From an uncultured Poribacteria bacterium (GTDB lineage: Bacteria > Poribacteria > WGA-4E > WGA-3G), in the NCBI GenBank assembly GCA_951828515.1, contig OX639992.1, forward strand, positions 868,001-932,000: a DNA stretch of 64,000 bases, in the 5' to 3' direction. Both the position numbers and the translations under genes were made by a program. Within the stretch, counting starts at the first letter, position 1. Each line of letters begins with the position of its first letter. Shown here piece after piece: positions 1-64,000 of this stretch. Below the pieces are notes generated by a model that worked only from the letters and a program-made list of their open reading frames with translations, had not been told where the DNA came from and did not search any database.

Positions 1-1
1 G

Positions 2-823
2 GCGGTACGCGATACAACCCTGTTATGTCCACCGAACGATATCGATGCCGTTGAGACGCTGTTGAAAGTCGACAAAGACATCGCTTGTGTCATACTTGAG
101 CCGACAGGAGCCTCTTTCGGTACTGTCCCTACGAACGGCACTTTTTTGAAGCAACTCCGTGAATTGACAGAGGCACACGATGTCCTACTGATTTTTGACG
201 AGGTTATTACAGGATTTCGAGTCGCACCCGGCGGCGCACAAGCGCATTACAACGTCACACCGGATCTGACAACGCTGGCGAAGATTTTGGCGGGTGGACT
301 CCCCGGTGGCGCCCTTGCTGGTAAAACGGAGGTTCTTGAACTCATTTCGATGAAATCGGAACGCGACGGCTTGAAAATGCCGCATCCCGGCACTTTTAAT
401 GCGAATCCGCTCTCCGCCTCCGCGGGCATCGCAATGCTCAACTTAGTCAAGACAGGCGAACCGAATAAACGGGCGAATGACACCGCCGCACGCCTTCGCA
501 CTGAACTGAACAACATCATTGATGACTATGAACTCGACTGGGTGGTTTACGGCGAATTTTCGGGAATTAAGCTGCTCGTCGGACACGGTGAAAAGGGGAT
601 GCGAACTTCAGATTTCGATCCATACATATATGATTACCGGAAACTGAAGGGGAGTAACGATGCAGACTTGCTGATGCGTCTCCGATGCGGTCTACTGCTC
701 AACGGGATTGATCTCGCCGGTAATGGCGGGATGACAACCGCCGCACACACGGAAAAAGACGTTACAGAGACAGTCGCCGCGTTTGCACAGACGCTTGAAT
801 GGTTGAAGGCAGAGGAGGCGTAA
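2..823 (+). CDS. Class-III aminotransferase, glutamate-1-semialdehyde aminomutase-like (5' partial)
   Basis: The gene enters from the left edge: the frame is open from base 2, so the true start lies outside the window. The protein is the C-terminal two thirds of a PLP-dependent fold-type I (class III) aminotransferase. FDEVITGFR is the cofactor-binding Asp motif, and the Lys in TTLAKILAGGLPGGA is the probable Schiff-base lysine. The motif HPGTFNANPLSASAG is typical of proteins annotated as glutamate-1-semialdehyde 2,1-aminomutase, but the same motif occurs in other class-III enzymes. No haem-pathway neighbours are visible, so the substrate is uncertain. The stop codon is followed after one base by the ATG of the coiled-coil gene, so the two are probably co-transcribed. 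Confidence 0.85.
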   Translation, partial: AVRDTTLLCPPNDIDAVETLLKVDKDIACVILEPTGASFGTVPTNGTFLKQLRELTEAHDVLLIFDEVITGFRVAPGGAQAHYNVTPDLTTLAKILAGGLPGGALAGKTEVLELISMKSERDGLKMPHPGTFNANPLSASAGIAMLNLVKTGEPNKRANDTAARLRTELNNIIDDYELDWVVYGEFSGIKLLVGHGEKGMRTSDFDPYIYDYRKLKGSNDADLLMRLRCGLLLNGIDLAGNGGMTTAAHTEKDVTETVAAFAQTLEWLKAEEA

Positions 824-824
824 A

Positions 825-1199
825 ATGACGGAAAATACAGGGATGACGATTCAAGAACTCTATGAGTTGTTGTCTACGCGTTTAGATGATATGGAGGCGC
901 GGCATACAAAACAATTAGATGATATGGATACGCGGCATGCGAAGCAGTTAGATGATATGGATGCTCGCCACACACAGCGACTCAATGATATGGATACACG
1001 GCACACGCAGCGGTTAGATGAGATGGACGCTCGACACACGCAGCGGTTGGATCACATTGACGAACGGCTTTGGGGTGTTGAGACAGGCATCGCTGAATTG
1101 CGGGGACGTAAAGCGGGGTTCTCCGTTCTGAAAGATTGGATCGTCGCGATCTGTGCAGTTGCCGCACTCATCGTCGCAATTATCGCCTTAACGCATTAA
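825..1199 (+). CDS. Hendecad-repeat coiled-coil protein with C-terminal membrane anchor
   Basis: A 124-residue protein of unknown function. Residues 20-74 are five consecutive 11-residue units of the form L-D-D-M-D-x-R-H-T-x-x, encoded by a 33-bp DNA tandem repeat (about 882-1046). The period predicts a right-handed hendecad coiled coil. Residues about 103-122 (WIVAICAVAALIVAIIAL) form one hydrophobic helix, followed by only two residues. The coil is therefore likely cytoplasmic on a tail-anchored helix. It starts one base after the upstream stop. It is similar in layout to small DUF-type coiled-coil membrane proteins, but I cannot name a family. Confidence 0.75.
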   Translation: MTENTGMTIQELYELLSTRLDDMEARHTKQLDDMDTRHAKQLDDMDARHTQRLNDMDTRHTQRLDEMDARHTQRLDHIDERLWGVETGIAELRGRKAGFSVLKDWIVAICAVAALIVAIIALTH

Positions 1200-1268
1200 A
1201 TCACCCAAGATGGCAAGAACTGGATGCCCCTATACAAGCATAGCACTAAAAACGGAGAAGGAGATTGA

Positions 1269-2252
1269 ATGAAAACAATTACGTATCGCGACGCGCTCAA
1301 GGAAGCACTCGTAGAGGAGATGGAACGCGATGATGCTGTCTTTCTGATGGGTGAGGATATCGCTGAATACGGCGGTGCTTATAAAGTGACGGACGGACTG
1401 TTCCAAGAATTCGGGAAAGACCGAATCCGAAACACACCGATCTCGGAGGCGGCTATCATCGGAACCGCGCTCGGCGCAGCGGTTACAGGGATGCGCCCGG
1501 TCGCAGAGTTGATGTACATCGACTTCACAGCGGTGGGTATGGACCAAATCGTGAACCAAGTTGCCAAAATCCGTTATATGGTCGGTGGGCAGTTAGATGT
1601 GCCGCTCGTGATTCGGACGCAGGGCGGTGCGGGTCGATCTTCTGCGGCGCAGCATGCCCAGAGTCTTGAAGCGTGGTTCGTGCATATCCCAGGGCTTCTT
1701 GTTGTGATGCCTTCGACACCTTATGATGCAAAAGGATTATTGAAAACAGCCATCCGAGACGACAACCCAATCATGTTTATTGAGCACAAACTCCTTTACA
1801 CGGAGGAGGGAGAGATTCCTGACGAAGAGTATACGATTCCGTTAGGTGTCGCAGATGTCAAACGTGAGGGTGAAGACATTACAATTCTCGCGACATCACG
1901 GATGGTCTTGAACGCACTCATCGCCGCAGACACACTTGCTGCTGAAGGGATCTCTGCTGAAGTCATTGATCCACGGACATTAATGCCGCTTGACAAAGAC
2001 AGTATTCTCGACTCCGTTAAGAAAACGAATCGGTTGCTGATCGCACACGAGGCGGTCGGTAGAGCGGGGTTCGGTGCAGAGATCGCCGCGCTCGTCGTGC
2101 GAGAGGCGTTTGATTATCTCGATGCACCGATTGAGCGGGTTGCGGCAGCACCGGTACCTGTCCCCTTCGCACCGGTGATGGAGAATTTCGTTATCCCGGG
2201 TGCGGAGCAGATCACTGATGCGGCACGGAAACTCGTCCGTTATGAAATTTAA
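1269..2252 (+). CDS. 2-oxo acid dehydrogenase E1 component, beta subunit (pyruvate/acetoin type)
   Basis: A 327-residue, full-length E1-beta subunit of a thiamine-diphosphate 2-oxo acid dehydrogenase complex. It opens with MKTITYRDALKEALVEEM; GEDIAEYGGAYKVTDGL and TPISEAAIIGTALGAA are the conserved cofactor/interface segments; the C-terminal transketolase domain ends VIPGAEQITDAARKL. With the alpha subunit it would decarboxylate pyruvate (or acetoin or a branched-chain keto acid) and pass the acyl group to E2. No alpha or E2 gene is adjacent, so the substrate cannot be assigned. The start is supported by GGAGAAGGAG upstream of the ATG. Confidence 0.9.
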   Translation: MKTITYRDALKEALVEEMERDDAVFLMGEDIAEYGGAYKVTDGLFQEFGKDRIRNTPISEAAIIGTALGAAVTGMRPVAELMYIDFTAVGMDQIVNQVAKIRYMVGGQLDVPLVIRTQGGAGRSSAAQHAQSLEAWFVHIPGLLVVMPSTPYDAKGLLKTAIRDDNPIMFIEHKLLYTEEGEIPDEEYTIPLGVADVKREGEDITILATSRMVLNALIAADTLAAEGISAEVIDPRTLMPLDKDSILDSVKKTNRLLIAHEAVGRAGFGAEIAALVVREAFDYLDAPIERVAAAPVPVPFAPVMENFVIPGAEQITDAARKLVRYEI

Positions 2253-2273
2253 ATAATGTCAATTTAGGGATTT

Positions 2274-2510
2274 CGTAGGTTGGGTTGAGCGGTAAAAGAC
2301 AAACATCTATCTCGTTTACACGGAGGACTCCACCTTTCGATATCCCGCTGGTGTAGACAGACCATAGCGAAACCCAACGACTTAAACGCTGTAAGTGTGA
2401 TAATATGTTGGGTTTCACTCCCTCTTTGAATATATGCAACCATATATTGGATCTGACATGTATCTGAAATATCCACATCAGAATTCTCAGTCCCGTTCAA
2501 CCCGGCTGAA
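2274..2510. repeat. MITE-like repeat family 1, copy A (right end decayed)
   Basis: This fills most of the 323-base gap between two converging genes. The left end reads CGTAGGTTGGGTTGAGCG. Inner inverted arms are GAAACCCAAC (2369-2378) and GTTGGGTTTC (2407-2416). The right end keeps CCGTTCAACCC (2493-2503), but the last bases of the terminal repeat have diverged. Other copies lie at 25813-26034, 46203-46449 and 58338-58440. Confidence 0.75.
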
Positions 2511-2575
2511 TGCCATACGCGCATTCGGCGTTGATTTGCTACAGTAGGCTGTCTGCCACGGGATTTGCGCGAGAT

Positions 2576-3808
2576 TTAGGTGTTCTCTGGTTCCACCAAC
2601 TTCTGATACATCCGCGTCAGACCGAAAGCGACCGGTGCCCATAATACCGCCACTACCATAACCGTAATGGAGTACGCAGCACCCGCAATCGTCCCAACGC
2701 CTAATCTCACCAGTTCAAGCACACCGGCACTCCCACCCTTTGAAAAGCGATATCCAAACGAATCGATAACCTGTTTCGCGCGATAACGAGAATCGTAAGA
2801 GAGCGGCATATAGAACAATTCTTTTCCTGCACGGAAAAGCGAGTAATCTAAGGCTTTAAAAGTCACATACGCCGCTGTCCCGGTTCGGAGCGAGGGGGAT
2901 ACCGTCAGAATGAAGCTACTGACGAAGTGAACTATGGGAATAGTGAGGTGAATGTAACGGAGCGCGATAAATCTAAGTGCGAGCGGCACAGCCACCAGTT
3001 GCAAAATACCCGCTGCCAATCCGAGGTTTCCGTATACCGAGCCGAAAAATGCAGTCCGTGTATCCGTATCAGGTCTCTCTATTTCAGCCAACGCATTGAA
3101 TCGCAGATCCAGCATAGTGGACACTATCTGCGTACTTATAATCAACACCCCGATAAAAATCAGGTATCTGGAACGAAAGAGTGTTCTTATGCCGGTGTGT
3201 CCGAGCCTGCCACCAGTCTCTTCCGCACTGGGTTTGGGTTCACCGCCAAGCTTGTAAGCAAGGACACCAAGGAACGCCGTCGGGACGAGGGACCCTGCTG
3301 TGAATAATAACAATGCTTCGGAGCCTAACACGGTTGCCCATTGGCTCACAAGCGTGCCGCCGAGGAATGAACCCATAGAGGCAACGGCACAAAAGGGACC
3401 ATTAATACGCTTCGCTTGTTCAGTCGTTAGCACACTGTTGACGAATGACCAGAACTGTTCGATGACTATCACGATATATGCTTCGCGGAATACATAGATG
3501 ATCGCCGCCGCGAAACTCATACCACGTGAAAGCATGGCGTAGCATCCGAGAATTAAAATCGCAGAAAAAAGTGAGGTTATTGCCAAAGCACGTGTCGCTC
3601 CGAGCCACGAGAGCAAACGACCGTAGCAGTACAGCATCACGATCATACTCGGTGGGACTGCCACCATACCACGCGGGAGATTCTCAGCTCCATACGCCTC
3701 AATAAACAGGGAGGAGGACACGGAACGGATAAACTCATAACCGAATAACACAAAACAGGCGGCACCACTGATTGAGATAGCGGCATAGATAAGTCGTCGT
3801 GGAAACAT
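2576..3808 (-). CDS. NTT (ATP/ADP translocase)-like / MFS-superfamily membrane protein
   Basis: A 410-residue polytopic membrane protein with about 10-12 hydrophobic segments, opening RLIYAAISISGAACFVLFGYEF. The segment FRAGKELFYMPLSYDSRYRAKQVIDSFGYR (about 335-365) resembles the conserved region of the Tlc/NTT nucleotide transporter-like family, where L-F-Y-x-P-L-S and a K-A-K-x-x-I-D motif recur. Many free-living bacteria have such paralogues, and their transport function is unproven. It is the last gene of a leftward operon, 27 bases after a PhyH gene, with GAGGGG upstream of the ATG. The substrate is unknown. Confidence 0.65.
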   Translation of the reverse strand: MFPRRLIYAAISISGAACFVLFGYEFIRSVSSSLFIEAYGAENLPRGMVAVPPSMIVMLYCYGRLLSWLGATRALAITSLFSAILILGCYAMLSRGMSFAAAIIYVFREAYIVIVIEQFWSFVNSVLTTEQAKRINGPFCAVASMGSFLGGTLVSQWATVLGSEALLLFTAGSLVPTAFLGVLAYKLGGEPKPSAEETGGRLGHTGIRTLFRSRYLIFIGVLIISTQIVSTMLDLRFNALAEIERPDTDTRTAFFGSVYGNLGLAAGILQLVAVPLALRFIALRYIHLTIPIVHFVSSFILTVSPSLRTGTAAYVTFKALDYSLFRAGKELFYMPLSYDSRYRAKQVIDSFGYRFSKGGSAGVLELVRLGVGTIAGAAYSITVMVVAVLWAPVAFGLTRMYQKLVEPENT

Positions 3809-3835
3809 AGATAAGATTGCCCCTCAAGAAGTTTT

Positions 3836-4663
3836 TTACCGCTCCGGGATGCTGTCCTCAGCCGGACGCGGATTGTGAACCCAATGTCCACTCGGATCGC
3901 TGCCTCTGGCGACAATCGCGCGTTGATTCCAATTGTTCGCAGCGCGCACTTCAGGCGGCACAAACCGCATCGTCAATCCACAACGCCGTCTGTCTGAGGT
4001 GTTCGGTTCCGAACCGTGTAATAGCAGATCCGAATGCAGAGACATCTGCCCGGCTTTCATCTCAAATGGGAACGGGGCATCCCCGTATTGTGTTGCCCCA
4101 TGCACCGTCTGACCTAATACATTCTTTTCCTCAGCAGTGCTCGGTTCAAACGCGATTTGTCCGTGCAGATGTGATTTCGGGATGACGGTCATCGCACCGT
4201 TCTCGACTGCCGCATCGTCGATCGCAAGCCATACGGTGACGGTCTTACTCGGAGACAGGGGCCAATAAGAAGCGTCCTGATGCCAACTCACCTGCTTTAC
4301 ATCCCCCGGCAGTTTGCAAAAGTAGTGTGTTCCCCAACAGATGAGCGTTTCACCCAGTAAGTCTTGCACATAATCGAGGATTCTGCTTTCAGTAATCAGA
4401 TCGTGGATACCGGGACAGGTAGCATGCCATCCGTTGATGGAGTAGCTATTCATCCCTGCTGCCACTGCTTTCTCCATGAGTTGATCGAAATAGGCGCGGT
4501 GTTCCGCCATCTCCGCTTCGGAAAAGACATCCAAAGGTGAGATAAAACCTTTCTCATTGAATTGCTCAATTTGGGCATGCGTTAGGGTGGATGGATTCTC
4601 ATTTTCAACGGGGAAAAACTGAAGTGTTCGATTGAGTTCCGGCATTGCATCCGTAATTGGCAT
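3836..4663 (-). CDS. Phytanoyl-CoA dioxygenase (PhyH) family protein
   Basis: A 275-residue Fe(II)/2-oxoglutarate dioxygenase with a double-stranded beta-helix fold. The iron triad is visible as H128-x-D130 (SWHQDASYW) and H216 (DLLLHGSEPN), with Arg in the following DRRRCGL for 2-oxoglutarate. Length is normal for the family. It sits second to last in the 6257-to-2576 leftward operon, downstream of a second, clearly different PhyH. The Shine-Dalgarno GAGGA lies 7 bases before ATG. The substrate is not predictable; family members hydroxylate or demethylate diverse small molecules. Confidence 0.9.
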   Translation of the reverse strand: MPITDAMPELNRTLQFFPVENENPSTLTHAQIEQFNEKGFISPLDVFSEAEMAEHRAYFDQLMEKAVAAGMNSYSINGWHATCPGIHDLITESRILDYVQDLLGETLICWGTHYFCKLPGDVKQVSWHQDASYWPLSPSKTVTVWLAIDDAAVENGAMTVIPKSHLHGQIAFEPSTAEEKNVLGQTVHGATQYGDAPFPFEMKAGQMSLHSDLLLHGSEPNTSDRRRCGLTMRFVPPEVRAANNWNQRAIVARGSDPSGHWVHNPRPAEDSIPER

Positions 4664-4723
4664 CGGAGTGTCCTCTTTTCTCCACGTAGGTTAGAAGTTT
4701 ATGTGTGTTATGTGAAATTGACC

Positions 4724-5572
4724 TTAAAAAAAATAATACTGTGCCCGTTCCGCTTCCGGCATCCGATCTGGGCGCGTTCGATACCAGCGGAAATGTTCAT
4801 AGTGTGCGGTGTAATGTTCACCGTCTCGGCTATTGTTGTAACTCAAAAACAGTATCCGTCGAGCACTGTTTGATGTATTCGGTGCCGCGGCGTGTGGCGT
4901 AAAACAGGTAAAGATTGCCATATCTCCGGGTTCTAATTCCACGTAGACGTGAGCCTCGTTCGCGAGTCGTTCTGGATCAATCTGGGTTTTGTCAAGCGAA
5001 CCGGGTTCATGCAAAAATCCTTGATGATGTCCCGTCCAGAGTTCTGTGCACCCGTTCTCTTCCGTGCTGGCATCAAGCGCGACTGAAACCGTGAGGAGAC
5101 TGTGCGGGAATCCTTGCCACCAATTGTAGTCCTGATGGAGTCCATTCCCGTGGCTTTCCGGTGGTTTGAAGATGAGTTTGTCTTTGAACAGCACCGCTTC
5201 ATAGCCATCATATAAACACGCCAACCGATCCATAATCCGTCTGTCACGAACGAGCGCAGAGAATAGCGGCGAGATACTGACAAACGGGTCAATCTTCCAC
5301 GGGTGACCATCCGCCAACATCTCGAAACGGAGATTGTATTTCGGTTCAAGCTGAAATTCACGACTCAGCGAAAGCGTGTGATCAACAATCCGTTCTGCCT
5401 CTTGGCGATAAATCTCAATCTCTTCAGGCTGAAAGACATTACGAAGAATGAGAAATCCTTTCTCCTGATATTCGTTAACTTCAACAGGATCAAGGGCAAA
5501 ACGGAGTTGCCGTTTTTGTGGACCGTTCCATTGAGGGGTGCCCGTTTCCGATGGGCGTTCGACACTTACCAT
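4724..5572 (-). CDS. Phytanoyl-CoA dioxygenase (PhyH) family protein
   Basis: A 282-residue PhyH-type oxygenase. The metal and cosubstrate residues are H146-x-D148 (GLHQDYNWW), H227 (CFTPHAAAPN) and Arg 238/239. N-terminal residues 25-50 (DPVEVNEYQEKGFLILRNVF) match the helical lead-in of the family. AGGAG lies 6 bases before ATG. It is separated by 60 bases from the downstream PhyH and by 16 bases from the upstream LamG-like gene, which fits one transcript. Sequence identity with the neighbouring PhyH is low, so the pair is not a recent duplication. Confidence 0.9.
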   Translation of the reverse strand: MVSVERPSETGTPQWNGPQKRQLRFALDPVEVNEYQEKGFLILRNVFQPEEIEIYRQEAERIVDHTLSLSREFQLEPKYNLRFEMLADGHPWKIDPFVSISPLFSALVRDRRIMDRLACLYDGYEAVLFKDKLIFKPPESHGNGLHQDYNWWQGFPHSLLTVSVALDASTEENGCTELWTGHHQGFLHEPGSLDKTQIDPERLANEAHVYVELEPGDMAIFTCFTPHAAAPNTSNSARRILFLSYNNSRDGEHYTAHYEHFRWYRTRPDRMPEAERAQYYFF

Positions 5573-5588
5573 CGTCGTCTCCTATCTG

Positions 5589-6257
5589 CTACTGAATCCG
5601 AACATCTGCTTTCAACTGTCCCCAACGAGTGGCGACTTTGCCATTCGGATCAACAGCAAAGGCAGGGATATCCTCTCCGTCGATAATCAAATTGTCGTAA
5701 TGGACGTTTGCCTCGTATGTAATGAAACCGATACGTCCGCTGTTACGAAATTTTGCATCATCGTCTCCCTCGAACAAAAGTTCATCATCCACAAAACATT
5801 CGTAGTTATGACCCTCTGCGACAATTTTAAGACGATAGGTCTCGCCGACTTCTGGATCAATGGGTAAAGGGGTTACGATGTGCTCAAATTGATTCTCTCT
5901 CCATCGGGAGAATTGGCATTTATGCTGGTCTGTGCGAATCCAGAACCGCATACCGTTGTCCCCGTCTTTATCGGCACGGATTAACACACCCGCCGCATTC
6001 ACCCCTACGTTCTTCACCAGTGTCACGTCCACCTCAAGAGTGTAATCTCCCCAATTTTCATCACCGAACATCGTCTTGGCATATTGCGCGCCAGAGGTCT
6101 CGGCATAAGCATCTTTCTCAATTTTCCACTCACCTTTAACAGCGTTCCAACCATCCGGAAGTCCATTATCGAAATTTTCCTGCCATACCCCTGCAGAAGC
6201 AGTAGAAGTCAATATCGCGACCATGAATATGACGAATACGATATATGAATAGCGCAT
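5589..6257 (-). CDS. Secreted LamG/DUF1080-like (concanavalin-fold) protein
   Basis: A 222-residue secreted protein. I chose the ATG at 6257, which has a GGAGG five bases upstream and is followed at once by a signal peptide (MRYSYIVFVIFMVAILTSTASA). The body shows a beta-sandwich pattern seen in LamG/3-keto-disaccharide hydrolase-like domains: NWGDYTLEVDV, AGVLIRADKDGDNGMRFWI, YRLKIVAEGHNYECFVDDE, GRIGFITYEANVHYDNL. It probably binds or acts on carbohydrate outside the cytoplasmic membrane. It is the first gene of the leftward operon with two PhyH genes and a transporter. Confidence 0.75.
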   Translation of the reverse strand: MRYSYIVFVIFMVAILTSTASAGVWQENFDNGLPDGWNAVKGEWKIEKDAYAETSGAQYAKTMFGDENWGDYTLEVDVTLVKNVGVNAAGVLIRADKDGDNGMRFWIRTDQHKCQFSRWRENQFEHIVTPLPIDPEVGETYRLKIVAEGHNYECFVDDELLFEGDDDAKFRNSGRIGFITYEANVHYDNLIIDGEDIPAFAVDPNGKVATRWGQLKADVRIQ

Positions 6258-6369
6258 CGGTTCCTCCAGTCTATCGGATCGTAATCCTGACTCAAATAAA
6301 ACCTCAATAACCAATAATTATATCCATATTACCTGATAGGAACGGATAGGTCAAGTTAAACTTGTCGTC

Positions 6370-6379
6370 ACTTACCCCT
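6370..6379. repeat. Left target-site duplication of the ISAs1 element
   Basis: ACTTACCCCT occurs immediately left of the IS and again immediately right of it (7718-7727). Both copies are identical, which marks a recent insertion. Confidence 0.9.
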
Positions 6380-6401
6380 CAGAGCGATTCAGTTTTAAGA
6401 G

Positions 6402-7580
6402 TTATCCATGAATAAGGTTAACTGCGAGTTTAGGTGTGTCAGCGAACTCTCGTAGTGTTTGCGAGATTTTTGTGCATCCTGCGAATCGTAGGACGGAAAT
6501 GGCGGTGTTTCGCAACGCCGCCATGACGTGTGGAATGCTGCCGGTTCGTGCCTGTGAAGCGTCTTCATCGAAGATGACATCTCGGACCCAATGGAGTTTG
6601 TTTTCTATCGTCCAATGCTCTCGCCGAAGTTTGAGTAAGTCTTCAGCCGAAGCCTTCTCGGGAGGCAGACTTGTGATGCCAAACTGCGTCTGGTGTGTAA
6701 TTTCTGCCGTCTGGATGTGCCGTCGCTCGATGTGGTATTCGTAGACCTGTGCGAGTCCTGGCCAATCGGCATCGGGGGTCAACAAGGTGCTACTTCTCAG
6801 GGTTCGCGTGGTGATAAACCCATGTGCGGTTTCCACGTCGGTGTGCCTGTCAAGATGTGCCTCTGCCTGGATGTGGAGGTTTTCAAACCGCCGGGCATCT
6901 ACTTCCGGGGGGTCTGTCTCCGAGAGAGGTTCAAAGAGGTCTCGGATATCCTCAAACAAGTGCTTCTGATTCGCTTTGACGGGGAGGGCGTAATCGGCAT
7001 TCGCGGCGAGAATATCCTTACAAAACGCCCGCTGCGTCAGAAGGGCATCGGTTGTGATGACTGTCCCGGCGACATCAAAGTGTTTCAGGAGTTGGGAGGC
7101 AACCGGGATTTCATTGGTTTTTTCACCGACAGCACATTCTGCCAGGGGGATGCCTAACTCGTGAGATACCGCAGCAAGTAGATGGAGCCTGCGGGACTCT
7201 TCGGAGTCGGTACCACGCAAACTTTTTCCATCTATCGCAACGCCCGTCAGACGCGTCTCGAAAAACGGGTATCTTTGACGCTTCGTCATCACCCACTTCG
7301 TCAAGACCTGTTCTAACTTGACGACATCAAGGGCCTTCAAGAGATTATGAAACGTGCTACCGCAAGGCTTTTCTCTACGTCTGAACCCTAAAGCTTCTGC
7401 CACTGCTGGCTGTCTTCGGAGCCACGTCGCTATGCAGGTATAACCTTTATGACCACACAGCAGCCCGACGACCAACACACCGAGCATTGCCTTCAAAGGA
7501 TACCGGAGACCTTTTTTCTTGCGAGGTTCTGGGACTTCTGCTAACATATCAAGTAAGTGGCAAGAGTGGTTTCTTGTCAT
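6402..7580 (-). CDS. ISAs1-family DDE transposase
   Basis: A 392-residue, apparently intact transposase of the H-repeat-associated/ISAs1 type. The N-terminal helical domain (about 1-60: PEPRKKKGLRYPLKAMLGV) is followed by the RNase H-like DDE core: D117 in GVAIDGKSLRG, D178 in VITTDALLTQ, and a Glu in REHWTIENKLHWVRDV. The C-terminus VMAALRNTAISVLR is typical. There are no frameshifts, so the element is potentially active. Expression may be limited by the long hairpin just upstream of the gene. Confidence 0.95.
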   Translation of the reverse strand: MTRNHSCHLLDMLAEVPEPRKKKGLRYPLKAMLGVLVVGLLCGHKGYTCIATWLRRQPAVAEALGFRRREKPCGSTFHNLLKALDVVKLEQVLTKWVMTKRQRYPFFETRLTGVAIDGKSLRGTDSEESRRLHLLAAVSHELGIPLAECAVGEKTNEIPVASQLLKHFDVAGTVITTDALLTQRAFCKDILAANADYALPVKANQKHLFEDIRDLFEPLSETDPPEVDARRFENLHIQAEAHLDRHTDVETAHGFITTRTLRSSTLLTPDADWPGLAQVYEYHIERRHIQTAEITHQTQFGITSLPPEKASAEDLLKLRREHWTIENKLHWVRDVIFDEDASQARTGSIPHVMAALRNTAISVLRFAGCTKISQTLREFADTPKLAVNLIHG

Positions 7581-7620
7581 GATTCACCTCAAAAATAGGT
7601 TGGTTTTAAGGTGAAGTATA

Positions 7621-7654
7621 GCAGAAGTCGCGTGAAACGTCACGCGACTTCTGC
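7621..7654. terminator. Perfect 15-bp-stem hairpin upstream of the transposase
   Basis: GCAGAAGTCGCGTGA and its exact complement are separated by AACG and followed by TTTT on the plus strand. It lies inside the IS, between its right end and the transposase start. It can end transcription running rightward out of the IS, or block read-through and translation into the transposase from outside, as is known for other IS elements. Confidence 0.7.
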
Positions 7655-7717
7655 TTTTCTGAAGATATTAACATCTGTGAAAAAATACAGCAAAAAAACG
7701 AAAACTGAATCCCTCTG

Positions 7718-7727
7718 ACTTACCCCT
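7718..7727. repeat. Right target-site duplication of the ISAs1 element
   Basis: Second copy of ACTTACCCCT, matching 6370-6379 exactly. Confidence 0.9.
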
Positions 7728-7734
7728 GCCTAAA

Positions 7735-8815
7735 TGTTGACAGATTTTTGTTTTTCTGATATACTATTCAGTGCATTGCTGGTAGAGAGTGTTATCTGCC
7801 CTGCCACAGGGCAGTCTCTACCGCAACCGAATAACACCGGACAGCAATGCAAGGAGAAAAGCAATGCGAACCTACAAACTCAAGATACCATATTCGGAGC
7901 AACTGGACATATTGAATGCTGCGTCCGCATCGGTATGGCGTGAGTGTTTGACCTTAAACCTTTGGTGGTGAATTTACCAAAGAAGTTTAACATCAAGAAA
8001 ATACCAGCCATTATCAATCTTGTGTATAATAGAGGTCAGTATGAGTTACATTTTGTCTACGAGATTGATAAGGAAACCGTAAAGTCGGAATCTGAAGGTA
8101 TTGTTGGTGTTGATATTGGTGAGATACATCCTATGGCAAGTCATGATGGTGTGGTTACTGAGATTTTCAATGGGCGGTATATTAGAAGTCTATACCGGTT
8201 GAGGAACAAGGTGATAGCGTCATTTGGCAAAAAGATAGATAGGTGTGAACGTCATTCTCAACGCTGGTGGCATCTGGTGAAACACAAATGGAAACGCATT
8301 AAGAAAATAGACAACCAGATAATGGACGGCTTACACAAACACACTGCAAAGTTTGTAAAGTTGTGTGAATCGCGTGATATTGGTACCATTGTGCTTGGCG
8401 ATTTGACGGGTATTCGTGAGAATATCAACTATGGCAAGCGTGCGAATCAAAAGTTACATCAATGGGCTTTTGGTAAAATCACACAACTCATCACATACAA
8501 AGCAAAGGCTTTAGGTATCAAAGTGGAAGTGATTGATGAGTCTTACACTTCTCAGACTTGCCCAAATTGCGGCAATAGAAAGAAACCTACTAATCGCAAC
8601 TACGCCTGCAAATGTGGTTTTGCGTATCATCGCGATGGTGTAGGTGCAATTAACATAAGACAAAAGTATCTGGGACTGCTGGGGCAGCCTGTAGCGGCGA
8701 CTATGGCATCGCCCGTCGTAATTCGATTAGAAGTACGACGTTGTTCCGCCTGAGCGGAGAATGTTCCCACGAGGAACAAAAGGAATCTCCAGTCTTTAGA
8801 CTGGAGAGGGTTCAA
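7735..8815 (+). mobile_element. Decayed IS200/IS605-type (TnpB-only) element
   Basis: The left end holds a promoter-like TTGACA-N17-TATACT (7737-7765) and a hairpin CTGCCCTG-CCA-CAGGGCAG (7796-7814). The right end holds the typical hairpin CTCCAGTC-TTTA-GACTGGAG (8787-8806). The enclosed tnpB gene has lost an internal segment. There is no tnpA. The ISAs1 element lies directly to its left. Confidence 0.75.
7864..8753 (+). pseudogene. tnpB: TnpB-like RNA-guided nuclease remnant, internally deleted and frameshifted
   Basis: The ATG at 7864 opens a normal TnpB N-terminus (MRTYKLKIPYSEQLDILNAA) that runs out after about 35 residues. The rest continues in another frame from about 7944, so roughly 100 residues (recognition region) and the frame have been lost. 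The C-terminal part keeps RuvC-I Asp (GVDIGEIHP), a zinc finger (CPNC...CKCG) and RuvC-III Asp (HRDGVGAINI). The usual RuvC-II Glu is replaced (VLGDLTGI), but a Glu stands 47 residues on, in VIDESYTSQTC. This layout is known in TnpB groups with a rearranged catalytic site. The protein is very probably inactive. Confidence 0.85.
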
Positions 8816-8930
8816 GGTAGTATGCAACACTATACTTTATTATCTCATACCATATTAACCTGAACTTTGAACAAAAAACAGACATCCCTACGAAAACCTA
8901 CCTATTAGAAAGACACAAAGACACGAAGCA

Positions 8931-9902
8931 ATGGACGAAAAACGAGCAAGTGGACGCTACTACACCCGCGGGAATCCTTTTCAGTTGGAACCGTTTCAAA
9001 CGTGGGCAAAAGCCTCCAATTTAGAACACCAGACAATCTTAGAACCCTTTGCGGGTGCGAAGGACATCCCACGGTTGATTGACGCAGCGCATCTACAGTG
9101 TTGTGGTTGGACATTTTTTGACATCGAACCGGGAGCAGAAGGAATCGTACAACGCGACACGCTCACCGATTTTCCCACAGGATTCAACGCTTGCATCACC
9201 AATCCACCGTGGTTGGCACGCAACTCCGCAACACGCCGTGGCTTACCTTTCCCAGAAAAGATCCGTTACGATGACCTCTACAAATACGCGATTGAGCAAT
9301 GTCTGAAGCATTGTGGCTGGGTCGCCGCAATTATTCCAGAGGCGTTCATTCGGAGCGGGCTGTTCCTGAAAAGGTTACACGATTTCATCTCTTTAGTCCC
9401 ACAAAAAGAGGGTAAGACGGAAGAAGAAAACAAAAAAAGAGACACCTCCTATATGTTCGAGGACACGGAGCATCCAGTTGGTCTCGCACTGTTTGAACCG
9501 GACGCAACATCGGACGTTAGAATCTGGCGCAACAATCAGTTTCTCGGCACTATGCGTGAACTACGCGAACACCTACCGCAACCTTCTTCTAATCGGGACA
9601 TTGTGTTCAACGACCCGCGGGGAAATCTCGGACTCATCGCTATAGACAATACCGTTTCCGCCTCTATCCGTTTCTGTCCACCAGAGGAACTCAAAGACTA
9701 TCCGATTCGTGTCCATTGCCGTTCCATTACCAAAATTGGCGTGCCGTGGCGTGTGGATATTAATATACTCAATGCTCGGTTAGCAACAATCCGTGAAAAA
9801 ACCCACGATGTTTTTCTGACGGCGTTCAAAGGCATACGCCGCGATGGACACTACCGACGGCGGTTAGATTGGGCTTTGACCCGCGCAATAGTTGACGCGT
9901 AG
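8931..9902 (+). CDS. N6-adenine DNA methyltransferase, gamma-type (NPPW)
   Basis: A 323-residue class I SAM-dependent methyltransferase. The N-terminus SGRYYTRGNPF resembles the lead-in of type IIG/gamma enzymes. Motif I is TILEPFAGAKDIPRLI (35-50), an acidic FFDIEPGAEG follows (62-71), and catalytic motif IV is N91-P-P-W94. The C-terminal part after about 200 could be a short target-recognition region. No restriction endonuclease or specificity subunit is adjacent, so it may be a solitary methylase or part of the local accessory set with the AAA/nuclease gene downstream. Confidence 0.8.
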   Translation: MDEKRASGRYYTRGNPFQLEPFQTWAKASNLEHQTILEPFAGAKDIPRLIDAAHLQCCGWTFFDIEPGAEGIVQRDTLTDFPTGFNACITNPPWLARNSATRRGLPFPEKIRYDDLYKYAIEQCLKHCGWVAAIIPEAFIRSGLFLKRLHDFISLVPQKEGKTEEENKKRDTSYMFEDTEHPVGLALFEPDATSDVRIWRNNQFLGTMRELREHLPQPSSNRDIVFNDPRGNLGLIAIDNTVSASIRFCPPEELKDYPIRVHCRSITKIGVPWRVDINILNARLATIREKTHDVFLTAFKGIRRDGHYRRRLDWALTRAIVDA

Positions 9903-9936
9903 CATCTACAACCTGCAATAAACATGGAGTCGAAAA

Positions 9937-10257
9937 ATGAATATCCAAAAATTAATTTGCCTGCTGCTATTGGTAACACTTATCACTGTCGCGGGATGTA
10001 TACCCGGCGATGGAAAACACACCACCGAGAAACCTGCTGGTTTTTTCTGGGGTATCTGGCACGGGTGGATTGCACCAATCTCACTCATCTGGGGATTGCT
10101 GTTTAACCCAGAAATTCGCCTCTATGAACCCAACAACACGGGCTGGGCTTACGATTTCGGATTTTACATCGCTGTTATCAGTGGTTTCGGGGGTCTCTCC
10201 CTTTCGCGCCGGAAACGTAACAAGACGGTAGTGCAGACAAACGGTGATTCTGGGTAG
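9937..10257 (+). CDS. Small membrane lipoprotein, conserved hypothetical
   Basis: A 106-residue protein with a lipoprotein signal (MNIQKLICLLLLVTLITVAGC, Cys 21 in lipobox). It has two further hydrophobic stretches (GFFWGIWHGWIAPISLIWGLLF and FGFYIAVISGFGGLSL) and a basic tail SRRKRNK. The middle motif GIWHGWIAPISLI with a later GWAYDFGF pattern recurs in small uncharacterised membrane proteins of several phyla. GGAG precedes the ATG. Function unknown. Confidence 0.65.
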   Translation: MNIQKLICLLLLVTLITVAGCIPGDGKHTTEKPAGFFWGIWHGWIAPISLIWGLLFNPEIRLYEPNNTGWAYDFGFYIAVISGFGGLSLSRRKRNKTVVQTNGDSG

Positions 10258-10294
10258 CAACCGGAAAAAATAACTTGAAGGATTTTCCTATAGC

Positions 10295-11920
10295 ATGTTG
10301 GACACACATCGTGGTGAAAAAATGAAAACTTTTGAGACGCGGGGCCCTGTAGATGTCGCTCGAAACTATGTCGTCAAGCGCACAACGGAGCTCACAGATT
10401 TCGTCGAGCGCGTCAAACAAGGCCGCTACATCGTCATCTTTGCGCCTCGGCAGACCGGCAAAACGACCTTTTTCCGATGGGCATTGGATGCCCTTGCAGC
10501 CGAAGGCATAACGTACTTCCCTATCCAATTGGATTTTGAAGCATATAAAAACCTGAACGCCTCCGTTTTTTACGGTGAACTTTACACAGATATTCGTGAA
10601 GAAGTTGAAAAGGTTTTCCAAAAACGGGGACACGTCCCATCGAAAGCACTTCATCAATATTTGGAAGGAACCCAGGTAACCGATCATCTGTCAATGCTAC
10701 GGTTCTTTACGGAACTCGAAAATCTGCTAAAACCACAGCGTGTTGTGATTATCATTGACGAGTTTGATGGAATTCCGGGGAGTGCTGTCAGTGATTTTCT
10801 ATATTCGCTCCGCCGTATCTATCTCGCTGGATCGGACCACAGATGTCCTTATAGCTTAGGAATTGTCGGGGTCAAGAGTATAACGCAGCTCAACTATGAC
10901 CGCTCTATCTCACCCTTTAATATCCAAGACGAATTTGCCCTGCCTGACTTTACGCTTGAACAGGTGCGGGAACTCCTTGGGCAGTATACGGATGCAGTTG
11001 GTCAACCCTTCGCTCCTGAAGTCATCAAAGCACTTCATAAACAGACAGCCGGTCAGCCATTCCTTGTAAACCGATTCGCGCAGATCCTTACACAGGAATT
11101 GAACATCCTAAAAACCGAACCTATCGGCATGACGCACTTTTCAGAAGCACATACACGATTGCTACGCGAACGGAACGTCAACATTCAGCACCTCATCACC
11201 AATATCCGAAGGAATCCGCGCTTTGAAACCCTTCTGATGGAAATCGTCTCCTACGATAGAGGAGCCGATTTCAACCTACACAATGAATATATTAACGAAC
11301 TCGCCACTTATGGCGTTATCGCGGAAGGTCCTGAGGGAATGTGTGAAATTGTCAACCCGATTTATCAGTACTGCATCATGAAAGCGTTTCAACCCCTGAT
11401 AAATGGACTCGAGCGCGAATACTTTCCTGAAGATGCCGACACCGATTTTTTAGATTATCTCACACCCGACGGACAGATTCGACTGCAGCCCTTACTTGAT
11501 AACTTTCAGAATTTTATCGCACGTGCGGGATATAGAATTCTGCAGGTGCCGGAGACCCCGAAAGAGTTCGTTGGCCAGTACCTTCTCTTTGCCTATCTTG
11601 ACCAGTTTGTGCGATTGGTGCGCGGGCGAATGTACCTTGAAGTCCAAACAGGACGTGGTAGAATGGATCTGCCTATTCTGCACAATTCGCAAAAGTATAT
11701 CGTTGAAACCAAGATTTGGGAGGGAGAACGTTCATACACGACAGGCAAGAAACAACTCGCAGCGTATGTGCGGTTGGAAGGTGCAGCCGAGGGATACTAT
11801 GTTGTGTTCGATCATCGTAAAAATCCAGCACCTCGGACAGAAACAGAGATTGTCGAAGGTTTTGCAATCCGAAGTTACACCATCCCCGTCATGCAAGAGC
11901 CTCCTTCACAAGCATCATAA
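10295..11920 (+). CDS. AAA-like ATPase fused to a PD-(D/E)XK nuclease-like domain
   Basis: A 541-residue protein. The N-terminal P-loop ATPase has Walker A APRQTGKTTF (50-59), Walker B VVIIIDEFD (about 150-158), and a winged-helix/lid region (220-330: DFTLEQVRELLGQY). This is the pattern of STAND-related AAA-like proteins. Near residues 445-475, GRGRMDLPILHNSQKYIVETKIW carries the D...ExK core of the PD-(D/E)XK_9-like domain. Such proteins are common in accessory regions; defence or mobile-element roles are suspected but not shown. The ATG at 10295 has GAAGGA 12 bases upstream; the ATG at 10322 is an alternative start. Confidence 0.8.
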   Translation: MLDTHRGEKMKTFETRGPVDVARNYVVKRTTELTDFVERVKQGRYIVIFAPRQTGKTTFFRWALDALAAEGITYFPIQLDFEAYKNLNASVFYGELYTDIREEVEKVFQKRGHVPSKALHQYLEGTQVTDHLSMLRFFTELENLLKPQRVVIIIDEFDGIPGSAVSDFLYSLRRIYLAGSDHRCPYSLGIVGVKSITQLNYDRSISPFNIQDEFALPDFTLEQVRELLGQYTDAVGQPFAPEVIKALHKQTAGQPFLVNRFAQILTQELNILKTEPIGMTHFSEAHTRLLRERNVNIQHLITNIRRNPRFETLLMEIVSYDRGADFNLHNEYINELATYGVIAEGPEGMCEIVNPIYQYCIMKAFQPLINGLEREYFPEDADTDFLDYLTPDGQIRLQPLLDNFQNFIARAGYRILQVPETPKEFVGQYLLFAYLDQFVRLVRGRMYLEVQTGRGRMDLPILHNSQKYIVETKIWEGERSYTTGKKQLAAYVRLEGAAEGYYVVFDHRKNPAPRTETEIVEGFAIRSYTIPVMQEPPSQAS

Positions 11921-12029
11921 GAATTTCAAGAGAGCATGAACGTTCATCACGCCACAAGTAATAGAGAAACTTTTTAGTATACAAATTAACGGATGAAGAG
12001 ATCGCCTTAATAAAGAAAGGAAATAACCC

Positions 12030-13022
12030 ATGAACGTCTTAGTCATCGGTGGGACAGGCAACATCAGTCGCGGAATTGTTGCCGCACTCCAAAACCGAAA
12101 CCATGAAGTTGTCCTTTTCAACCGCGGACAACACGCCGACCCACCGCCGCCAGATGCCCGTGTAATTCACGGCGACCGGAAAAATCGAGAGGATTTCGAG
12201 GCGAAGGTCGGCGCGGAGCAATGGGATGCCGTGATTGATATGATTAGTTTCAACGCCGAGGATGCCGCCTCCGCACTTCGCGCCTGTCAAGGACGCGTCG
12301 GACATTTCGTCCACTGTTCAACCGTGATGACCTATGGACCGCCGTTCGCCGGAATCAATCTCCCGGAGACCGCACCGTTGCAAGGCACATCGGGTTATGG
12401 GCTTGGGAAAATCGAAGCGGATAACCTCCTTTTGGCGGCTCACGCACGCGATGGATTCCCCGTAACCATTTTCAAGCCTTCCTATACACACGGTCCCGGT
12501 ATGAACCTACATCGACAAGTGGGTGGCGATGGCAGTTGGATCGATCGGTTACGAAAAGGGAAACCGATCCTCTCGGCAGGCGATGGATTAAATTATTTTC
12601 AATTCCTGTCATCTCGCGACGCTGGAATTGCGTTTACAGATGTACTCGGTAGATCTGACAGCTTCGGCGAAATATACAATATCGTCCATCCACAGGCGAG
12701 AACGTGGGATGAGTGGCACTGTGCCGCAGCGGAGGCACTCGGCGTTGACATAGAGATCGTGCATGTATCCCAAGAGACACTCATCGCGATGGCACCTGAA
12801 CGGTTCAGCGGCTTGCGGGGCAACTTCGGGCATACCCAAATTTTCAGCCACGAGAAACTCGCAGCAGTATTACCTGAATTTAGTCCGCAAATTCCGGTTA
12901 CAGAGAGTGCAGCAGAAAACATCGCGTGGATGGACAAACACAATCTGGTGCCAGATAGTGACGCAGATGATCTGGAGGATCAGATTATCGAGACGGTTCG
13001 CAATCTACCCCGTATCCGGTAG
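12030..13022 (+). CDS. NAD(P)-dependent epimerase/dehydratase (atypical SDR)
   Basis: A 330-residue Rossmann-fold protein. The nucleotide-binding motif is VLVIGGTGNISRGIV near the N-terminus. AGGAAAT precedes the ATG. A substrate-binding segment lies at SGYGLGKIEADNLLL, where Y-x-x-x-K (YGLGK) could be the catalytic pair. The later YNIVHPQARTWDEWHCAAAEALG pattern is typical of extended SDR proteins related to isoflavone-reductase/UDP-sugar epimerase groups. It heads a rightward cluster with PhyH and an Ldh2-type dehydrogenase, which suggests small-molecule catabolism. The substrate is unknown. Confidence 0.8.
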   Translation: MNVLVIGGTGNISRGIVAALQNRNHEVVLFNRGQHADPPPPDARVIHGDRKNREDFEAKVGAEQWDAVIDMISFNAEDAASALRACQGRVGHFVHCSTVMTYGPPFAGINLPETAPLQGTSGYGLGKIEADNLLLAAHARDGFPVTIFKPSYTHGPGMNLHRQVGGDGSWIDRLRKGKPILSAGDGLNYFQFLSSRDAGIAFTDVLGRSDSFGEIYNIVHPQARTWDEWHCAAAEALGVDIEIVHVSQETLIAMAPERFSGLRGNFGHTQIFSHEKLAAVLPEFSPQIPVTESAAENIAWMDKHNLVPDSDADDLEDQIIETVRNLPRIR

Positions 13023-13037
13023 GACAGAGGTGAAAAT

Positions 13038-13850
13038 ATGCTACAAATTAAATCGGCGTTAGATTCAGAAAGACTTGACCTTGTTGAACGCGATCTGCGC
13101 GAAGTCGGTTTCCATGTCATTGAGAATGTGATTACCGACGAAGAAGCAGACGAGGCGCGCGAGGTTATCTGGAAGTTAATCGAAGAGGACATTGCTAACG
13201 GACACGACCACAGTTATGGGGATGGTAAAATCCGACGCGTCTGGGCAATCGTTGGGAAATCTCCCATCTTCCGCTATTTTATCCAGCATCCGACCGTGGT
13301 AGCGGTGTGGAAACGGATGCTCGGCGAAGATGTTATCGCTTCCACGTTTACGGCGAACATCGTTGGAGCCGGAGCACCGGCAGGCGGTTGGCATATCGAC
13401 TATCCGTATTGGGCGATGCAATCTCCGTTCCCGTCCGGTTCATTGACGGGACAAACGGTCTGGATGTTAGACGATTTCACCGAAGAGAACGGGGCAACGG
13501 CATGTATTCCAGAGTCACACAAAACGCTTCGCCGTCCAGAATTGGGAGAAGCTGAAGGACTTGAGATGAGCATTGCTGTCGCGCCGAAAGGCTCTATCAT
13601 GTTCACGAACGGTGCAATCTGGCATCAGTCTCGACCAAACCTAACAGACATCCCTCGGGTCGGATTGCTCGGTATGTATAACAGATCGGTTATTTATCCG
13701 CAGGAGGATATGCCACGGCAGTTGACCGATGAAGAATTGGCAGGCGAAAGCGATGTGCTAAAACAGTTATTAGGCAGGAGTATCCAATTCCGAGATCCAG
13801 ATCACGGGCAGAATTGGCATCGCACGGATAGTGGGTTTCGTGAAATATAA
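13038..13850 (+). CDS. Phytanoyl-CoA dioxygenase (PhyH) family protein
   Basis: A 270-residue Fe(II)/2-oxoglutarate oxygenase. The triad is H119-x-D121 (GGWHIDYPYW, with Ile instead of the common Gln) and H196 (GAIWHQSRPN), with Arg 207 for 2-oxoglutarate. It starts 15 bases after the SDR gene with AGAGGTG upstream, so it is translationally close to it. It is followed after 75 bases by an Ldh2-type dehydrogenase. Together these three probably process one class of metabolite by hydroxylation and redox steps. Confidence 0.9.
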   Translation: MLQIKSALDSERLDLVERDLREVGFHVIENVITDEEADEAREVIWKLIEEDIANGHDHSYGDGKIRRVWAIVGKSPIFRYFIQHPTVVAVWKRMLGEDVIASTFTANIVGAGAPAGGWHIDYPYWAMQSPFPSGSLTGQTVWMLDDFTEENGATACIPESHKTLRRPELGEAEGLEMSIAVAPKGSIMFTNGAIWHQSRPNLTDIPRVGLLGMYNRSVIYPQEDMPRQLTDEELAGESDVLKQLLGRSIQFRDPDHGQNWHRTDSGFREI

Positions 13851-13925
13851 AAGGAACTATTGGCGACGGTGTACCGATTGCCGATGGCTGGTTGCTGACC
13901 GCTTTAAATTTCAAGGAGGGCATTT

Positions 13926-14969
13926 ATGCCAGTTGTATCTCATGATGTTTTGAGAAAATTTGTGTATGACATATATCGCGGTGCCGGTGGCACAGAGGAG
14001 GACGCCCGGATCGTCAGCGACCACGTTGTCGATTCTAACCTCGTCGGACACGATTCACACGGTGTCATCAACGCGCCGAACTACATAGGTGGGATGGAAG
14101 GCGGTCCCGCCACAGATAAGATGGAGATTGTCAGGGAAAGCGGTGCCGCCACCGTTATCAATGCCAACGGTGCGCTCGGTATGGTTGCCGCACGTAAAGC
14201 GATGGAGATGGCTGTCGAAAAAGCGCAAACCTGCACTATCGGCGCGGTCGGCTTGCATCGGTGTGGACACGCAGGGCGGATGGGAGAATATCCGCCGATT
14301 GCCGCACGTGCTGGTATGATAGGGATCGTCCTGCTCAATGGCGGTGGACGCTTCATGCATCCACACGGCGGGACCTCTCGAAGACTACCACCGAATCCGA
14401 TTGCGATCTCAGTACCGCGTCAGGGCGGTGAACCCCTGCTCCTTGATATGACGCTCAGTGTCGTCGCAGGGGGAAAATTGCTCGTCCAGACAGCGCGCGG
14501 TGAACCTATACCGGAAGGCTGGATGATCGATGCTGAAGGTCAACCGCTCACAGACCCGAATGCATTTCGTGAACGTCCACAGGACACAGCCGTTATGCCA
14601 CTCGGTGGCTTTCAGTTCGGGCATAAAGGGTTCGGACTCGGTGTGATGATAGATGCTATCGCTGGCGGGCTTTCTTGGGCAGGATGTAGCCGTGAACAAC
14701 CGACACGCGGGGCAAGTGGCATTGTAATGTTCGCAATCAAAATCGAAGATTTCATCGACTTAGCGGACTATGAACAAGAGACCGCATATCTTGTGGAGTG
14801 GGTGAAATCGTCTGATCGGTTGCCGGATATAGACGAAATCTATGTGCCTGGAGAATTTGAGGAACGGAGCCGAGAGAAACGCCTGCGCGAGGGAATACCG
14901 ATTGAGGAACCGACCTGGAATCGCCTCGTTGAAGCCGCAGACCGTTTCGATGTTACGGTTCCGATATAG
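13926..14969 (+). CDS. Malate/L-lactate/ureidoglycolate-type dehydrogenase (Ldh2 family)
   Basis: A 347-residue NAD(P)-dependent oxidoreductase of the Ldh2 (not LDH/MDH Rossmann) family. Diagnostic segments are GHDSHGVINAPNYI (conserved D-S-H-G), TCTIGAVGLHRCGHAGRMGEYP, and a C-terminal glycine-rich GHKGFGLGVMIDAIAGGLSWAG. The family reduces or oxidises 2-hydroxy acids. AAGGAGG precedes the ATG at the normal distance. It is the third gene of the 12030-14969 cluster. A second, clearly different member of this superfamily (dlgD) lies at 62745. Confidence 0.85.
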   Translation: MPVVSHDVLRKFVYDIYRGAGGTEEDARIVSDHVVDSNLVGHDSHGVINAPNYIGGMEGGPATDKMEIVRESGAATVINANGALGMVAARKAMEMAVEKAQTCTIGAVGLHRCGHAGRMGEYPPIAARAGMIGIVLLNGGGRFMHPHGGTSRRLPPNPIAISVPRQGGEPLLLDMTLSVVAGGKLLVQTARGEPIPEGWMIDAEGQPLTDPNAFRERPQDTAVMPLGGFQFGHKGFGLGVMIDAIAGGLSWAGCSREQPTRGASGIVMFAIKIEDFIDLADYEQETAYLVEWVKSSDRLPDIDEIYVPGEFEERSREKRLREGIPIEEPTWNRLVEAADRFDVTVPI

Positions 14970-15008
14970 TAGTAGGCACACACCGTGTGCCGTAAACGGG
15001 AGGCAGGA

Positions 15009-15608
15009 ATGAAAATCTACGGTTTGTTTGTTTTGCTTATCGGTATTACGGGGTGTGCCGCACTGAATCAACCCATTGGTGAGATGGCAGCGTCGCGCCT
15101 CACTTGTGAGTCTAACCCGGAATTTGTAGATGGTAATCTGGAAACAGAGAGTACATTCGCAGTGAGAGGATTTGTCCGAAAAGCGTATCTACTTCACGAA
15201 GGGGAGGGACGGCGACTCGCCTATGCACAACAGCGTTACATAACGCAAGTTGAAGGGCAACGCCGCACGGAAGCGATTATCAAACTGGACGCACCTACCT
15301 ATATTTCGTATGTCGAGGTTTATCCCGGATCACGGCGGATCCCGAATTTCGCGATGATGACGACGACCGATGATCCCCCACGCTTTGATGTCGCCTTTGA
15401 ACGGGTATCCGACAAACAGCATCAGGACATAGAGGGGGTGACCCCGGTGCGTTATCGCATCGAGCGAGAGGTGCTTTATCTACGAATGAGTGCAGACGGG
15501 ATAGAGGACAGACAGAATTCCGTCCGGACTGCAAACTCGGGTGTTGAGATTCCACTGAAAGGTGGTGTCATCCGCGAAGTCAAATTTTACATCCGGCAGA
15601 CGCCGTAA
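15009..15608 (+). CDS. Tandem-family lipoprotein 1, galactose-binding-like fold suspected
   Basis: A 199-residue lipoprotein. The ATG at 15009 is preferred: GGGAGGCAGGA precedes it and a short signal with lipobox ITGC (Cys 16) follows. The mature protein reads ASRLTCESNPEFVDGNLETESTF, then IKLDAPTYISYVEVYPGS, then IEREVLYLRMSADGIEDRQN and IREVKFYIRQ. The D-G-N-x-x-T near the start and the V-E-V-Y / V-K-F-Y beta strands recall discoidin (F5/8 C) domains, but this is a fold guess. Two paralogues follow directly. Function unknown. Confidence 0.75.
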   Translation: MKIYGLFVLLIGITGCAALNQPIGEMAASRLTCESNPEFVDGNLETESTFAVRGFVRKAYLLHEGEGRRLAYAQQRYITQVEGQRRTEAIIKLDAPTYISYVEVYPGSRRIPNFAMMTTTDDPPRFDVAFERVSDKQHQDIEGVTPVRYRIEREVLYLRMSADGIEDRQNSVRTANSGVEIPLKGGVIREVKFYIRQTP

Positions 15609-15626
15609 CTAAAAAGGAGGAAAGAA

Positions 15627-16319
15627 ATGAGTAAATGGGTTTTCAGCATTCTATTATTTTTGCCGTTCGGCATCACTGGTTGTGTGGGACTTCAAGGGAA
15701 ATCGGGAGCGGAAATTCTGCCATCGCGTTTGTCTTGGCTTCAGGACACGCCTATTGAGGAAATTGCGTCTTCACAACTAACCTGCGACACCCATCCCGAA
15801 ATAGTGGACGGCAACTTAGAAACAGTCGGGGCTTTTGATGTGAAGGGAGATGTGAGAAAGAGGTATGATATCGTGGCGGGTGAGAGGCCTTTCTTCGGCA
15901 GAACCCAATATGTAACCGAGCTTGATGGAACAATCCGATGTGAGATTTTAATTAAGCTGGAAAAACCGATGTATGTGAGTTCTGTTGAAGTTTATCCGGC
16001 ATCGGGCATCCCCAATTTGGCACTGAGCACAGCCTTGGATGAATCCGAACGTCACTTCGGTGAATCCGGTACAGGTTTCAAGCCTGTACATGACAAACAG
16101 TATGAAGATGTAGAAGGCACAAAACCGGTGAAATTCCAAGTGGAAAGGGAACTGCTCTACCTGCGCGTGACAGCAGATGCAATAGAGGACCGACAGGATG
16201 CCACGCGGTTTGATGACAGAGTAAGTGACGAAGGAATTGACATTCCTTTGAAAGGGGCTTCAATCCGAGAGGTTAAACTCTACGGACGACAACCGTTGTA
16301 TGGTAAAACGGAGAAATAA
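15627..16319 (+). CDS. Tandem-family lipoprotein 2
   Basis: A 230-residue paralogue of the flanking lipoproteins, starting 18 bases after lipoprotein 1 with AAAAAGGAGG upstream. Lipobox FGITGC (Cys 19). It carries a 25-residue insert before the shared ASSQLTCDTHPEIVDGNLET block, and the shared IKLEKPMYVSSVEVYPAS, VERELLYLRVTADAIEDRQ and IREVKLYGRQ blocks. The last residues (YGKTEK) are encoded by the left end of a MITE (16299-16426), so the C-terminus has probably been rewritten by that insertion. Confidence 0.75.
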   Translation: MSKWVFSILLFLPFGITGCVGLQGKSGAEILPSRLSWLQDTPIEEIASSQLTCDTHPEIVDGNLETVGAFDVKGDVRKRYDIVAGERPFFGRTQYVTELDGTIRCEILIKLEKPMYVSSVEVYPASGIPNLALSTALDESERHFGESGTGFKPVHDKQYEDVEGTKPVKFQVERELLYLRVTADAIEDRQDATRFDDRVSDEGIDIPLKGASIREVKLYGRQPLYGKTEK

Positions 16320-16426
16320 ATAGACATGTTGGTGGACGATGGAAACGCAAAAGCGTCATCTCCGCTGGCGAGGTTTCCTAACCTCGCCAATTATCCGGTG
16401 TCCACTTAATTGCTGACTTTACCATA
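16299..16426. repeat. MITE-like repeat family 2, copy G, overlapping a gene end
   Basis: The ends TATGGTAAA (16299-16307) and TTTACCATA (16418-16426) are inverted repeats. The palindrome GCGAGGTTTCCTAACCTCGC lies inside (16368-16387). Compared with copies at 17068 and 61467 (TATAGTAAA/TTTACTATA), both arms carry the matching compensatory change. Confidence 0.75.
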
Positions 16427-16461
16427 AAAACGTTTTCTATCTGATGAGAAGGTGCCGAAAA

Positions 16462-17058
16462 ATGGAAATGCGAGTGTTCGGCGTTCTATCGTTCCTGCTC
16501 TGCACGGTTATGGGGTGTGCGCTGTTACAAGGGGCACCATCTGTCGAAATACCGGCTTCGCGCCTTTTCTGTGCCCAAAATCCTGAGATGGTGGATGGTG
16601 ACTTGTCGACGGTAGGCACCTTTACGCCAAAGGGGTCCATCAAAAAAGAGTTTATGGTAAACTTCGGATACGCATCAAGGCAGTATCAGCGTCGAGTAAT
16701 AGGTAGCCTAAAAACGGAAACATTGATTAAACTCGACGCACCAACCTATATCAAGTATATTGAAGTCTACCCCGCATCAACCATCCCAAATTTCGCTTTG
16801 GATACGACTGCTGAAAAGAAATCGCCGAAGTGGTCGCTTTCGTTTGCAGCAGTGGAAGACAAACGCGCCCAAAAAGTGGAGGGCACACTACCGGTGAGAT
16901 TCCAAATTGAACGGGAAGTTCTTTATTTGCGATTAACCGCTAACGCATTGGAAGATGTAGATAATGTGTCACACGGCGACGAAACAGGCGAATTGCGAAT
17001 CCCACTTAAGGGTGCCTCAATCCGAGAAGTTAAATTCTTTGAACGACAGTCCCTTTAA
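16462..17058 (+). CDS. Tandem-family lipoprotein 3
   Basis: A 198-residue third paralogue. The ATG at 16462 follows GAGAAGGTG at good distance; the ATG at 16444 is a weaker alternative. Lipobox TVMGC (Cys 19). The shared blocks are ASRLFCAQNPEMVDGDLSTVGTF, IKLDAPTYIKYIEVYPAS, IEREVLYLRLTANALED and IREVKFFERQ. It is separated from paralogue 2 by a MITE, so it may have its own transcript or be coupled across the element. Probably an envelope protein; partner unknown. Confidence 0.75.
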   Translation: MEMRVFGVLSFLLCTVMGCALLQGAPSVEIPASRLFCAQNPEMVDGDLSTVGTFTPKGSIKKEFMVNFGYASRQYQRRVIGSLKTETLIKLDAPTYIKYIEVYPASTIPNFALDTTAEKKSPKWSLSFAAVEDKRAQKVEGTLPVRFQIEREVLYLRLTANALEDVDNVSHGDETGELRIPLKGASIREVKFFERQSL

Positions 17059-17067
17059 ATTTGTAGT

Positions 17068-17172
17068 TATAGTAAAGCACGAAAATATGTGAACATAAGG
17101 GATTGGGAGGTACTCTCCCCGCTGGCGAGGTTTCCTAACCTCGCCCACTATAATGTTATGGGCTTTACTATA
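17068..17172. repeat. MITE-like repeat family 2, copy E
   Basis: TATAGTAAAGC at the left and CTTTACTATA at the right form terminal inverted repeats. The core palindrome GCGAGGTTTCCTAACCTCGC (17125-17144) is internal. It occupies the first quarter of the 466-base gap before phoH. The rest of the gap holds the promoter/operator at 17305-17333 and a leader of about 190 bases with a small hairpin GTGAAAC-N6-GTTTCAC (17477-17496). Confidence 0.75.
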
Positions 17173-17304
17173 AATCACACAAACTGGTGTCCGTGCCGGA
17201 GGATTCTCTTGAACAGAAAATGGACAACCTATAACTTTAAACGTACCCTGAAGGTGTTCCACTGTTTTGTGGCACTTATGTTAATCTAAGGTAATAAAAT
17301 TCGC

Positions 17305-17333
17305 TTGACTTTTATTTTACAATCTTGTAAAAT
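17305..17333 (+). promoter_or_regulatory. Promoter with a perfect 9+2+9 operator-like palindrome
   Basis: TTGACT, 17 bases, TAAAAT fits a sigma-70 promoter. The -10 box is embedded in ATTTTACAATCTTGTAAAAT (17314-17333), a perfect inverted repeat of ATTTTACAA with a 2-base spacer. A dimeric repressor bound here would block the promoter. It drives the phoH-ybeY-corC block after a long leader. Confidence 0.6.
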
Positions 17334-17524
17334 GAAAATGGTTAATGGGATTTATTCGCAACAATTTCTGCTGGTGCTGGTTGAAAATCTGCCAGTCGAG
17401 AAAGCAAATTGTGTGTAACTCCTGAAATTTGACATTTTTTAACAATTGCGTTAAGGTTTAGACAAAACACACAAGGTGAAACCTGTAAGTTTCACGTTTA
17501 AATAGCTGGAGGATTAGAATCCGA

Positions 17525-18541
17525 TTGCAGAAACAAGAATCGAAGGGTGTTCCCATACAGAGCAACGCTGAAGTGCAAGCCCTCTTCGGGCAAAGTGATG
17601 CCTTCTTGAAAATTATTGAAGATGGATTTGATGTTCGCGTTGTTTTAAAAAGTGACAGCATTGCTGTCGTTGGTGAGGATATCACAGAAGTTAACCGGGT
17701 GACAGCGGTTCTCGAATCCCTACTTCACCGCATCCGGAAAGGAGAACGCATTCAGACAACCGATGTCAACTATGTTATTCGAGCGTCGGGTGCTGGTGAA
17801 CGAGACACTTTAGGTGAAACTGGAGCCGAGTCTATTCCAGTCTTCTCAAAACGTGGGGTCATTCGTCCCAAAACCGCTGGACAGAAACGGTATGTTGAGG
17901 CAATTAAGCATAACGACTTGGTCTTCGGCATCGGACCGGCGGGAACAGGAAAGACGTATCTCGCTATGGCGATGGCGGTTTCCGCACTCAAAAGCGGACA
18001 GGTGAGCCGTATTATCTTGACACGTCCGGCTGTTGAAGCCGGTGAACGTCTCGGTTTTTTACCCGGCGACATCGCAGACAAGGTCCATCCATACCTGCGT
18101 CCCTTATACGATGCACTCTATGATATGATGCCGCCAGAGGCACTCGACAAATACATTGAACGGAATGTTATTGAAGTCGCCCCTATCGCTTTCATGCGAG
18201 GCAGGACACTCAATAACTCGTTTGTCGTCCTTGATGAAGCACAAAACGCCACTATTGAGCAGATGAAGATGTTTTTAACCCGCCTCGGTTTCGACTCAAA
18301 AGCTGTAGTTACGGGTGATATTACGCAGACGGATCTTCCCAACCATAAAGTCTCAGGACTCGCAGACGCGCAAGAAGTGCTTTCGGGCATCAAAGGAATC
18401 CAGTTCGTCTATTTTTCTAAAGTTGATGTCGTACGGCATGAACTGGTCCAACGCATTGTTGAGGCTTATGAGCAGGTATCACCGCACAATGTGAGACGGA
18501 ACGGAGTAACTTCATCGGATGTCTCCAACGGAGAAGGATAA
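17525..18541 (+). CDS. phoH: PhoH-like ATPase
   Basis: A 338-residue PhoH-family P-loop ATPase, cytoplasmic and linked to RNA metabolism. Walker A is GPAGTGKT (137-144); Walker B is FVVLDEAQN (233-241); TRPAVEAGERLGFLPGD (165-182) is family-specific. Start: TTG at 17525, with GGAGG 12 bases upstream; no ATG is available near the conserved N-terminus. It lies 5 bases before ybeY, the conserved phoH-ybeY order seen in many bacteria. Confidence 0.93.
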   Translation: MQKQESKGVPIQSNAEVQALFGQSDAFLKIIEDGFDVRVVLKSDSIAVVGEDITEVNRVTAVLESLLHRIRKGERIQTTDVNYVIRASGAGERDTLGETGAESIPVFSKRGVIRPKTAGQKRYVEAIKHNDLVFGIGPAGTGKTYLAMAMAVSALKSGQVSRIILTRPAVEAGERLGFLPGDIADKVHPYLRPLYDALYDMMPPEALDKYIERNVIEVAPIAFMRGRTLNNSFVVLDEAQNATIEQMKMFLTRLGFDSKAVVTGDITQTDLPNHKVSGLADAQEVLSGIKGIQFVYFSKVDVVRHELVQRIVEAYEQVSPHNVRRNGVTSSDVSNGEG

Positions 18542-18546
18542 CCGTT

Positions 18547-19017
18547 TTGATTCGGGTTACCAATACGAGTCGCTATACCACTTTTGATGTAGAGGTGGTG
18601 TATAGCGCGGTGCGTGCAACGTTAAAAGCACATGATGCAGAACCGTGCGAGGTCAGTGTCCTCTTGACAGATGATGTTGACATTAGACAACTCAACCGAG
18701 ACTATCGTGGCATTGATGCACCGACAGATGTATTAGCGTTTTCAATGCGTGAAGGTGAAGACGGTGATGTAAATCCAAGTTTGCTCGGAGATCTCGTTGT
18801 ATCCCTGGAAACCGCGGCACGACAAGCATCGACAAGAGATGGGCTCAGTGGCGTTTGCGGTAACCTTGAAACCGAAACCGCAGTACTCACAGTACACGGC
18901 ATGCTACACCTACTCGGTTACGACCATCAGACGCAAGAAGAAGCCGAGATCATGTTTGAAAAGCAGGAGAGTATCTTTCGTCTACTGCCAGACCCGACTT
19001 ACCGAACCGCAAGGTAA
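18547..19017 (+). CDS. ybeY: Endoribonuclease YbeY (rRNA maturation factor)
   Basis: A 156-residue metalloprotein acting in 16S rRNA 3'-end maturation and ribosome quality control. The zinc-binding signature HGMLHLLGYDH is at 117-127, preceded by the conserved block YRGIDAPTDVLAFSM (53-67). It starts at TTG 18547 directly after phoH. The last codons and the stop (TYRTAR, TAA) lie in a right-end copy of the dispersed RBS-repeat (19002-19027), so the natural C-terminus may have been replaced by the repeat. Confidence 0.95.
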   Translation: MIRVTNTSRYTTFDVEVVYSAVRATLKAHDAEPCEVSVLLTDDVDIRQLNRDYRGIDAPTDVLAFSMREGEDGDVNPSLLGDLVVSLETAARQASTRDGLSGVCGNLETETAVLTVHGMLHLLGYDHQTQEEAEIMFEKQESIFRLLPDPTYRTAR

Positions 19018-19027
19018 AATTAAAAAT
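19002..19027 (+). repeat. RBS-repeat family, right-end fragment (R1)
   Basis: CCGAACCGCAAGGTAAAATT followed by AAAAAT is the conserved right end of the family described at 29850-29929. Here it overlaps the end of ybeY and no start codon follows at the usual distance. Confidence 0.7.
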
Positions 19028-19072
19028 CTGAATACCGCGAAATTGGTCCGTTATAGGAGTGTGATTTTACGC

Positions 19073-20347
19073 TTGGACGACCTAGACTTAGTCATCAAAC
19101 TCGTTAGCTTAGGTATACTTTTAATTCTCAATGCGCTGTTTTCAGCTGCCGAAGCGTTACTCGCTCGGTTAACGCGCGATGATCTTCTCAAGTTTGCCGA
19201 AGAGGGTGGCAAACGCTACGAACTGCTGACCTCCCTGTTGCACAACCCACGCCGCTACTCGCTGACCATTATCACGGCAAAAACTATTCTGATAGTGGTA
19301 AGTGTTATGGTATTTATAACATTTTGGGAATACCAATATCCAGTGGCAAATGCGGCACTCGCAGTCGTATGCTTCGTTGTCTTTACTGAACTGTTCCCCA
19401 AAAATTATGTACAGGGTAGTACAGGGGAAGCAACGATTCGAGCACTTAGCGTACTCCGCGTCATCTATTGGGGCGGATTCGTGGTTTTAATCCCATTGAA
19501 TTTTCTCGCGAATCTTATTGTCCGTGTCTTCGGTGGCAAGGTTACCTCAGCACAGGACAGCCTCGTATCCCCAGAGGTTTTAGAGACGCTCGACAACGTC
19601 GCCGATAGCCAAGAACTTTTAGAACCAGACGACCGAGAAATGATCTCTCGGATTTTGGATTTGCCCGACAAAGTCGTCCGAGAAATCATGGTCGCCCGAA
19701 CCGATATGGTTTGCCTTGAAGTCAACACACCCGGCACTGAGGTTCTACAGACAACGATTACCTGCCGACACACCCGTATCCCCATCTATGAAGAAACCAT
19801 CGACCGGATCGTCGGGATTTTGCACGTTAAAGATATGTTGGATTGCTGGGAGAAAGACAAGCCGATCAATCTGAGCGAGTTGATCGTTGATCGGGGTCCT
19901 TTTTTCACGCCAGAGAGCAAGAATCTTTCAGAGCTTTTCCGAGAACTTCGGGCGCATAAACAGCACATCGCGATCGTTGTGGATGAATACGGCGGCACCG
20001 CTGGGATTATCACTTTAGAAAACATCATCGAAGAAATCGTCGGCGAAATACACGATGAAGACGAAATGGATGAACAGGATGACTACGTCCAAATGGATAC
20101 CAACACCTATTCGGTGGATGCAAGACTAAATCTTATCGAGTTGAACGAAAGACTCGGTACGGAACTTGAAGCAGAAAACATTGACACGATCGGTGGGTTC
20201 GTTGTGGACCATCTCGGACGCGTGCCTGAACAAGGGGATCAATTTACCTACCGCGGTATCCGCTTCACCATATTTGAGGCAGACGAACGGCGCATCCATA
20301 GGATTCATATCCGGATGCCCGATATTGACATCAGTGCCGCGTCCTAA
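19073..20347 (+). CDS. HlyC/CorC-family membrane protein (CNNM + CBS pair)
   Basis: About 424 residues. An N-terminal CNNM/DUF21 membrane domain (LVIKLVSLGILLILNALFSA and further helices) is followed by two CBS domains (about 200-320: MISRILDLPDKVVREIMVART; VDEYGGTAGIITLENIIEEI) and a CorC_HlyC transporter-associated domain at the C-terminus. It probably exports or senses divalent metal ions. The start is uncertain: TTG 19073 has AGGAG 13 bases upstream, while GTG 19061 is too close to it. Position after ybeY is a common gene order. Confidence 0.88.
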   Translation: MDDLDLVIKLVSLGILLILNALFSAAEALLARLTRDDLLKFAEEGGKRYELLTSLLHNPRRYSLTIITAKTILIVVSVMVFITFWEYQYPVANAALAVVCFVVFTELFPKNYVQGSTGEATIRALSVLRVIYWGGFVVLIPLNFLANLIVRVFGGKVTSAQDSLVSPEVLETLDNVADSQELLEPDDREMISRILDLPDKVVREIMVARTDMVCLEVNTPGTEVLQTTITCRHTRIPIYEETIDRIVGILHVKDMLDCWEKDKPINLSELIVDRGPFFTPESKNLSELFRELRAHKQHIAIVVDEYGGTAGIITLENIIEEIVGEIHDEDEMDEQDDYVQMDTNTYSVDARLNLIELNERLGTELEAENIDTIGGFVVDHLGRVPEQGDQFTYRGIRFTIFEADERRIHRIHIRMPDIDISAAS

Positions 20348-20450
20348 AAAGCAAAAACTACAGGCGACACCTCTGCAGATATGCTTTGCGAGTGTTTCCC
20401 CTCAAAAAAGAAGTAAGATTCGCATCAGGGACTGACAAATTGGAATTAAT

Positions 20451-20480
20451 TTGACAAAGCCTATCAGAGTAAGGTATAAT
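20451..20480 (+). promoter_or_regulatory. Sigma-70-like promoter of tRNA-Pro
   Basis: TTGACA (20451-20456), 18 bases, TATAAT (20475-20480), both consensus. The tRNA begins 13 bases after the -10 box. Confidence 0.8.
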
Positions 20481-20493
20481 TAAACATAAAGAA

Positions 20494-20572
<79 letters not shown>

Positions 20573-20610
20573 ATTCCTTCTACGTAAACGCATCCACCGC
20601 ACTTCAAATC

Positions 20611-21396
20611 ATGGCAGCTGAAAAAACCCAAGCGATTGTCATTCGCACCTTTCCCCTTCAAGAATTCCATAAAATCATTACCTTCTACACGCCCGACTTC
20701 GGGAAAGTTAAAGCAGTTGCTTACGGCGTAAAAAGCCCGAAAAGCCGCCTCAGTGGAAGCTTAGAACTCCTCAATCACGGGACACTCCTCTTTCAGCATC
20801 GCGAAAATCGGGAGTTGCAGAACATCACCGATTTCAATCTGATTGATGGGTTTGACGCGATTCGCTCTGATTTTACGCGTATCACCTACGGCTGTTACTT
20901 CGCCGAATTGGTGGATAGCATCGCATCAGAGGGACTTGCCAGCCCTGAAATTTTTAATCTCCTCTATACCACCTACCAATCTTTAGCTCATGCGACTGAT
21001 ATTCCTTTGCTCGCGAGAGGATTTGAAATTAAGTTTCTGGACTGTGCAGGCTATGGACCGGAGCTCTCGCGATGTGTACATTGTGGTTCAGCTGTAACAG
21101 AGGCGTTTCCAGTTGAAGAAGACGCGCCAATAAACAGGCTTAGCATCACGTTCAGTGTTCGCTACGGGGGTGTCCTCTGTGATAATTGTGGAAATCGAGA
21201 CGGTGCTGCTTTTACAATCGCACCCGGTAGTTGTGAGTTGCTAAAAATGCTTCGGAAATCTGAATCGGAGCGGTTCAATCGAATCCGTGCCTCCACCCGC
21301 AATCATAAAGAACTTAAACGTCTGCTCGGTAACTTCATCGAACATCATACCGAACGCACCTTAAAAAGCCTCAGATTCATTGAGAATGTTTTGTAG
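20611..21396 (+). CDS. recO: DNA repair protein RecO
   Basis: A 261-residue recombination mediator that helps load RecA on SSB-coated DNA with RecR. The N-terminal OB-fold begins TQAIVIRTFPLQEFHKIITFYTPDFGKVKAVAYGVKSPKSR. The C-terminal domain carries a CxxC...CxxC zinc site (RCVHCGSAV, then CDNCGNRDG). Length is normal. It follows the phoH-ybeY-corC-tRNA block. ATG 20611 gives the usual N-terminus, but no strong Shine-Dalgarno is visible. Confidence 0.93.
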   Translation: MAAEKTQAIVIRTFPLQEFHKIITFYTPDFGKVKAVAYGVKSPKSRLSGSLELLNHGTLLFQHRENRELQNITDFNLIDGFDAIRSDFTRITYGCYFAELVDSIASEGLASPEIFNLLYTTYQSLAHATDIPLLARGFEIKFLDCAGYGPELSRCVHCGSAVTEAFPVEEDAPINRLSITFSVRYGGVLCDNCGNRDGAAFTIAPGSCELLKMLRKSESERFNRIRASTRNHKELKRLLGNFIEHHTERTLKSLRFIENVL

Positions 21397-21479
21397 ACCC
21401 CAAACAATTTATAGTCTGGGTTTCTCGCTCAAAAATTTATATATTTAGTCTGGAAACATTCAGAATATATTAAGGAGTC

Positions 21480-24400
21480 ATGAAATTGAAGAAAAATAGT
21501 ACCTTAAAAACTTTTAGCGGCAGGTTTCGGAAACTTGCAAGCTGCACCAAAGTAGCATTTTTCCTACTCGTTGCTGTATATATAGCGATAGCAGTTAATT
21601 TTGATGTCTCTGCGGCGATCACAGGAAAAGTTTCTGGGGTCATCACCGCTGAAGCAACAAATGCACCGCTGGCGGATGTCACGGTAACACTCGTCGGAAC
21701 GAGTACCACCACAACAACCAACGATGCCGGCTACTACGTTATGACCAACATCCCACCCGGGGGTTATGATGTAAAGGTCGAGATTACCGGTTACGCGGCA
21801 GAGACTGTTGCGGAAACGAAAGTGCTCGCTGGTCTTACGACGACACTGGACTTTTCACTGAAGAGTGCTGCGGTGCAACTTGAAGGTATAAAGGTAACGG
21901 CTGTTAAGCCGCTGATTAAGAAAGATGTCACGCAGTCGACAAGAATCATTGAATCGGATGATATTGAGGCGATGCCCCGCGACACCGTGAATGGAATTCT
22001 ACAGACTTTACCTGGCGTTGCCGTGCTAAACTCAACCGGTTCAGCCCATGTTCGGGGGGGTAGGTCGATGGAGATTCGGTATCTCATTGACGGTATTCCA
22101 ATTAATAATCCGATCAGCAGAAGTTTGGGTTTGAGTATCGGCACGAATTCCCTTGAGCAGATGGAAGTCATCACAGGTGGATTCAATGCGGAACACGGTG
22201 ACGCGCAATCTGGTATCGTCAATCTCATCACGAAGGTCGGAACACATAAATTCTCCGGTAGAGTCCGGTACCGAGTCGGACAGTGGGGAACGCATCACGG
22301 CGATCCGTTATACGGTCCGTGGCTCGATCCGGACAACGGATTTCGACCTATTGCTATTGAACCCTTCAGAGGTATTTTCTTCGGCCAACCTTATGACTAT
22401 CAAAAACCGTACCGCGGAGATGATATCACGGTTGCGGAGTTAGCAGAACGCGAAGGCGACAAACAGGTAGTCTTTACGGAGATTTTCCCCGGTGTGTATG
22501 CAGACAGGACAGAAAACCCGCTCCAGCCCGTGATGGATCCGGAAACGGGTGAACCGCAAATTAACCCCGATACGGGTGAAACGATTATGGCACGCCAACC
22601 TTATCGGGATGCCGACGGCACTGTTATTGACTATGAGAAGAAACAGGTTACTTTGTTGGATGGCTACGTCGTGGATCTCGAACAGTATCAGGGATTGTAC
22701 AACGACACGAAAAAATACGATTTATCTCCAAGCCATATCGGTGAATTTGCGCTCAGCGGACCGATATGGGGGAACCGATTGACGTTCGCTGTCTCCAGCC
22801 AGCTTTCACGGAATCACAGTTTTTTCCCGAATAGCAACGGGACAGGATATATCTTCCAAGGGAAACTGAAGTTTGAAGTAACACCGAGTATCAAACTCAC
22901 CACAAGTGGGCTTTTCAATAAGTCGGAAAGTCACTCCTATGGCGGTTCTCTACGCTTTTGGCCTGATGCCGTTCCGGTGTCAAATTCAAACGCTCGGAAT
23001 ATGTCCGTGCGACTTTCACATAATATCAACTCTGGTACTTTCTATACGCTGACACTTGGACAATTTCATCGTTCTGGTGAGTCGCATCAACCCGGAAAAG
23101 TGTGGGATCCGTTGGAAAAGGCGTTTGATGAAAACGCATGGGATCCCGATAAATCCTTTGAGCAGAATCAAGAAGAAGGTAGGATCCGGAACCCGCCCCA
23201 ACAGGCGTATAACGATACAACCTATTTCGTTGCAGGTGACAGTAATTCTTGGGGTTCCAGTAATGCAACGACATCAATCGTAAGAGCGGATTTTGCCAGC
23301 CAAGTTACGTCAAATCACCTAATTCAGACAGGTGTTGAGTTCTTGGGATATGATCTCTATAATCTCAGCACAACGAATTACGGAAGTTCCAACCTCTACA
23401 TGGAGTACTATGATGTCCAGCCGCAATCCTTGAGCATGTATCTCCAAGACAAGATGGAGTACGAAGGCATGATCGTCAACGCTGGCTTACGATATGATCT
23501 ATATAGTCCATCTGGTGCCTCACCTTCCGACCCGTTTGATCCGCTTGAACTCAACGACGATGGCACCATCAAACTCGATAAGAGCACCTATAACGTTGGG
23601 CTTCCCATCATTAAAGATCCGGTTGAAGCTTCTACTAAACACATGATCGCACCACGCCTCGGCATCTCCTTCCCGGTTACCGACCGATCGAAGTTGCACT
23701 TCACGTACGGGCATTACTACCAGATTCCACGGGGTGATGATCTCTACGAAAATCTCAGTTTTGATATGCGCGGTGCAATCCGAAGAAGAGGGAATCCTGA
23801 CTTAGATCCGGAGAGAACCATCGCTTACGAAGTCGGTATCATACGGCAATTCACCGACGACCTAACGATTGACATCACCGGGTTCACCAAAGATATTGAC
23901 AAACTCGTCAATAGCGTGCACGTTGACATTACCAACGATTATAGCTACTTCCTTAATGATGAATTCGAGGGTATGATCCACGGCATCTATGGTCGGGTGC
24001 AAGGTTTTGAACTCACGATTCGCAAGTGGCGTGCAGGTGGAAGTCCGGTCTCTGGGATGCTCAGTTACACCTATTCCGTCGCGAAGGGAAAAGGCTCCAG
24101 TCGAAATCTGGGGTATATCACCTACTACCGGCAGCAGCCTGACGTAACCGAAAGCCATCCACTGGCATGGGATCAACGTCATATCTTGTCTGGACTTTTG
24201 GATATCCAATTGCCGTTTGATTCTTCTGTCAATCTTATTGGCAGGTATGGGAGCGGTTTGCCTTACACGCCTAATCCGAGATCACCGACCAAGCCCGACA
24301 TCAACTCGAAGCGTTATCCGCCAACCTATAATGTTGACGCGCTTATCAGTAAACGGAGTCGGATTGGTGGGTTGACGTACACCTTCTTTGCTGACATTCG

Positions 24401-24551
24401 GAACATCTTCAACACGAAAAATCTCGACGACCTCCTTGATTCAGTGACGTATGACCGATACGGGATCCCGCTCGACAGTCAGAAACATTCACATCCGCTG
24501 TCATGGAGTTCACCGCGCTTGATTATGATGGGCGTGAGTTTGGATTTTTAG
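21480..24551 (+). CDS. TonB-dependent receptor with carboxypeptidase-regulatory-like domain
   Basis: A 1023-residue outer-membrane protein with AAGGAG before the ATG. A long signal sequence (hydrophobic VAFFLLVAVYIAIAVNF, about 25-41) is followed by a CarboxypepD_reg-like beta domain (about 50-130: GVITAEATNAPLADVTVTLVG), a plug domain (about 145-260: RIIESDDIEAMPRDTVNGIL, then MEIRYLIDGIPINN) and a 22-strand-type barrel ending in Phe (MMGVSLDF). It probably imports large or chelated substrates. No TonB box is obvious; such SusC-like architectures are frequent in polymer-degrading bacteria. Confidence 0.9.
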   Translation: MKLKKNSTLKTFSGRFRKLASCTKVAFFLLVAVYIAIAVNFDVSAAITGKVSGVITAEATNAPLADVTVTLVGTSTTTTTNDAGYYVMTNIPPGGYDVKVEITGYAAETVAETKVLAGLTTTLDFSLKSAAVQLEGIKVTAVKPLIKKDVTQSTRIIESDDIEAMPRDTVNGILQTLPGVAVLNSTGSAHVRGGRSMEIRYLIDGIPINNPISRSLGLSIGTNSLEQMEVITGGFNAEHGDAQSGIVNLITKVGTHKFSGRVRYRVGQWGTHHGDPLYGPWLDPDNGFRPIAIEPFRGIFFGQPYDYQKPYRGDDITVAELAEREGDKQVVFTEIFPGVYADRTENPLQPVMDPETGEPQINPDTGETIMARQPYRDADGTVIDYEKKQVTLLDGYVVDLEQYQGLYNDTKKYDLSPSHIGEFALSGPIWGNRLTFAVSSQLSRNHSFFPNSNGTGYIFQGKLKFEVTPSIKLTTSGLFNKSESHSYGGSLRFWPDAVPVSNSNARNMSVRLSHNINSGTFYTLTLGQFHRSGESHQPGKVWDPLEKAFDENAWDPDKSFEQNQEEGRIRNPPQQAYNDTTYFVAGDSNSWGSSNATTSIVRADFASQVTSNHLIQTGVEFLGYDLYNLSTTNYGSSNLYMEYYDVQPQSLSMYLQDKMEYEGMIVNAGLRYDLYSPSGASPSDPFDPLELNDDGTIKLDKSTYNVGLPIIKDPVEASTKHMIAPRLGISFPVTDRSKLHFTYGHYYQIPRGDDLYENLSFDMRGAIRRRGNPDLDPERTIAYEVGIIRQFTDDLTIDITGFTKDIDKLVNSVHVDITNDYSYFLNDEFEGMIHGIYGRVQGFELTIRKWRAGGSPVSGMLSYTYSVAKGKGSSRNLGYITYYRQQPDVTESHPLAWDQRHILSGLLDIQLPFDSSVNLIGRYGSGLPYTPNPRSPTKPDINSKRYPPTYNVDALISKRSRIGGLTYTFFADIRNIFNTKNLDDLLDSVTYDRYGIPLDSQKHSHPLSWSSPRLIMMGVSLDF

Positions 24552-24557
24552 TTAAAT

Positions 24558-24711
24558 AACCCAAGTTGCTACCTAACGAATTATAGATGTTTAAACAAGT
24601 TTGCAACCTCTTTCGCCACCCCGTAGGGGTGCTATGTCTATAGAAAAGGAGTTATTCGTCTCCCGCACTCCAGCGGAGTGCTATGTAGATAAAGAATTGG
24701 CAACTTGGGTT
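24558..24711. repeat. Small TIR-bounded element with two covarying hairpins
   Basis: AACCCAAGTTGC (24558-24569) and GCAACTTGGGTT (24700-24711) are perfect terminal inverted repeats. Inside are two hairpins, each followed by CTATGT: CACCCC-GTA-GGGGTG (24617-24631) and CACTCC-AGC-GGAGTG (24666-24680). The stems differ by one compensated base pair. Confidence 0.75.
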
Positions 24712-24736
24712 TGAATAAGAAGATAAGGATGCCATA

Positions 24737-24979
24737 ATGCGAATGCAAGAAATCGCAGAAGCCATAAAAACGCTAAGTCCGACCGATCGGTATCACTTAC
24801 GGAGACTATTGAACGAGCAGGACGAAGCCGATAAACTGGAAGTATTTCATCAAGTCTTGCTGTCGAAAGGCTTAGTTAAAGAAGTGAAGAACCCTCCTGT
24901 CACTGACACGATTGAACGGCAACTCGTTGAGGTCAAAGGAAAACCTGTCTCACAAACAATTATTGAGGAGCGGAAATAG
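24737..24979 (+). CDS. Small antitoxin-like protein upstream of DUF4268 nuclease-like gene
   Basis: An 80-residue protein, MRMQEIAEAIKTLSPTDRYHLRRLL..., predicted mainly helical, ending VKGKPVSQTIIEERK. Short proteins with the N-terminal E-x-I-x-x-L-x-P-x-x-R-x-x-L-x-x-L pattern and a PVSxTIIEER tail often precede toxin genes such as PIN or nuclease-like proteins, which suggests an antitoxin or adaptor role. The stop TAG overlaps by one base the GTG start of the next gene, so translation is coupled. Confidence 0.6.
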   Translation: MRMQEIAEAIKTLSPTDRYHLRRLLNEQDEADKLEVFHQVLLSKGLVKEVKNPPVTDTIERQLVEVKGKPVSQTIIEERK

Positions 24980-25809
24980 TGAACCTTCAAGAAACAATAC
25001 CACTTTCATCCATCTACAACCGAGAGGAAGAATTCTCTGCCGACCTTGTTGATAATCTTGATGTACTCAGAGTCGGAAGTTTCGAGGACGCGGAAACGGA
25101 ATCTAACGTTGGTACACGCAGGGCAGACATTGTTGCTGAAGGAGAGGATGGCATCCTTGTCGTTGAAAATCAGTTCGGAAAGGCGGATTGGGATCATTGG
25201 GGGAGACTTGAGGCTTACGCTCGATTGAGAGAAGCTGATGTAGCCGTCTTAGTTGCTGAAAACTTTGAAGAACTGATGATTGTTACCTGCAGTCTGCGTA
25301 ATGAAGACAGCACCATTGACTGGTATCTTATTCAAGCACAGGCAAATGGGCACAAAGAACTCTTATTTCATCACGTTGTTCGACCTGCAATAGATATTCA
25401 AACCGAGAGACAATTGGACACTGAATATGATGAATTCTGGGCACCGATTCGCAGTGGTGAGTTCGGAGAACTATTTGCCGGACCCCCTATGTCTGATCAC
25501 AATAAGGGCTGGATGGGTAATAAAACTATTCCCGGTGTAGAAGTGTGGCTTAGACTTACTAACCGGAAATGCTATATTCAATTGTACATCTTGGGAGAAA
25601 ACAGTCGGGAACGCAGGGACGAACTTATGGTGTTGTTTCCAAAATCAGAATACAATTATACAAATAATGATACATCCAAGGTGACGAGGGAAAAATTCCC
25701 GGTCCTCGACAGAGGAAAGAAAAACCGAGAAGACTGGCCCAAAATTCGCGAGAAATTAGTTGCTATGGGCGCTGACATCTACAATAAAATTAACGAATCT
25801 AATTTGTAG
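24979..25809 (+). CDS. DUF4268 / PD-(D/E)XK nuclease-like protein
   Basis: A 276-residue protein starting at GTG 24979. The N-terminal half has a PD-(D/E)XK-like core: E17/E18 helix, D...RRADIVAEGEDGILVVENQFGKADWDHWGRL with Asp and Glu-x-Gln in place of E-x-K. The C-terminal half (about 150-276) matches DUF4268-type sequence (GVEVWLRLTNRKCYIQLYI, then EDWPKIREKLVAMG). Such proteins are found alone or next to restriction and toxin genes. Nuclease activity is uncertain because the E-x-K lysine is not obvious. Confidence 0.7.
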   Translation: MNLQETIPLSSIYNREEEFSADLVDNLDVLRVGSFEDAETESNVGTRRADIVAEGEDGILVVENQFGKADWDHWGRLEAYARLREADVAVLVAENFEELMIVTCSLRNEDSTIDWYLIQAQANGHKELLFHHVVRPAIDIQTERQLDTEYDEFWAPIRSGEFGELFAGPPMSDHNKGWMGNKTIPGVEVWLRLTNRKCYIQLYILGENSRERRDELMVLFPKSEYNYTNNDTSKVTREKFPVLDRGKKNREDWPKIREKLVAMGADIYNKINESNL

Positions 25810-25812
25810 TCC

Positions 25813-26034
25813 CGTAGGTTGGGTTGAACGACTCACACCAAATCCTTAATGAGCGCATTCGTCTGAGACGAACACCGTAGCAAGAAAAGGCGCGTGAAAC
25901 CCAACGCAGCATTCAAGCGGCTCGCGATATAGTGTTGGGTTTCGCTGATAAACTGGTTATCTTTATGTGTTGCTTACATCGGATACTGTTTTGTGGGTTC
26001 GATCGCACCTCTTAAACCGCTCAACCCAACCTAC
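25813..26034. repeat. MITE-like repeat family 1, copy B (complete)
   Basis: Terminal inverted repeats CGTAGGTTGGGTTGAACG and CGCTCAACCCAACCTAC. Inner inverted arms GTGAAACCCAACGC (25892-25905) and GTTGGGTTTCGC. Length 222 bp. It fills the first half of the 410-base gap between the DUF4268 and HicB-like genes; nothing recognisable is seen in 26035-26219. Confidence 0.8.
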
Positions 26035-26219
26035 AAGACTATTGTACGCGTCTCAACGATCACGGATGGTTGGTATGGGACAATTTGCTTGATGTTCTCA
26101 ATATCAGAAAAGAATAATACCGTAGACGAAATCATATCTGTTAGAGTGAGGCATACTGTTTGAGACAACCTAAAAAAATCTTGTAGGTCTTACAAACTTA
26201 TAGAAAGAAGAGATCAGAA

Positions 26220-26429
26220 ATGAAAACACAAACGTTTACAGCGAGTATCTGGCGAGAAGATAACTGGTTTATTGCCCAGTGTTTAGAGGTTGATATCGCA
26301 AGTCAAGGTGAAAGTGAAGAATCGGCTTTGGACAATCTAACAGAAGCACTGGAACTGTACTTTGAGTCACCTCAACCGAGTTTGAAACCAATTATCCGAA
26401 AATTTGAGGCGAAAGTCAGTGCCGCTTAA
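26220..26429 (+). CDS. HicB-family antitoxin-like protein, solitary
   Basis: A 69-residue protein with the partial RNase H-like HicB fold: FTASIWREDNWFIAQCLEVDIASQGESEESALDNLTEALELYFE. This is the normal HicB core without a C-terminal DNA-binding domain. No HicA toxin is encoded next to it. The following gene instead encodes a 2H phosphoesterase, 19 bases downstream. It may be an orphan antitoxin or a regulator of its neighbour. Confidence 0.8.
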   Translation: MKTQTFTASIWREDNWFIAQCLEVDIASQGESEESALDNLTEALELYFESPQPSLKPIIRKFEAKVSAA

Positions 26430-26448
26430 ACCACTTTCAAGGTGACGT

Positions 26449-27078
26449 ATGCCGTTTGTTGCTGAACTGTATTTCGATCCCTCAACCGAAAAACGCATTC
26501 GCGAAGCATGGAAAGCCCTTGATGAGAAGGGGATTAGTGATTCTATGCCCAAAGGGGGGTACCGTCCGCATATATCGCTTGGGGTTTGCGATCATCTTGA
26601 GACAGATTCGCTCGCACAGGAGCTTTCAATCTTTGCGGAAGGTGTTAGACCGTTTCGATTGTCGTTTCCCAACATAGGCATCTTTTCTACATCGGAAGGG
26701 GTTGTTTACTTAGGGGCAACAGTCACCGCGAAGCTGCTGAATGTACACACGGCATTTCATGAAATCTTCAAAAAACATGCAAAGGAACAACGGGAATATT
26801 ACACTGTTGGACAGTGGGTGCCGCACTGCACACTCGCTTTCGGTTTGTCAGAGGACCAGATTGTTAAAGCCGTAAGTATTTGTCGGCAAATTGATTTGCC
26901 AGTTTCCACGGAAGTCAAAGAAATGGGATTGGTGAAAGTCTCTCCTATGGGTTGTCAAACACTGTCTGCGTTCAGTTTCGAAACGACTGATAGCACCGAA
27001 CTGAATGACGAATTACGCCCCGAGTACGACGAAACACTGCTAAAAAACGGCATTCGGGGGAAATACGCGAAGCAATAA
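26449..27078 (+). CDS. 2H phosphoesterase / 2'-5' RNA ligase-like protein
   Basis: A 209-residue protein of the 2H superfamily. The two catalytic His motifs are visible: PHISLGV (residues about 41-47) and PHCTLAF (about 124-130). LPKGGYRP-type lead-in (MPKGGYRPH) supports the fold. Members hydrolyse or ligate 2'-5' or cyclic phosphodiesters in RNA or nucleotides. AAGGTG precedes the ATG. Placed between a HicB-like and an antitoxin-like/MazF pair, it belongs to an RNA-processing or toxin-related patch. Confidence 0.8.
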   Translation: MPFVAELYFDPSTEKRIREAWKALDEKGISDSMPKGGYRPHISLGVCDHLETDSLAQELSIFAEGVRPFRLSFPNIGIFSTSEGVVYLGATVTAKLLNVHTAFHEIFKKHAKEQREYYTVGQWVPHCTLAFGLSEDQIVKAVSICRQIDLPVSTEVKEMGLVKVSPMGCQTLSAFSFETTDSTELNDELRPEYDETLLKNGIRGKYAKQ

Positions 27079-27104
27079 GATAATCAATAAAGGGAAAATT
27101 TACC

Positions 27105-27500
27105 ATGAAAATCTATGAATTCACATTCATTTTAACAGCCGATCCGAATGAAGAAGAGGCTGATCGGCTCTATAGCATTTTTGATGACGGAACTATTATC
27201 ACTGTTGAAGGTATCCCTCAGATTCACTTTCACCGTGAGGCATTTTCGTTGGAGTCGGCGATTGGTTCCGCACTCATGGATATTCAAAAAGCAGGTGTTG
27301 ATGCTGCTCATGTGCATATTAAACCAAAAGTTGTGCTTGGCGCAGTCGGCAATATAGATTTACGCGAGCGCGGTATTGACGAAGCCCAGGCGGCAGAAAT
27401 TCGGGCACGTCTTGCCTCCTTTGCCGAAGATTGGGAAAGTCCCGAGATGGATGTCTATGACAACTATGATGAGGAAAAAGCCAAGCTACAAACGCGGTGA
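27105..27500 (+). CDS. Putative antitoxin/regulator upstream of MazF-like toxin
   Basis: A 131-residue protein: MKIYEFTFILTADPNEEEADRLYSIFDDGTI...FHREAFSLESAIGSALMDIQKAGVDAAHVHI. The first ~75 residues match a family of small two-domain regulators (Y-x-x-T-x-x-L ... F-x-R-E-A-x-S-L-x-x-A-I-x-S-A-x-x-D). In those the C-terminus is a DNA-binding helix-turn-helix; here it is replaced by a short acidic tail. It overlaps the MazF-like gene by 35 bases, so the two are tightly coupled. Not a classical MazE. Confidence 0.6.
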   Translation: MKIYEFTFILTADPNEEEADRLYSIFDDGTIITVEGIPQIHFHREAFSLESAIGSALMDIQKAGVDAAHVHIKPKVVLGAVGNIDLRERGIDEAQAAEIRARLASFAEDWESPEMDVYDNYDEEKAKLQTR

Positions 27501-27825
27501 TGTCATTTTATCTCGTTTTCCGGATTCCAATTTGCACACAGCCAAGCTACGTCCGGGATTAATCGTTCAAGCGGACAATCTTCAAACCAATTTGCCTCAA
27601 CTAATTGTAGCGATGATTACCAGCAAGATGTTCCGTGCTAATCATCCAAGCCGTGTCCCCATTTTTGTTTCTACACCGGAGGGGCAACAATCTGGATTAA
27701 TCATGGATTCGGTAGTGATGACTGATAACCTTGCCACAGTTGTTGAAGCAACCATTGAACGTGTTGTTGGTTCGATTCCAATGGAAAAAATTGACGCAGC
27801 TTTGCGGCACACCTTGAATCTATAA
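27466..27825 (+). CDS. MazF/PemK-family toxin-like endoribonuclease
   Basis: About 119 residues. YKRGDVILSRFPDSNLHTAKLRPGLIVQ is the SH3-like barrel start of the PemK/MazF family, followed by VAMITSK and IMDSVVMTDNLATV. Two adjacent ATGs (27466 and 27469) give the usual family length; the frame is open further upstream, but that part overlaps the preceding gene. It would cleave mRNA at short specific sites. The overlapping upstream gene is the likely antitoxin. Confidence 0.85.
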   Translation: MMRKKPSYKRGDVILSRFPDSNLHTAKLRPGLIVQADNLQTNLPQLIVAMITSKMFRANHPSRVPIFVSTPEGQQSGLIMDSVVMTDNLATVVEATIERVVGSIPMEKIDAALRHTLNL

Positions 27826-27831
27826 CCGTTG

Positions 27832-29643
27832 ATGAACTTTGAAGGATCCCGCTTAAACAGCGAATCTACACTCATAAAAATCGTCCTATTCTGCATTCTG
27901 ATTGCCTCCGGTGTTTTGGTGCTGCGGAACCTTGGACACAGTGGCATTACCTATTGGGACGAAGGGTTTCACGCCGTTGTAGCCCGGAATTTGACAAAGC
28001 ATCCGCTCAAATTCACGCTCTACGATCAACCCTGGCTCCCTTACAACTACAAAGGGTGGGGTGAGAACCATATCTGGCTACATAAACCCCCTGTGGCGAT
28101 GTGGACGATCTGGCTCTCACACCTTATTTTTGGCATCAATACGTTTGCACTTCGGTTACCGTCTGCGATCAGTTTAGTTGTGACGACGTGGTTGACATAT
28201 CGGATCGCATCGGATCTCTTTGACAAACGGGCAGGACTCATTGCGGCATTTCTTCAAGCGTTTAACCCGTTTCTCTTTGAGTCCGTTCACGGCTATCGCT
28301 ATTCGGATCATATTGACATCGCTTTATTGCTCTGGGTACAGGTTTCGTGTTGGTTCCTGCTCCGCGCAATTCGGACCGGCAAGCAGCGAAATTACATCTT
28401 ATCCGGTGTTGCGATGGGGATTGCGTATCTGTCGAAAAGTTATCTTGCCCTTATCGCCTTTGGTATCGCGTTTGCCGTTTGGTGTGTTAAGCGAGGCAAG
28501 CAGATTTATTATGAGAGACGGGTATCGGATAACGATGGTCAGAGCGAGGCAACGGGCGCAAAGATTCGGGTTCGTCTCAGCGACATTGGATTGCAGCTTT
28601 TAGCCGCTATTGCGACAGTAGCACCGTGGGTCATCTATTGCCTGATTTACTATCGCAAGGAATTTCTTTGGGAACACAAACGGGTCCTTGACCATCTGAA
28701 CACAGATGTCGAAAGTTGGGGGGCAAGTTGGGATCGACCACTGTTTGACTATATGCCGTTGTTTTATCCAGTGTTTTATGCCGTCCTCGTTGCGGCGGTG
28801 TTGTGTCTAATCGTGGTCATGTTCAAACGTTGGCAGTTAGCAGAACTTTTCGTATTGGCGTGGGGAATCGGTGTGATCGTTCCGCACACGCTCGCTGAGA
28901 CGAAAACACCATCGGCAACGATGATTGCTGTGCCACCACTACTGATGTGTCTCGCAGCAGTCATCAGTCGAGCGTGGCAACGACGCGACTGGATTTACAC
29001 CTCTATTTGGATAGCAGGGATGCTCGCGATTACTATTATTTCTGGTGGGCGGACCCTCGTCAGGAGTCGTGATCAGTTCGATGGACTCAAAAAGATCGCA
29101 CCCTTTATCCAAACGAATTTCTGGATCGTTGAGCAACTTATTGGGTTTGGCATACTATTAGCAATTTTCGCGGGTGTGTATATGCTCGTTCGCCGTCGTA
29201 ATGTCCAAAGGTGGGTATGGTTTGGACTCCGAACGGTCGCCCTGATAATTGCATTATTCTATGCAGGACGCTATGTACAAGCAACTTACAAGGTCACGGA
29301 ACGGAATAGTAGAATTCCTTTGTATGAAACAAGTGGACCGCGGCTCCAACGTGAAATGCCAGAGAATGCCTGCTTCTTTCTCGACGATGAGCGCGTCGGC
29401 GCGCACTTCGATTTGATGTATTATGCCGATAGGTCAACGTATCAGATTTACAATGAGCACATGAAAGAGCCTCGCGATTTCAAAAGTCAAGCCAAGACAG
29501 CACGTGAGGCGGGCGCGATTCCCTATCTTTTCTCTGTTAAAGAGGCAACTTACAATTATCCGCTGTTCATTGAAGGTGAAGTGGACAACGGGAACGGAAA
29601 AACGCAACACTATCGGGTTTTTGAGATTACAGAGACCGACTAA
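27832..29643 (+). CDS. GT39-like (ArnT/PMT type) membrane glycosyltransferase
   Basis: About 603 residues with 10-12 hydrophobic segments. The catalytic first loop has YWDEGFHAVVARN, and WLHKPPVAMW matches the conserved K-P-P-L/V-x-x-W of the ArnT/GT39/GT83 group, with LRLPSAISLVVTTWLTYRIA following. These enzymes transfer a sugar from a polyprenyl-phosphate donor to lipid or protein outside the membrane. The ATG at 27832 lies 7 bases after the mazF stop, so it may ride on the toxin transcript. Acceptor unknown. Confidence 0.85.
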   Translation: MNFEGSRLNSESTLIKIVLFCILIASGVLVLRNLGHSGITYWDEGFHAVVARNLTKHPLKFTLYDQPWLPYNYKGWGENHIWLHKPPVAMWTIWLSHLIFGINTFALRLPSAISLVVTTWLTYRIASDLFDKRAGLIAAFLQAFNPFLFESVHGYRYSDHIDIALLLWVQVSCWFLLRAIRTGKQRNYILSGVAMGIAYLSKSYLALIAFGIAFAVWCVKRGKQIYYERRVSDNDGQSEATGAKIRVRLSDIGLQLLAAIATVAPWVIYCLIYYRKEFLWEHKRVLDHLNTDVESWGASWDRPLFDYMPLFYPVFYAVLVAAVLCLIVVMFKRWQLAELFVLAWGIGVIVPHTLAETKTPSATMIAVPPLLMCLAAVISRAWQRRDWIYTSIWIAGMLAITIISGGRTLVRSRDQFDGLKKIAPFIQTNFWIVEQLIGFGILLAIFAGVYMLVRRRNVQRWVWFGLRTVALIIALFYAGRYVQATYKVTERNSRIPLYETSGPRLQREMPENACFFLDDERVGAHFDLMYYADRSTYQIYNEHMKEPRDFKSQAKTAREAGAIPYLFSVKEATYNYPLFIEGEVDNGNGKTQHYRVFEITETD

Positions 29644-29645
29644 CA

Positions 29646-29933
29646 ATGGAAATTAAACCAATTAAAACCGAAGCAGAGTATGAGGCTGCACTGAAGGAAA
29701 TAGAACAACTTTGGGGATCAAACTACGGTTCACCAGAAGGGGATAAACTTGATGTGCTTGCCACATTGGTAGAAGTTTATGAAGAGGAGCATTATCCCAT
29801 TCTGCTGAAAACTGATAACTCTGACAAATATCCCAAAGTGCCAAGCCCGAAACGAAGTGGAGGGCGACTCGAACACGAAAACCTTCAAGTACCAGAAACT
29901 ATTACTTATCCGCAAGGAAAATTAAAAAAATGA
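29646..29933 (+). pseudogene. HigA-like antitoxin, C-terminally truncated by a repeat
   Basis: Residues 1-53 (MEIKPIKTEAEYEAALKEIE...LDVLATLVEVYEEEHYPI) are the N-terminal part of the HigA-type antitoxin that normally continues into a helix-turn-helix. From about residue 60 the sequence leaves the family. Its last ~28 codons are encoded by the dispersed RBS-repeat (29850-29929). The DNA-binding domain is missing and no HigB toxin is adjacent. Its TGA overlaps the ATG of the next gene (ATGA). Confidence 0.75.
29850..29929 (+). repeat. RBS-repeat family, copy R2
   Basis: Left end AAACGAAGTGGAGGGCG; right end CCGCAAGGAAAATTAAAAAA directly before the ATG at 29930. The AAGGA of the repeat ends 11 bases before that ATG and is its only Shine-Dalgarno. 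The repeat also forms the 3' end of the truncated HigA gene. Confidence 0.75.
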
Positions 29934-32905
29934 AATTATTACGATTTATATGTATATCTACAATGTTGGTGCTCGTCGCGGTATCGGCGAGTGCGGACGT
30001 GGATTGGAAAGCACTTGATGTGGGCAACCTATCCTCTGCTATCTATAACACCGCAGTCGTAGGGTTTCCCAGTAATCCTACCGCGAACCCATCAGGATGG
30101 TGGCCCGCAGGGACAAACGATTCCTATATCTATGAAGGAGACATCTGGATCGGTGCCAAGAAAAACGGTGAGGTCGGCGTTGCTGAGTCGGATGGCCGGC
30201 AAAGTGAAATTTGGCCCACTGACGATGTACCAGAGGTTATCTCAAACAAACCCGGTGTGACGACAAAAGGAACCCCAACGAACCAAGCGATCATGTTCAA
30301 ATGCGCTGACACGAATCCTGAGGCAAATAAGGATTTGATTTTGGGTTTAGAACTCGTGGTCAACGGATTTCAATGGAGTTACGCACCGCTCTACGATTTC
30401 TTTATTTTGGAGTATAACGTCAAAAATGTCGGTAGCGACACGCTTGAAGATGTATTTATGGCGTTCCGATACGATGTGGACATCTCCAGTAACGAAACCG
30501 GAACAGCAAGCTACTCCGCAGATGACTTCGTTGCCTTGGATCAGACACCAGATGCTCTCAATCCAGTGGATCACCCCAACCGTTACCTCTCTTACGGATT
30601 TTCCAACGCCTCCGCGCCGGGGTATATCGGCTTACGGGTATTAGATGCGTATATGGGGGATAATGATGAGGATCCAGCTGCGAAAATCCCTTTTGCGGCA
30701 CACAAACGGATTACCATCTCCACCGACCCAACGACGGATGCGGAGATGTACGCGCTTATCAGCACCCCCGGTGTTGAACCACTCCCCGCAAACTACGATG
30801 ATCAACGTTTTATCCAGTCCTACGGACCTGTTGAGTCCCTCGCTCCCGGTGAGTCTTTCAATGTCATTATCGCTGTTGCGATCGGTGAAGGACTTGCGGG
30901 TTTGCAAGCCTCTTCGGACTGGGCACAGAAGTTATATGACGATGCCTACGTCGCACCGGCACCGCCGCCTTCCCCATTGGTAAGTGTTTATCCTGCCGAT
31001 AAACAAGTGACACTCGTCTGGGAAAGCGAAGGACGCTGGGTTGATTCGGGTGTTGGTAAGCGCATTGAGGAATATATTGATGTGACCGACCCAGAGAAGA
31101 TCTTTGAAGGATATCGGGTTTATAGGCGCGATGTCTCTTATGATGAATCCACCGGTAATCCGGTTGAAGACTGGACAATGCTGATGGAGTTCGACAAGCC
31201 GAGCGCCACCGGTAATTTCTTTACGGTCTCGCATGTCGGTAAACAGTCGGATGCTACCATTGAAAGTGAGGGTGATGAACCTTTCTTTGCCGATTTCTTT
31301 AAAAACGCCATCTACATAATCAAATTCAACTCCAGCACAGATTTTGAAGTCGTTAACACGACGCTGTGGGAAGTTATGGCGTATAATCCGGAATTTCCAG
31401 CAAGTGGCGGTGGATACGCTATCATCAAAGATCCAAGTACATTTGAACCGTATCTGGATGGGGCATATCGTTCCGGTGCGCTAATGTATTTTGGTGGACT
31501 CTACGTGAAAATTACCGACGGACCTTCAGGACCACCTGTCGCTGGCGACATTTTCCAAGTCGTCTCGACCCCTTCGCAGGCACTCGGTGAGGATGCGGGT
31601 ATCAAAAATTTCTACACCGACGAAGGTTTAACCAACGGACTCGAATATACTTATGCGGTGACCTCGTATGATACAGGCAACCCGAAAACCGGACTCATCT
31701 CAATGGAGAGTAGCCAGATCGAGACGATGGTTCACGTTGTTCCCCGCGCCCAGCCTGCAGGATATCGAGGCCCTACTGCCGATATAGAACAGCAGGGACA
31801 GGGAACCGTTACCGTTGAACCGATGGTGCTCGCACCAAACAAGGTAACGGGGCATCAATACAAGATCGTCTGGTACGGTGCAAAGCAAACAGGTCCCGCT
31901 GCATACATCACGGGTCCCGGATATCAGCCACCCGCCTATGAAATTGTTGATATGACAACCGATGAGACTGTCGTTGAGCTACAATCCTTTGACTGGTTCG
32001 ACCCCGATCATGGTGAGGCTGTTGAAGTGCTCTCCCCGATGTTTGATGGTGTCGTTTTGAAGATAACAGGGGCGAACGTATTCTACGGCAGTCCGATGGA
32101 AAATCCGATTAACGACGTTAAACTGACGGCAGGCACAGTAACCGGATGGGAGGTAAACATCCAATCCCCCGGTTTCGGTGAAAACACCTGGCCCAACATA
32201 TACTGGGCAACCTATTATCGACCGCATACCTATTCGATCACGTTTGTTGATGATACACACGTCAAGGTGGTAGACGAAAATACAAGTGAAGAAATTCAGT
32301 TCAATGACCAGCGCGCCGCTGGATACGCGATCCTGACAGCCACAGGTTGGCGTGATACATATAATCCAGCGGAGACCCCAGGGTTCTTCCGTATTTACAT
32401 CCGAGGCGGCTACGTCTTTATAAAAGATCCGAACGGTGAAATCTCTGCCGGAGATGTGTTCACTGTTGAAATGGGGGGTATTAGCGCACCACAGGATGGA
32501 GATCAGTTTCTCCTGAATACAAAAGGGGAGTCCCTTTCACCTGAAGATATTGAAGCCGATCTTGGAAAAATTCGGGTTGTCCCAAACCCTTATTTCGTTA
32601 CAAATAGAGCAGTACTTTCCGAAGGAACGGACAAGATTTTCTTCACACACCTGCCACCGCGGTGTACGATACGGGTTTACACGTTAGCGGGTGAATTAGT
32701 CCGAACCCTTGAACATGAGAGCACTGCCCTTTTTAATCCGGGTGAACGGACACAAGGCGATAAGGGCGGAACAGAGTCATTTGAACTCCTCAATCGCTAC
32801 AATCAAGCACTCGCAAGTGGCGTTTATATCTATCATGTTGAAGCCAGAGACGAGAGTGATGAAGTCGTCGGTAACAAGATCGGCAGATTTGCTATTATCC
32901 GATAA
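29930..32905 (+). CDS. Large secreted protein with FlgD-like/T9SS-type C-terminal domain
   Basis: A 991-residue protein with a clear signal peptide (MKLLRFICISTMLVLVAVSASA). The middle holds fibronectin-III-like stretches (PLVSVYPADKQVTLVWES; GLEYTYAVTSYDTGNPKTGL). The last ~110 residues (IRVVPNPYFVTNRAVL, then CTIRVYTLAGELVRTLEH, ending YIYHVEARDESDEVVGNKIGRFAIIR) have the FlgD-Ig-like fold used as a sorting domain by type IX secretion in related phyla. The following gene encodes a PorV-family protein. Substrate or enzymatic role unknown. Confidence 0.8.
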   Translation: MKLLRFICISTMLVLVAVSASADVDWKALDVGNLSSAIYNTAVVGFPSNPTANPSGWWPAGTNDSYIYEGDIWIGAKKNGEVGVAESDGRQSEIWPTDDVPEVISNKPGVTTKGTPTNQAIMFKCADTNPEANKDLILGLELVVNGFQWSYAPLYDFFILEYNVKNVGSDTLEDVFMAFRYDVDISSNETGTASYSADDFVALDQTPDALNPVDHPNRYLSYGFSNASAPGYIGLRVLDAYMGDNDEDPAAKIPFAAHKRITISTDPTTDAEMYALISTPGVEPLPANYDDQRFIQSYGPVESLAPGESFNVIIAVAIGEGLAGLQASSDWAQKLYDDAYVAPAPPPSPLVSVYPADKQVTLVWESEGRWVDSGVGKRIEEYIDVTDPEKIFEGYRVYRRDVSYDESTGNPVEDWTMLMEFDKPSATGNFFTVSHVGKQSDATIESEGDEPFFADFFKNAIYIIKFNSSTDFEVVNTTLWEVMAYNPEFPASGGGYAIIKDPSTFEPYLDGAYRSGALMYFGGLYVKITDGPSGPPVAGDIFQVVSTPSQALGEDAGIKNFYTDEGLTNGLEYTYAVTSYDTGNPKTGLISMESSQIETMVHVVPRAQPAGYRGPTADIEQQGQGTVTVEPMVLAPNKVTGHQYKIVWYGAKQTGPAAYITGPGYQPPAYEIVDMTTDETVVELQSFDWFDPDHGEAVEVLSPMFDGVVLKITGANVFYGSPMENPINDVKLTAGTVTGWEVNIQSPGFGENTWPNIYWATYYRPHTYSITFVDDTHVKVVDENTSEEIQFNDQRAAGYAILTATGWRDTYNPAETPGFFRIYIRGGYVFIKDPNGEISAGDVFTVEMGGISAPQDGDQFLLNTKGESLSPEDIEADLGKIRVVPNPYFVTNRAVLSEGTDKIFFTHLPPRCTIRVYTLAGELVRTLEHESTALFNPGERTQGDKGGTESFELLNRYNQALASGVYIYHVEARDESDEVVGNKIGRFAIIR

Positions 32906-32913
32906 CATATTCC

Positions 32914-32943
32914 TTGTAGGAGGCGAGTTTGAACTCGCGATAC
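32914..32943 (+). repeat. GTAGGAG palindrome family copy
   Basis: TTGTAGGAG is followed by the hairpin GCGAGTT-TGA-ACTCGC. Same conserved flank, different arms from copies at 51628, 51741, 55363, 55495 and 61402. Confidence 0.6.
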
Positions 32944-32960
32944 ATTTCATCAGAAACCAT

Positions 32961-33048
32961 AGCCCGTAATGAAATGGAGGGCGAATTTATGAAAGGCATG
33001 TCACATTTGAAACTCACGTTGTTCAACCGCAAGGAAAATTTAAAAAAT
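32961..33048 (+). repeat. RBS-repeat family, copy R3, forming the 5' end of the PorV gene
   Basis: Left end GTAATGAAATGGAGGGCG gives the GGAGG used by the ATG at 32989. Right end CCGCAAGGAAAATTTAAAAA (from 33027) is translated as part of the signal-peptide n-region (NRKENLKN). Confidence 0.7.
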
Positions 33049-34095
33049 ACGCTATTATTTATATTTCTTTTATTCTGGACTGTTTCCAGTCATGCCACAA
33101 CCAATGTTGGCACGGCGGGTGCCCAGTTCCTGAAGATCGGTCCTGGCGCACGGGTAGACAGTCTTGGGGGTGCGTTTGGCGCGCTCGCTAACGACGTAAC
33201 CAGTATCTACTGGAACCCAGCTGGGATAAGTCAACTCGAAAAAACCAGTTTCTCGGACACACATACCGTCTGGCTTGCCGATGTTCGTTATAACTATCTG
33301 GCGTTCGCAACGCCGATAAAAAATATCGGTACCTTGGGCGCGAGTGTCACATTCCTCAATGTCCCTGATACGGAGATTACCACGCTGGCGAAGCCTGATG
33401 GCACGGGACTCTGGTATTCCGCTTATGATACAGCTGTCTCCTTGGCGTACGCCCGACAACTTTACGAACAGGAATCCGGTGTTAAATTATCTTTCGGTAT
33501 CAATGCTAAATACATCCATCAGCAGATCCACCGTGAGAGTGCCAAAGGTGTTGCCATTGATGTCGGCACTTTGTACCATACCGGCTGGCGGAGTTTACGG
33601 ATCGGAATGTGTTTCTCGAACTTTGGACCGGAGATGCGTTTCGGCGGTCCCGATTTGGAAAGCGGAGCAGAAGTTGCAGGGGACCCGAGGATAGGGAGTT
33701 ACCGTCCGTTTCCAGACACGACGAATCCGGCAAGGAAAGCAGAATTAGAGACGATTGAGTTCCCGCTACCCTCCAATTTTCGACTCGGACTCGCCTATGA
33801 CATTGTTGATTCTGGTAGCAATCTCCTCACGCTCGCACTCGATGCCAACCATCCCAACGACAACAGTGAGCGGATGAACATCGGCATGGAGTACTGGTAC
33901 AGAAAAATGGCGGCGATTCGTGGGGGTTACAAATTTCGATTGGGTGAAGACCGCGTGGACGATGAAGAGGGGCTTACACTCGGTTTGGGCATCCATTTGA
34001 ACCTTGGTAGGAGAGTCCTTTCCCTCGATTATGCCTACGCTGACTTCGGACGCCTACAACAGGTACACCGAGTGAGTATGGGACTCCAATTTTAG
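32989..34095 (+). CDS. PorV/PorQ-family outer-membrane protein
   Basis: A 368-residue protein from ATG 32989, which has GGAGG seven bases upstream. Signal peptide region LKNTLLFIFLLFWTVSSHA. The mature N-terminus GTAGAQFLKIGPGARVDSLGGAFGALANDVTSIYWNPAGI is the hallmark of PorV/UPF0164 proteins, which are FadL-like barrels that shuttle cargo in type IX secretion. The chain ends in aromatic-rich strands and a C-terminal Phe (MGLQF). Directly downstream of a secreted protein with a candidate sorting domain. Confidence 0.85.
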   Translation: MKGMSHLKLTLFNRKENLKNTLLFIFLLFWTVSSHATTNVGTAGAQFLKIGPGARVDSLGGAFGALANDVTSIYWNPAGISQLEKTSFSDTHTVWLADVRYNYLAFATPIKNIGTLGASVTFLNVPDTEITTLAKPDGTGLWYSAYDTAVSLAYARQLYEQESGVKLSFGINAKYIHQQIHRESAKGVAIDVGTLYHTGWRSLRIGMCFSNFGPEMRFGGPDLESGAEVAGDPRIGSYRPFPDTTNPARKAELETIEFPLPSNFRLGLAYDIVDSGSNLLTLALDANHPNDNSERMNIGMEYWYRKMAAIRGGYKFRLGEDRVDDEEGLTLGLGIHLNLGRRVLSLDYAYADFGRLQQVHRVSMGLQF

Positions 34096-34147
34096 AACGC
34101 GATGATACAGAGGGTTGAATAGTCCTAAATTTGCTTCAAAGAACCCG

Positions 34148-34176
34148 TTGCCAATACAGAGGCGTTGTGCTATAAT
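34148..34176 (+). promoter_or_regulatory. Promoter before the small protein/aspartyl protease pair
   Basis: TTGCCA, 17 bases, TATAAT. It stands 48 bases before the ATG at 34224, which has AAGGAG upstream. Confidence 0.55.
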
Positions 34177-34223
34177 AAATATAAATCAGTTCATTGACAC
34201 CCTTTGAGAAGGAGTGGATAGAA

Positions 34224-34451
34224 ATGACAAACGAGCGCCTCACACTTGAAGAGATGGAGCAGAAATACCCTGATGAATGGCTCTTCATCGTAGATTGCGA
34301 ATACAGCGAAAATACCGAACTATTATCGGGGTGTGTCCTTGTCCATAGTCCTTCCCGTGCTGATATTTACGATGCCTCATCGCGTTACAAAGGTAGCGCA
34401 GCGATACATTGTACAAGCAAATTACCGGAAGGTATGGGGTACCTACTGTAA
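34224..34451 (+). CDS. Small hypothetical protein coupled to aspartyl protease
   Basis: A 75-residue protein, MTNERLTLEEMEQKYPDEWLFIVDCEYSENTELLSGCVLVHSPSR..., the type of small acidic protein that often precedes retropepsin-like protease genes in cyanobacteria and related genomes. AAGGAG lies 8 bases before ATG 34224. The stop TAA overlaps the next start (TAATG). Function unknown; a partner role with the protease is inferred only from coupling. Confidence 0.7.
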   Translation: MTNERLTLEEMEQKYPDEWLFIVDCEYSENTELLSGCVLVHSPSRADIYDASSRYKGSAAIHCTSKLPEGMGYLL

Positions 34452-34666
34452 TGGGACATATCTCTTTTAACCCTACAGCTAAGTCAATTTTTCTTCGCCT
34501 CAAAATCAGCAGCGTCAATGCCGATGCCACTCGCGATATCCTTGTAGCACTGGATACAGGTGCCTCAATTACCATGATTCCGCCGGAAGTAGCCACGGAC
34601 TTGGGATATGACCTCTCAAACCCAAATGAACAGATGATCACCGCCAGCGGGGTTAGTTGCAGTTAG
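34451..34666 (+). pseudogene. Retropepsin-like aspartyl protease, truncated
   Basis: 71 residues. LVALDTGASITMIPPEVATDLGYDL contains the catalytic D-T-G-A-S and the following P-x-x-x-A-x-x-L-G of clan AA single-domain proteases. The normal protein is ~120-140 residues; here it stops after ITASGVSCS, before the flap and the second conserved block. The break lies about 200 bases left of the TnpB element at 34870, but I cannot find the missing half to its right. Probably inactive. Confidence 0.7.
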
Positions 34667-34768
34667 CAATTCCCTATAAAAACCTATAAAAACCTATAAC
34701 AGTCTAAAGTTATGTCAGAGTGATTTCGTTTTCCGTTTTTCGCCCAATTTTGCCCCCCAGGCCCAGTA

Positions 34769-34790
34769 GGTGCGGTTTCCTAACCGCACC
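34769..34790. repeat. TGCGG-type palindrome
   Basis: TGCGGTTTCCTAACCGCA with GG/CC extension, identical to copies at 46145-46166 and 46563-46584. The 338-base gap 34667-35004 otherwise holds AACCTATAAAA tandem units (34678-34700) and the left end of the TnpB element. Confidence 0.8.
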
Positions 34791-35004
34791 GAGACTGAAA
34801 AGGGAAAATCAAACATCTATGAAATCCAATAATTTATCTAAAACTAAATACCCGTGAAAGTTATGTCGTTTCCCTTGACATGCTTTTATGAAAATGCTAT
34901 ACTCTTTGTATCAGGTTGGAAACCCGCATAACGAGCGTCACCGCTGGGTGGCGTGCGGGTTTCCTCCCACGCGTTAAGGGATAAACGCCTGATACCTGAT
35001 CACC

Positions 35005-36102
35005 ATGACTTTACGAACACAGAAGATAGAACTCAACCCGAATAACAAAGAAGCCACGCTTCTGTCTCAGCACGCCGGCTATGCCCGTGTTGCGTTCAAC
35101 TTCGCTTTATCGTCGTTGAAAGTCGGTTTAGATACCGACGAATGGCGAAGTCATGTTGACATCAAGCGTGAGTTTAACGCCGTCAAATACGATAAGTTTC
35201 ACTGGTGTAAAGCCCTCTCACAGAATGCGTCCAAGAATGCGATACACAATCTTGGAGACGCTGTTACGCGTTGGAAAAAAGGACAAAACAAGTTCCCCGT
35301 CTATAAGCACCGATCTGGTAAATGCTCCTACCAAGCAGATAATGGCGAAGGAACTGTTGAAGTCTGTAAAAAGCGTATCAACCTTCCAAAGATAGGATGG
35401 ATACGCATGCGTGAAGCATTGCGATATACTGGCGAAATCACAAAAGTTGTTGTTTCCAAACATAACGACAAGTGGTACGCCTCTATCACCGTCAGACGCC
35501 TCGATAGCAACAACTATAAGCACCAACCGTCTCTGTTTGACCTACAAGAAAAGCAACCGATAGGTATTGACGTAGGTATCAATACGCTTGCGACCTGTTC
35601 TAATGGTGATACTTACGACAATCCACGACCTCTCAAGCGATATCAACGCAAGTTAGCACGCGCCAATCGCAGACTTTCGCGCAGGCAGAAAGGCAGTCAG
35701 AATTGGTATAAAGCAAAGCGGATGCTCACAGGTGTTCATGCACGTATTGCGAATCTCCGTGAGGACGCTCACCACCAATCAACCCTACGGATTGTCCGCA
35801 AAGCACGTGCTATCGGTATTGAGACGCTCAAGGTTACCAACATGCTTAAGAATAGGAAACTCGCAAAGGCGTTATCCGACTCAGCACTTGGTGGCTTTCT
35901 GTCTAAACTCAAATACAAAGCAGAGAAGCGTGGGATACCGATAACCGAAGCACCGCAATTCTTCGCGAGTTCCAAGATCTGTAGCCACTGCGGACACAAG
36001 AAAACAGACGTGGCGCTTTCGGAGCGGACGTATCACTGCACAGAATGCGGTTTTGAATGTGATAGAGACCTCAATGCTGCTATCAATCTCTGTCCCGCTT
36101 GA
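35005..36102 (+). CDS. tnpB: TnpB RNA-guided endonuclease, complete
   Basis: A 365-residue TnpB with all catalytic residues in canonical positions: RuvC-I D189 (GIDVGINTLA), RuvC-II E273 (GIETLKVTNM), zinc finger C326/C329/C345/C348, RuvC-III D355 (CDRDLNAAINL). The N-terminal wedge/recognition region is intact (residues 1-180). TnpB uses a right-end RNA to cut DNA at the element's donor site and promotes its retention. Unlike the decayed copy at 7864, this one belongs to a different TnpB subgroup and appears functional. Confidence 0.93.
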   Translation: MTLRTQKIELNPNNKEATLLSQHAGYARVAFNFALSSLKVGLDTDEWRSHVDIKREFNAVKYDKFHWCKALSQNASKNAIHNLGDAVTRWKKGQNKFPVYKHRSGKCSYQADNGEGTVEVCKKRINLPKIGWIRMREALRYTGEITKVVVSKHNDKWYASITVRRLDSNNYKHQPSLFDLQEKQPIGIDVGINTLATCSNGDTYDNPRPLKRYQRKLARANRRLSRRQKGSQNWYKAKRMLTGVHARIANLREDAHHQSTLRIVRKARAIGIETLKVTNMLKNRKLAKALSDSALGGFLSKLKYKAEKRGIPITEAPQFFASSKICSHCGHKKTDVALSERTYHCTECGFECDRDLNAAINLCPA

Positions 36103-36220
36103 CCAGAACACCGTCGCCACGAGTTGCGAGGAGACGTAAAACGCCTGTGGAGTCCGTGTCAGACCTCGGTGAGAGGCAGTGGACGCTGAAGCAGGAAGTC
36201 AGGCACAAATCAAAAGAACA
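36103..36220 (+). ncRNA. Candidate omega-RNA at the TnpB 3' end
   Basis: The GC-rich, structured segment directly after tnpB (with GTCGCCACGAGTTGCGAGGAG, GTCAGACCTCGGTGAGAGGC and CTGAAGCAGGAAGTC) has the position and right-end motif of reRNA/omega-RNA scaffolds, whose guide would extend past the element end. Position is the main evidence. The rest of the 36103-36431 gap shows nothing else clear. Confidence 0.45.
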
Positions 36221-36431
36221 TTGTAGGTGTTTATAGGTTCTTGAGATTTTGTTAAGTCCTACACAACGGTTCAATAATAGAAGGACTGTTAGGTCTGAAT
36301 TTTCTGAGGCGTTTTGATCTCAATATTTCATTCTCGACAGGAACTATTGAACTCCGCCCACACTAATCCGGTCTTGAAGGAACATCACTTCCAATAGAAG
36401 ATTTTGGAAACTGGCAAACCAGACGAAAAAT

Positions 36432-37832
36432 ATGACAAACAAACCGAATATTGTTTATCTCCTGGCCGACCAGATCCGTGCGTGTTCGTTGCCAGTATAT
36501 GGCGATACACTGATCGAAACACCGCACATCGACCGACTCGCGCAGGAAGGCACCGTCTTTTCAAACGCAATCGCTACCGCGCCCGTCTGCACCCCCTACC
36601 GTTCTATGATGCTCACCGGGCGGCATCCACAGACAACCGGGCACCTCATTAATTTCGTCAGAACCCGGCACGACGAAATCGGACTCGGCGACGTTTTCAG
36701 CAGAAACGGTTATCGGACAGCGTGGGTCGGAAAATGGCATCTCCACACCGGTTCATTCCCCGAAATCGGTGGTCGCGACTACGTCCCCGAAGGACGCGAT
36801 CGTCTCGGATTCCAACACTGGCGCGGTTATAACTTCCACACCGACTATTTCAACGGGACGGTGAACCTCGACGATTGGCGGAACGAAAAATGGGAAGGTT
36901 ACGAAACCGATGCCCTGAACCGATACGCTTTTCAGTTTATGGATGACATGGAAGACGATACGCCATTCTGTCTGTTTATCTCTCCGCACCAAGCACACTC
37001 CACACCTTACGAATTTGCACCGCCGGAATACTATGACCGGCTCCCTGACGAACTCCAACTACCGGAAAATGTTCCAGATTCGGTCAAAGAACAATCGTTA
37101 GAAATTTACCGGCACTATCTCGCCATGACGTTAACAGTAGACGATATGCTCGGCGAACTGATGGCGTATCTTGAAAGAACGGGACGCGTCGAAAACACAC
37201 TGCTCGTTTTCGGATCCGACCACGGTACGCAAGGCGGCGGACAAGGCATCAATTTCTGGGCGAAGCGGGAACCTTACGAAGAATCCATCAAAGTGCCACT
37301 GATGATGCGTCTGCCCGGCGTTTTTGATGGGAATCGCACCTGTGACACGCTCACCTCCCCCGTTGACCTGTTCCCATCGCTCTGTGGATTATGTGACATC
37401 CAGCCACCCCGAACCGTCGAAGGCTACGACCTTTCCGCCTCTTGGTGTGCTGAAACTAATGCCTTTGAGCAGGATGCCGTCTTGACGATGAACTTCGGAT
37501 CGACCTACGATTATCTCATTGATGGTAACGAGTGGCGCGGTGTCCGCACAAAAACGCATAGTTACGCACGTTGGCTTGACGGTAAACGGATGCTATACGA
37601 CGTAGAGGCGGACCCGCTACAGATGAACAATCTGGTTGACAAACCCGAGGCGAGATCGTTAGCGGATGAAATGGAGAATACCCTCACAAACCTGATGGAT
37701 GCTCGCAACGACGAACTCCAACCCGCGACAAGTTACACGGATTGGTACGACCTGCAGCGCCGTATCGTCCGCAACGCCCACGGTCCGCTCGGCGACCCAG
37801 AGGACGAACCCGATTGGTCGCTTTTAAAATGA
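36432..37832 (+). CDS. Cys-type sulfatase
   Basis: A 466-residue arylsulfatase-superfamily hydrolase. The metal Asp lies in LLADQIR (12-18). The formylglycine motif is C53-T-P-Y-R57 in APVCTPYRSMMLTGRHP, and FGSDHGTQGG (about 256-265) carries the second metal site. No signal peptide is visible at the start (MTNKPNIVYLL), so it is predicted cytoplasmic as annotated. It needs a formylglycine-generating enzyme. It likely desulfates small sugars or host-matrix fragments; the substrate cannot be named from sequence. Confidence 0.92.
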   Translation: MTNKPNIVYLLADQIRACSLPVYGDTLIETPHIDRLAQEGTVFSNAIATAPVCTPYRSMMLTGRHPQTTGHLINFVRTRHDEIGLGDVFSRNGYRTAWVGKWHLHTGSFPEIGGRDYVPEGRDRLGFQHWRGYNFHTDYFNGTVNLDDWRNEKWEGYETDALNRYAFQFMDDMEDDTPFCLFISPHQAHSTPYEFAPPEYYDRLPDELQLPENVPDSVKEQSLEIYRHYLAMTLTVDDMLGELMAYLERTGRVENTLLVFGSDHGTQGGGQGINFWAKREPYEESIKVPLMMRLPGVFDGNRTCDTLTSPVDLFPSLCGLCDIQPPRTVEGYDLSASWCAETNAFEQDAVLTMNFGSTYDYLIDGNEWRGVRTKTHSYARWLDGKRMLYDVEADPLQMNNLVDKPEARSLADEMENTLTNLMDARNDELQPATSYTDWYDLQRRIVRNAHGPLGDPEDEPDWSLLK

Positions 37833-38655
37833 TTTGAAATATCCTTCGGAATAGGATATAATCTTATTGACTTTAGCAGACACCGTGGCATGGGTATCCC
37901 CTTGAAAAGGAGAAAGTAAAATGACGAACTGTAGGCAGTACAGAGAGCCTAATATGCTTTTAAATTGACGCGTATAGTGAAAAACAAGGAAACCTCGCTC
38001 ATGGCAAAAAGCAGATTAGAAAAATCCATGACTCAACCCGACCTCATCCAAACCATCCTCAAAGACAGCAATTACGTTTTGAAAATTGAGTACGCCCGAA
38101 AAGACAAGCACCTCCGGCTCCCAAAAAATACTGATCCGATACGTTAATTATATTTTCACATTCGTATTTTCACGGAGAGACAGCATATTGCATCTCAGCA
38201 ACCCATGTCCTGCCTATGCTCGTAAAATCCTCCGTGAAGCCTCCGTGAAAGTTAACGTTTCTGCGGAACATTTATCGGAAGATATATGATAATCTGTCCA
38301 GCACCGAATTCCTCCGTTCAAACCTCGCCAGTTAACCGCACTGAAATCCGCCGATCATTTTCAAGTAGAATTTTACTCTGAAACGCCATAGAAGCATGGC
38401 TGGCGTTGATTCTTGCCTGTTTTTTTATCCGCATTTTTCCCGTTTTACTCTGAATACTCTGAAATCCGAGCACTTTTCCGTAGTTTCACTGCCCAAGAAA
38501 TCCGCGAAATCCGTTTCATCCGCGAAAATCCGCGATTCAGACAAACACCAACTAACTGCCTAACCCCGAAAATCCGTTGAATTAAAAATATCTATTGTGA
38601 TACAATAACTACTTGAATTAATCAATCCAAACGGAGCGTGCTAAGAAAAACAGAT
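37833..38655. other. 823-base gap: promoter, tiny ORFs and low-complexity repeats
   Basis: At 37834-37862 TTGAAA-N17-TATAAT overlaps the sulfatase 3' end region. AAAAGGAG then precedes a 15-codon ORF (37921-37968). A 48-codon ORF at 38001-38147 (MTQPDLIQTILKDSNYVLK from its second Met) may be a remnant of a larger gene. From 38505 to 38546 runs an imperfect AATCCGCGAAATCCG repeat. TTGAAT-N18-TACAAT at 38577-38606 is the likely promoter of the glycyl-tRNA synthetase gene. Confidence 0.5.
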
Positions 38656-41600
38656 ATGACTCTTCAAGAAATAATTTTAGCGTTAGAGAAATTTTGGGCA
38701 GATCACGGGTGCATCATCCAGCAACCGTGCGATATAGAAGTCGGTGCCGGCACATTTAACCCCGCAACATTTTTGCGATGCCTCGGTCCAGAACCGTGGC
38801 GAGTCGCGTACGTAGAACCCGTCCGCCGCCCAACCGACGGCAGATACGCCGAAAACCCCTTCCGTGTTGGGGCATATTACCAATATCAGGTGATACTCAA
38901 ACCTGCGCCTGAAAATGTGCTGCCCCTCTACCTTGAGAGCCTCTATAGTCTCGGTATCTCCCCTCGCAAGAACGACATCCGATTCGTAGAAGACGATTGG
39001 GAATCACCGACGCTCGGTGCCTCCGGACTCGGTTGGGAGGTCTGGTGGAACGGCGCAGAAGTCACACAGTTTACCTACTTCCAACAGATGGGGAGCATAG
39101 ACCTTGATCCCGTATGTGCTGAGATTACCTATGGACTTGAGCGCATTGCTCTCTACTTACAGGATGTTGATGACTTTTTTGACATCCGCTGGAACGAACA
39201 CGTTAATTACGGGGATGTCCATCGGCAGAGCGAGGTGGAGTACTCGACATACAACTTTGAGCGTGCGGATGTAGACATGCTTTTTGAGTTGTTTAGCACG
39301 TATGAGAAGGAGACCCATGCGTGTTTAGATGCAGGGTTAGTGCTACCGGCAACCGATCATGTCTTAAAATGCTCACATACCTTCAACATGTTAGATGCGC
39401 GTGGGGTCATCAGCGTCACAGAGCGGGTGAGTTACATTGAACGCGTCCGACGGCTCGCGCAACGGATAGCACGCGCCTATGTCAAACAGCGCGAAGAGAT
39501 GGAACACCCCCTCATAGGACGTTTTAACATAGAGACAACCTCCACCGCGGTAGGTGCGGTTTCTAACCGCACTGAATCGGCCCCCACCACGGTAGGTGCG
39601 GTTTCTAACCGCACTGAAACCGCTGACCTCCTATTTGAAATCGGCACGGAAGAGATACCAGCGAGTTATGTTCCGCCCGTCCTTGAGCAGTTGCGTGAGC
39701 TCGCGACTGAATCCCTTACGAACCACAGAATCCCGTTTGGCGATGTTGAAACCCTCGGCACACCGCGTCGTATCACGCTCAGTATCAAAGACATAAAGAC
39801 CCTTCAAGAAAGCCAAGAGACAGAGGTCGTGGGACCTCCCAAGCGTATCGCCTACGATGAAAACGGCGAACCGACAAAAGCCGCAATCGGCTTCGCAAAA
39901 ACACAGGGTGTTGACTTGACAGCACTCCGTATCGTTGAAACCGAACGAGGCGAGTATGTCGCTGCTTCCAAACTCGAGACCGGAATCCCGGCACGAGAGA
40001 TCTTGACGACGCTGTTAACTGAATGGATCGAAGCACTCCGTTTTCCGAAGACTATGCGTTGGGAGACCGACTCCGAAGAACCGCACGCGTTCGCTCGCTT
40101 TGCGCGTCCGATTCGATGGCTCGTGGCATTACTCGGAGATGAGGTCGTCAATTGCACTTACGGCGCGGCACACGCAGGACGGATAACCTACGGGCATCGC
40201 TCCTTACATCCTGAACCGGTAACGTTAACTTCTGCTGAATTAAGTGCCTATATCGAAAAACTGCGTGCTGTTGGGGTCATCGTCTGTCCGAAAGAGCGCA
40301 GAGGAACAATTGAAAAGCAAGTAAGAGACGTTTTCGAGGTCGAGGGATGCCTTCCAATACTGGATGAAGAATTGCTGGATACGGTGAACTATCTTGTGGA
40401 AAACCCGCAACCGATCGTCGGCAATTTTAGTGAGTCGCATTTGGAAATCCCCTCTGAAGTGCTGATTACCGCGATGAAGAAACATCAACGCTATTTTCCG
40501 ATGTGGAGCAGTGAGTCCGTACTCGCCGCGAAATTTATTACGATTTCTAACGGAACAGACGGCAATATTGACGGCGTTCGGCACGGGAATGAACGCGTCC
40601 TCCACGCCAGACTCAACGATGCCGAGTTCTTCTACAGCGAAGACCAGAAAACCAGCCTCGCCGATAAGGTTGAGCGTTTAGGTTCAGTTGTCTTCCACGC
40701 GAAACTCGGTTCACTCTTAGATAAAGCGGAACGCCTTAAAGCGTTGGTTCGGTTCATCGGTACAGAACTGCAAGTGCCGGAAACAACTGTCGATCATGCA
40801 GAACGCGCAGCGTGGCTCTCTAAGGCGGATCTGACGACGTATATGGTAATCGAATTCCCGTCGTTACAAGGAATTACCGGGAAATATTACGCACAAAACA
40901 GTGGAGAAGCGGAACCTGTCGCAACTGCTGTTGCTGAACATTACCAACCACTCGGTGCTGATACACCGCTGCCTGAAACCGAAGTCGGTGCACTCGTTGC
41001 AATCGCCGATAAGCTCGACACGATTGTCGGATATTTCGGTATAGAAGAACGTCCCACAGGTTCGCAAGACCCGTACTCGCTAAGACGGCATGCGCTCGGC
41101 ACAATCCGAATCCTCCAAGACCGGAAGTTGCCGCTCTCTTTAGATGCTGTTGTCGAAAAAGCGATCTCCCTCTATACCGTCGAATTAGCCGATGATACAC
41201 GATCGAGTGTCCTTAACTTCATCAAAGAACGCCAACGCGTTATCTTGCTGCAGACACATCAATACGCGCCAGATCTCGCCGATGCTGTTTTGGCGGTTGG
41301 TGTTGTTGACATTATTGATATTCTCAAACGCGCCAGCGCACTTGCCGAATTTCGCTTGACACCAAATTTTGAGGAAGTGTATAATGCACTCAATCGGGTA
41401 CTGAGAATTTTACCATCGGATGCGCCAGAAACTGTAGACGCGACGCTCCTGTGCGACGATGCTGAAAAGCAGTTGTATGCCTGTATCACTGAGACGGAGT
41501 TGGGTTTCCAGCAGAGCATTCAGGAACGCGACTACGCGAAACTGCTGACGCAACTCGCCGCTTTACAACCCGCAATAGACACATTCTTTGATGATGTTTT

Positions 41601-41715
41601 GGTTATGGCGGAGGAGCCAGCACTGCGCACGAATCGATTGGCTTTATTGAACCAGATCGGACGGAATATCTACGCTGTCGCAGACCTGACAAAACTCGTA
41701 ATCGCTGGGAATTAA
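38656..41715 (+). CDS. glyQS: Fused alpha-beta glycyl-tRNA synthetase with repeat-derived linker
   Basis: About 1019 residues. Residues 1-294 are GlyQ (alpha: [59 protein letters not shown]). Residues from 324 are GlyS (beta: [19 protein letters not shown], through the HD-like [11 protein letters not shown] to the anticodon-binding end). The bacterial heterotetramer is thus one chain, as known in a few lineages such as Chlamydiae. Residues ~297-324 are two 14-residue units encoded by palindromic repeats. Start: ATG 38656 matches the family; GTG 38638 is an alternative. It charges tRNA-Gly. Confidence 0.95.
39543..39626. repeat. Two in-frame 42-bp palindromic repeats inside glyQS
   Basis: TGCGGTTTCTAACCGCA occurs at 39555-39571 and 39597-39613, exactly 42 bases apart. 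Each unit is translated as (T)[13 protein letters not shown]. The palindrome is the intergenic TGCGG-type repeat minus one loop base. Confidence 0.9.
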
Positions 41716-41730
41716 ACATTAGGCCGAAAC

Positions 41731-41821
41731 TGTAGCCTGCAACATCGGCGCAGGCGGATATACGGGAAGGCACGCTATTTTTCAAAACCTATCTGACCGA
41801 ACCGCAAGGAAAATTAGAAAT
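41731..41821 (+). repeat. RBS-repeat family, copy R4
   Basis: It shares GCGGATATACG and CCGAACCGCAAGGAAAATTA with copy R7. The AAGGA ends 11 bases before the ATG at 41822 and is the only Shine-Dalgarno of the HEAT lipoprotein gene. Confidence 0.75.
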
Positions 41822-44800
41822 ATGAAAATCTGTATCCATCTCTCACTCATCGTGGCTATTATCTTCGTGGTAGGGTGTGGTGAGAAAGAGAACAGGGACA
41901 TTATTGACGCGCGAGCCGCTATTGTTCGCGGAGATTATGCTGCCGCAGAAGTAGCGGTTCAGAAGACAGACGCTGAGAATCAGGAGGCGCAACATCTGCG
42001 GGCTTTCTTACAAAACCGGACGCGTACTGAAACAGAGAGTTGGCACCAAGCGATTGCACAATCGAACGCTTATCTTGAAACATTGGCGGCAGATATCCTC
42101 GCTGTTTCGTTGCAAGAAGATCCCGACTCTGATGAACTTGACCGACAAGAAAGACTTGTCCGTTCGCAGAACTCTATCTCTGGACTCTTCGCTCTGTCGC
42201 TTGCCGAAGCAGTCGAAAAGCGCGCAGAATTGCTTTCTGAACTCGTAACGCATGCGGATGCCGCTGTCGTTATAGGGATTTTAGCCACGGAGAAATGCTA
42301 TCAACCCAACGCGCTCGCAGCAGTCTCGGAACTCAAGGCAAAACTCGGAGATGCAGAAGCGGTTGTTGAATGCTTGCAGCAGGCAACGCACCATAAAGAT
42401 ACAGCCATACAAAAAGAGGCGATCCGTTATTTGGGCGCGATGCGGAACCCTGAACTCATCCCAATTTTTGAAGAAGCCCTTACCGAAACGAAGAATGCTC
42501 CTGAAGTCGCCTATCGAGCAATTGTCGCACTGGAACAATCAATAGGTTCAGTTTCTGAAAGTGCAATAATTGTACCGGGACTCCAACTCGCCCTCAGAAA
42601 CAACAATGCGCAGGTACGGATGCACGCTGCTAAACTTCTCGGGAACATACAAACGGAAACGGCTGTTCCCGATCTCGTCCGCCTGCTTGCAGATCCGAAC
42701 AGTTACGTCAAGGATACCGCTATAGCTGCGCTGAATCGTATAGGAGAAGTCTCTGTTGCCCCGCTAATTGAGGTGTTGGATACTGGTGCGCGAAATCTCA
42801 TTCCGGATGAGGACGCCGGCTTTGCGACAGAATACCAGTACATCGCGAGTGCTTATATTGATGGTTTGTGGATGAAAAAATATAGGATCGGAACCTTATC
42901 AGCCGCGATCCAAGCACTCGGGTTACTCAAATCGGGAGATGGGGTAGAAACGCTCATAGATGAGTTGGCAAACGAAGAATTACAGGATGAAGCATTGGCG
43001 GCACTCGTCGAGATGCGCGGTGTTGCTGTTCTACCGATGATTGATGCTCTCGAAAACGGAGCAGATGAAATTCGGGTGAAGGTCGCGGACGCGCTTGGGC
43101 AAATCGGTGACCGGCGTGCCATCGTTCCACTCATTGAAGCATTAGACAGCGATCCATATAAAGAGGTAAAGGCACTCGCAGCGATCGGACTTGGTAATAT
43201 GCTGGCACGTGGCGAGAATAATAGGGCGGTCATCGCTCTCACGAACGCGCTCTCTTATGACGACACTACCGCGACAAACGCGGCAGAGGCACTCGGAAAA
43301 ATCGGTGTATCCACAGAGGATGCCGTTCAAAAGTTGACCATTATAGCGATGGAAAAAAATATGCGTGAGACCTTACGCATTGCGGCTCTTACGGCACTCT
43401 GGCGACTCAAACCTGAAGAAGCAACACAACCGATGCTGCTTCTAATGTTCAGTGACGAGACCAGTCCGGTCCTACGTGCGAATGCTGTTAAGGTGTTGAG
43501 CCGAATCCAAGCCCCTGAATCTATTCCTGTGCTACTCTGGGTCCTTTCCACACAATTTGACGAGATTTCAGATTTTCAACGGCACATGAAGCGAGAATAC
43601 AAAACGTTGGATACGCTCCGAACACAGGTTGATTCCTTCCAGATTCAATGGACTCCTGAGTATCCACGCGCAAACTATCGGACATGGGGTGAACTCAAAC
43701 CGATTCCGAGCCTTGTGCGGAGTGAGGTCGCTCGAGCATTGGGGGTCATCAAGGGGGACACAGTTGTAGAGCCTCTGGCGAACGCACTTCGAGACGATGG
43801 ACGCGCAACCGTGCGACAAAGCGCAGCGTGGGCACTCGGTGAAGTCAAGGGTGATAACGCAATCCCACCGCTGGTTACGGCGTTGAAAAAGGATAAGCAG
43901 GGCGCTGTCCGACAGGAAGCGGCGATCTCGCTCGGGAAAATAAAAGGACAGAAGGTTGTCGATCCGCTGGTAGATGTGCTGAAAAACGATAAGTATGAAA
44001 CAACCCGCTTCCAAGCCGCAGTAGCACTCCGCGAGATTCAAGCCGGGGATAAAGGACTTGTTGATATTGTCAAGAAAGGTTTGGGGAGTTTTGATGATCG
44101 ATACGAAGTGCAATCTGTTCAAGACGAGGTAATTGGCGCATTAATCAAAGATAACAACATTCCAACAGCCGAATTTGCACTCGATGCTCTTAAATCTGCA
44201 GATGATGAGTGGGTCCGATGGGCACTTGTTCATGTGATTGGAGCGAGTGCGAAAAAAGTTGCGGTTGATGCAATGCTCGAAGAACTAAAACACCCGAGTT
44301 ATGTCGTCCGCAGACGCGCCGCGGAATCGCTCGGTGGATTCAAAGAACGCCGTGTCGTTGAACCATTGATGGTTATTCTCGAAAATATGGATGAGATGAA
44401 GTCTATTCGTGCGGCGGCGGCACTCTCGCTCGGCGCGCTGAAAGATGAACGTGCATCCGTATCGCTGCTAACTGCACTTTCCGATGAAAATGCCGAGATC
44501 CGATTACAAGCCGCCGCCGCCTTGGGAAAACTCAAGGATACCAAAGCGATTCCGAGACTGAGTGAGATTGTTGAAGATCCGTTAGAACCGGATACTGTCC
44601 GTGATGCTGCCGTGGCGGCGCTCGGCAATATTGGTAACAAGGCGGCTGAAGCCGTCCTGATTCGCGCTTTAGATATCCGAGTCGGGAATATCTCAAAGAA
44701 CGCTATTGTTGCTTTGGGCAAACTCGAAAGTGAAACAGCGATTGCCAAACTAATCGCTATCTTGGAAGACAAGCGGATAGCGTTGGATGCGAGTACCGAT

Positions 44801-45652
44801 GCATTGGCTAAGGCTTCTTCTCGGACAAAAGCCTCAACCGCGCTTGGTGAAATTGGAGGCGCGCTTGCCACTGAGGCAATTGCGAAACGGCTCGTTGATA
44901 ATACAGAATATATCGTCGCGCTTGAGGATGCCGTAAACAGAAAAGCCATCGGAGCAGACGATCTGAAACGGAACTGGAGTTGGGAAGTCTTCGTCAACGC
45001 CGCTAAAAAACTTGACTTACCAGCGTTTGTCGCACCGATAATGGCAGCCCGTGCTGAGGATGAGTGGGAAAATCACCAAGTTAGAAATGCAGCAATGGTG
45101 GCACTCGGCAGGTGCAATGCGGCTGATGTCACTTTAGACCTTTCACAACTCAAACAGCGGTTGACCGATCCGGATATAGACACCCGAAAGGCGACAGCAC
45201 TGAGCGTTGGGCAAGCCGGAATTAGCGAACTCATACCAGAACTCGTTCAGATAATGAAAGGTGAAACCGAAGCCGAGAAGGATGTCCGCCGAGCGGCAAC
45301 GCAGGGACTTGGCGAATTGGCTGATGAAACAACAACTGATGCCCTTATTGAAGTGATGAATAACGATGAAAACCACGTCGAGATTCGACGCGATGCCTCG
45401 CGGGCGTTGGGAAAAATTGGGACGGACAAGGCAGTGACGGCATTAGTGGAAAAACTAACGGCACTGCATGAAGCCCAGATTACGAGAGGTTTCCGTCTTG
45501 ATGCCATCAAGGCACTTGGGGAAGCTAAAAATTCGAAGGCGGTGACACTACTTGAATTGGTTCTCCAAGACCAAGACGCTGAGATTCACTTCCAAGCGGC
45601 GGCAGCACTCTTTGAAATCACAGGGCAAGGCTACGGTTATAACCGATCATGA
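41822..45652 (+). CDS. 1276-residue HEAT-repeat (PBS-lyase type) lipoprotein
   Basis: A lipoprotein signal (MKICIHLSLIVAIIFVVGC, Cys 19) leads into a short N-terminal region (ARAAIVRGDYAAAEVAVQK) and then at least 20 HEAT-like repeats of ~31 residues, for example VVEPLANALRDDGRATVRQSAAWALGEVKG and AIPPLVTALKKDKQGAVRQEAAISLGKIKG. The repeats form an alpha-solenoid for protein binding, anchored in the envelope. Some repeats carry inserts (about 575-625). Expressed from a repeat-borne RBS. The partner is unknown; no enzymatic domain is visible. Confidence 0.88.
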   Translation: MKICIHLSLIVAIIFVVGCGEKENRDIIDARAAIVRGDYAAAEVAVQKTDAENQEAQHLRAFLQNRTRTETESWHQAIAQSNAYLETLAADILAVSLQEDPDSDELDRQERLVRSQNSISGLFALSLAEAVEKRAELLSELVTHADAAVVIGILATEKCYQPNALAAVSELKAKLGDAEAVVECLQQATHHKDTAIQKEAIRYLGAMRNPELIPIFEEALTETKNAPEVAYRAIVALEQSIGSVSESAIIVPGLQLALRNNNAQVRMHAAKLLGNIQTETAVPDLVRLLADPNSYVKDTAIAALNRIGEVSVAPLIEVLDTGARNLIPDEDAGFATEYQYIASAYIDGLWMKKYRIGTLSAAIQALGLLKSGDGVETLIDELANEELQDEALAALVEMRGVAVLPMIDALENGADEIRVKVADALGQIGDRRAIVPLIEALDSDPYKEVKALAAIGLGNMLARGENNRAVIALTNALSYDDTTATNAAEALGKIGVSTEDAVQKLTIIAMEKNMRETLRIAALTALWRLKPEEATQPMLLLMFSDETSPVLRANAVKVLSRIQAPESIPVLLWVLSTQFDEISDFQRHMKREYKTLDTLRTQVDSFQIQWTPEYPRANYRTWGELKPIPSLVRSEVARALGVIKGDTVVEPLANALRDDGRATVRQSAAWALGEVKGDNAIPPLVTALKKDKQGAVRQEAAISLGKIKGQKVVDPLVDVLKNDKYETTRFQAAVALREIQAGDKGLVDIVKKGLGSFDDRYEVQSVQDEVIGALIKDNNIPTAEFALDALKSADDEWVRWALVHVIGASAKKVAVDAMLEELKHPSYVVRRRAAESLGGFKERRVVEPLMVILENMDEMKSIRAAAALSLGALKDERASVSLLTALSDENAEIRLQAAAALGKLKDTKAIPRLSEIVEDPLEPDTVRDAAVAALGNIGNKAAEAVLIRALDIRVGNISKNAIVALGKLESETAIAKLIAILEDKRIALDASTDALAKASSRTKASTALGEIGGALATEAIAKRLVDNTEYIVALEDAVNRKAIGADDLKRNWSWEVFVNAAKKLDLPAFVAPIMAARAEDEWENHQVRNAAMVALGRCNAADVTLDLSQLKQRLTDPDIDTRKATALSVGQAGISELIPELVQIMKGETEAEKDVRRAATQGLGELADETTTDALIEVMNNDENHVEIRRDASRALGKIGTDKAVTALVEKLTALHEAQITRGFRLDAIKALGEAKNSKAVTLLELVLQDQDAEIHFQAAAALFEITGQGYGYNRS

Positions 45653-45757
45653 ATAGTTATCAATAATCAGTTGTTAGAAGGAAAACCGGAAGTCCAAGAG
45701 CCAATACACTGACGGCTGATGGCTGAAAGCCGACAGCCATTAAAAAAGGAGATTTGC

Positions 45758-46081
45758 ATGGCTTTTTTTGAACTACGACAGTACAGAACGAAACCCGGTC
45801 AACGCGAGAATTGGGTGAAATACATGGAAGAAACGATCCTTCCCTTCCAGATTTCTAAAGGGATGGTTGTGATTGGCAGTTTCATCGGTGAAGAAGAGGA
45901 CGATCTTTACGTCTGGATTCGCCGTTTTGAGAGCGAAGCACAGCGTGAACAACTCTACGCAGCCGTTTATGAAGATGACCGGTGGGTAAATGAAATCTCA
46001 TCACGTGTCGGTGAACTGATCGACAGAGAACAGATCGTTGTCACGCGGATTGAACCCACCTCGCGCTCGGCACATCAATAG
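45758..46081 (+). CDS. NIPSNAP-family protein
   Basis: About 107 residues with AAAAAGGAG ahead of ATG 45758. FFELRQYRTKPGQRENWVKYMEE is the start of a ferredoxin-like NIPSNAP/EthD-type dimeric alpha-beta barrel, followed by YVWIRRFESEAQREQLYAAVYEDDRW. Bacterial members are small cytoplasmic proteins of unclear function, often beside catabolic oxygenase genes; a PhyH gene follows after the repeat cluster. A CTGACGGCTGATGGCTGAAAG low-complexity stretch precedes it. Confidence 0.85.
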   Translation: MAFFELRQYRTKPGQRENWVKYMEETILPFQISKGMVVIGSFIGEEEDDLYVWIRRFESEAQREQLYAAVYEDDRWVNEISSRVGELIDREQIVVTRIEPTSRSAHQ

Positions 46082-46142
46082 TAGCACAAACTGTATGAGG
46101 GTTCAGAATTTAATTCGGTAATATTTATTTTCCCTGGACCGG

Positions 46143-46584
46143 TAGGTGCGGTTTCCTAACCGCACCATAGGTGTCAATTTAAGAAAAATATGTCCGTGGC
46201 AGCGTAGGTTGGGTAGAACGGATTCCATCAAATCCCGAAAAAGTCATAAAAAAATGAAGTCTCGCCAGACACGCTATATCCATCAGATACCGAGTGAAAC
46301 CCAACGCATTTGTTGTGAAGTTCACAGGATTCTAACGCTATAAAGTTGGGTTTCCCTATGGTCTTGAGAGTATAGCAGCGTCTATCAGATTTCAGGTGTG
46401 TTTGGAACACCAATGTTCACCTTCTCAAGACCGTTCAACCCAACCTACGGGCGCCCTGTCCTTGGGTTATGCCCGGTGCGGTTAGGAATGCAGATCGCAT
46501 TTGGGCGAGTACGCCGCAAAACCGAACCTACCGGGCGAGGGGACCCCTAAATTGACACCTATGGTGCGGTTTCCTAACCGCACC
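46143..46584. repeat. Composite repeat: palindromes and 17-bp inverted repeat flanking a MITE
   Basis: The palindrome TGCGGTTTCCTAACCGCA stands at both ends (46147-46164 and 46565-46582). Just inside are CCATAGGTGTCAATTTA (46165-46181) and its exact complement (46548-46564). The interval contains a complete family-1 MITE (46203-46449) and a decayed TGCGG palindrome near 46474-46530. This accounts for nearly all of the 588-base gap 46082-46669. Confidence 0.8.
46203..46449. repeat. MITE-like repeat family 1, copy C (complete)
   Basis: Ends CGTAGGTTGGGTAGAACG and CGTTCAACCCAACCTACG; inner arms GTGAAACCCAACGC and GTTGGGTTTC. 247 bp. It is nested inside the composite palindromic repeat. Confidence 0.85.
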
Positions 46585-46669
46585 GGATATGTTACGGAAT
46601 TACCGAAATATTTATTGAAACTTCATTTAGTTTGTGTCCGCGTTAACAGCCCAAAATGGAGGTGGTTTG

Positions 46670-47416
46670 GTGAGTCCTGAAGATAAATATCTGTTCGACC
46701 TTTGGGGGTATGTGAACATCGAAGGCGTTTTAGGAACAAACGAGATCGCAGAACTCAATACCCTTATCGATGCACAAAATTACCCGGATCCGGTAGATGA
46801 TGATGTCCATTCACAGAGGTTTGGGGGATTCTTGAACTGGGAGAACGATGCGTTCCGCAAACTTCTGAATCATCCACGTATCATGCCCTTTTTAGCAGAG
46901 ATTGTCGGTCCTAAATTCCGACTGGATCATGTTTACGGCATCTTAATGATAGAGGGAAATCCGGGCGGTACACTTCACGGGGGTGGGACACCCTACGACC
47001 CAGCGCAGTATTACGTCTTCCGAAACGATCGGATGTACAACGGCTTAACCGTTGCATCGTGGGCTTTAACGGATATGCTGCCCGGACACGGTGGTTTCTG
47101 TTGTATCCCCGGTAGCCATAAGAGCAACTATCCGTGTCCTACGGAGTTCCGGCCAGTGCAGGACAACAAGATTTGTATGGCACCTGTCCATCAGAAAGCG
47201 GGGGATGTCGTCATCTTCACAGAGGCGATGACACACGGCACCCTCCCTTGGACTGCCTCGCACGAACGACGCTCTATTCTGTTCAAATACTCACCGGGAC
47301 ACGCCTCGTGGGGACAGGGTAGGTACGACGAGGAACTTCGTAACCTCATGTCAGACGAGGACCAGAAGTTGATGCTTGAACCGCCCTACGTCGCAAGCCG
47401 GAAACCCGTGGTCTAA
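46670..47416 (+). CDS. PhyH-family protein with H-x-G in place of the H-x-D iron motif
   Basis: A 248-residue protein from GTG 46670, which has GGAGG 7 bases upstream. The fold markers of PhyH are clear: ALTDMLPGHGGFCCIPGSHKSNY, then GDVVIFTEAMTHGTLPW with H189 and Arg 200/201. At the first iron ligand the sequence is TLH103-G-G105-GTPYDP, so the carboxylate Asp is replaced by Gly. Loss of this Asp is the hallmark of 2-oxoglutarate halogenases, but it also occurs in inactive relatives. It is solitary, between NIPSNAP and a convergent dehydratase gene. Confidence 0.85.
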   Translation: MSPEDKYLFDLWGYVNIEGVLGTNEIAELNTLIDAQNYPDPVDDDVHSQRFGGFLNWENDAFRKLLNHPRIMPFLAEIVGPKFRLDHVYGILMIEGNPGGTLHGGGTPYDPAQYYVFRNDRMYNGLTVASWALTDMLPGHGGFCCIPGSHKSNYPCPTEFRPVQDNKICMAPVHQKAGDVVIFTEAMTHGTLPWTASHERRSILFKYSPGHASWGQGRYDEELRNLMSDEDQKLMLEPPYVASRKPVV

Positions 47417-47458
47417 GCGCAAGTTGAGTTAAGGGAGAGCCTCCTACGTCTCTTTGCT

Positions 47459-47480
47459 GGCGAGGTTAGGAAACTTCGTC
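47459..47480. repeat. GCGAGG-type palindrome, reversed loop, imperfect
   Basis: GGCGAGGTTAGGAAACTTCG resembles the GCGAGGTTTCCTAACCTCGC family in the opposite orientation, with one arm diverged. A CTGATGGCTAACTGCTGAAAG stretch follows at 47511-47531. Confidence 0.5.
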
Positions 47481-47546
47481 AGCGAACAAGGAACGCAATA
47501 CGGCTTAAAAACTGATGGCTAACTGCTGAAAGCCGACAGCCAATAC

Positions 47547-48692
47547 CTACCAATCTGCGACGCTGCCATCGGTATCATAGTAAAATTCGCCGCCGAGCTC
47601 TTCTGGGTAGATATCAAGTATCTGCTCCGCTTCCTTTTCATCAATTTCAAAACCGAGTCCTGGCTTTGTTGGCAACGCAATGTGGCCATCTGTGACGTGC
47701 CACGCCTCCGTCAATAAACCTGCTCCCAAACCGTCATCAATCTGTTCCTGAATTAGGAAGTTCGGGACAACCGCATCGACATGAAGGGAGGCAGAGAAGG
47801 CAACGGGTCCAATCGCACAATGTGGGGCGATGTGCATATAGTAGACCTCCGCCATATTCGCAATCTTTTTCAACTCAGTTATGCCGCCGGTATGCGAGGT
47901 ATCGGGCTGTAGGTAAGCGACCGCCTGTTTCTCAAACACCTCTCGGAAACCCCAGCGGGTGAGCAGACGTTCCCCAGTCGCAATTGGGAACGGTACATGG
48001 TCGGATACCTGTTTGAGTGCGTCAACGTTTTCTTGTGGGATAGGTTCCTCGACGAACATTGGACGCATCCCTTTAAGTTCGTGACAGATCTCAATTGCAA
48101 GGGCAGGGGTCATCTTACCGTGAAAATCAAAGGCGAGTTCGACATCGGGTCCCACCCATTCACGCATGAGGTAGGCACGCTCCACAAATTCATCAATCAT
48201 TGCGGGAGGTTCATGCCCACGCCATTTACCACCGGGACCACTTTTAAACGCTGTATAGCCACCTTTTTGCTGTAAGAATTCAAGGCGTTCTCTCGCAGCT
48301 GTTTTTCCTTCATCTGTCAAACTTCCGATGCCCCAATGTGCATAAACACGGATGCGATCGCGTACCGCACCACCCAATAGTTCATAGGCAGGTACACCGT
48401 AGTGTTTTCCAGCGATGTCCCACAACGCTTGGTCGATACCGGATAAGGCGGACATGAGGATATTTCCGCCTCGGAAAAAGGCAGATCGGTAGACATGTTG
48501 CCAGTGATGTTCAATACGGAGCGGATCTTTGCCGATGAAATACTCGGAGAGTTCTTCGACAGCCGCCCAGGTACTCTTGGGTTTACCTTCAAGCGTGGTT
48601 TCTCCCCATCCGACGATGCCCGTATCGGTTGTAATCTTCACGAGACGCATCCGGCGACGGGGGTAGAATTGTTCAATCGTAGCAATTTTCAT
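47547..48692 (-). CDS. Enolase-superfamily dehydratase, galactonate-dehydratase-like
   Basis: A 381-residue mandelate racemase/muconate lactonizing-type enzyme. The N-terminal capping domain (MKIATIEQFYPRRRMRLVKITTDTGIVGWGE) is followed by the barrel: GGNILMSALSGIDQALWDIAGKHYGVP, metal ligands in FDFHGKM (Asp), VEEP (Glu) and ATGERL (Glu), and catalytic His in MHIAPHCAIGP. It resembles D-galactonate dehydratase, which makes 2-keto-3-deoxygalactonate, but superfamily specificity is hard to assign. It converges with the upstream PhyH gene. Confidence 0.85.
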   Translation of the reverse strand: MKIATIEQFYPRRRMRLVKITTDTGIVGWGETTLEGKPKSTWAAVEELSEYFIGKDPLRIEHHWQHVYRSAFFRGGNILMSALSGIDQALWDIAGKHYGVPAYELLGGAVRDRIRVYAHWGIGSLTDEGKTAARERLEFLQQKGGYTAFKSGPGGKWRGHEPPAMIDEFVERAYLMREWVGPDVELAFDFHGKMTPALAIEICHELKGMRPMFVEEPIPQENVDALKQVSDHVPFPIATGERLLTRWGFREVFEKQAVAYLQPDTSHTGGITELKKIANMAEVYYMHIAPHCAIGPVAFSASLHVDAVVPNFLIQEQIDDGLGAGLLTEAWHVTDGHIALPTKPGLGFEIDEKEAEQILDIYPEELGGEFYYDTDGSVADW

Positions 48693-48810
48693 CTTTTTAA
48701 TTATGGCCTCCTGGACTGCTCTCCATTACATTACGAGCAGGTTTCTGGTTAAGTCGCGACTGAAATAAGGATATGTACAGTTTTTTTCGCATTCTTTGTA
48801 GCATCAAAAA

Positions 48811-48915
48811 CCGTAGCGCGTAACGAAGTGGAGCGCGGGTTTAAGGAATGTCCATCAAGGATTGAACGCCCGTCGTTCTCCCGCAAGGTAAATTTAAAAA
48901 AGGAAAATTAAAAAT
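48811..48915 (+). repeat. RBS-repeat family, copy R5, right end duplicated
   Basis: Left end GTAGCGCGTAACGAAGTGGA. The right end CCGCAAGGTAAATTTAAAAA is followed by a second partial unit AGGAAAATTAAAAAT that ends at the ATG 48916. The second AGGA ends 11 bases before the ATG. Confidence 0.75.
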
Positions 48916-50250
48916 ATGTCACGACCCAATGTTCTTTTTATGATAGCGGACGACCATCGATGGGATGCCATTCGTGGCATGGGCGACCCAACGGTCAAAA
49001 CACCAACGATGGATTCACTCATGGCACGCGGGACAACCTTCCGCCAAACTCACATTATGGGATCGCTTGTTGGCGCAGTCTGTGTACCGAGCCGCGCCGC
49101 CGTCCTCACGAGCGCGAATCTGTTCCGCAGCGGTGGAAACCAGATTAACCGAGATTTGGCAGTCTGGCCACAGGTAATGCGCGAGGCGGGGTATCACACA
49201 TTTTTTTCTGGCAAATGGCACAATGACCGACAAACGTTTACCGACAGTTTCGATGACGGTGCCAAGATTTTCTTTGGTGGCATGAGCGATCAATATAAAG
49301 TGCCAGTTTTCGATTTCGATCCAACAGGAAAATACCCGAGTGATACCAAGTACATTGGAGAAAAATTTTCTACAGAACTCTTCACAGACGCCGCCGTGCA
49401 ATTTATAGAAAACTACGATGAAACGGATCCATTTTTCCTTTACCTCTCCTTTACTTCACCGCACGATCCGAGAACAGCACCCGGAGAATACGCGACGATG
49501 TATTCACCAGAAGATATACCTGTCCCTGAAAACTTCCTCCCCGAACATCCGTTTGATAACGGTGAAATGCGCATTCGGGACGAAGTGTTGGCACCCTTCC
49601 CTCGCACGCCTGAAATTGTTCAACAACATATCGCCGATTACTACGGGATGATTACGCACATGGATGCCGAGATGGGACGCGTGCTAAGTACATTGGAAGC
49701 GACCGGACACCTCGACAACACAATCATCATCTACACCGCTGACCACGGACTCGCTGTTGGGCAGCACGGGTTGTTGGGAAAACAGAATCTCTATAACCAT
49801 AGCATCCACGTGCCTTCCATTTTTGCGGGTCCTGGGATCCCCGAAGCGGAAACAGTTGATGCGTTAACCTATCTGTATGATGTGTTTCCGACTGTCTGTG
49901 ACCTCACCGATGTTGCTTGCCCAGATACAACCGAGGGGTGCAGTTTAGTGCCATTGATGAACGGTCGTGTTGAACAGGTGCGCGCGACAGTCTTTGCGGC
50001 GTATAGAGACATTCACCGCACAATCAGCGATGGACATTGGAAATTGATTCGTTACTATGTCTCCGAGGAGACCGGTGCTGGCACGGATTGCATCCAACTT
50101 TTCGATTTAGAGCAGGATCCTTGGGAGACGACAAACCTTGCACATTTGCCTGAACATGCCGACCGCGTCCGTTCTCTTGCTGCAGATCTGAAGCAGTGGC
50201 AAATCGAGACGAACGATTTTATGAAAGATACACCGGTGCTGCCGTTGTAA
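48916..50250 (+). CDS. Cys-type sulfatase
   Basis: A 444-residue sulfatase. Metal Asp pair in MIADDHRW (9-16); formylglycine motif C56-V-P-S-R60 in GAVCVPSRAAVLTS; IIYTADHGLAVGQHGLLGKQ (about 275-294) completes the active site. The C-P-S-R form and the length resemble iduronate/choline-type sulfatases (S1 family). No signal peptide is visible. It is clearly different from the sulfatase at 36432. Translation starts from a repeat-borne RBS. Confidence 0.93.
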   Translation: MSRPNVLFMIADDHRWDAIRGMGDPTVKTPTMDSLMARGTTFRQTHIMGSLVGAVCVPSRAAVLTSANLFRSGGNQINRDLAVWPQVMREAGYHTFFSGKWHNDRQTFTDSFDDGAKIFFGGMSDQYKVPVFDFDPTGKYPSDTKYIGEKFSTELFTDAAVQFIENYDETDPFFLYLSFTSPHDPRTAPGEYATMYSPEDIPVPENFLPEHPFDNGEMRIRDEVLAPFPRTPEIVQQHIADYYGMITHMDAEMGRVLSTLEATGHLDNTIIIYTADHGLAVGQHGLLGKQNLYNHSIHVPSIFAGPGIPEAETVDALTYLYDVFPTVCDLTDVACPDTTEGCSLVPLMNGRVEQVRATVFAAYRDIHRTISDGHWKLIRYYVSEETGAGTDCIQLFDLEQDPWETTNLAHLPEHADRVRSLAADLKQWQIETNDFMKDTPVLPL

Positions 50251-50264
50251 AATCGAATGTTGAT

Positions 50265-50415
50265 AGGAAGGCGGGAAGGTTGGAAGAGAAGACTGGAAGA
50301 TTGGAAGGAAACTGGAAGGTTGGATTCCCATCTTTCCCATCTTCCATCCATCCGTTCATTCTCCCTTCTTCTACCCTTCCCATCTTCCATCCTTCCGCCC
50401 TTCCCGCTTTTCTTT
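50265..50415. repeat. Polypurine/polypyrimidine inverted repeat between convergent genes
   Basis: The first half is built of GGAAG units (purine-rich), the second of CTTCC units (pyrimidine-rich). GCGGGAAGG (50271-50279) pairs with CCTTCCCGC (50399-50407), and much of the interior can pair. It lies between a rightward sulfatase and a leftward glycerate kinase and could act as a bidirectional terminator. The right part encodes the end of the kinase gene. A related CTTCCATCC stretch is at 54650-54672. Confidence 0.75.
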
Positions 50416-51579
50416 TAACTTAGCCGTGCGCCGCTTATGGAATTCATTCTGACCAATGACAATTAATCGCGCCGCTTGCTCCGCTGTGTCAGCGATCAAC
50501 CGCGACGCGTCTGTAACGGCATTTTCAAGAGACATCGGTTCTTGTACGATGCCTAACATTGCATCGATACCGGCATCATAAACGGCTTCAGCTCCTTCAG
50601 CGATACCGCCAGCGATTGCTATAACGGGAATGTTGTGCGCTTTCGCGATCTTCGCAACACCGACAGGCGTTTTCCCAAACGCTGTCTGAAAGTCCAGTTG
50701 CCCCTCGCCGGTGAAAACGACGGCAGCACCTTTTACCCGTTCCCTGAGATTAACGGCATCAATCATAATATCGATACCGAGGCGTAATTCGGCATTGAGG
50801 AATGCCATCAATCCTGCTCCTAATCCACCCGCCGCGCCCGCGCCGGGAATGTCATTAAAGGATTTTCCGAGCGTGTGCGTCAAAATCTTGTCAAAATGTG
50901 CGAGGTGCCCATCTAACGTTTTGATCATTTCAGGGGTTGCCCCCTTCTGTGGTCCGTAGACGTGTGATGCCCCGTCTCGTCCAGTCAAAGGATTGTTAAC
51001 ATCGCAGGCGACAACGGTTTCAGTTTCGGCAATAGCAGGATGTAATTCAGTTGCATCTATTGACGTTAATTGTCCAAGATTCCCACCACCGCGCTGAATC
51101 TGTTTTCCGTTCGTATCCAGCAACCGGACACCGAGCGCCTCCGCCATTCCAGCACCACCATCGTTTGTCGCACTCCCACCGATACCGATGATCAAGCGTC
51201 TGCACCCCGCTTTCAGAGCAGCATGGATAAGCTGTCCAGTCCCATAAGTGGTGGTCCGAAGTGGATTCCGTTCGTGTGGTTCAACGAGTGTGAGACCGGA
51301 GGCGGATGCCATCTCAATGACAGCGGTCTCTCCGTCGGAGAGGATACCGAATTGGGCATCGACCTCGTTTTTGAGTGGACCAAGCACACGGCGTGTTTGA
51401 AGATGCCCACCCGTGGCATCAACAAGCGATTGCACTGTCCCCTCACCACCGTCCGCCATTGGTATTTTCTCAATGACAGCATCGGGAAACACGCGGCGGA
51501 GTCCGTGTTCCATGGCACTCGCGGCTTCGAGAGCACTGACACTCCCTTTAAATGAATCAGGTGCAACTACAATTTTCAT
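50371..51579 (-). CDS. Glycerate kinase, type 2 (GarK/GlxK family)
   Basis: 402 residues from ATG 51579, whose MKIVVAPDSFKGSVSALEAASAM matches the family start exactly. Other blocks are MADGGEGTVQSLV, GIGGSATNDGGAGMAEALG, GPQKGATPEMI and FTGEGQLDFQTAFGKTPVGVA. The enzyme phosphorylates D-glycerate to 2-phosphoglycerate at the end of sugar-acid breakdown, which fits the nearby galactonate-dehydratase-like gene. The last ~11 residues (EGRKDGRWEG) are encoded by the polypyrimidine repeat and look non-native. Confidence 0.92.
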   Translation of the reverse strand: MKIVVAPDSFKGSVSALEAASAMEHGLRRVFPDAVIEKIPMADGGEGTVQSLVDATGGHLQTRRVLGPLKNEVDAQFGILSDGETAVIEMASASGLTLVEPHERNPLRTTTYGTGQLIHAALKAGCRRLIIGIGGSATNDGGAGMAEALGVRLLDTNGKQIQRGGGNLGQLTSIDATELHPAIAETETVVACDVNNPLTGRDGASHVYGPQKGATPEMIKTLDGHLAHFDKILTHTLGKSFNDIPGAGAAGGLGAGLMAFLNAELRLGIDIMIDAVNLRERVKGAAVVFTGEGQLDFQTAFGKTPVGVAKIAKAHNIPVIAIAGGIAEGAEAVYDAGIDAMLGIVQEPMSLENAVTDASRLIADTAEQAARLIVIGQNEFHKRRTAKLKEKREGRKDGRWEG

Positions 51580-51627
51580 GGTTGACAATTTACCATAAGC
51601 CCTGAGAATTGTCAAGTTCAGACTCTT

Positions 51628-51655
51628 CTGTAGGAGCGAGCTGTGCTCGCGATCC
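51628..51655 (+). repeat. GTAGGAG palindrome family copy
   Basis: CTGTAGGA followed by the hairpin GCGAGCT-GT-GCTCGC. Confidence 0.65.
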
Positions 51656-51740
51656 GTCTGGTGCGGGGTGGTTCCTTTATAGAAAGGAACTCCGATGCTC
51701 GACATCTGACTGCTGACGACTGATGGCTGACAGCTACCTC

Positions 51741-51767
51741 CTGTAGGAGGGATCTCCGAATCCCGAC
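51741..51767 (+). repeat. GTAGGAG palindrome family copy
   Basis: CTGTAGGA followed by GGGATCTCCGAATCCC and GAC. Preceded by a CTGACTGCTGACGACTGATG stretch at 51709-51728. Confidence 0.65.
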
Positions 51768-51773
51768 TTTTTC

Positions 51774-51802
51774 TTGATCTTTCTATGAGACACGGCTATA
51801 AT
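51774..51802 (+). promoter_or_regulatory. Promoter of the PhyH gene at 51826
   Basis: TTGATC, 17 bases, TATAAT. GAAAGGAGG (51812-51820) and ATG 51826 follow. Confidence 0.6.
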
Positions 51803-51825
51803 AGAATTACTGAAAGGAGGAAAAT

Positions 51826-52593
51826 ATGGACTGGCAATTGGAAACAACTGTCTCCGATGAGCAGGTTGAGTTTTATAAAGAAAACGGCTATATCACGTTT
51901 GGACGGATTTTCACAAAATCGGAGTTGGATACACTCCGGAATTATGTGGACGAAATGATTGAGAATTTGCCGGAAGGTAGACGTCCTGAACAGATGGACG
52001 TTCCGCACTTTGAGCACCCGTTTTTGTTTAAATACCTAACACACCCACAGGTGTTGAAGGTTGTAGAACGGTTTATCGGACCGGATATTGTGCTCTGGTC
52101 GAGCCACTTTATTAGCAAGCGCGAACACGATGGTATGGCGGTCCCGTGGCATCAAGACGGGGTCTACTGGGGTGAATCTCTGGAACCGATGAACGTTATC
52201 ACGATGTGGCTGGCAGTAGATGAATCGAAGGTTGAAAACGGCTGTATGCGTGTGATCGCCGGTAGCCACAGATTACGGGATCGCCGCTATGAAGATGTTG
52301 ATCGTACGAATAACCTCTTCGGAAGCGAAGTTGTGGAGGCAGACTTAGATACATCAAAAGTAGTTAATTTGGAACTGGAAGTTGGCGAGTCCCATTTTCA
52401 TGATGCATGGACCATCCATAACTCCAGTCCGAACGTCTCACAGAAACGGCGATGTGGTTACACAATGCGTTACATGCCTGCGAGTGTCCGCTATCCGGGG
52501 GCAGAGTGGCGCCGCAAGCACTATATCTACCTACTGCAAGGCGAAGATAGAACGGATGGTTTTAACACCTACGCACCTGTGCCGGAATTCTGA
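51826..52593 (+). CDS. Phytanoyl-CoA dioxygenase (PhyH) family protein
   Basis: A 255-residue Fe(II)/2-oxoglutarate oxygenase with a strong Shine-Dalgarno (AAAGGAGG) and its own promoter. The triad H109-x-D111 (PWHQDGVYWG) and H198 (WTIHNSSPN) is intact, with Arg 208/209 for the cosubstrate. SKVENGCMRVIAGSHRLRDR (134-153) is the usual family segment. An amidohydrolase gene follows in the same direction after a repeat. Substrate unknown. Confidence 0.92.
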   Translation: MDWQLETTVSDEQVEFYKENGYITFGRIFTKSELDTLRNYVDEMIENLPEGRRPEQMDVPHFEHPFLFKYLTHPQVLKVVERFIGPDIVLWSSHFISKREHDGMAVPWHQDGVYWGESLEPMNVITMWLAVDESKVENGCMRVIAGSHRLRDRRYEDVDRTNNLFGSEVVEADLDTSKVVNLELEVGESHFHDAWTIHNSSPNVSQKRRCGYTMRYMPASVRYPGAEWRRKHYIYLLQGEDRTDGFNTYAPVPEF

Positions 52594-52640
52594 TAGCGGA
52601 ATTGTGTCCGTAGAAAGTTAAAAGAATATTAGCCAAAACG

Positions 52641-52749
52641 CGTAAACCCGTAGTGAAATGGAGGGGTTTTGCTTGGGATTTCTTCAACACTACGGAGAAA
52701 ACGTCGATATTCAAACCCACTTCACCAAACCGCAAGGAGTAATTAGAAA
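52641..52749 (+). repeat. RBS-repeat family, copy R6
   Basis: Left end CCCGTAGTGAAATGGAGGGG; right end CCGCAAGGAGTAATTAGAAA touching the ATG at 52750. AAGGAG ends 10 bases before that ATG. Confidence 0.75.
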
Positions 52750-53610
52750 ATGCGTCCCTATTTTGATGTCCATTGTCACATCGGTATGACGGTGTCCCGC
52801 GCACCGACCATAGGACAGAGCGTTGGACGATGTCTCGCCCGGATGGCTTCGGCAGATGTTATCGGTGCGATTCCGTGTCCAACAGGTGGGAGTCCGCAGG
52901 CACGGGGTGTATTGGACACACGCGCACAACACGAGACGATTGCCAACGCATGCAAACTCTATCCAGAACGCTTTCCGATTGGACTTGGGATCGCTGAAGT
53001 CCGACACGAACAAGCGGGTGCTGACGAGTTAGACAGAGCCATGCAAGAAGACGGTTTGGTCGGGTTTATGTGCCATCCTGGACTGTCTGGACATTCGCTC
53101 GGCGGTGAACTCTACGCATTTTTAGAAGTGGTAGCGATGCACGATGGGTTATGTCTGTTACATCAGGCAGGTTCTACCCAAAATATTGCCGCTTACGCGC
53201 AGCGGTTTCCCTCGATAACGTTTATTATCGGGCATGTTTCGATGAACAAAGCAGGGCATCTCGATGCGATTGAAATGTGTGGGAAATGCGAGAATGTCTG
53301 GTTTGATGTAGCACAGAAACCGGAAGGTGCAGATGCGAGTTGGGACCTCGTGCACCTCGCTAATAATCTCGGTAACGACAGGATTATGTTCGGGAGCGAT
53401 CTGCCGTATTACGATTTTCGTCTGGTGCAAGCGCAGATTGAATCCGCAACACTTGATGGTGAGACAAAGGAACGGATTGCGTATCAGAATGCTGTGCGGT
53501 TAGTGCAACAATTCCGCGCAGACTGGTTGCCGACGTTGATCCCGATAACACCACCGCAGGTTTATTCTGAAGCTGAGATGTGGGATGCGAATGGCACAAG
53601 GCTACGCTAA
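52750..53610 (+). CDS. Amidohydrolase-family TIM-barrel hydrolase
   Basis: A 286-residue amidohydrolase_2-type protein. The first metal motif is FDVHCHIG (5-12), further His ligands lie in LLHQAGS and IIGHVSMNKAGH, and the catalytic Asp is in IMFGSDLPYYD (about 215-225). The family contains decarboxylases and lactone hydrolases acting on small acids. It is read from a repeat-borne RBS and follows a PhyH gene. Substrate unknown. Confidence 0.85.
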   Translation: MRPYFDVHCHIGMTVSRAPTIGQSVGRCLARMASADVIGAIPCPTGGSPQARGVLDTRAQHETIANACKLYPERFPIGLGIAEVRHEQAGADELDRAMQEDGLVGFMCHPGLSGHSLGGELYAFLEVVAMHDGLCLLHQAGSTQNIAAYAQRFPSITFIIGHVSMNKAGHLDAIEMCGKCENVWFDVAQKPEGADASWDLVHLANNLGNDRIMFGSDLPYYDFRLVQAQIESATLDGETKERIAYQNAVRLVQQFRADWLPTLIPITPPQVYSEAEMWDANGTRLR

Positions 53611-53645
53611 TCGGTAGGAGATATCTTCCCATTCACGGTGAATAG

Positions 53646-54512
53646 TTACTTGATGATTTCGACTGCACGAATCCGACGGTGAAGCACGAAGAAGCAGACG
53701 GCTATCAAGGCAACCTGAACGAGGAGTGCCCACGCCCAATGCACAGCATAGTCCGGTGAACCGGCAAATAGGGCTGTACCGAGAATGTCGTAGTTTGCCC
53801 AAATGGAGACTAACGCCATTTTGCTGGTGCGGGTAATCACTTTGAGTATTTCGTAGATAGCGTGCGAACCGAACCACACGGCACAGAAGCCGATGATGGC
53901 ATAGCGCGGATTTGAGGTAAGCGATGAAAACAATAACATCAAGAGGCTGGGAGTAAGTGTAATAAGCACCGAGTAGGCGACAATCGAGAGCGGAATCCAG
54001 TAATTCTCTTTCAGAAAAGAGGTATCAGTCAGTAGCACATGTTCAAGAAACAGCAATAGTCCTGGTACCAACGTGAGGCAGCCAATCAAGATACCGATGA
54101 CAGCAAATTTTCCGATCAGGTAATCTATCCATGAGATAGGTTTGGAGAGATAAAGAGAGAGTGCGTTGTTCTTCAGATCGGTGGCAATTAATCCAGCACC
54201 GCCGAAAATAGCAATCAGCGCGATGAGAAATGAGGAAGGGGGACCTGTACCGGGGTTTCGGAATAGAAATTTCTGAAAGAATTCGTTGTCAATGCTAAAC
54301 GGAAACTCTGCTCCCGGCACCTGATTAAGGATATAAATGAGGATTGCGTGAACCAAGATATAGATTGCGGGCGGAATGGCAACGATTAATCGGACAATTT
54401 TACGTTGTGCCAGTAGTTTTAACTCCGCTTTTGTGATAATCCACCATCGTGTATAAGGGCGCGGGTTCAGTGTGCCTTCCCAATGTCGATAGTCCTGTGT
54501 GTGAATAGGCAT
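53646..54512 (-). CDS. ABC-2-type transporter permease-like membrane protein
   Basis: A 288-residue protein with six hydrophobic segments. The early cytoplasmic part (RWWIITKAELKLLAQRKIVR) and the segment GAGLIATDLKNNALSLYLSKPISWIDYLIGKF are typical of ABC-2 permeases, where D-x-x-x-x-x-x-x-Y-x-x-x-P-I-S follows the second helix. No ATP-binding subunit is adjacent in the window, so the partner must be elsewhere. The gap 54513-54710 holds only low-complexity TTTTCAG and CTGCTGA stretches. Confidence 0.8.
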   Translation of the reverse strand: MPIHTQDYRHWEGTLNPRPYTRWWIITKAELKLLAQRKIVRLIVAIPPAIYILVHAILIYILNQVPGAEFPFSIDNEFFQKFLFRNPGTGPPSSFLIALIAIFGGAGLIATDLKNNALSLYLSKPISWIDYLIGKFAVIGILIGCLTLVPGLLLFLEHVLLTDTSFLKENYWIPLSIVAYSVLITLTPSLLMLLFSSLTSNPRYAIIGFCAVWFGSHAIYEILKVITRTSKMALVSIWANYDILGTALFAGSPDYAVHWAWALLVQVALIAVCFFVLHRRIRAVEIIK

Positions 54513-54710
54513 ATTGTTTAGTCGTTTTCAGCTTTATAGTTTTCAGGGGTCAGTTTTCAGTTTCGCTTAAGATGTCTCAGTTCAAAGCGGCTATCGGCTT
54601 TCAACTGTCGGCATTTGGCTGAAAGGAACTGGTAGGCTGAGTACACTCTCTTCCATCCTTCTTCTCTTCCATTCCTGTCTTTTGCTGACTGCTGACCGCT
54701 GATGGCTATT

Positions 54711-55229
54711 TTAATACTTATAGATGGCGGCTCTCTCTAAAGTGTCCGAGAAGGGTCCCTGCTTCTCAGTCTGGATTTCAACGATGATAACACCTAAATG
54801 CGTATCGCGTTCTGGGTCGTCATCGATGAAACCACGCGGGATTTCCGCAGTCATGAGTCGATCGAGTCTATTGAGTTCCTGGGACCATCGGAGATCGAGG
54901 AGCCGTCCATCGTAGACTTTTTTATGTTGCTTCCCGTTACGCATAGAGTAAACCTTGGCATTGGTGGTGAAATCCGCTTCAGAAACAGTACTCACGCCAA
55001 CGCTTGGACTGAGGATACTCTGATTCCATATCAGCGGGATGCCGTTTCTATCAACCAGATAAATCCGTAGGTCGATCCTATCAACGCGTGGATCCGAATG
55101 GATCCGGATGCCCTCAAAATTCTGAATTACCCCACTCCCACACGAAAGCGTAACAAAAACACAGATGCCGACGAGCACGACGCTCCGACTCTTTAATATA
55201 AGTTTCCGGGGCAAATTAAAACGAAACAC
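54711..55229 (-). CDS. Hypothetical lipoprotein
   Basis: 172 residues with a signal and lipobox (VGICVFVTLSC, Cys about 30). The mature protein (VIQNFEGIRIHSDPRVDRIDLRIYLVDRNGIPLIWNQSI...) looks like an all-beta domain. I do not recognise a family. The gene is upstream of and in the same direction as the ABC permease, about 200 bases away. It may be part of the same envelope function, but nothing in the sequence shows this. Confidence 0.7.
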   Translation of the reverse strand: MFRFNLPRKLILKSRSVVLVGICVFVTLSCGSGVIQNFEGIRIHSDPRVDRIDLRIYLVDRNGIPLIWNQSILSPSVGVSTVSEADFTTNAKVYSMRNGKQHKKVYDGRLLDLRWSQELNRLDRLMTAEIPRGFIDDDPERDTHLGVIIVEIQTEKQGPFSDTLERAAIYKY

Positions 55230-55686
55230 ATCGATCCTCCTCTATTGTGTTTTTAAGGGCAGCTTATAGACTTCCCATAGAAGTCCATTTCAATCTATTA
55301 TATCTTTTTTAAGGGGCGAATGTCAATCTAAAATCGGAGGCATTCACCCCACCTGTAGGAGGGAACTCCGATTCCCGACTCCTGACTTGTCCCATTGCCT
55401 CTTGATAAGTTGGTTTCTCTGTGGGAGGGTGTTTTGCTTGGGTGTTTCTCCCAATTCTTACTGACTGCTGATTGCTGATTCCCGACTCCCTCTTCTGTAG
55501 GAGCGAGCTCCCGCTCGCGATGCCTTCGCGAAAATGCTCAAAAAACCGACAATTGAATAGTTCTGATCTAAAATCCTACCTTGTATCTTTTCCCAAAAGT
55601 GATATAATAATAACCATGACAACTACTAAAGTCTTAATCGGTTCAGAGAATGCTGAATCTCGCCATCCTAAGTTCGGAGGAGCCCC
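55230..55686. other. 457-base gap with palindromes, a promoter and a short leader ORF
   Basis: GTAGGAG-family palindromes lie at 55363-55389 (arms GGGAACTCC/GATTCCC) and 55495-55524 (arms GCGAGC/GCTCGC), with a CTGACTGCTGATTGCTGATT stretch between. TTGTAT-N16-TATAAT (55581-55608) is the likely promoter of the alcohol dehydrogenase gene. A 24-codon ORF (55616-55690, MTTTKVLIGSENAESRHP...) begins about 8 bases after the -10 box and ends in ATGA with the next gene. Confidence 0.6.
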
Positions 55687-56769
55687 ATGAAAGCCGCAGT
55701 ATTATATGAAACGGACACACACTTAAAGATTGAGGAATTCGACTCACCGCGTCCAAGTGCGAATCAGGTACGGGTACGATTGGTCGCCAGTGGTGTCTGC
55801 CACTCCGACTGGCACGTCGTTAAGGGCGATTGGCCCTTCGTTAGGTTACCTGTCATTCTTGGACATGAGGGGGCTGGAATCATCGAAGAGGTCGGAAGCG
55901 ATGTAACGCAAGTTCAGGTCGGCGACCATGTTATCCTTTCATGGAAACGGAACTGTGGATACTGTGAAATGTGTCAGAAAGGGTATCCAAATTTGTGTGC
56001 ACTTCCGTCCGATGGATCAGGTAGACCTGCTATAAAATCGAGTGGACGAGAGATCGACCAGATGTCCGGGTTAGGAACATTCGGTACTGAGACGCTCGTC
56101 CCACAGGACGCAGTTGTTCCCATCGATAAGGACATGCCGTTTGCACAAGCCGCGCTCATCGGGTGTGGGGTGATGACGGGTGTCGGTGCGGCTATCAATA
56201 CAGCAGAAGTTTCACCCGGCAGTTCAGTCGCTGTCTTTGGATGTGGAGGCGTCGGACTCAATTGCATACAAGGTGCCGCGCTCTCTGGTGGCGAACCTAT
56301 TATTGCTGTGGATGTACTGGACAAAAAACTTGCACTCGGGAAGCAGTTCGGTGCCACCCACACGGTTAACGCCTCCGAGATAGACCCTGTGGAGCGGATC
56401 AAGGAGATTACCGATGGACGTGGGGTCCATTATGCTTTTGAGGCGATCGGTTTGATCGGTGAAACGTTCCGGCAAGCGATCCTTTGCACGCGGAGTAGAG
56501 GTGTAACGGTGTTTGTTGGGCATGCACCGGAAAACACGCCAGTCGAGTTTGATGCACGGATGCTAATGCCAGAGAAAATGGTTATCGGTTCGATGTATGG
56601 GACTGCGCGCCCGCATGTGGATTTTCCACGCTTGGTTTCGCTCTATAAAGCAGGACAGCTTAAACTGGACGAACTCGTCACACGCACCTATCCATTGGAA
56701 GGGATTAACGATGCATTCGAGGCTTTGGCAAGGGGTGAAGTCGCACGAAGTGTGCTGGACTTGACTTGA
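55687..56769 (+). CDS. Zinc-dependent alcohol dehydrogenase (class III-like MDR)
   Basis: A 360-residue medium-chain dehydrogenase. Catalytic zinc residues C38 and H60-E61 (GVCHSDWH; GHEGAGII) and structural zinc C90, C93, C96, C104 are all present. The NAD motif VAVFGCGGVGLN (about 181-192) is followed by VDV for NAD specificity. GGAGGAG precedes the ATG. It likely oxidises a primary alcohol or a thiol adduct of an aldehyde. The start overlaps the stop of a 24-codon leader ORF. Confidence 0.93.
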   Translation: MKAAVLYETDTHLKIEEFDSPRPSANQVRVRLVASGVCHSDWHVVKGDWPFVRLPVILGHEGAGIIEEVGSDVTQVQVGDHVILSWKRNCGYCEMCQKGYPNLCALPSDGSGRPAIKSSGREIDQMSGLGTFGTETLVPQDAVVPIDKDMPFAQAALIGCGVMTGVGAAINTAEVSPGSSVAVFGCGGVGLNCIQGAALSGGEPIIAVDVLDKKLALGKQFGATHTVNASEIDPVERIKEITDGRGVHYAFEAIGLIGETFRQAILCTRSRGVTVFVGHAPENTPVEFDARMLMPEKMVIGSMYGTARPHVDFPRLVSLYKAGQLKLDELVTRTYPLEGINDAFEALARGEVARSVLDLT

Positions 56770-56794
56770 TAAAATGCAATAGAGATGAAAGAGA

Positions 56795-57604
56795 CTATTC
56801 AAGAATACGTTCCATACGCTCGCGAATCCACGCTTTGTGCTCAGGATGTGTGTGGATATAGAAGGTACCGTTCTGGATCGCTTTATAGACATGCTCCGCC
56901 ACCTCCGCAGGTGACAATCCCGCTTCCATCTCGGCGCGAGTATTCCGTGAATCTCCAATAACGGTTTCCTGTGGTTGCTTCTTCTCTGCTGGATTTTGCA
57001 ATGCGTCCGGACGATTTCGGGCGGCATCCAGAATTCCCGTGCGAACCCATCCCGGACACAGCACATGCACCTGAATATTGGCCCCTTTCTGCGCCAATTC
57101 ATCGGCGAGGGTCTCCGAAAGCGCGACGACACCATGCTTACTTACTTTATAGATGCCTTCGCCACTACCACCCACCAAACCCAAAATGGAAGCAGTATTC
57201 ACGATATGACACGCGTTCCCTTGTGCGAGCATGTCGGGAACGAACGCTCGGATGCCGTGGATAACGCCCCACAGGTTAACGCCTAACACCCATTCCCAGT
57301 CAGCTACGGTATGTTCCCAAACAGGTCGGCTGCAAACAACGCCAGCGTTGTTGCAGAGGATATGCACCGCGTCGAAAGCCTCTAACGTCCGTGCAGCAAG
57401 GTTTTCGACCTCTGCCGCATTTGAGACATCCGTTCTGACGGCGAGAACCGTCGCACCCTTAGCCTTTAAGTCTGCCGCAAGTTTGACTAACGGTTCCTCT
57501 GCAACGTCAGCGAGAACGACTCTCATGCCTTCCCCAGCGAACCGTTCTGCCAATCCTTTCCCAATACCGCTCGCCGCGCCCGTAATAACAGCAACCTTTT
57601 GCAT
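56795..57604 (-). CDS. Short-chain dehydrogenase/reductase
   Basis: A 269-residue classical SDR: TGAASGIG (8-15), NNAG (85-88), catalytic S139 (NTASI), Y152 and K156 (GIYKVSKHG). Asp 33 after VVLAD suggests NAD(H) preference. The start is ATG 57604; TTG 57613 would overlap the end of the upstream DUF169 gene. It is the last gene of a leftward run from the DMFase-like protein through radical SAM and DUF169. Substrate unknown. Confidence 0.9.
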   Translation of the reverse strand: MQKVAVITGAASGIGKGLAERFAGEGMRVVLADVAEEPLVKLAADLKAKGATVLAVRTDVSNAAEVENLAARTLEAFDAVHILCNNAGVVCSRPVWEHTVADWEWVLGVNLWGVIHGIRAFVPDMLAQGNACHIVNTASILGLVGGSGEGIYKVSKHGVVALSETLADELAQKGANIQVHVLCPGWVRTGILDAARNRPDALQNPAEKKQPQETVIGDSRNTRAEMEAGLSPAEVAEHVYKAIQNGTFYIHTHPEHKAWIRERMERILE

Positions 57605-57609
57605 GACGT

Positions 57610-58296
57610 TCAAATCCCTGCTTGGCGTTGTTGGTGATACGCCTCTAACGCTTGATTCGCATTCACAATCGTTTCCAACTTCTCAACGAGTGCGTCGATG
57701 TGTTTGCCCGGGAAAGCGAAGTAGAAATCATCATCGGAAAGTGCCGTGTAGACGCGGTTGCCGATACACCCCAAACTACTTACACTCCGTCCGCCTTGTA
57801 TGACAGCAGGAATCGCCGCACACGTCGGGCGTCCCATAACTCCGTTTTCCGTACCGATTCCAGCCGCAGTCGCGGCTTCTGCCAAGAGCATCATCTGTCT
57901 CGGTGTGCCAGAGATGATGACGACATCAGGAGTGCCAATAGCATCTGATAGCGGAGCATAGACTGCACTTTTGAAAGGCGTTTCCCGTGTTGGAATACCG
58001 GGGACTTCTTCCATAGCGATGTAGCCGAGTTCACCCATCAGTCCAAGCGTGTTTTCGAGTTCCTCCATTTGCGTAGGTGGTAACTCAACGTTGTGCGTGT
58101 AGCACCCGATCGGACAGTTGTAATGGTCGGAGGCTTCGGTGTAAAAGGTTTTACCCTCCGCCGCGCGTCGCCAATAGGTGCAACCGGAGGCTTCGACTTT
58201 TTCCACACGGGAAACACCATCTGGTTGTGCATCGTGAAACGTTACAGCAACAGGGACCGTTTCCAAATTAAGCAATTGTTGAATCTGTTCTGACAT
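57610..58296 (-). CDS. DUF169 family protein
   Basis: A 228-residue protein; start ATG 58296 with AGGAG 5 bases upstream and the family start MSEQIQQLLNLETVPVAVTF. Conserved cysteines stand at C39 (ASGCTYW), C61 and C65 (NCPIGCYTH), C159 (GRPTCAAI) and C177 (LGCIGNRVY), which could bind metal or a cluster. Function of the family is unknown; it is frequent in anaerobes and uncultured phyla. It lies between the SDR and the radical SAM selenoprotein gene, all leftward. Confidence 0.9.
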   Translation of the reverse strand: MSEQIQQLLNLETVPVAVTFHDAQPDGVSRVEKVEASGCTYWRRAAEGKTFYTEASDHYNCPIGCYTHNVELPPTQMEELENTLGLMGELGYIAMEEVPGIPTRETPFKSAVYAPLSDAIGTPDVVIISGTPRQMMLLAEAATAAGIGTENGVMGRPTCAAIPAVIQGGRSVSSLGCIGNRVYTALSDDDFYFAFPGKHIDALVEKLETIVNANQALEAYHQQRQAGI

Positions 58297-58337
58297 ATTT
58301 TCTCCTTTGTAACCAAAATCGGTTTTTGAATGAAGCA

Positions 58338-58440
58338 CGTAGGTTGGGTTGAACGGAAACCTCCTAAAATCACACAGAAAATGGTTTTCGAGGTCCGTCA
58401 AGATACCTAAAGTCACGAAAGAACGAGTGAAACCCAACAC
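58338..58440. repeat. MITE-like repeat family 1, copy D (left half only)
   Basis: CGTAGGTTGGGTTGAACG at 58338-58355 and the inner arm GTGAAACCCAAC at 58427-58438. The right half is missing. It ends just before the 3' end of the radical SAM gene. Confidence 0.75.
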
Positions 58441-58480
58441 ATTTTGAACTGTAAGACCAATCAGGGTGAAAACCCAATGG

Positions 58481-59878
58481 TTAAAATTGGATTGGAGCGA
58501 ACTGCCCATCGGTAGGTTCCGCTCAGCAGAACCATGCTTCGGTGAGACGTGGCGCGGGTAGATGCGTTTCTTTTCTCTGTGTTGGTGGAGACTGCCCTTG
58601 CATATCGGCGGCGAGTGTCCATATCCGATAAAAAGTTTCCAGTGTATCCACACCGTCGCGTGCGTCGCTTTCAACGAGGGCACTGACCGTTTTATGAAGT
58701 TCGTCCATCCGTACATCGGGGTGTGCCCACGTATAACTAAAGGAAGTTTCGTCAAGGGCGAGTGAAAGTGCTTTCGTTTCGGGACGATTGAGCAGGTATG
58801 AACCGGGCGGAATCAACAACCGAACGGCGTACTGCACCGGGTCAACGTGATACACAAGACCGCGCATATCAATAAACTGGAGGAGTTCGAGGTAGTCGTC
58901 TAACGTTGTCCACGGCGTAAACGGCACCCATGTCGGACGCAATGCTATCCCAGCTCCGTGAACAATGTCGATTGCCTCCGCTACATCGGCACGTGTGTGG
59001 TGCTTCTCCAAAATCGTCAGGACCTGTTCGTTCAACGTTTCAACCGCGGAGATGACGAACCGACATCCGAGGTGCGCGAATTCTGAAAAGTGTTCTCTGT
59101 TTTTCAGAATGTGCTCGATCTTGGTTGTAAAGTCGAAGGTGAGGCTTGGAAAAGCCTCGTGCATCGCGCGGAGAATACGGAGTCCGTGCGTCGGACCGTT
59201 GAGAAAATCTGGGTCGCCAAAGGTGATGTGTGTCGCACCTTCCACGACCTGTTCCTGTATTTCAGCGAGTACAATGTCGCGTTGCACAGCGAGAAACTTG
59301 CCGTTGTAGACTGGCGGAATAGGGCAGTGCGTGCAGAGATGCTTGCACCCGTGTGTCGTCTCTGTGTAACCGACGGTTTGAACCTCACCTTCGTCCTCAA
59401 ATTGCGCGTATGTTTCCAGCGGCGGTAGTTCCGCAAAGAAATCGGATTCTTGTGCCTCAGACTGTTCTTCCTTCGCAATGGATTCCACCAGCGCAACGAG
59501 TTGTGTTGAATCTGTGCCTGCGATACAAAAATCGACACCGTGTGAAAGCAGATAATCGGCGTTGAGTGTTGCGTAAAGTCCGTACATGCAAATAGAGGCA
59601 TCCGAATTGATTTCTCGTATCCGGTGCAAGAGATGAACCCCCAGTCGCAAGGCAGTATGCATCGGGACGGATATCCCGATGAAACGTGCGCGCTCGACCT
59701 TTTCGATATCCAGTGGTTCGACAGCAATATCAATTACCTCTGGAGCGAATCCCGCCGCTTCAAGGGCACGAAGCGGACGAGAGAGCCCGATCGGTCGGTG
59801 TCCGAGTTCGTAGCAGGAGATTAGGAGGACTGCACCGGGGTCCTGTATCACTGAGGAGGTTCGCGCTTGCGTTTCCAT
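58481..59878 (-). CDS. CUAEP-tail radical SAM selenoprotein with B12-binding-like domain
   Basis: 465 residues if the in-frame TGA at 58523-58525 is read as selenocysteine (U452); 451 if it is a stop. An N-terminal cobalamin-binding-like Rossmann domain (about 15-130: LLISCYELGHRPIGLSRPLRALE) lacks an obvious D-x-H-x-x-G. The radical SAM cluster motif is C178-K-H-L-C182-T-H-C185. After TGA the frame continues A-E-P-T-D-G-Q-F-A-P-I-Q-F to TAA, so the tail is F-C-U-A-E-P, the mark of the CUAEP/CCAEP-tail radical SAM family. No clear Shine-Dalgarno; possibly leaderless. Confidence 0.88.
58495..58525 (-). promoter_or_regulatory. Candidate bacterial SECIS hairpin following the UGA
   Basis: From the UGA, GAGC-(G)-GAAC pairs with GTTC-GCTC, with one bulged G. 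The inner loop can form a CC/GG mini-stem with apical loop GATG about 16 bases from the UGA. Position and shape fit bacterial SECIS elements. Confidence 0.65.
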
Positions 59879-59960
59879 ACTCAATAGAATAACACGTCAT
59901 CACACAATTGGCAACAGAATCTTTAGTTGATTTTGAAGTCAAAGTGTTTACAAGGTGCGC

Positions 59961-61334
59961 CTACTTTGCAAGTCTTTGAAGGATGTTATGCGTAATACGT
60001 TCAACCATCGCATCGCCACCTGCCAATCCGTGCGACCAGTCGGTTGTGGCAGCAGTAAAGACCGTCCCGCCCTTCGTGTAGATACCCATTGTTGCGGCAC
60101 CCGTTCTCCCTCTTTCCCACCGTTCGTACCATTCACAGTCATCAGGATGCCAACGGACAGGAGCCGTTGCGAGAATCGTGAAGCTTTCAGGTGTGCCGTC
60201 TTGATAGGTCGGAACCGGTAAACCGTCTTCAAGGCTCCATTCGCATCCATCGCATTCGTAACCGACAATCGTATTTTCGCCACCGAAGGTGTCATCTCGC
60301 GAGAGATTTGTTCCTTCAAACACCCAATGCTCCGGACGATGGACGGTATATTCCCCCGGACCGTCCATAAACTGTCCGTGACTCAAGTGATAACCCCCCT
60401 GGAGGAAACCCACACCGGTTAGTTCGTTCTCAGGTCGACCTACCAGATAGTGACTCCACAACGTACTGAGGGTGCTGTGATCATCGGTCTTATAAACTGA
60501 ATCCTGATTATAGGCTTGCTTCCAGCAGACGAGGGCTCTGCCGTCATCTTCGGAACGAACCTGCCAACAGACCGAATTCCCGCTGAAAAAGGCGGCGTTT
60601 CCACCATTCGCAATGAATGCCTCAAGGTTATCACGCATCGGGGCAGACCAGTATTCATCATGCCCAACGCTCAACACGAGTCTGTAATGCGCCAACATTT
60701 CAGGGTGGAATTCCAAATCGGAGTTCGCGGCGTAATCAAGCGTATATCCGTTCTGCTCTGCCCAGACGATAAAAGGCAACTCCCAGTTACTGAAAATACC
60801 GCGAGTGGGTCGATCGAACGAGACACGGTTCCCCTGTATCTTACTTGCCCCGTGATACCCGTAAAGGCTGAAGCCACCCCAGTTGTTATAGGCATTATAG
60901 GTGTTGGTAGAGAGTTGGAGCAGCGTGGACGTATCCGCTCCCGGTTTCGCAGGACGGACAATAAAGAAGAGCGTGCTTTCAGCCGTGCGGCGGTTTCTAT
61001 AGACTTGTGCGCCACCACTATCAGTCGCGCGGAGGGTGCCTTCATAATATCCGCTTTGCCACGTGTCAGGCACGTCGAGCGTAAAGACAGGAGACCATCC
61101 GCATCCCTGCGATGACGAATCATCGGGAATGGGTTGCGCTTCACCGGAAAGTTCTGTCTGATGCCAGACGACTTCGCGGGTTGCACCGATGCGAGCAATC
61201 TCAAGCGAGTAGTTTTCTGCACTCGTTGAAATATGGAACGCGATTTCTTCACCCGGTACATAACTGAGTTGGTGGGTGTATCCGTCAATATACAGCGGTC
61301 TGATTTGGTTCTCGGTTTGCGTTAAAGTTGCCAT
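59961..61334 (-). CDS. N,N-dimethylformamidase beta-subunit-like protein
   Basis: 457 residues from ATG 61334 with GGAGG upstream. The N-terminal ~130 residues form a beta-sandwich (YVPGEEIAFHISTSAENYSLEIARIG). The rest matches the large DMFase-beta-like C-terminal domain: STNTYNAYNNWGGFSLYGYHG, LSVGHDEYWSAPMRDNLEAFIANGGNAAFFSGNSVCWQVR. Family members are amidohydrolase-related or structural proteins; actual substrates are mostly unknown. It lies 82 bases upstream of the radical SAM gene, in the same direction. Confidence 0.85.
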   Translation of the reverse strand: MATLTQTENQIRPLYIDGYTHQLSYVPGEEIAFHISTSAENYSLEIARIGATREVVWHQTELSGEAQPIPDDSSSQGCGWSPVFTLDVPDTWQSGYYEGTLRATDSGGAQVYRNRRTAESTLFFIVRPAKPGADTSTLLQLSTNTYNAYNNWGGFSLYGYHGASKIQGNRVSFDRPTRGIFSNWELPFIVWAEQNGYTLDYAANSDLEFHPEMLAHYRLVLSVGHDEYWSAPMRDNLEAFIANGGNAAFFSGNSVCWQVRSEDDGRALVCWKQAYNQDSVYKTDDHSTLSTLWSHYLVGRPENELTGVGFLQGGYHLSHGQFMDGPGEYTVHRPEHWVFEGTNLSRDDTFGGENTIVGYECDGCEWSLEDGLPVPTYQDGTPESFTILATAPVRWHPDDCEWYERWERGRTGAATMGIYTKGGTVFTAATTDWSHGLAGGDAMVERITHNILQRLAK

Positions 61335-61401
61335 TCTGCGTCCTCCTTTGATGTGTAGCGTATCATTTTCTGGACGAAATGTCAACTTATCAAGACTATT
61401 T

Positions 61402-61428
61402 CTGTAGGAGGGATATCCGAATCCCGAT
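61402..61428 (+). repeat. GTAGGAG palindrome family copy
   Basis: CTGTAGGA then GGGATATCCGAATCCC. A second, degenerate CTGTAGGAG follows at 61435. Confidence 0.65.
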
Positions 61429-61466
61429 ACCTCGCTGTAGGAGTAACCTCGAATCAACACCGGATT

Positions 61467-61582
61467 TATAGTAAAGTCGAAAAATATGTAGACAGTTGCT
61501 CAGCGAAACACCCGCCCCGCCGCTGGCGAGGATTGTATCCTCGCCTCTTTAGAGTATCTCATTAATTCTAAACTTTACTATA
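61467..61582. repeat. MITE-like repeat family 2, copy F
   Basis: TATAGTAAAG and CTTTACTATA are terminal inverted repeats; the internal palindrome is GCGAGGATTGTATCCTCGC (61526-61544), with arms kept and loop changed. With the GTAGGAG copies it accounts for about half of the gap 61335-61813; a promoter TTGACT-N17-TATCAT lies at 61713-61741. Confidence 0.75.
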
Positions 61583-61712
61583 GTCTGCGGATAGACTAAA
61601 TCCATTCCTTGTATTACATTGCGCGTGTGGCACTCGGTGGGGCGCGTTTTATCCCACAGAACCGACAGAAAGTCCGAAAACTGAATGACCCTAACCGAAT
61701 GGTGCTGTTCTT

Positions 61713-61741
61713 TTGACTTTTTTCGTAAGGTATGTTATCAT
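61713..61741 (+). promoter_or_regulatory. Promoter of the PhyH gene at 61814
   Basis: TTGACT (61713-61718), 17 bases, TATCAT (61736-61741), about 70 bases before the ATG. Confidence 0.5.
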
Positions 61742-61813
61742 CTCTACAATCTTTCTCCCTCTTTGTGATCTTAATTCTCAAAATCGCGCAAACTTTGGAA
61801 TAGATAAATTAAC

Positions 61814-62680
61814 ATGGAAAAAACAAATATCAATCAGAAACAGACGACCCCGCTATCACCTGAGCAAATGGATCAGTGGGAAGACGATGGATATTTGCTC
61901 CTAAAAGGCGTTGTCCCGGAATCTGCTATCAACGGTGTGCGGGACAGTTTTGCTCGCGTCGTGGATGGCATAATTCAAGAGTTGAAAGCGGACGGAATCG
62001 TCGAAGATGAAGGAACAAATCTCCCTTTTGAAACGCGATTCGTGCAAGTCGCTGGTGAACACGCCAGCCGCTTCGGTCGTTCTTGGCGTAACCAAGTCGC
62101 GACCCCTGAAGTCTTCGAGTTACACCACGCACCTCCTCTGGTGGACGCAATCGGTCAACTCACGGGCACAGATGTCATCGGACATCCCGTCTTCAATGCC
62201 CGTCCGAAACTGCCAGGTCAACAATTGACCGTTGTCCCGTGGCATCAGGACAGCGGTTATTTCGGCACAATCAGTGAAACTTCGCTCATCCCGACTGCAT
62301 GGATACCGCTGGTGCCGGTGGATGAAAGCAACGGTTGTTTGCAAGTGGTTGCAGGATCGCATCGGTTAGGCGTGGTTAATCATCATACAGAAGAACGGGA
62401 AGGGAAGTTTCTTGAGGTGATGGATGAGCTTATCGAGAATTCTCGTGTCGTGACATGCCCAATGGAATTAGGGGATGCCTTAGTGTTCCACAATCTGACG
62501 TTCCACCGATCGTTGCCGCATACTACCAGCGAGATCGTCCGTTGGGCGATCGACATCCGTTATCTCCGCGATGGGGATCATCCGGGCACTATTTATTGGC
62601 AGGACCCCGATTTCAAGTGGATCATCCGTAGCGAAACGCAACCTGTGACACCCGTTACACAATGGCTCCAAATGTGGTAG
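61814..62680 (+). CDS. Phytanoyl-CoA dioxygenase (PhyH) family protein
   Basis: A 288-residue Fe(II)/2-oxoglutarate oxygenase. H144-x-D146 (PWHQDSGYFG), H231 (LTFHRSLPH) and Arg 243 form the active site. VPVDESNGCLQVVAGSHRLGV (167-187) and YLRDGDHPGTIYWQDPDF near the end match the family. It precedes dlgD by 64 bases in the same direction, so a shared sugar-acid or small-metabolite pathway is possible. No strong Shine-Dalgarno is seen before ATG 61814. Confidence 0.92.
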   Translation: MEKTNINQKQTTPLSPEQMDQWEDDGYLLLKGVVPESAINGVRDSFARVVDGIIQELKADGIVEDEGTNLPFETRFVQVAGEHASRFGRSWRNQVATPEVFELHHAPPLVDAIGQLTGTDVIGHPVFNARPKLPGQQLTVVPWHQDSGYFGTISETSLIPTAWIPLVPVDESNGCLQVVAGSHRLGVVNHHTEEREGKFLEVMDELIENSRVVTCPMELGDALVFHNLTFHRSLPHTTSEIVRWAIDIRYLRDGDHPGTIYWQDPDFKWIIRSETQPVTPVTQWLQMW

Positions 62681-62744
62681 TAGACAAACACAATAACTGC
62701 AATAGCGATGCAGTTAATATTGGAAAAACAACTTACAATAGCGT

Positions 62745-63755
62745 ATGAAACGTGTACTTTTTCAAACTTTACGAGATGAATTTTATCGTCTGCTCGCAGC
62801 AATTGGGTTTAGTGATGAACGAGGAATGCTGTGTGCACGACTGTTTGCCGAAAATCAGCGCGACGGCGTGTACTCACATGGACTTAATCGTTTCCCTGGG
62901 TTCGTTGCTGGATTGGAAAGCAAACAGATCGATTTCCGTGCGCAGCCGGAGAAAATTGAGAGTTTCGGGGCGTTAGAACGGTGGGATGGCAATATGGGAG
63001 TCGGTCTTGTCAACGCGCATTTCTGTATGCAACGGGCAGCAGAACTCGCCGATGTCCACGGTATCGGGTGTGTTGGGCTTTCAAATACAAACCACTGGAT
63101 GCGTGGCGGGGCATACGCACTCCAAGCCGCGGAAGCCGGATATATCGGGATATGTTGGACGAATACAACACGACTCATGCCACCGTGGGGGTCTGCAGAA
63201 AAAAAGATCGGGAACAACCCGATGGCGATTGGCATTCCGAGAGCGGAGGGACATATTCTGTTGGATATGGCGATGAGCCAGTATTCAAACGGGAAATTGG
63301 AAGTACTGCAGTTGCAAGGGAAACAATTACCGTTACCGGGTGGTTACGACACCAAGGGTAAACTAACGGTTGAACCGGGAGAGATTCTTGATTCTGCAAG
63401 GGCACTTCCCATCGGTTACTGGAAAGGGTCGGGCTTGGCACTGGTGCTTGATACGATGGCCTCCGTTATCTCAGGCGGGCAAGCGACACACGAGATTGGG
63501 AAACAGGGATCCGAATACGCCGTTTCTCAGGTGTACATCGCTATTAACGCCACAGGAATGATGGGGCAAGCGGTGTTGGACGAATCAGTCGCAGCGATTA
63601 TCGACGACTTCCGGACGGCTGTCCCTTTAGATGAAAATGAAAGCGTGAGGTATCCTGGGGAAGGCATGCTGCGGACGCGGATGGAGAGTCTTGAAAAGGG
63701 GGTCCTCGTGGATGAAGAGCAATGGCAGGCATTATTAGAAATGAGCATCTCTTAA
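62745..63755 (+). CDS. dlgD: 2,3-diketo-L-gulonate reductase-like (Ldh2 superfamily)
   Basis: A 336-residue NAD(H)-dependent oxidoreductase close to E. coli YiaK/DlgD: VYSHGLNRFPGFVAGLE, HGIGCVGLSNTNHWMRGGAY, GYIGICWTNTTRLMPPWG, LPIGYWKGSGLALVLDTMA. DlgD reduces 2,3-diketo-L-gulonate in ascorbate/lyxose catabolism. No other ascorbate-pathway gene is next to it, so a related 2-oxo sugar acid may be the substrate. It is distinct from the Ldh2-type gene at 13926. Confidence 0.85.
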   Translation: MKRVLFQTLRDEFYRLLAAIGFSDERGMLCARLFAENQRDGVYSHGLNRFPGFVAGLESKQIDFRAQPEKIESFGALERWDGNMGVGLVNAHFCMQRAAELADVHGIGCVGLSNTNHWMRGGAYALQAAEAGYIGICWTNTTRLMPPWGSAEKKIGNNPMAIGIPRAEGHILLDMAMSQYSNGKLEVLQLQGKQLPLPGGYDTKGKLTVEPGEILDSARALPIGYWKGSGLALVLDTMASVISGGQATHEIGKQGSEYAVSQVYIAINATGMMGQAVLDESVAAIIDDFRTAVPLDENESVRYPGEGMLRTRMESLEKGVLVDEEQWQALLEMSIS

Positions 63756-63760
63756 AATTA

Positions 63761-63881
63761 GCCCCAAGCGTATAACTTGGAACGAAGTGGAAAGCGGATA
63801 TACGTAAAGGAACATTCAAACACAAATCCACCTAACCGAACCGCAAGGAAAATTAAAAAGACCGCAAGGAAAATTAAAAAT
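63761..63881 (+). repeat. RBS-repeat family, copy R7, right end tandemly duplicated
   Basis: Left part AACGAAGTGGAAAGCGGATA; right end CCGAACCGCAAGGAAAATTA is followed by a second ACCGCAAGGAAAATTAAAAA. No start codon follows at the usual distance. Instead TTGCAC-N16-TATAAT (63887-63914) stands downstream. Confidence 0.7.
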
Positions 63882-63886
63882 TTGGC

Positions 63887-63914
63887 TTGCACTCTTTTTC
63901 TATCAACGTATAAT
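63887..63914 (+). promoter_or_regulatory. Promoter at the right edge
   Basis: TTGCAC, 16 bases, TATAAT, about 70 bases before the ATG of the gene that runs off the window. Confidence 0.5.
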
Positions 63915-63983
63915 ATACCTTAATACGAAATATGAAAACTATATCCTAAGTTACCATGCACAAACTGAATTGGGAGACAACTC

Positions 63984-64000
63984 ATGACATTACGGGCCGG
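63984..64000 (+). CDS. Start of an unidentified gene (3' partial)
   Basis: ATG 63984 with GGGAG eight bases upstream and a promoter before it. Only five codons (MTLRA) are inside the window. Confidence 0.4.

What the first reader, a model, noticed from the sequence alone, without database searches (positions are those of the whole stretch)
58481..58525. Radical SAM gene reads through TGA as selenocysteine to give a C-U-A-E-P tail
Seen: on the minus strand, TGC-TGA is followed in frame by GCG-GAA-CCT and eight more codons to a TAA at 58481-58483. The conceptual tail is F-C-U-A-E-P. A bulged hairpin GAGC(G)GAAC/GTTCGCTC begins at the TGA. Known: a B12-type radical SAM family is defined by exactly this CUAEP or CCAEP tail. 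Inference: the organism uses selenocysteine and the gene end is usually mis-annotated.
Basis: partly seen in the sequence, partly recalled or inferred. Interest (0 to 1): 0.85.

Follow-up and report, generated by a model that had tools for sequence, protein, structure and literature searches.

The report
Selenocysteine-tailed radical SAM enzyme, Poribacteria
This sponge-bacterium gene very probably reads through a stop codon to insert selenocysteine near its end; the enzyme belongs to a named but uncharacterised family, and its gene travels with two others, which points to an undescribed pathway.

Summary
Confirmed. The minus-strand gene at 59878-58481 is a B12-binding/radical SAM protein with an in-frame TGA at 58525-58523, followed by AEPTDGQFAPIQF and TAA. 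It scores 622 bits against NCBIfam NF040546, "CUAEP/CCAEP-tail radical SAM (seleno)protein" (cut-off 500). The genome has tRNA-Sec, SelA, SelB and SelD. All 50 tail-bearing copies found in the phylum carry exactly one TGA. Homologues in other phyla read Cys there and keep A/S-E-P. Past the UGA the codons evolve as protein.

Another stem-loop, 19 nt after the UGA, covaries across phyla and fits the bacterial SECIS loop, spacing and G rules, although the window's own copy is weak.

The kind is known; this is a new member. New here is a gene set. DUF169 lies beside the gene and, in the window's family, occurs in 39/39 genomes with it and 1/20 without. An unlinked ATP-grasp/L-amino-acid-ligase gene occurs in 49/50 with it and 5/35 without, and sits next to it in other phyla. 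The closest named relative is ArsL (arsinothricin synthesis). I propose a chalcogen or metalloid amino-acid pathway; the chemistry is untested.

The parts
58481..59878 (-). CUAEP-tail B12-binding/radical SAM selenoprotein, 465 aa with Sec at 452; B12-binding residues 19-130, radical SAM residues 173-312, CxxxCxxC at residues 178/182/185
   Evidence: NF040546 622.5 bits over cut-off 500; Pfam B12-binding and Radical_SAM over cut-off; translation
58523..58525 (-). UGA codon read as selenocysteine 452
   Evidence: Cys or Sec in every tail-bearing homologue examined; complete Sec machinery in the genome
58484..58522 (-). read-through tail AEPTDGQFAPIQF (TAA at 58481-58483)
   Evidence: differences per codon position 0.05/0.10/0.52 in the tail against 0.72/0.70/0.72 beyond the stop in poribacterial copies
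58495..58507 (-). proposed SECIS apical stem-loop GGGC-AGUUC-GCUC, loop 19 nt after the UGA with G at loop position 2
   Evidence: covariation score 0.481, no shuffle of 500 as high, 23 cells with both sides changed; Cys homologues lack the helix; weak in the window copy itself, about -4 kcal/mol
   Evidence: 210 of 500 shuffles reach the observed covariation score
57610..58296 (-). DUF169 protein (PF02596), 228 aa, four invariant Cys; downstream neighbour on the same strand
   Evidence: Pfam; next to CUAEP in Poribacteria (downstream) and Nitrospirota (upstream); co-occurrence 39/39 against 1/20 in the family; alignment
56795..57613 (-). short-chain dehydrogenase/reductase, next gene in the run
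   Evidence: Pfam adh_short; follows DUF169 in 11 poribacterial loci; seen only in Poribacteria

Best explanation
The gene encodes a true selenoprotein of the CUAEP/CCAEP-tail B12-binding/radical SAM family. SelB with Sec-tRNA decodes the UGA 14 codons before the end, directed by a short stem-loop about 19 nt downstream, so that the protein ends ...EAWF-Cys-Sec-Ala-Glu-Pro... Shown by sequence evidence: family membership, Sec machinery, Cys/Sec exchange at the site, protein-like evolution past the UGA, and a covarying stem-loop. Inferred: the Cys-Sec pair, the only strictly conserved Cys/Sec outside the cluster motif, works in or near the active site as a soft ligand or nucleophile for a metalloid or chalcogen substrate, as the RCCLKC tail of the related ArsL might for arsenite. 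It would act in a pathway with the DUF169 protein and an ATP-grasp amino-acid ligase, in which the radical SAM enzyme builds an unusual amino acid that the ligase then joins to a partner. That the UGA encodes Sec: about 0.97. That the three genes share a pathway: about 0.75. The chemistry: about 0.25. The confidence given below is for the selenoprotein and family statement.
For: NF040546 match to the tail. tRNA-Sec, SelB, SelA and a SelD with its own TGA. 50 of 50 tail-bearing copies in 49 genomes of the phylum have exactly one TGA (read directly for the window and 29 of those loci). 24 Sec and 52 Cys tails in 76 loci, all C[CU][AS]EP. tRNA-Sec above cut-off in 6 of 6 non-poribacterial genomes with a Sec tail and 1 of 7 with a Cys tail. 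Codon-position signature. Stem-loop covariation with G-C, U-A and C-G at one pair. Gene set: DUF169 and ATP-grasp co-occurrence and linkage. ArsL relation: 330 bits to NF040542, same fold region, CC in both tails, next to each other in the tree. Model pLDDT 90.8, closest solved folds AprD4, OxsB and TsrM.
Against: No protein-level evidence of Sec. The tail is itself coding, so part of the nucleotide conservation reflects protein. Loci were found partly with a pattern made from the tail (EAWFCCAE), which could hide tail-less relatives outside the phylum; the phylum scan used the whole profile. Co-occurrence counts treat related genomes as independent. No ars genes were found as recurrent neighbours, so the metalloid idea rests on ArsL alone.
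Confidence: 0.95

Rival explanations
1. The TGA is an ordinary stop and the enzyme ends at ...WFC; the A-E-P beyond it is a relic.
For: Standard gene calling ends there, and a public record of a homologue is annotated that way.
Against: Constant TGA with an intact downstream frame in 50 copies, protein-like codon evolution after it, Cys in the same place in other phyla, and complete Sec machinery (3, 11, 14, 15).
Confidence: 0.02
2. The reader's hairpin starting at the UGA is the SECIS.
For: It can form in the window, and the lowest-energy fold there (-11.8 kcal/mol) contains related pairs.
Against: No covariation above shuffles (score 0.118 against 0.114), several of eight pairs broken in 13-25 of 36 sequences; a 13-nt loop starting 7 nt after the UGA breaks the published limits of 3-9 nt and 16-37 nt.
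Confidence: 0.1
3. The protein is an ordinary cobalamin-dependent radical SAM methylase and the Cys-Sec pair is a redox or cluster ligand, unrelated to metalloid chemistry.
For: Closest solved folds include the B12 enzymes OxsB and TsrM, and AprD4; weaker matches to hopanoid methylase HpnR and the P-methylase family PhpK. NfuA-like iron-sulfur scaffold genes lie near 19 homologues outside Poribacteria.
Against: ArsL is much the closest named relative (330 bits against 40 or less for the methylases) and is reported to transfer 3-amino-3-carboxypropyl rather than methyl (PMC8552651).
Confidence: 0.4

Closest known systems
NCBIfam NF040546, CUAEP/CCAEP-tail radical SAM (seleno)protein
   Same: Full-length match over cut-off including the tail; Cys-Sec-Ala-Glu-Pro
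   Different: Nothing that defines the family differs; here from Poribacteria, with DUF169 and SDR neighbours
ArsL, arsinothricin biosynthesis radical SAM protein (NF040542, RCCLKC tail)
   Same: 34-37% identity over 82% of the protein in public plasmid records, same domain order, CxxxCxxC, CC pair in a C-terminal tail; ATP-grasp genes near some copies
   Different: 330 bits, below the 450 cut-off; tail is RCCLKC not CUAEP; no ArsM or ArsQ recurrent beside CUAEP
Other radical SAM selenoproteins listed in a 2026 review: rSAM_SeCys (TIGR04167) and TrsS (NF045646)
   Same: Radical SAM proteins predicted to carry Sec
   Different: Other families, neither among the window protein's NCBIfam matches; searches of the review's main text for 'NF040546', 'CCAEP' and 'rSAM' found nothing

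Membership tests
NF040546 CUAEP/CCAEP-tail radical SAM (seleno)protein | Profile score over the curated cut-off of 500 bits | tested here: met
   622.5 bits; 613 bits in the genome scan with 1 TGA
NF040546 CUAEP/CCAEP-tail radical SAM (seleno)protein | C-terminal C-U/C-A-E-P tail | tested here: met
   FCUAEP in the window; C[CU][AS]EP in 76 of 76 full-tail loci
NF040546 CUAEP/CCAEP-tail radical SAM (seleno)protein | B12-binding and radical SAM domains with CxxxCxxC | tested here: met
   Pfam over cut-offs; C178, C182, C185 invariant in 75 sequences
Bacterial selenoprotein | tRNA-Sec, SelA, SelB, SelD in the genome | tested here: met
Bacterial selenoprotein | Cys at the UGA position in homologues | tested here: met
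   52 Cys-type loci
Bacterial selenoprotein | SECIS: 3-9 nt loop, 4-16 bp stem, G in the first two loop positions, 16-37 nt spacing, MFE at or below -7.5 (rules from PMC13188914) | tested here: inconclusive
   Loop 5 nt, stem 4 bp, G at position 2 and spacing 19 nt are met and the stem covaries; energy is met in 16 of 36 distinct tails but not in the window's
Bacterial selenoprotein | Sec present in the protein | not testable with these tools
   needs mass spectrometry or 75Se labelling
ArsL (NF040542) | Profile score over 450 bits | tested here: not met
   330 bits
ArsL (NF040542) | RCCLKC tail | tested here: not met
   tail is CUAEP
Cobalamin-dependent radical SAM enzyme | Binds cobalamin | not testable with these tools
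   B12-binding Pfam match only just over cut-off, 34.1 against 32.1 bits

The most novel reading that the evidence does not exclude
CUAEP, DUF169 and the ATP-grasp ligase form an undescribed, widely spread pathway in which a selenocysteine-tailed relative of ArsL builds an unusual (metalloid- or chalcogen-containing) amino acid and the ligase turns it into a peptide-like product, with the Cys-Sec pair holding the inorganic substrate.
Probability: 0.2. Interest if true: 0.75.

Novelty: new member of a known kind. Interest (0 to 1): 0.45.

Why it matters
The family exists as a named profile, but the search of the held open library found no paper that names it ('CUAEP': 0). Treating the codon as a stop removes the conserved Cys-Sec tail from public annotations. 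The co-occurring DUF169 and ligase genes give a concrete handle on its function, and the natural Sec/Cys variants in a relative of an arsenic-carbon-bond-forming enzyme make the role of selenium in such chemistry directly testable.

Tried and rejected
Rfam search of the region gave only chance matches below cut-off and no SECIS family. Literature searches for 'CUAEP' and 'RCCLKC' returned nothing; two papers by Haft and colleagues that may cover related families are not held. DUF169: no solved relative by sequence, and a model of pLDDT 83.9 had no significant fold match. One DUF169 mention in a selenium comparative-genomics paper is a single row of a gene-association table and was not used as evidence. 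Arsinothricin operon genes: only ATP-grasp recurs beside CUAEP; ArsM-like hits in two loci and one N-acetyltransferase hit were set aside. The careful tree did not finish; the quick tree was used.

Full report
Observation. On the minus strand the reading frame that starts at 59878 runs to TGC-TGA at 58528-58523 and, past the TGA, continues GCG GAA CCT ACC GAT GGG CAG TTC GCT CCA ATC CAA TTT TAA. The tail is CUAEPTDGQFAPIQF; ten codons, not eight, lie between CCT and the stop. Of 2251 TGA triplets in the window on either strand this is the only one followed by A-E-P.

Family. The protein with the TGA read through scores 622.5 bits against NF040546, whose name is CUAEP/CCAEP-tail radical SAM (seleno)protein and whose cut-off is 500, matching to profile position 467 of 468. 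Pfam finds a B12-binding domain (just over cut-off) and a radical SAM domain. The nearest other named family is ArsL at 330 bits, under its cut-off of 450.

Genome. The window lies in a single-contig genome of 5.85 Mb, 95.1% complete. It has tRNA-Sec at 78 bits, with anticodon TCA by a second program; SelB, about 180 bases upstream of it; SelA; and SelD, whose own frame holds a TGA. There is one CUAEP copy.

Relatives. In 85 genomes of the phylum, 48 have a copy over the cut-off; 50 tail-bearing copies in 49 genomes all contain exactly one TGA and no other stop, and for the window and 29 fetched loci I read the TGA and the AEP directly. In 76 loci with a complete tail from several phyla the motif is C[CU][AS]EP throughout: 24 with TGA (Poribacteria, Gemmatimonadota, Latescibacterota, one Planctomycetota) and 52 with Cys (Nitrospirota, Actinomycetota, Chloroflexota and others). 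The locus search used a tail pattern among six, so it is not neutral on the tail outside the phylum; the phylum search used the whole profile. Six of six genomes tested with a Sec tail outside Poribacteria have tRNA-Sec over the cut-off, and one of seven with a Cys tail does. On the quick tree Sec and Cys types are strongly clustered (4 changes in all) and ArsL sits beside the mixed Sec/Cys group, with long branches and several weak forks.

Coding beyond the UGA. Among poribacterial copies, pairwise differences per codon position are 0.05, 0.10 and 0.52 in the tail, against 0.72, 0.70 and 0.72 beyond the stop; codon changes in the tail are mostly synonymous in this frame and hardly ever in the other two.

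SECIS. All 36 distinct Sec tails align without gaps. A stem at columns 18-22 with 28-32 (counted from the T of TGA) has 90% of cells paired, 23 cells with both sides changed against 7 expected, and a covariation score of 0.481 that none of 500 shuffles reaches; one pair is G-C, U-A or C-G in different lineages. The same columns pair in only 43% of cells in Cys homologues. The loop of five starts 19 nt after the UGA, with G second (first in the Gemmatimonadota/Latescibacterota type, whose loop is GGAAA). This fits the loop, spacing and G rules given in PMC13188914. Relatedness inflates shuffle tests, and the tail is also under protein selection.

Conserved residues. Across 75 sequences the strictly conserved cysteines are C178, C182, C185 of the cluster motif and C451 with C/U452 of the tail. 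The model is confident (pLDDT 90.8; 78 for the block 451-460), and its closest solved folds are AprD4, OxsB, TsrM and MiaB.

Gene set. DUF169 follows CUAEP on the same strand in the window (57610-58296) and in most poribacterial loci, and precedes it in 8 of 10 Nitrospirota loci. The genome has a single DUF169. In the window's family DUF169 is in 39 of 39 CUAEP-positive and 1 of 20 CUAEP-negative genomes; 30 of 39 copies are within 2.5 kb. The 39 count two genomes with fragments only. The DUF169 proteins share four invariant cysteines. An ATP-grasp protein with an L-amino-acid-ligase C-terminal domain lies directly beside CUAEP in all 10 Nitrospirota and many actinobacterial and chloroflexotal loci. 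In the window's genome its 48%-identical counterpart is about 4 Mb away, yet across 85 genomes it is present in 49 of 50 with CUAEP and 5 of 35 without. Four of those five exceptions are incomplete or fragmented genomes or, in G055, retain DUF169 at a contig start. Genomes are not independent, so the p-values (about 1e-16) are only indicative; but an unlinked gene with matching presence, linked in other phyla, is good evidence for a shared pathway.

Mechanism. [quoted passage not shown] Both proteins end in a Cys-rich tail with a CC (or CU) pair, and ATP-grasp genes of the same broad fold lie near some ArsL genes. I infer that CUAEP makes an unusual amino acid from SAM and a soft inorganic substrate held by Cys-Sec, and that the ligase uses it. 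This is a guess from kinship: no arsenic genes recur beside CUAEP, and a methylase or other B12 radical reaction is about as likely.

Verdict. The finding is right in substance. It is a new member of a family already named by NCBI; the literature search found no paper on it. The SECIS assignment is corrected, and the three-gene association is, as far as I could check, new.

Noticed in passing
G000:C1:4977731-4978654: SelD of this genome has one in-frame TGA, so it is probably a selenoprotein itself.
   Followed up: no
L139 (G000:C1:4935860-4937095): Unlinked ATP-grasp/L-amino-acid-ligase gene whose presence across the phylum tracks CUAEP, and whose relatives sit beside CUAEP in other phyla.
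   Followed up: yes
L026:2187-2783, L037:7510-8448, L046, L047 and 15 more loci: NfuA-like iron-sulfur scaffold genes lie near CCAEP/CUSEP genes in 19 non-poribacterial loci.
   Followed up: partly
L135:7950-9386: Thermomicrobium roseum CUAEP gene is annotated as ending at the UGA; the DNA continues *AEPLEDPSGPVASQ with a strong stem-loop.
   Followed up: partly
L037:5968-7446: Planctomycetota copy with a CUSEP tail, a Sec lineage separate on the tree.
   Followed up: partly
L047: Chloroflexota genome with tRNA-Sec over the cut-off but a Cys tail, so Sec machinery does not force Sec here.
   Followed up: no
L034:3712-6168 and related loci: Two adjacent homologous ~400-aa proteins with no Pfam or NCBIfam match sit just downstream of Gemmatimonadota/Latescibacterota CUAEP genes on the opposite strand.
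   Followed up: no
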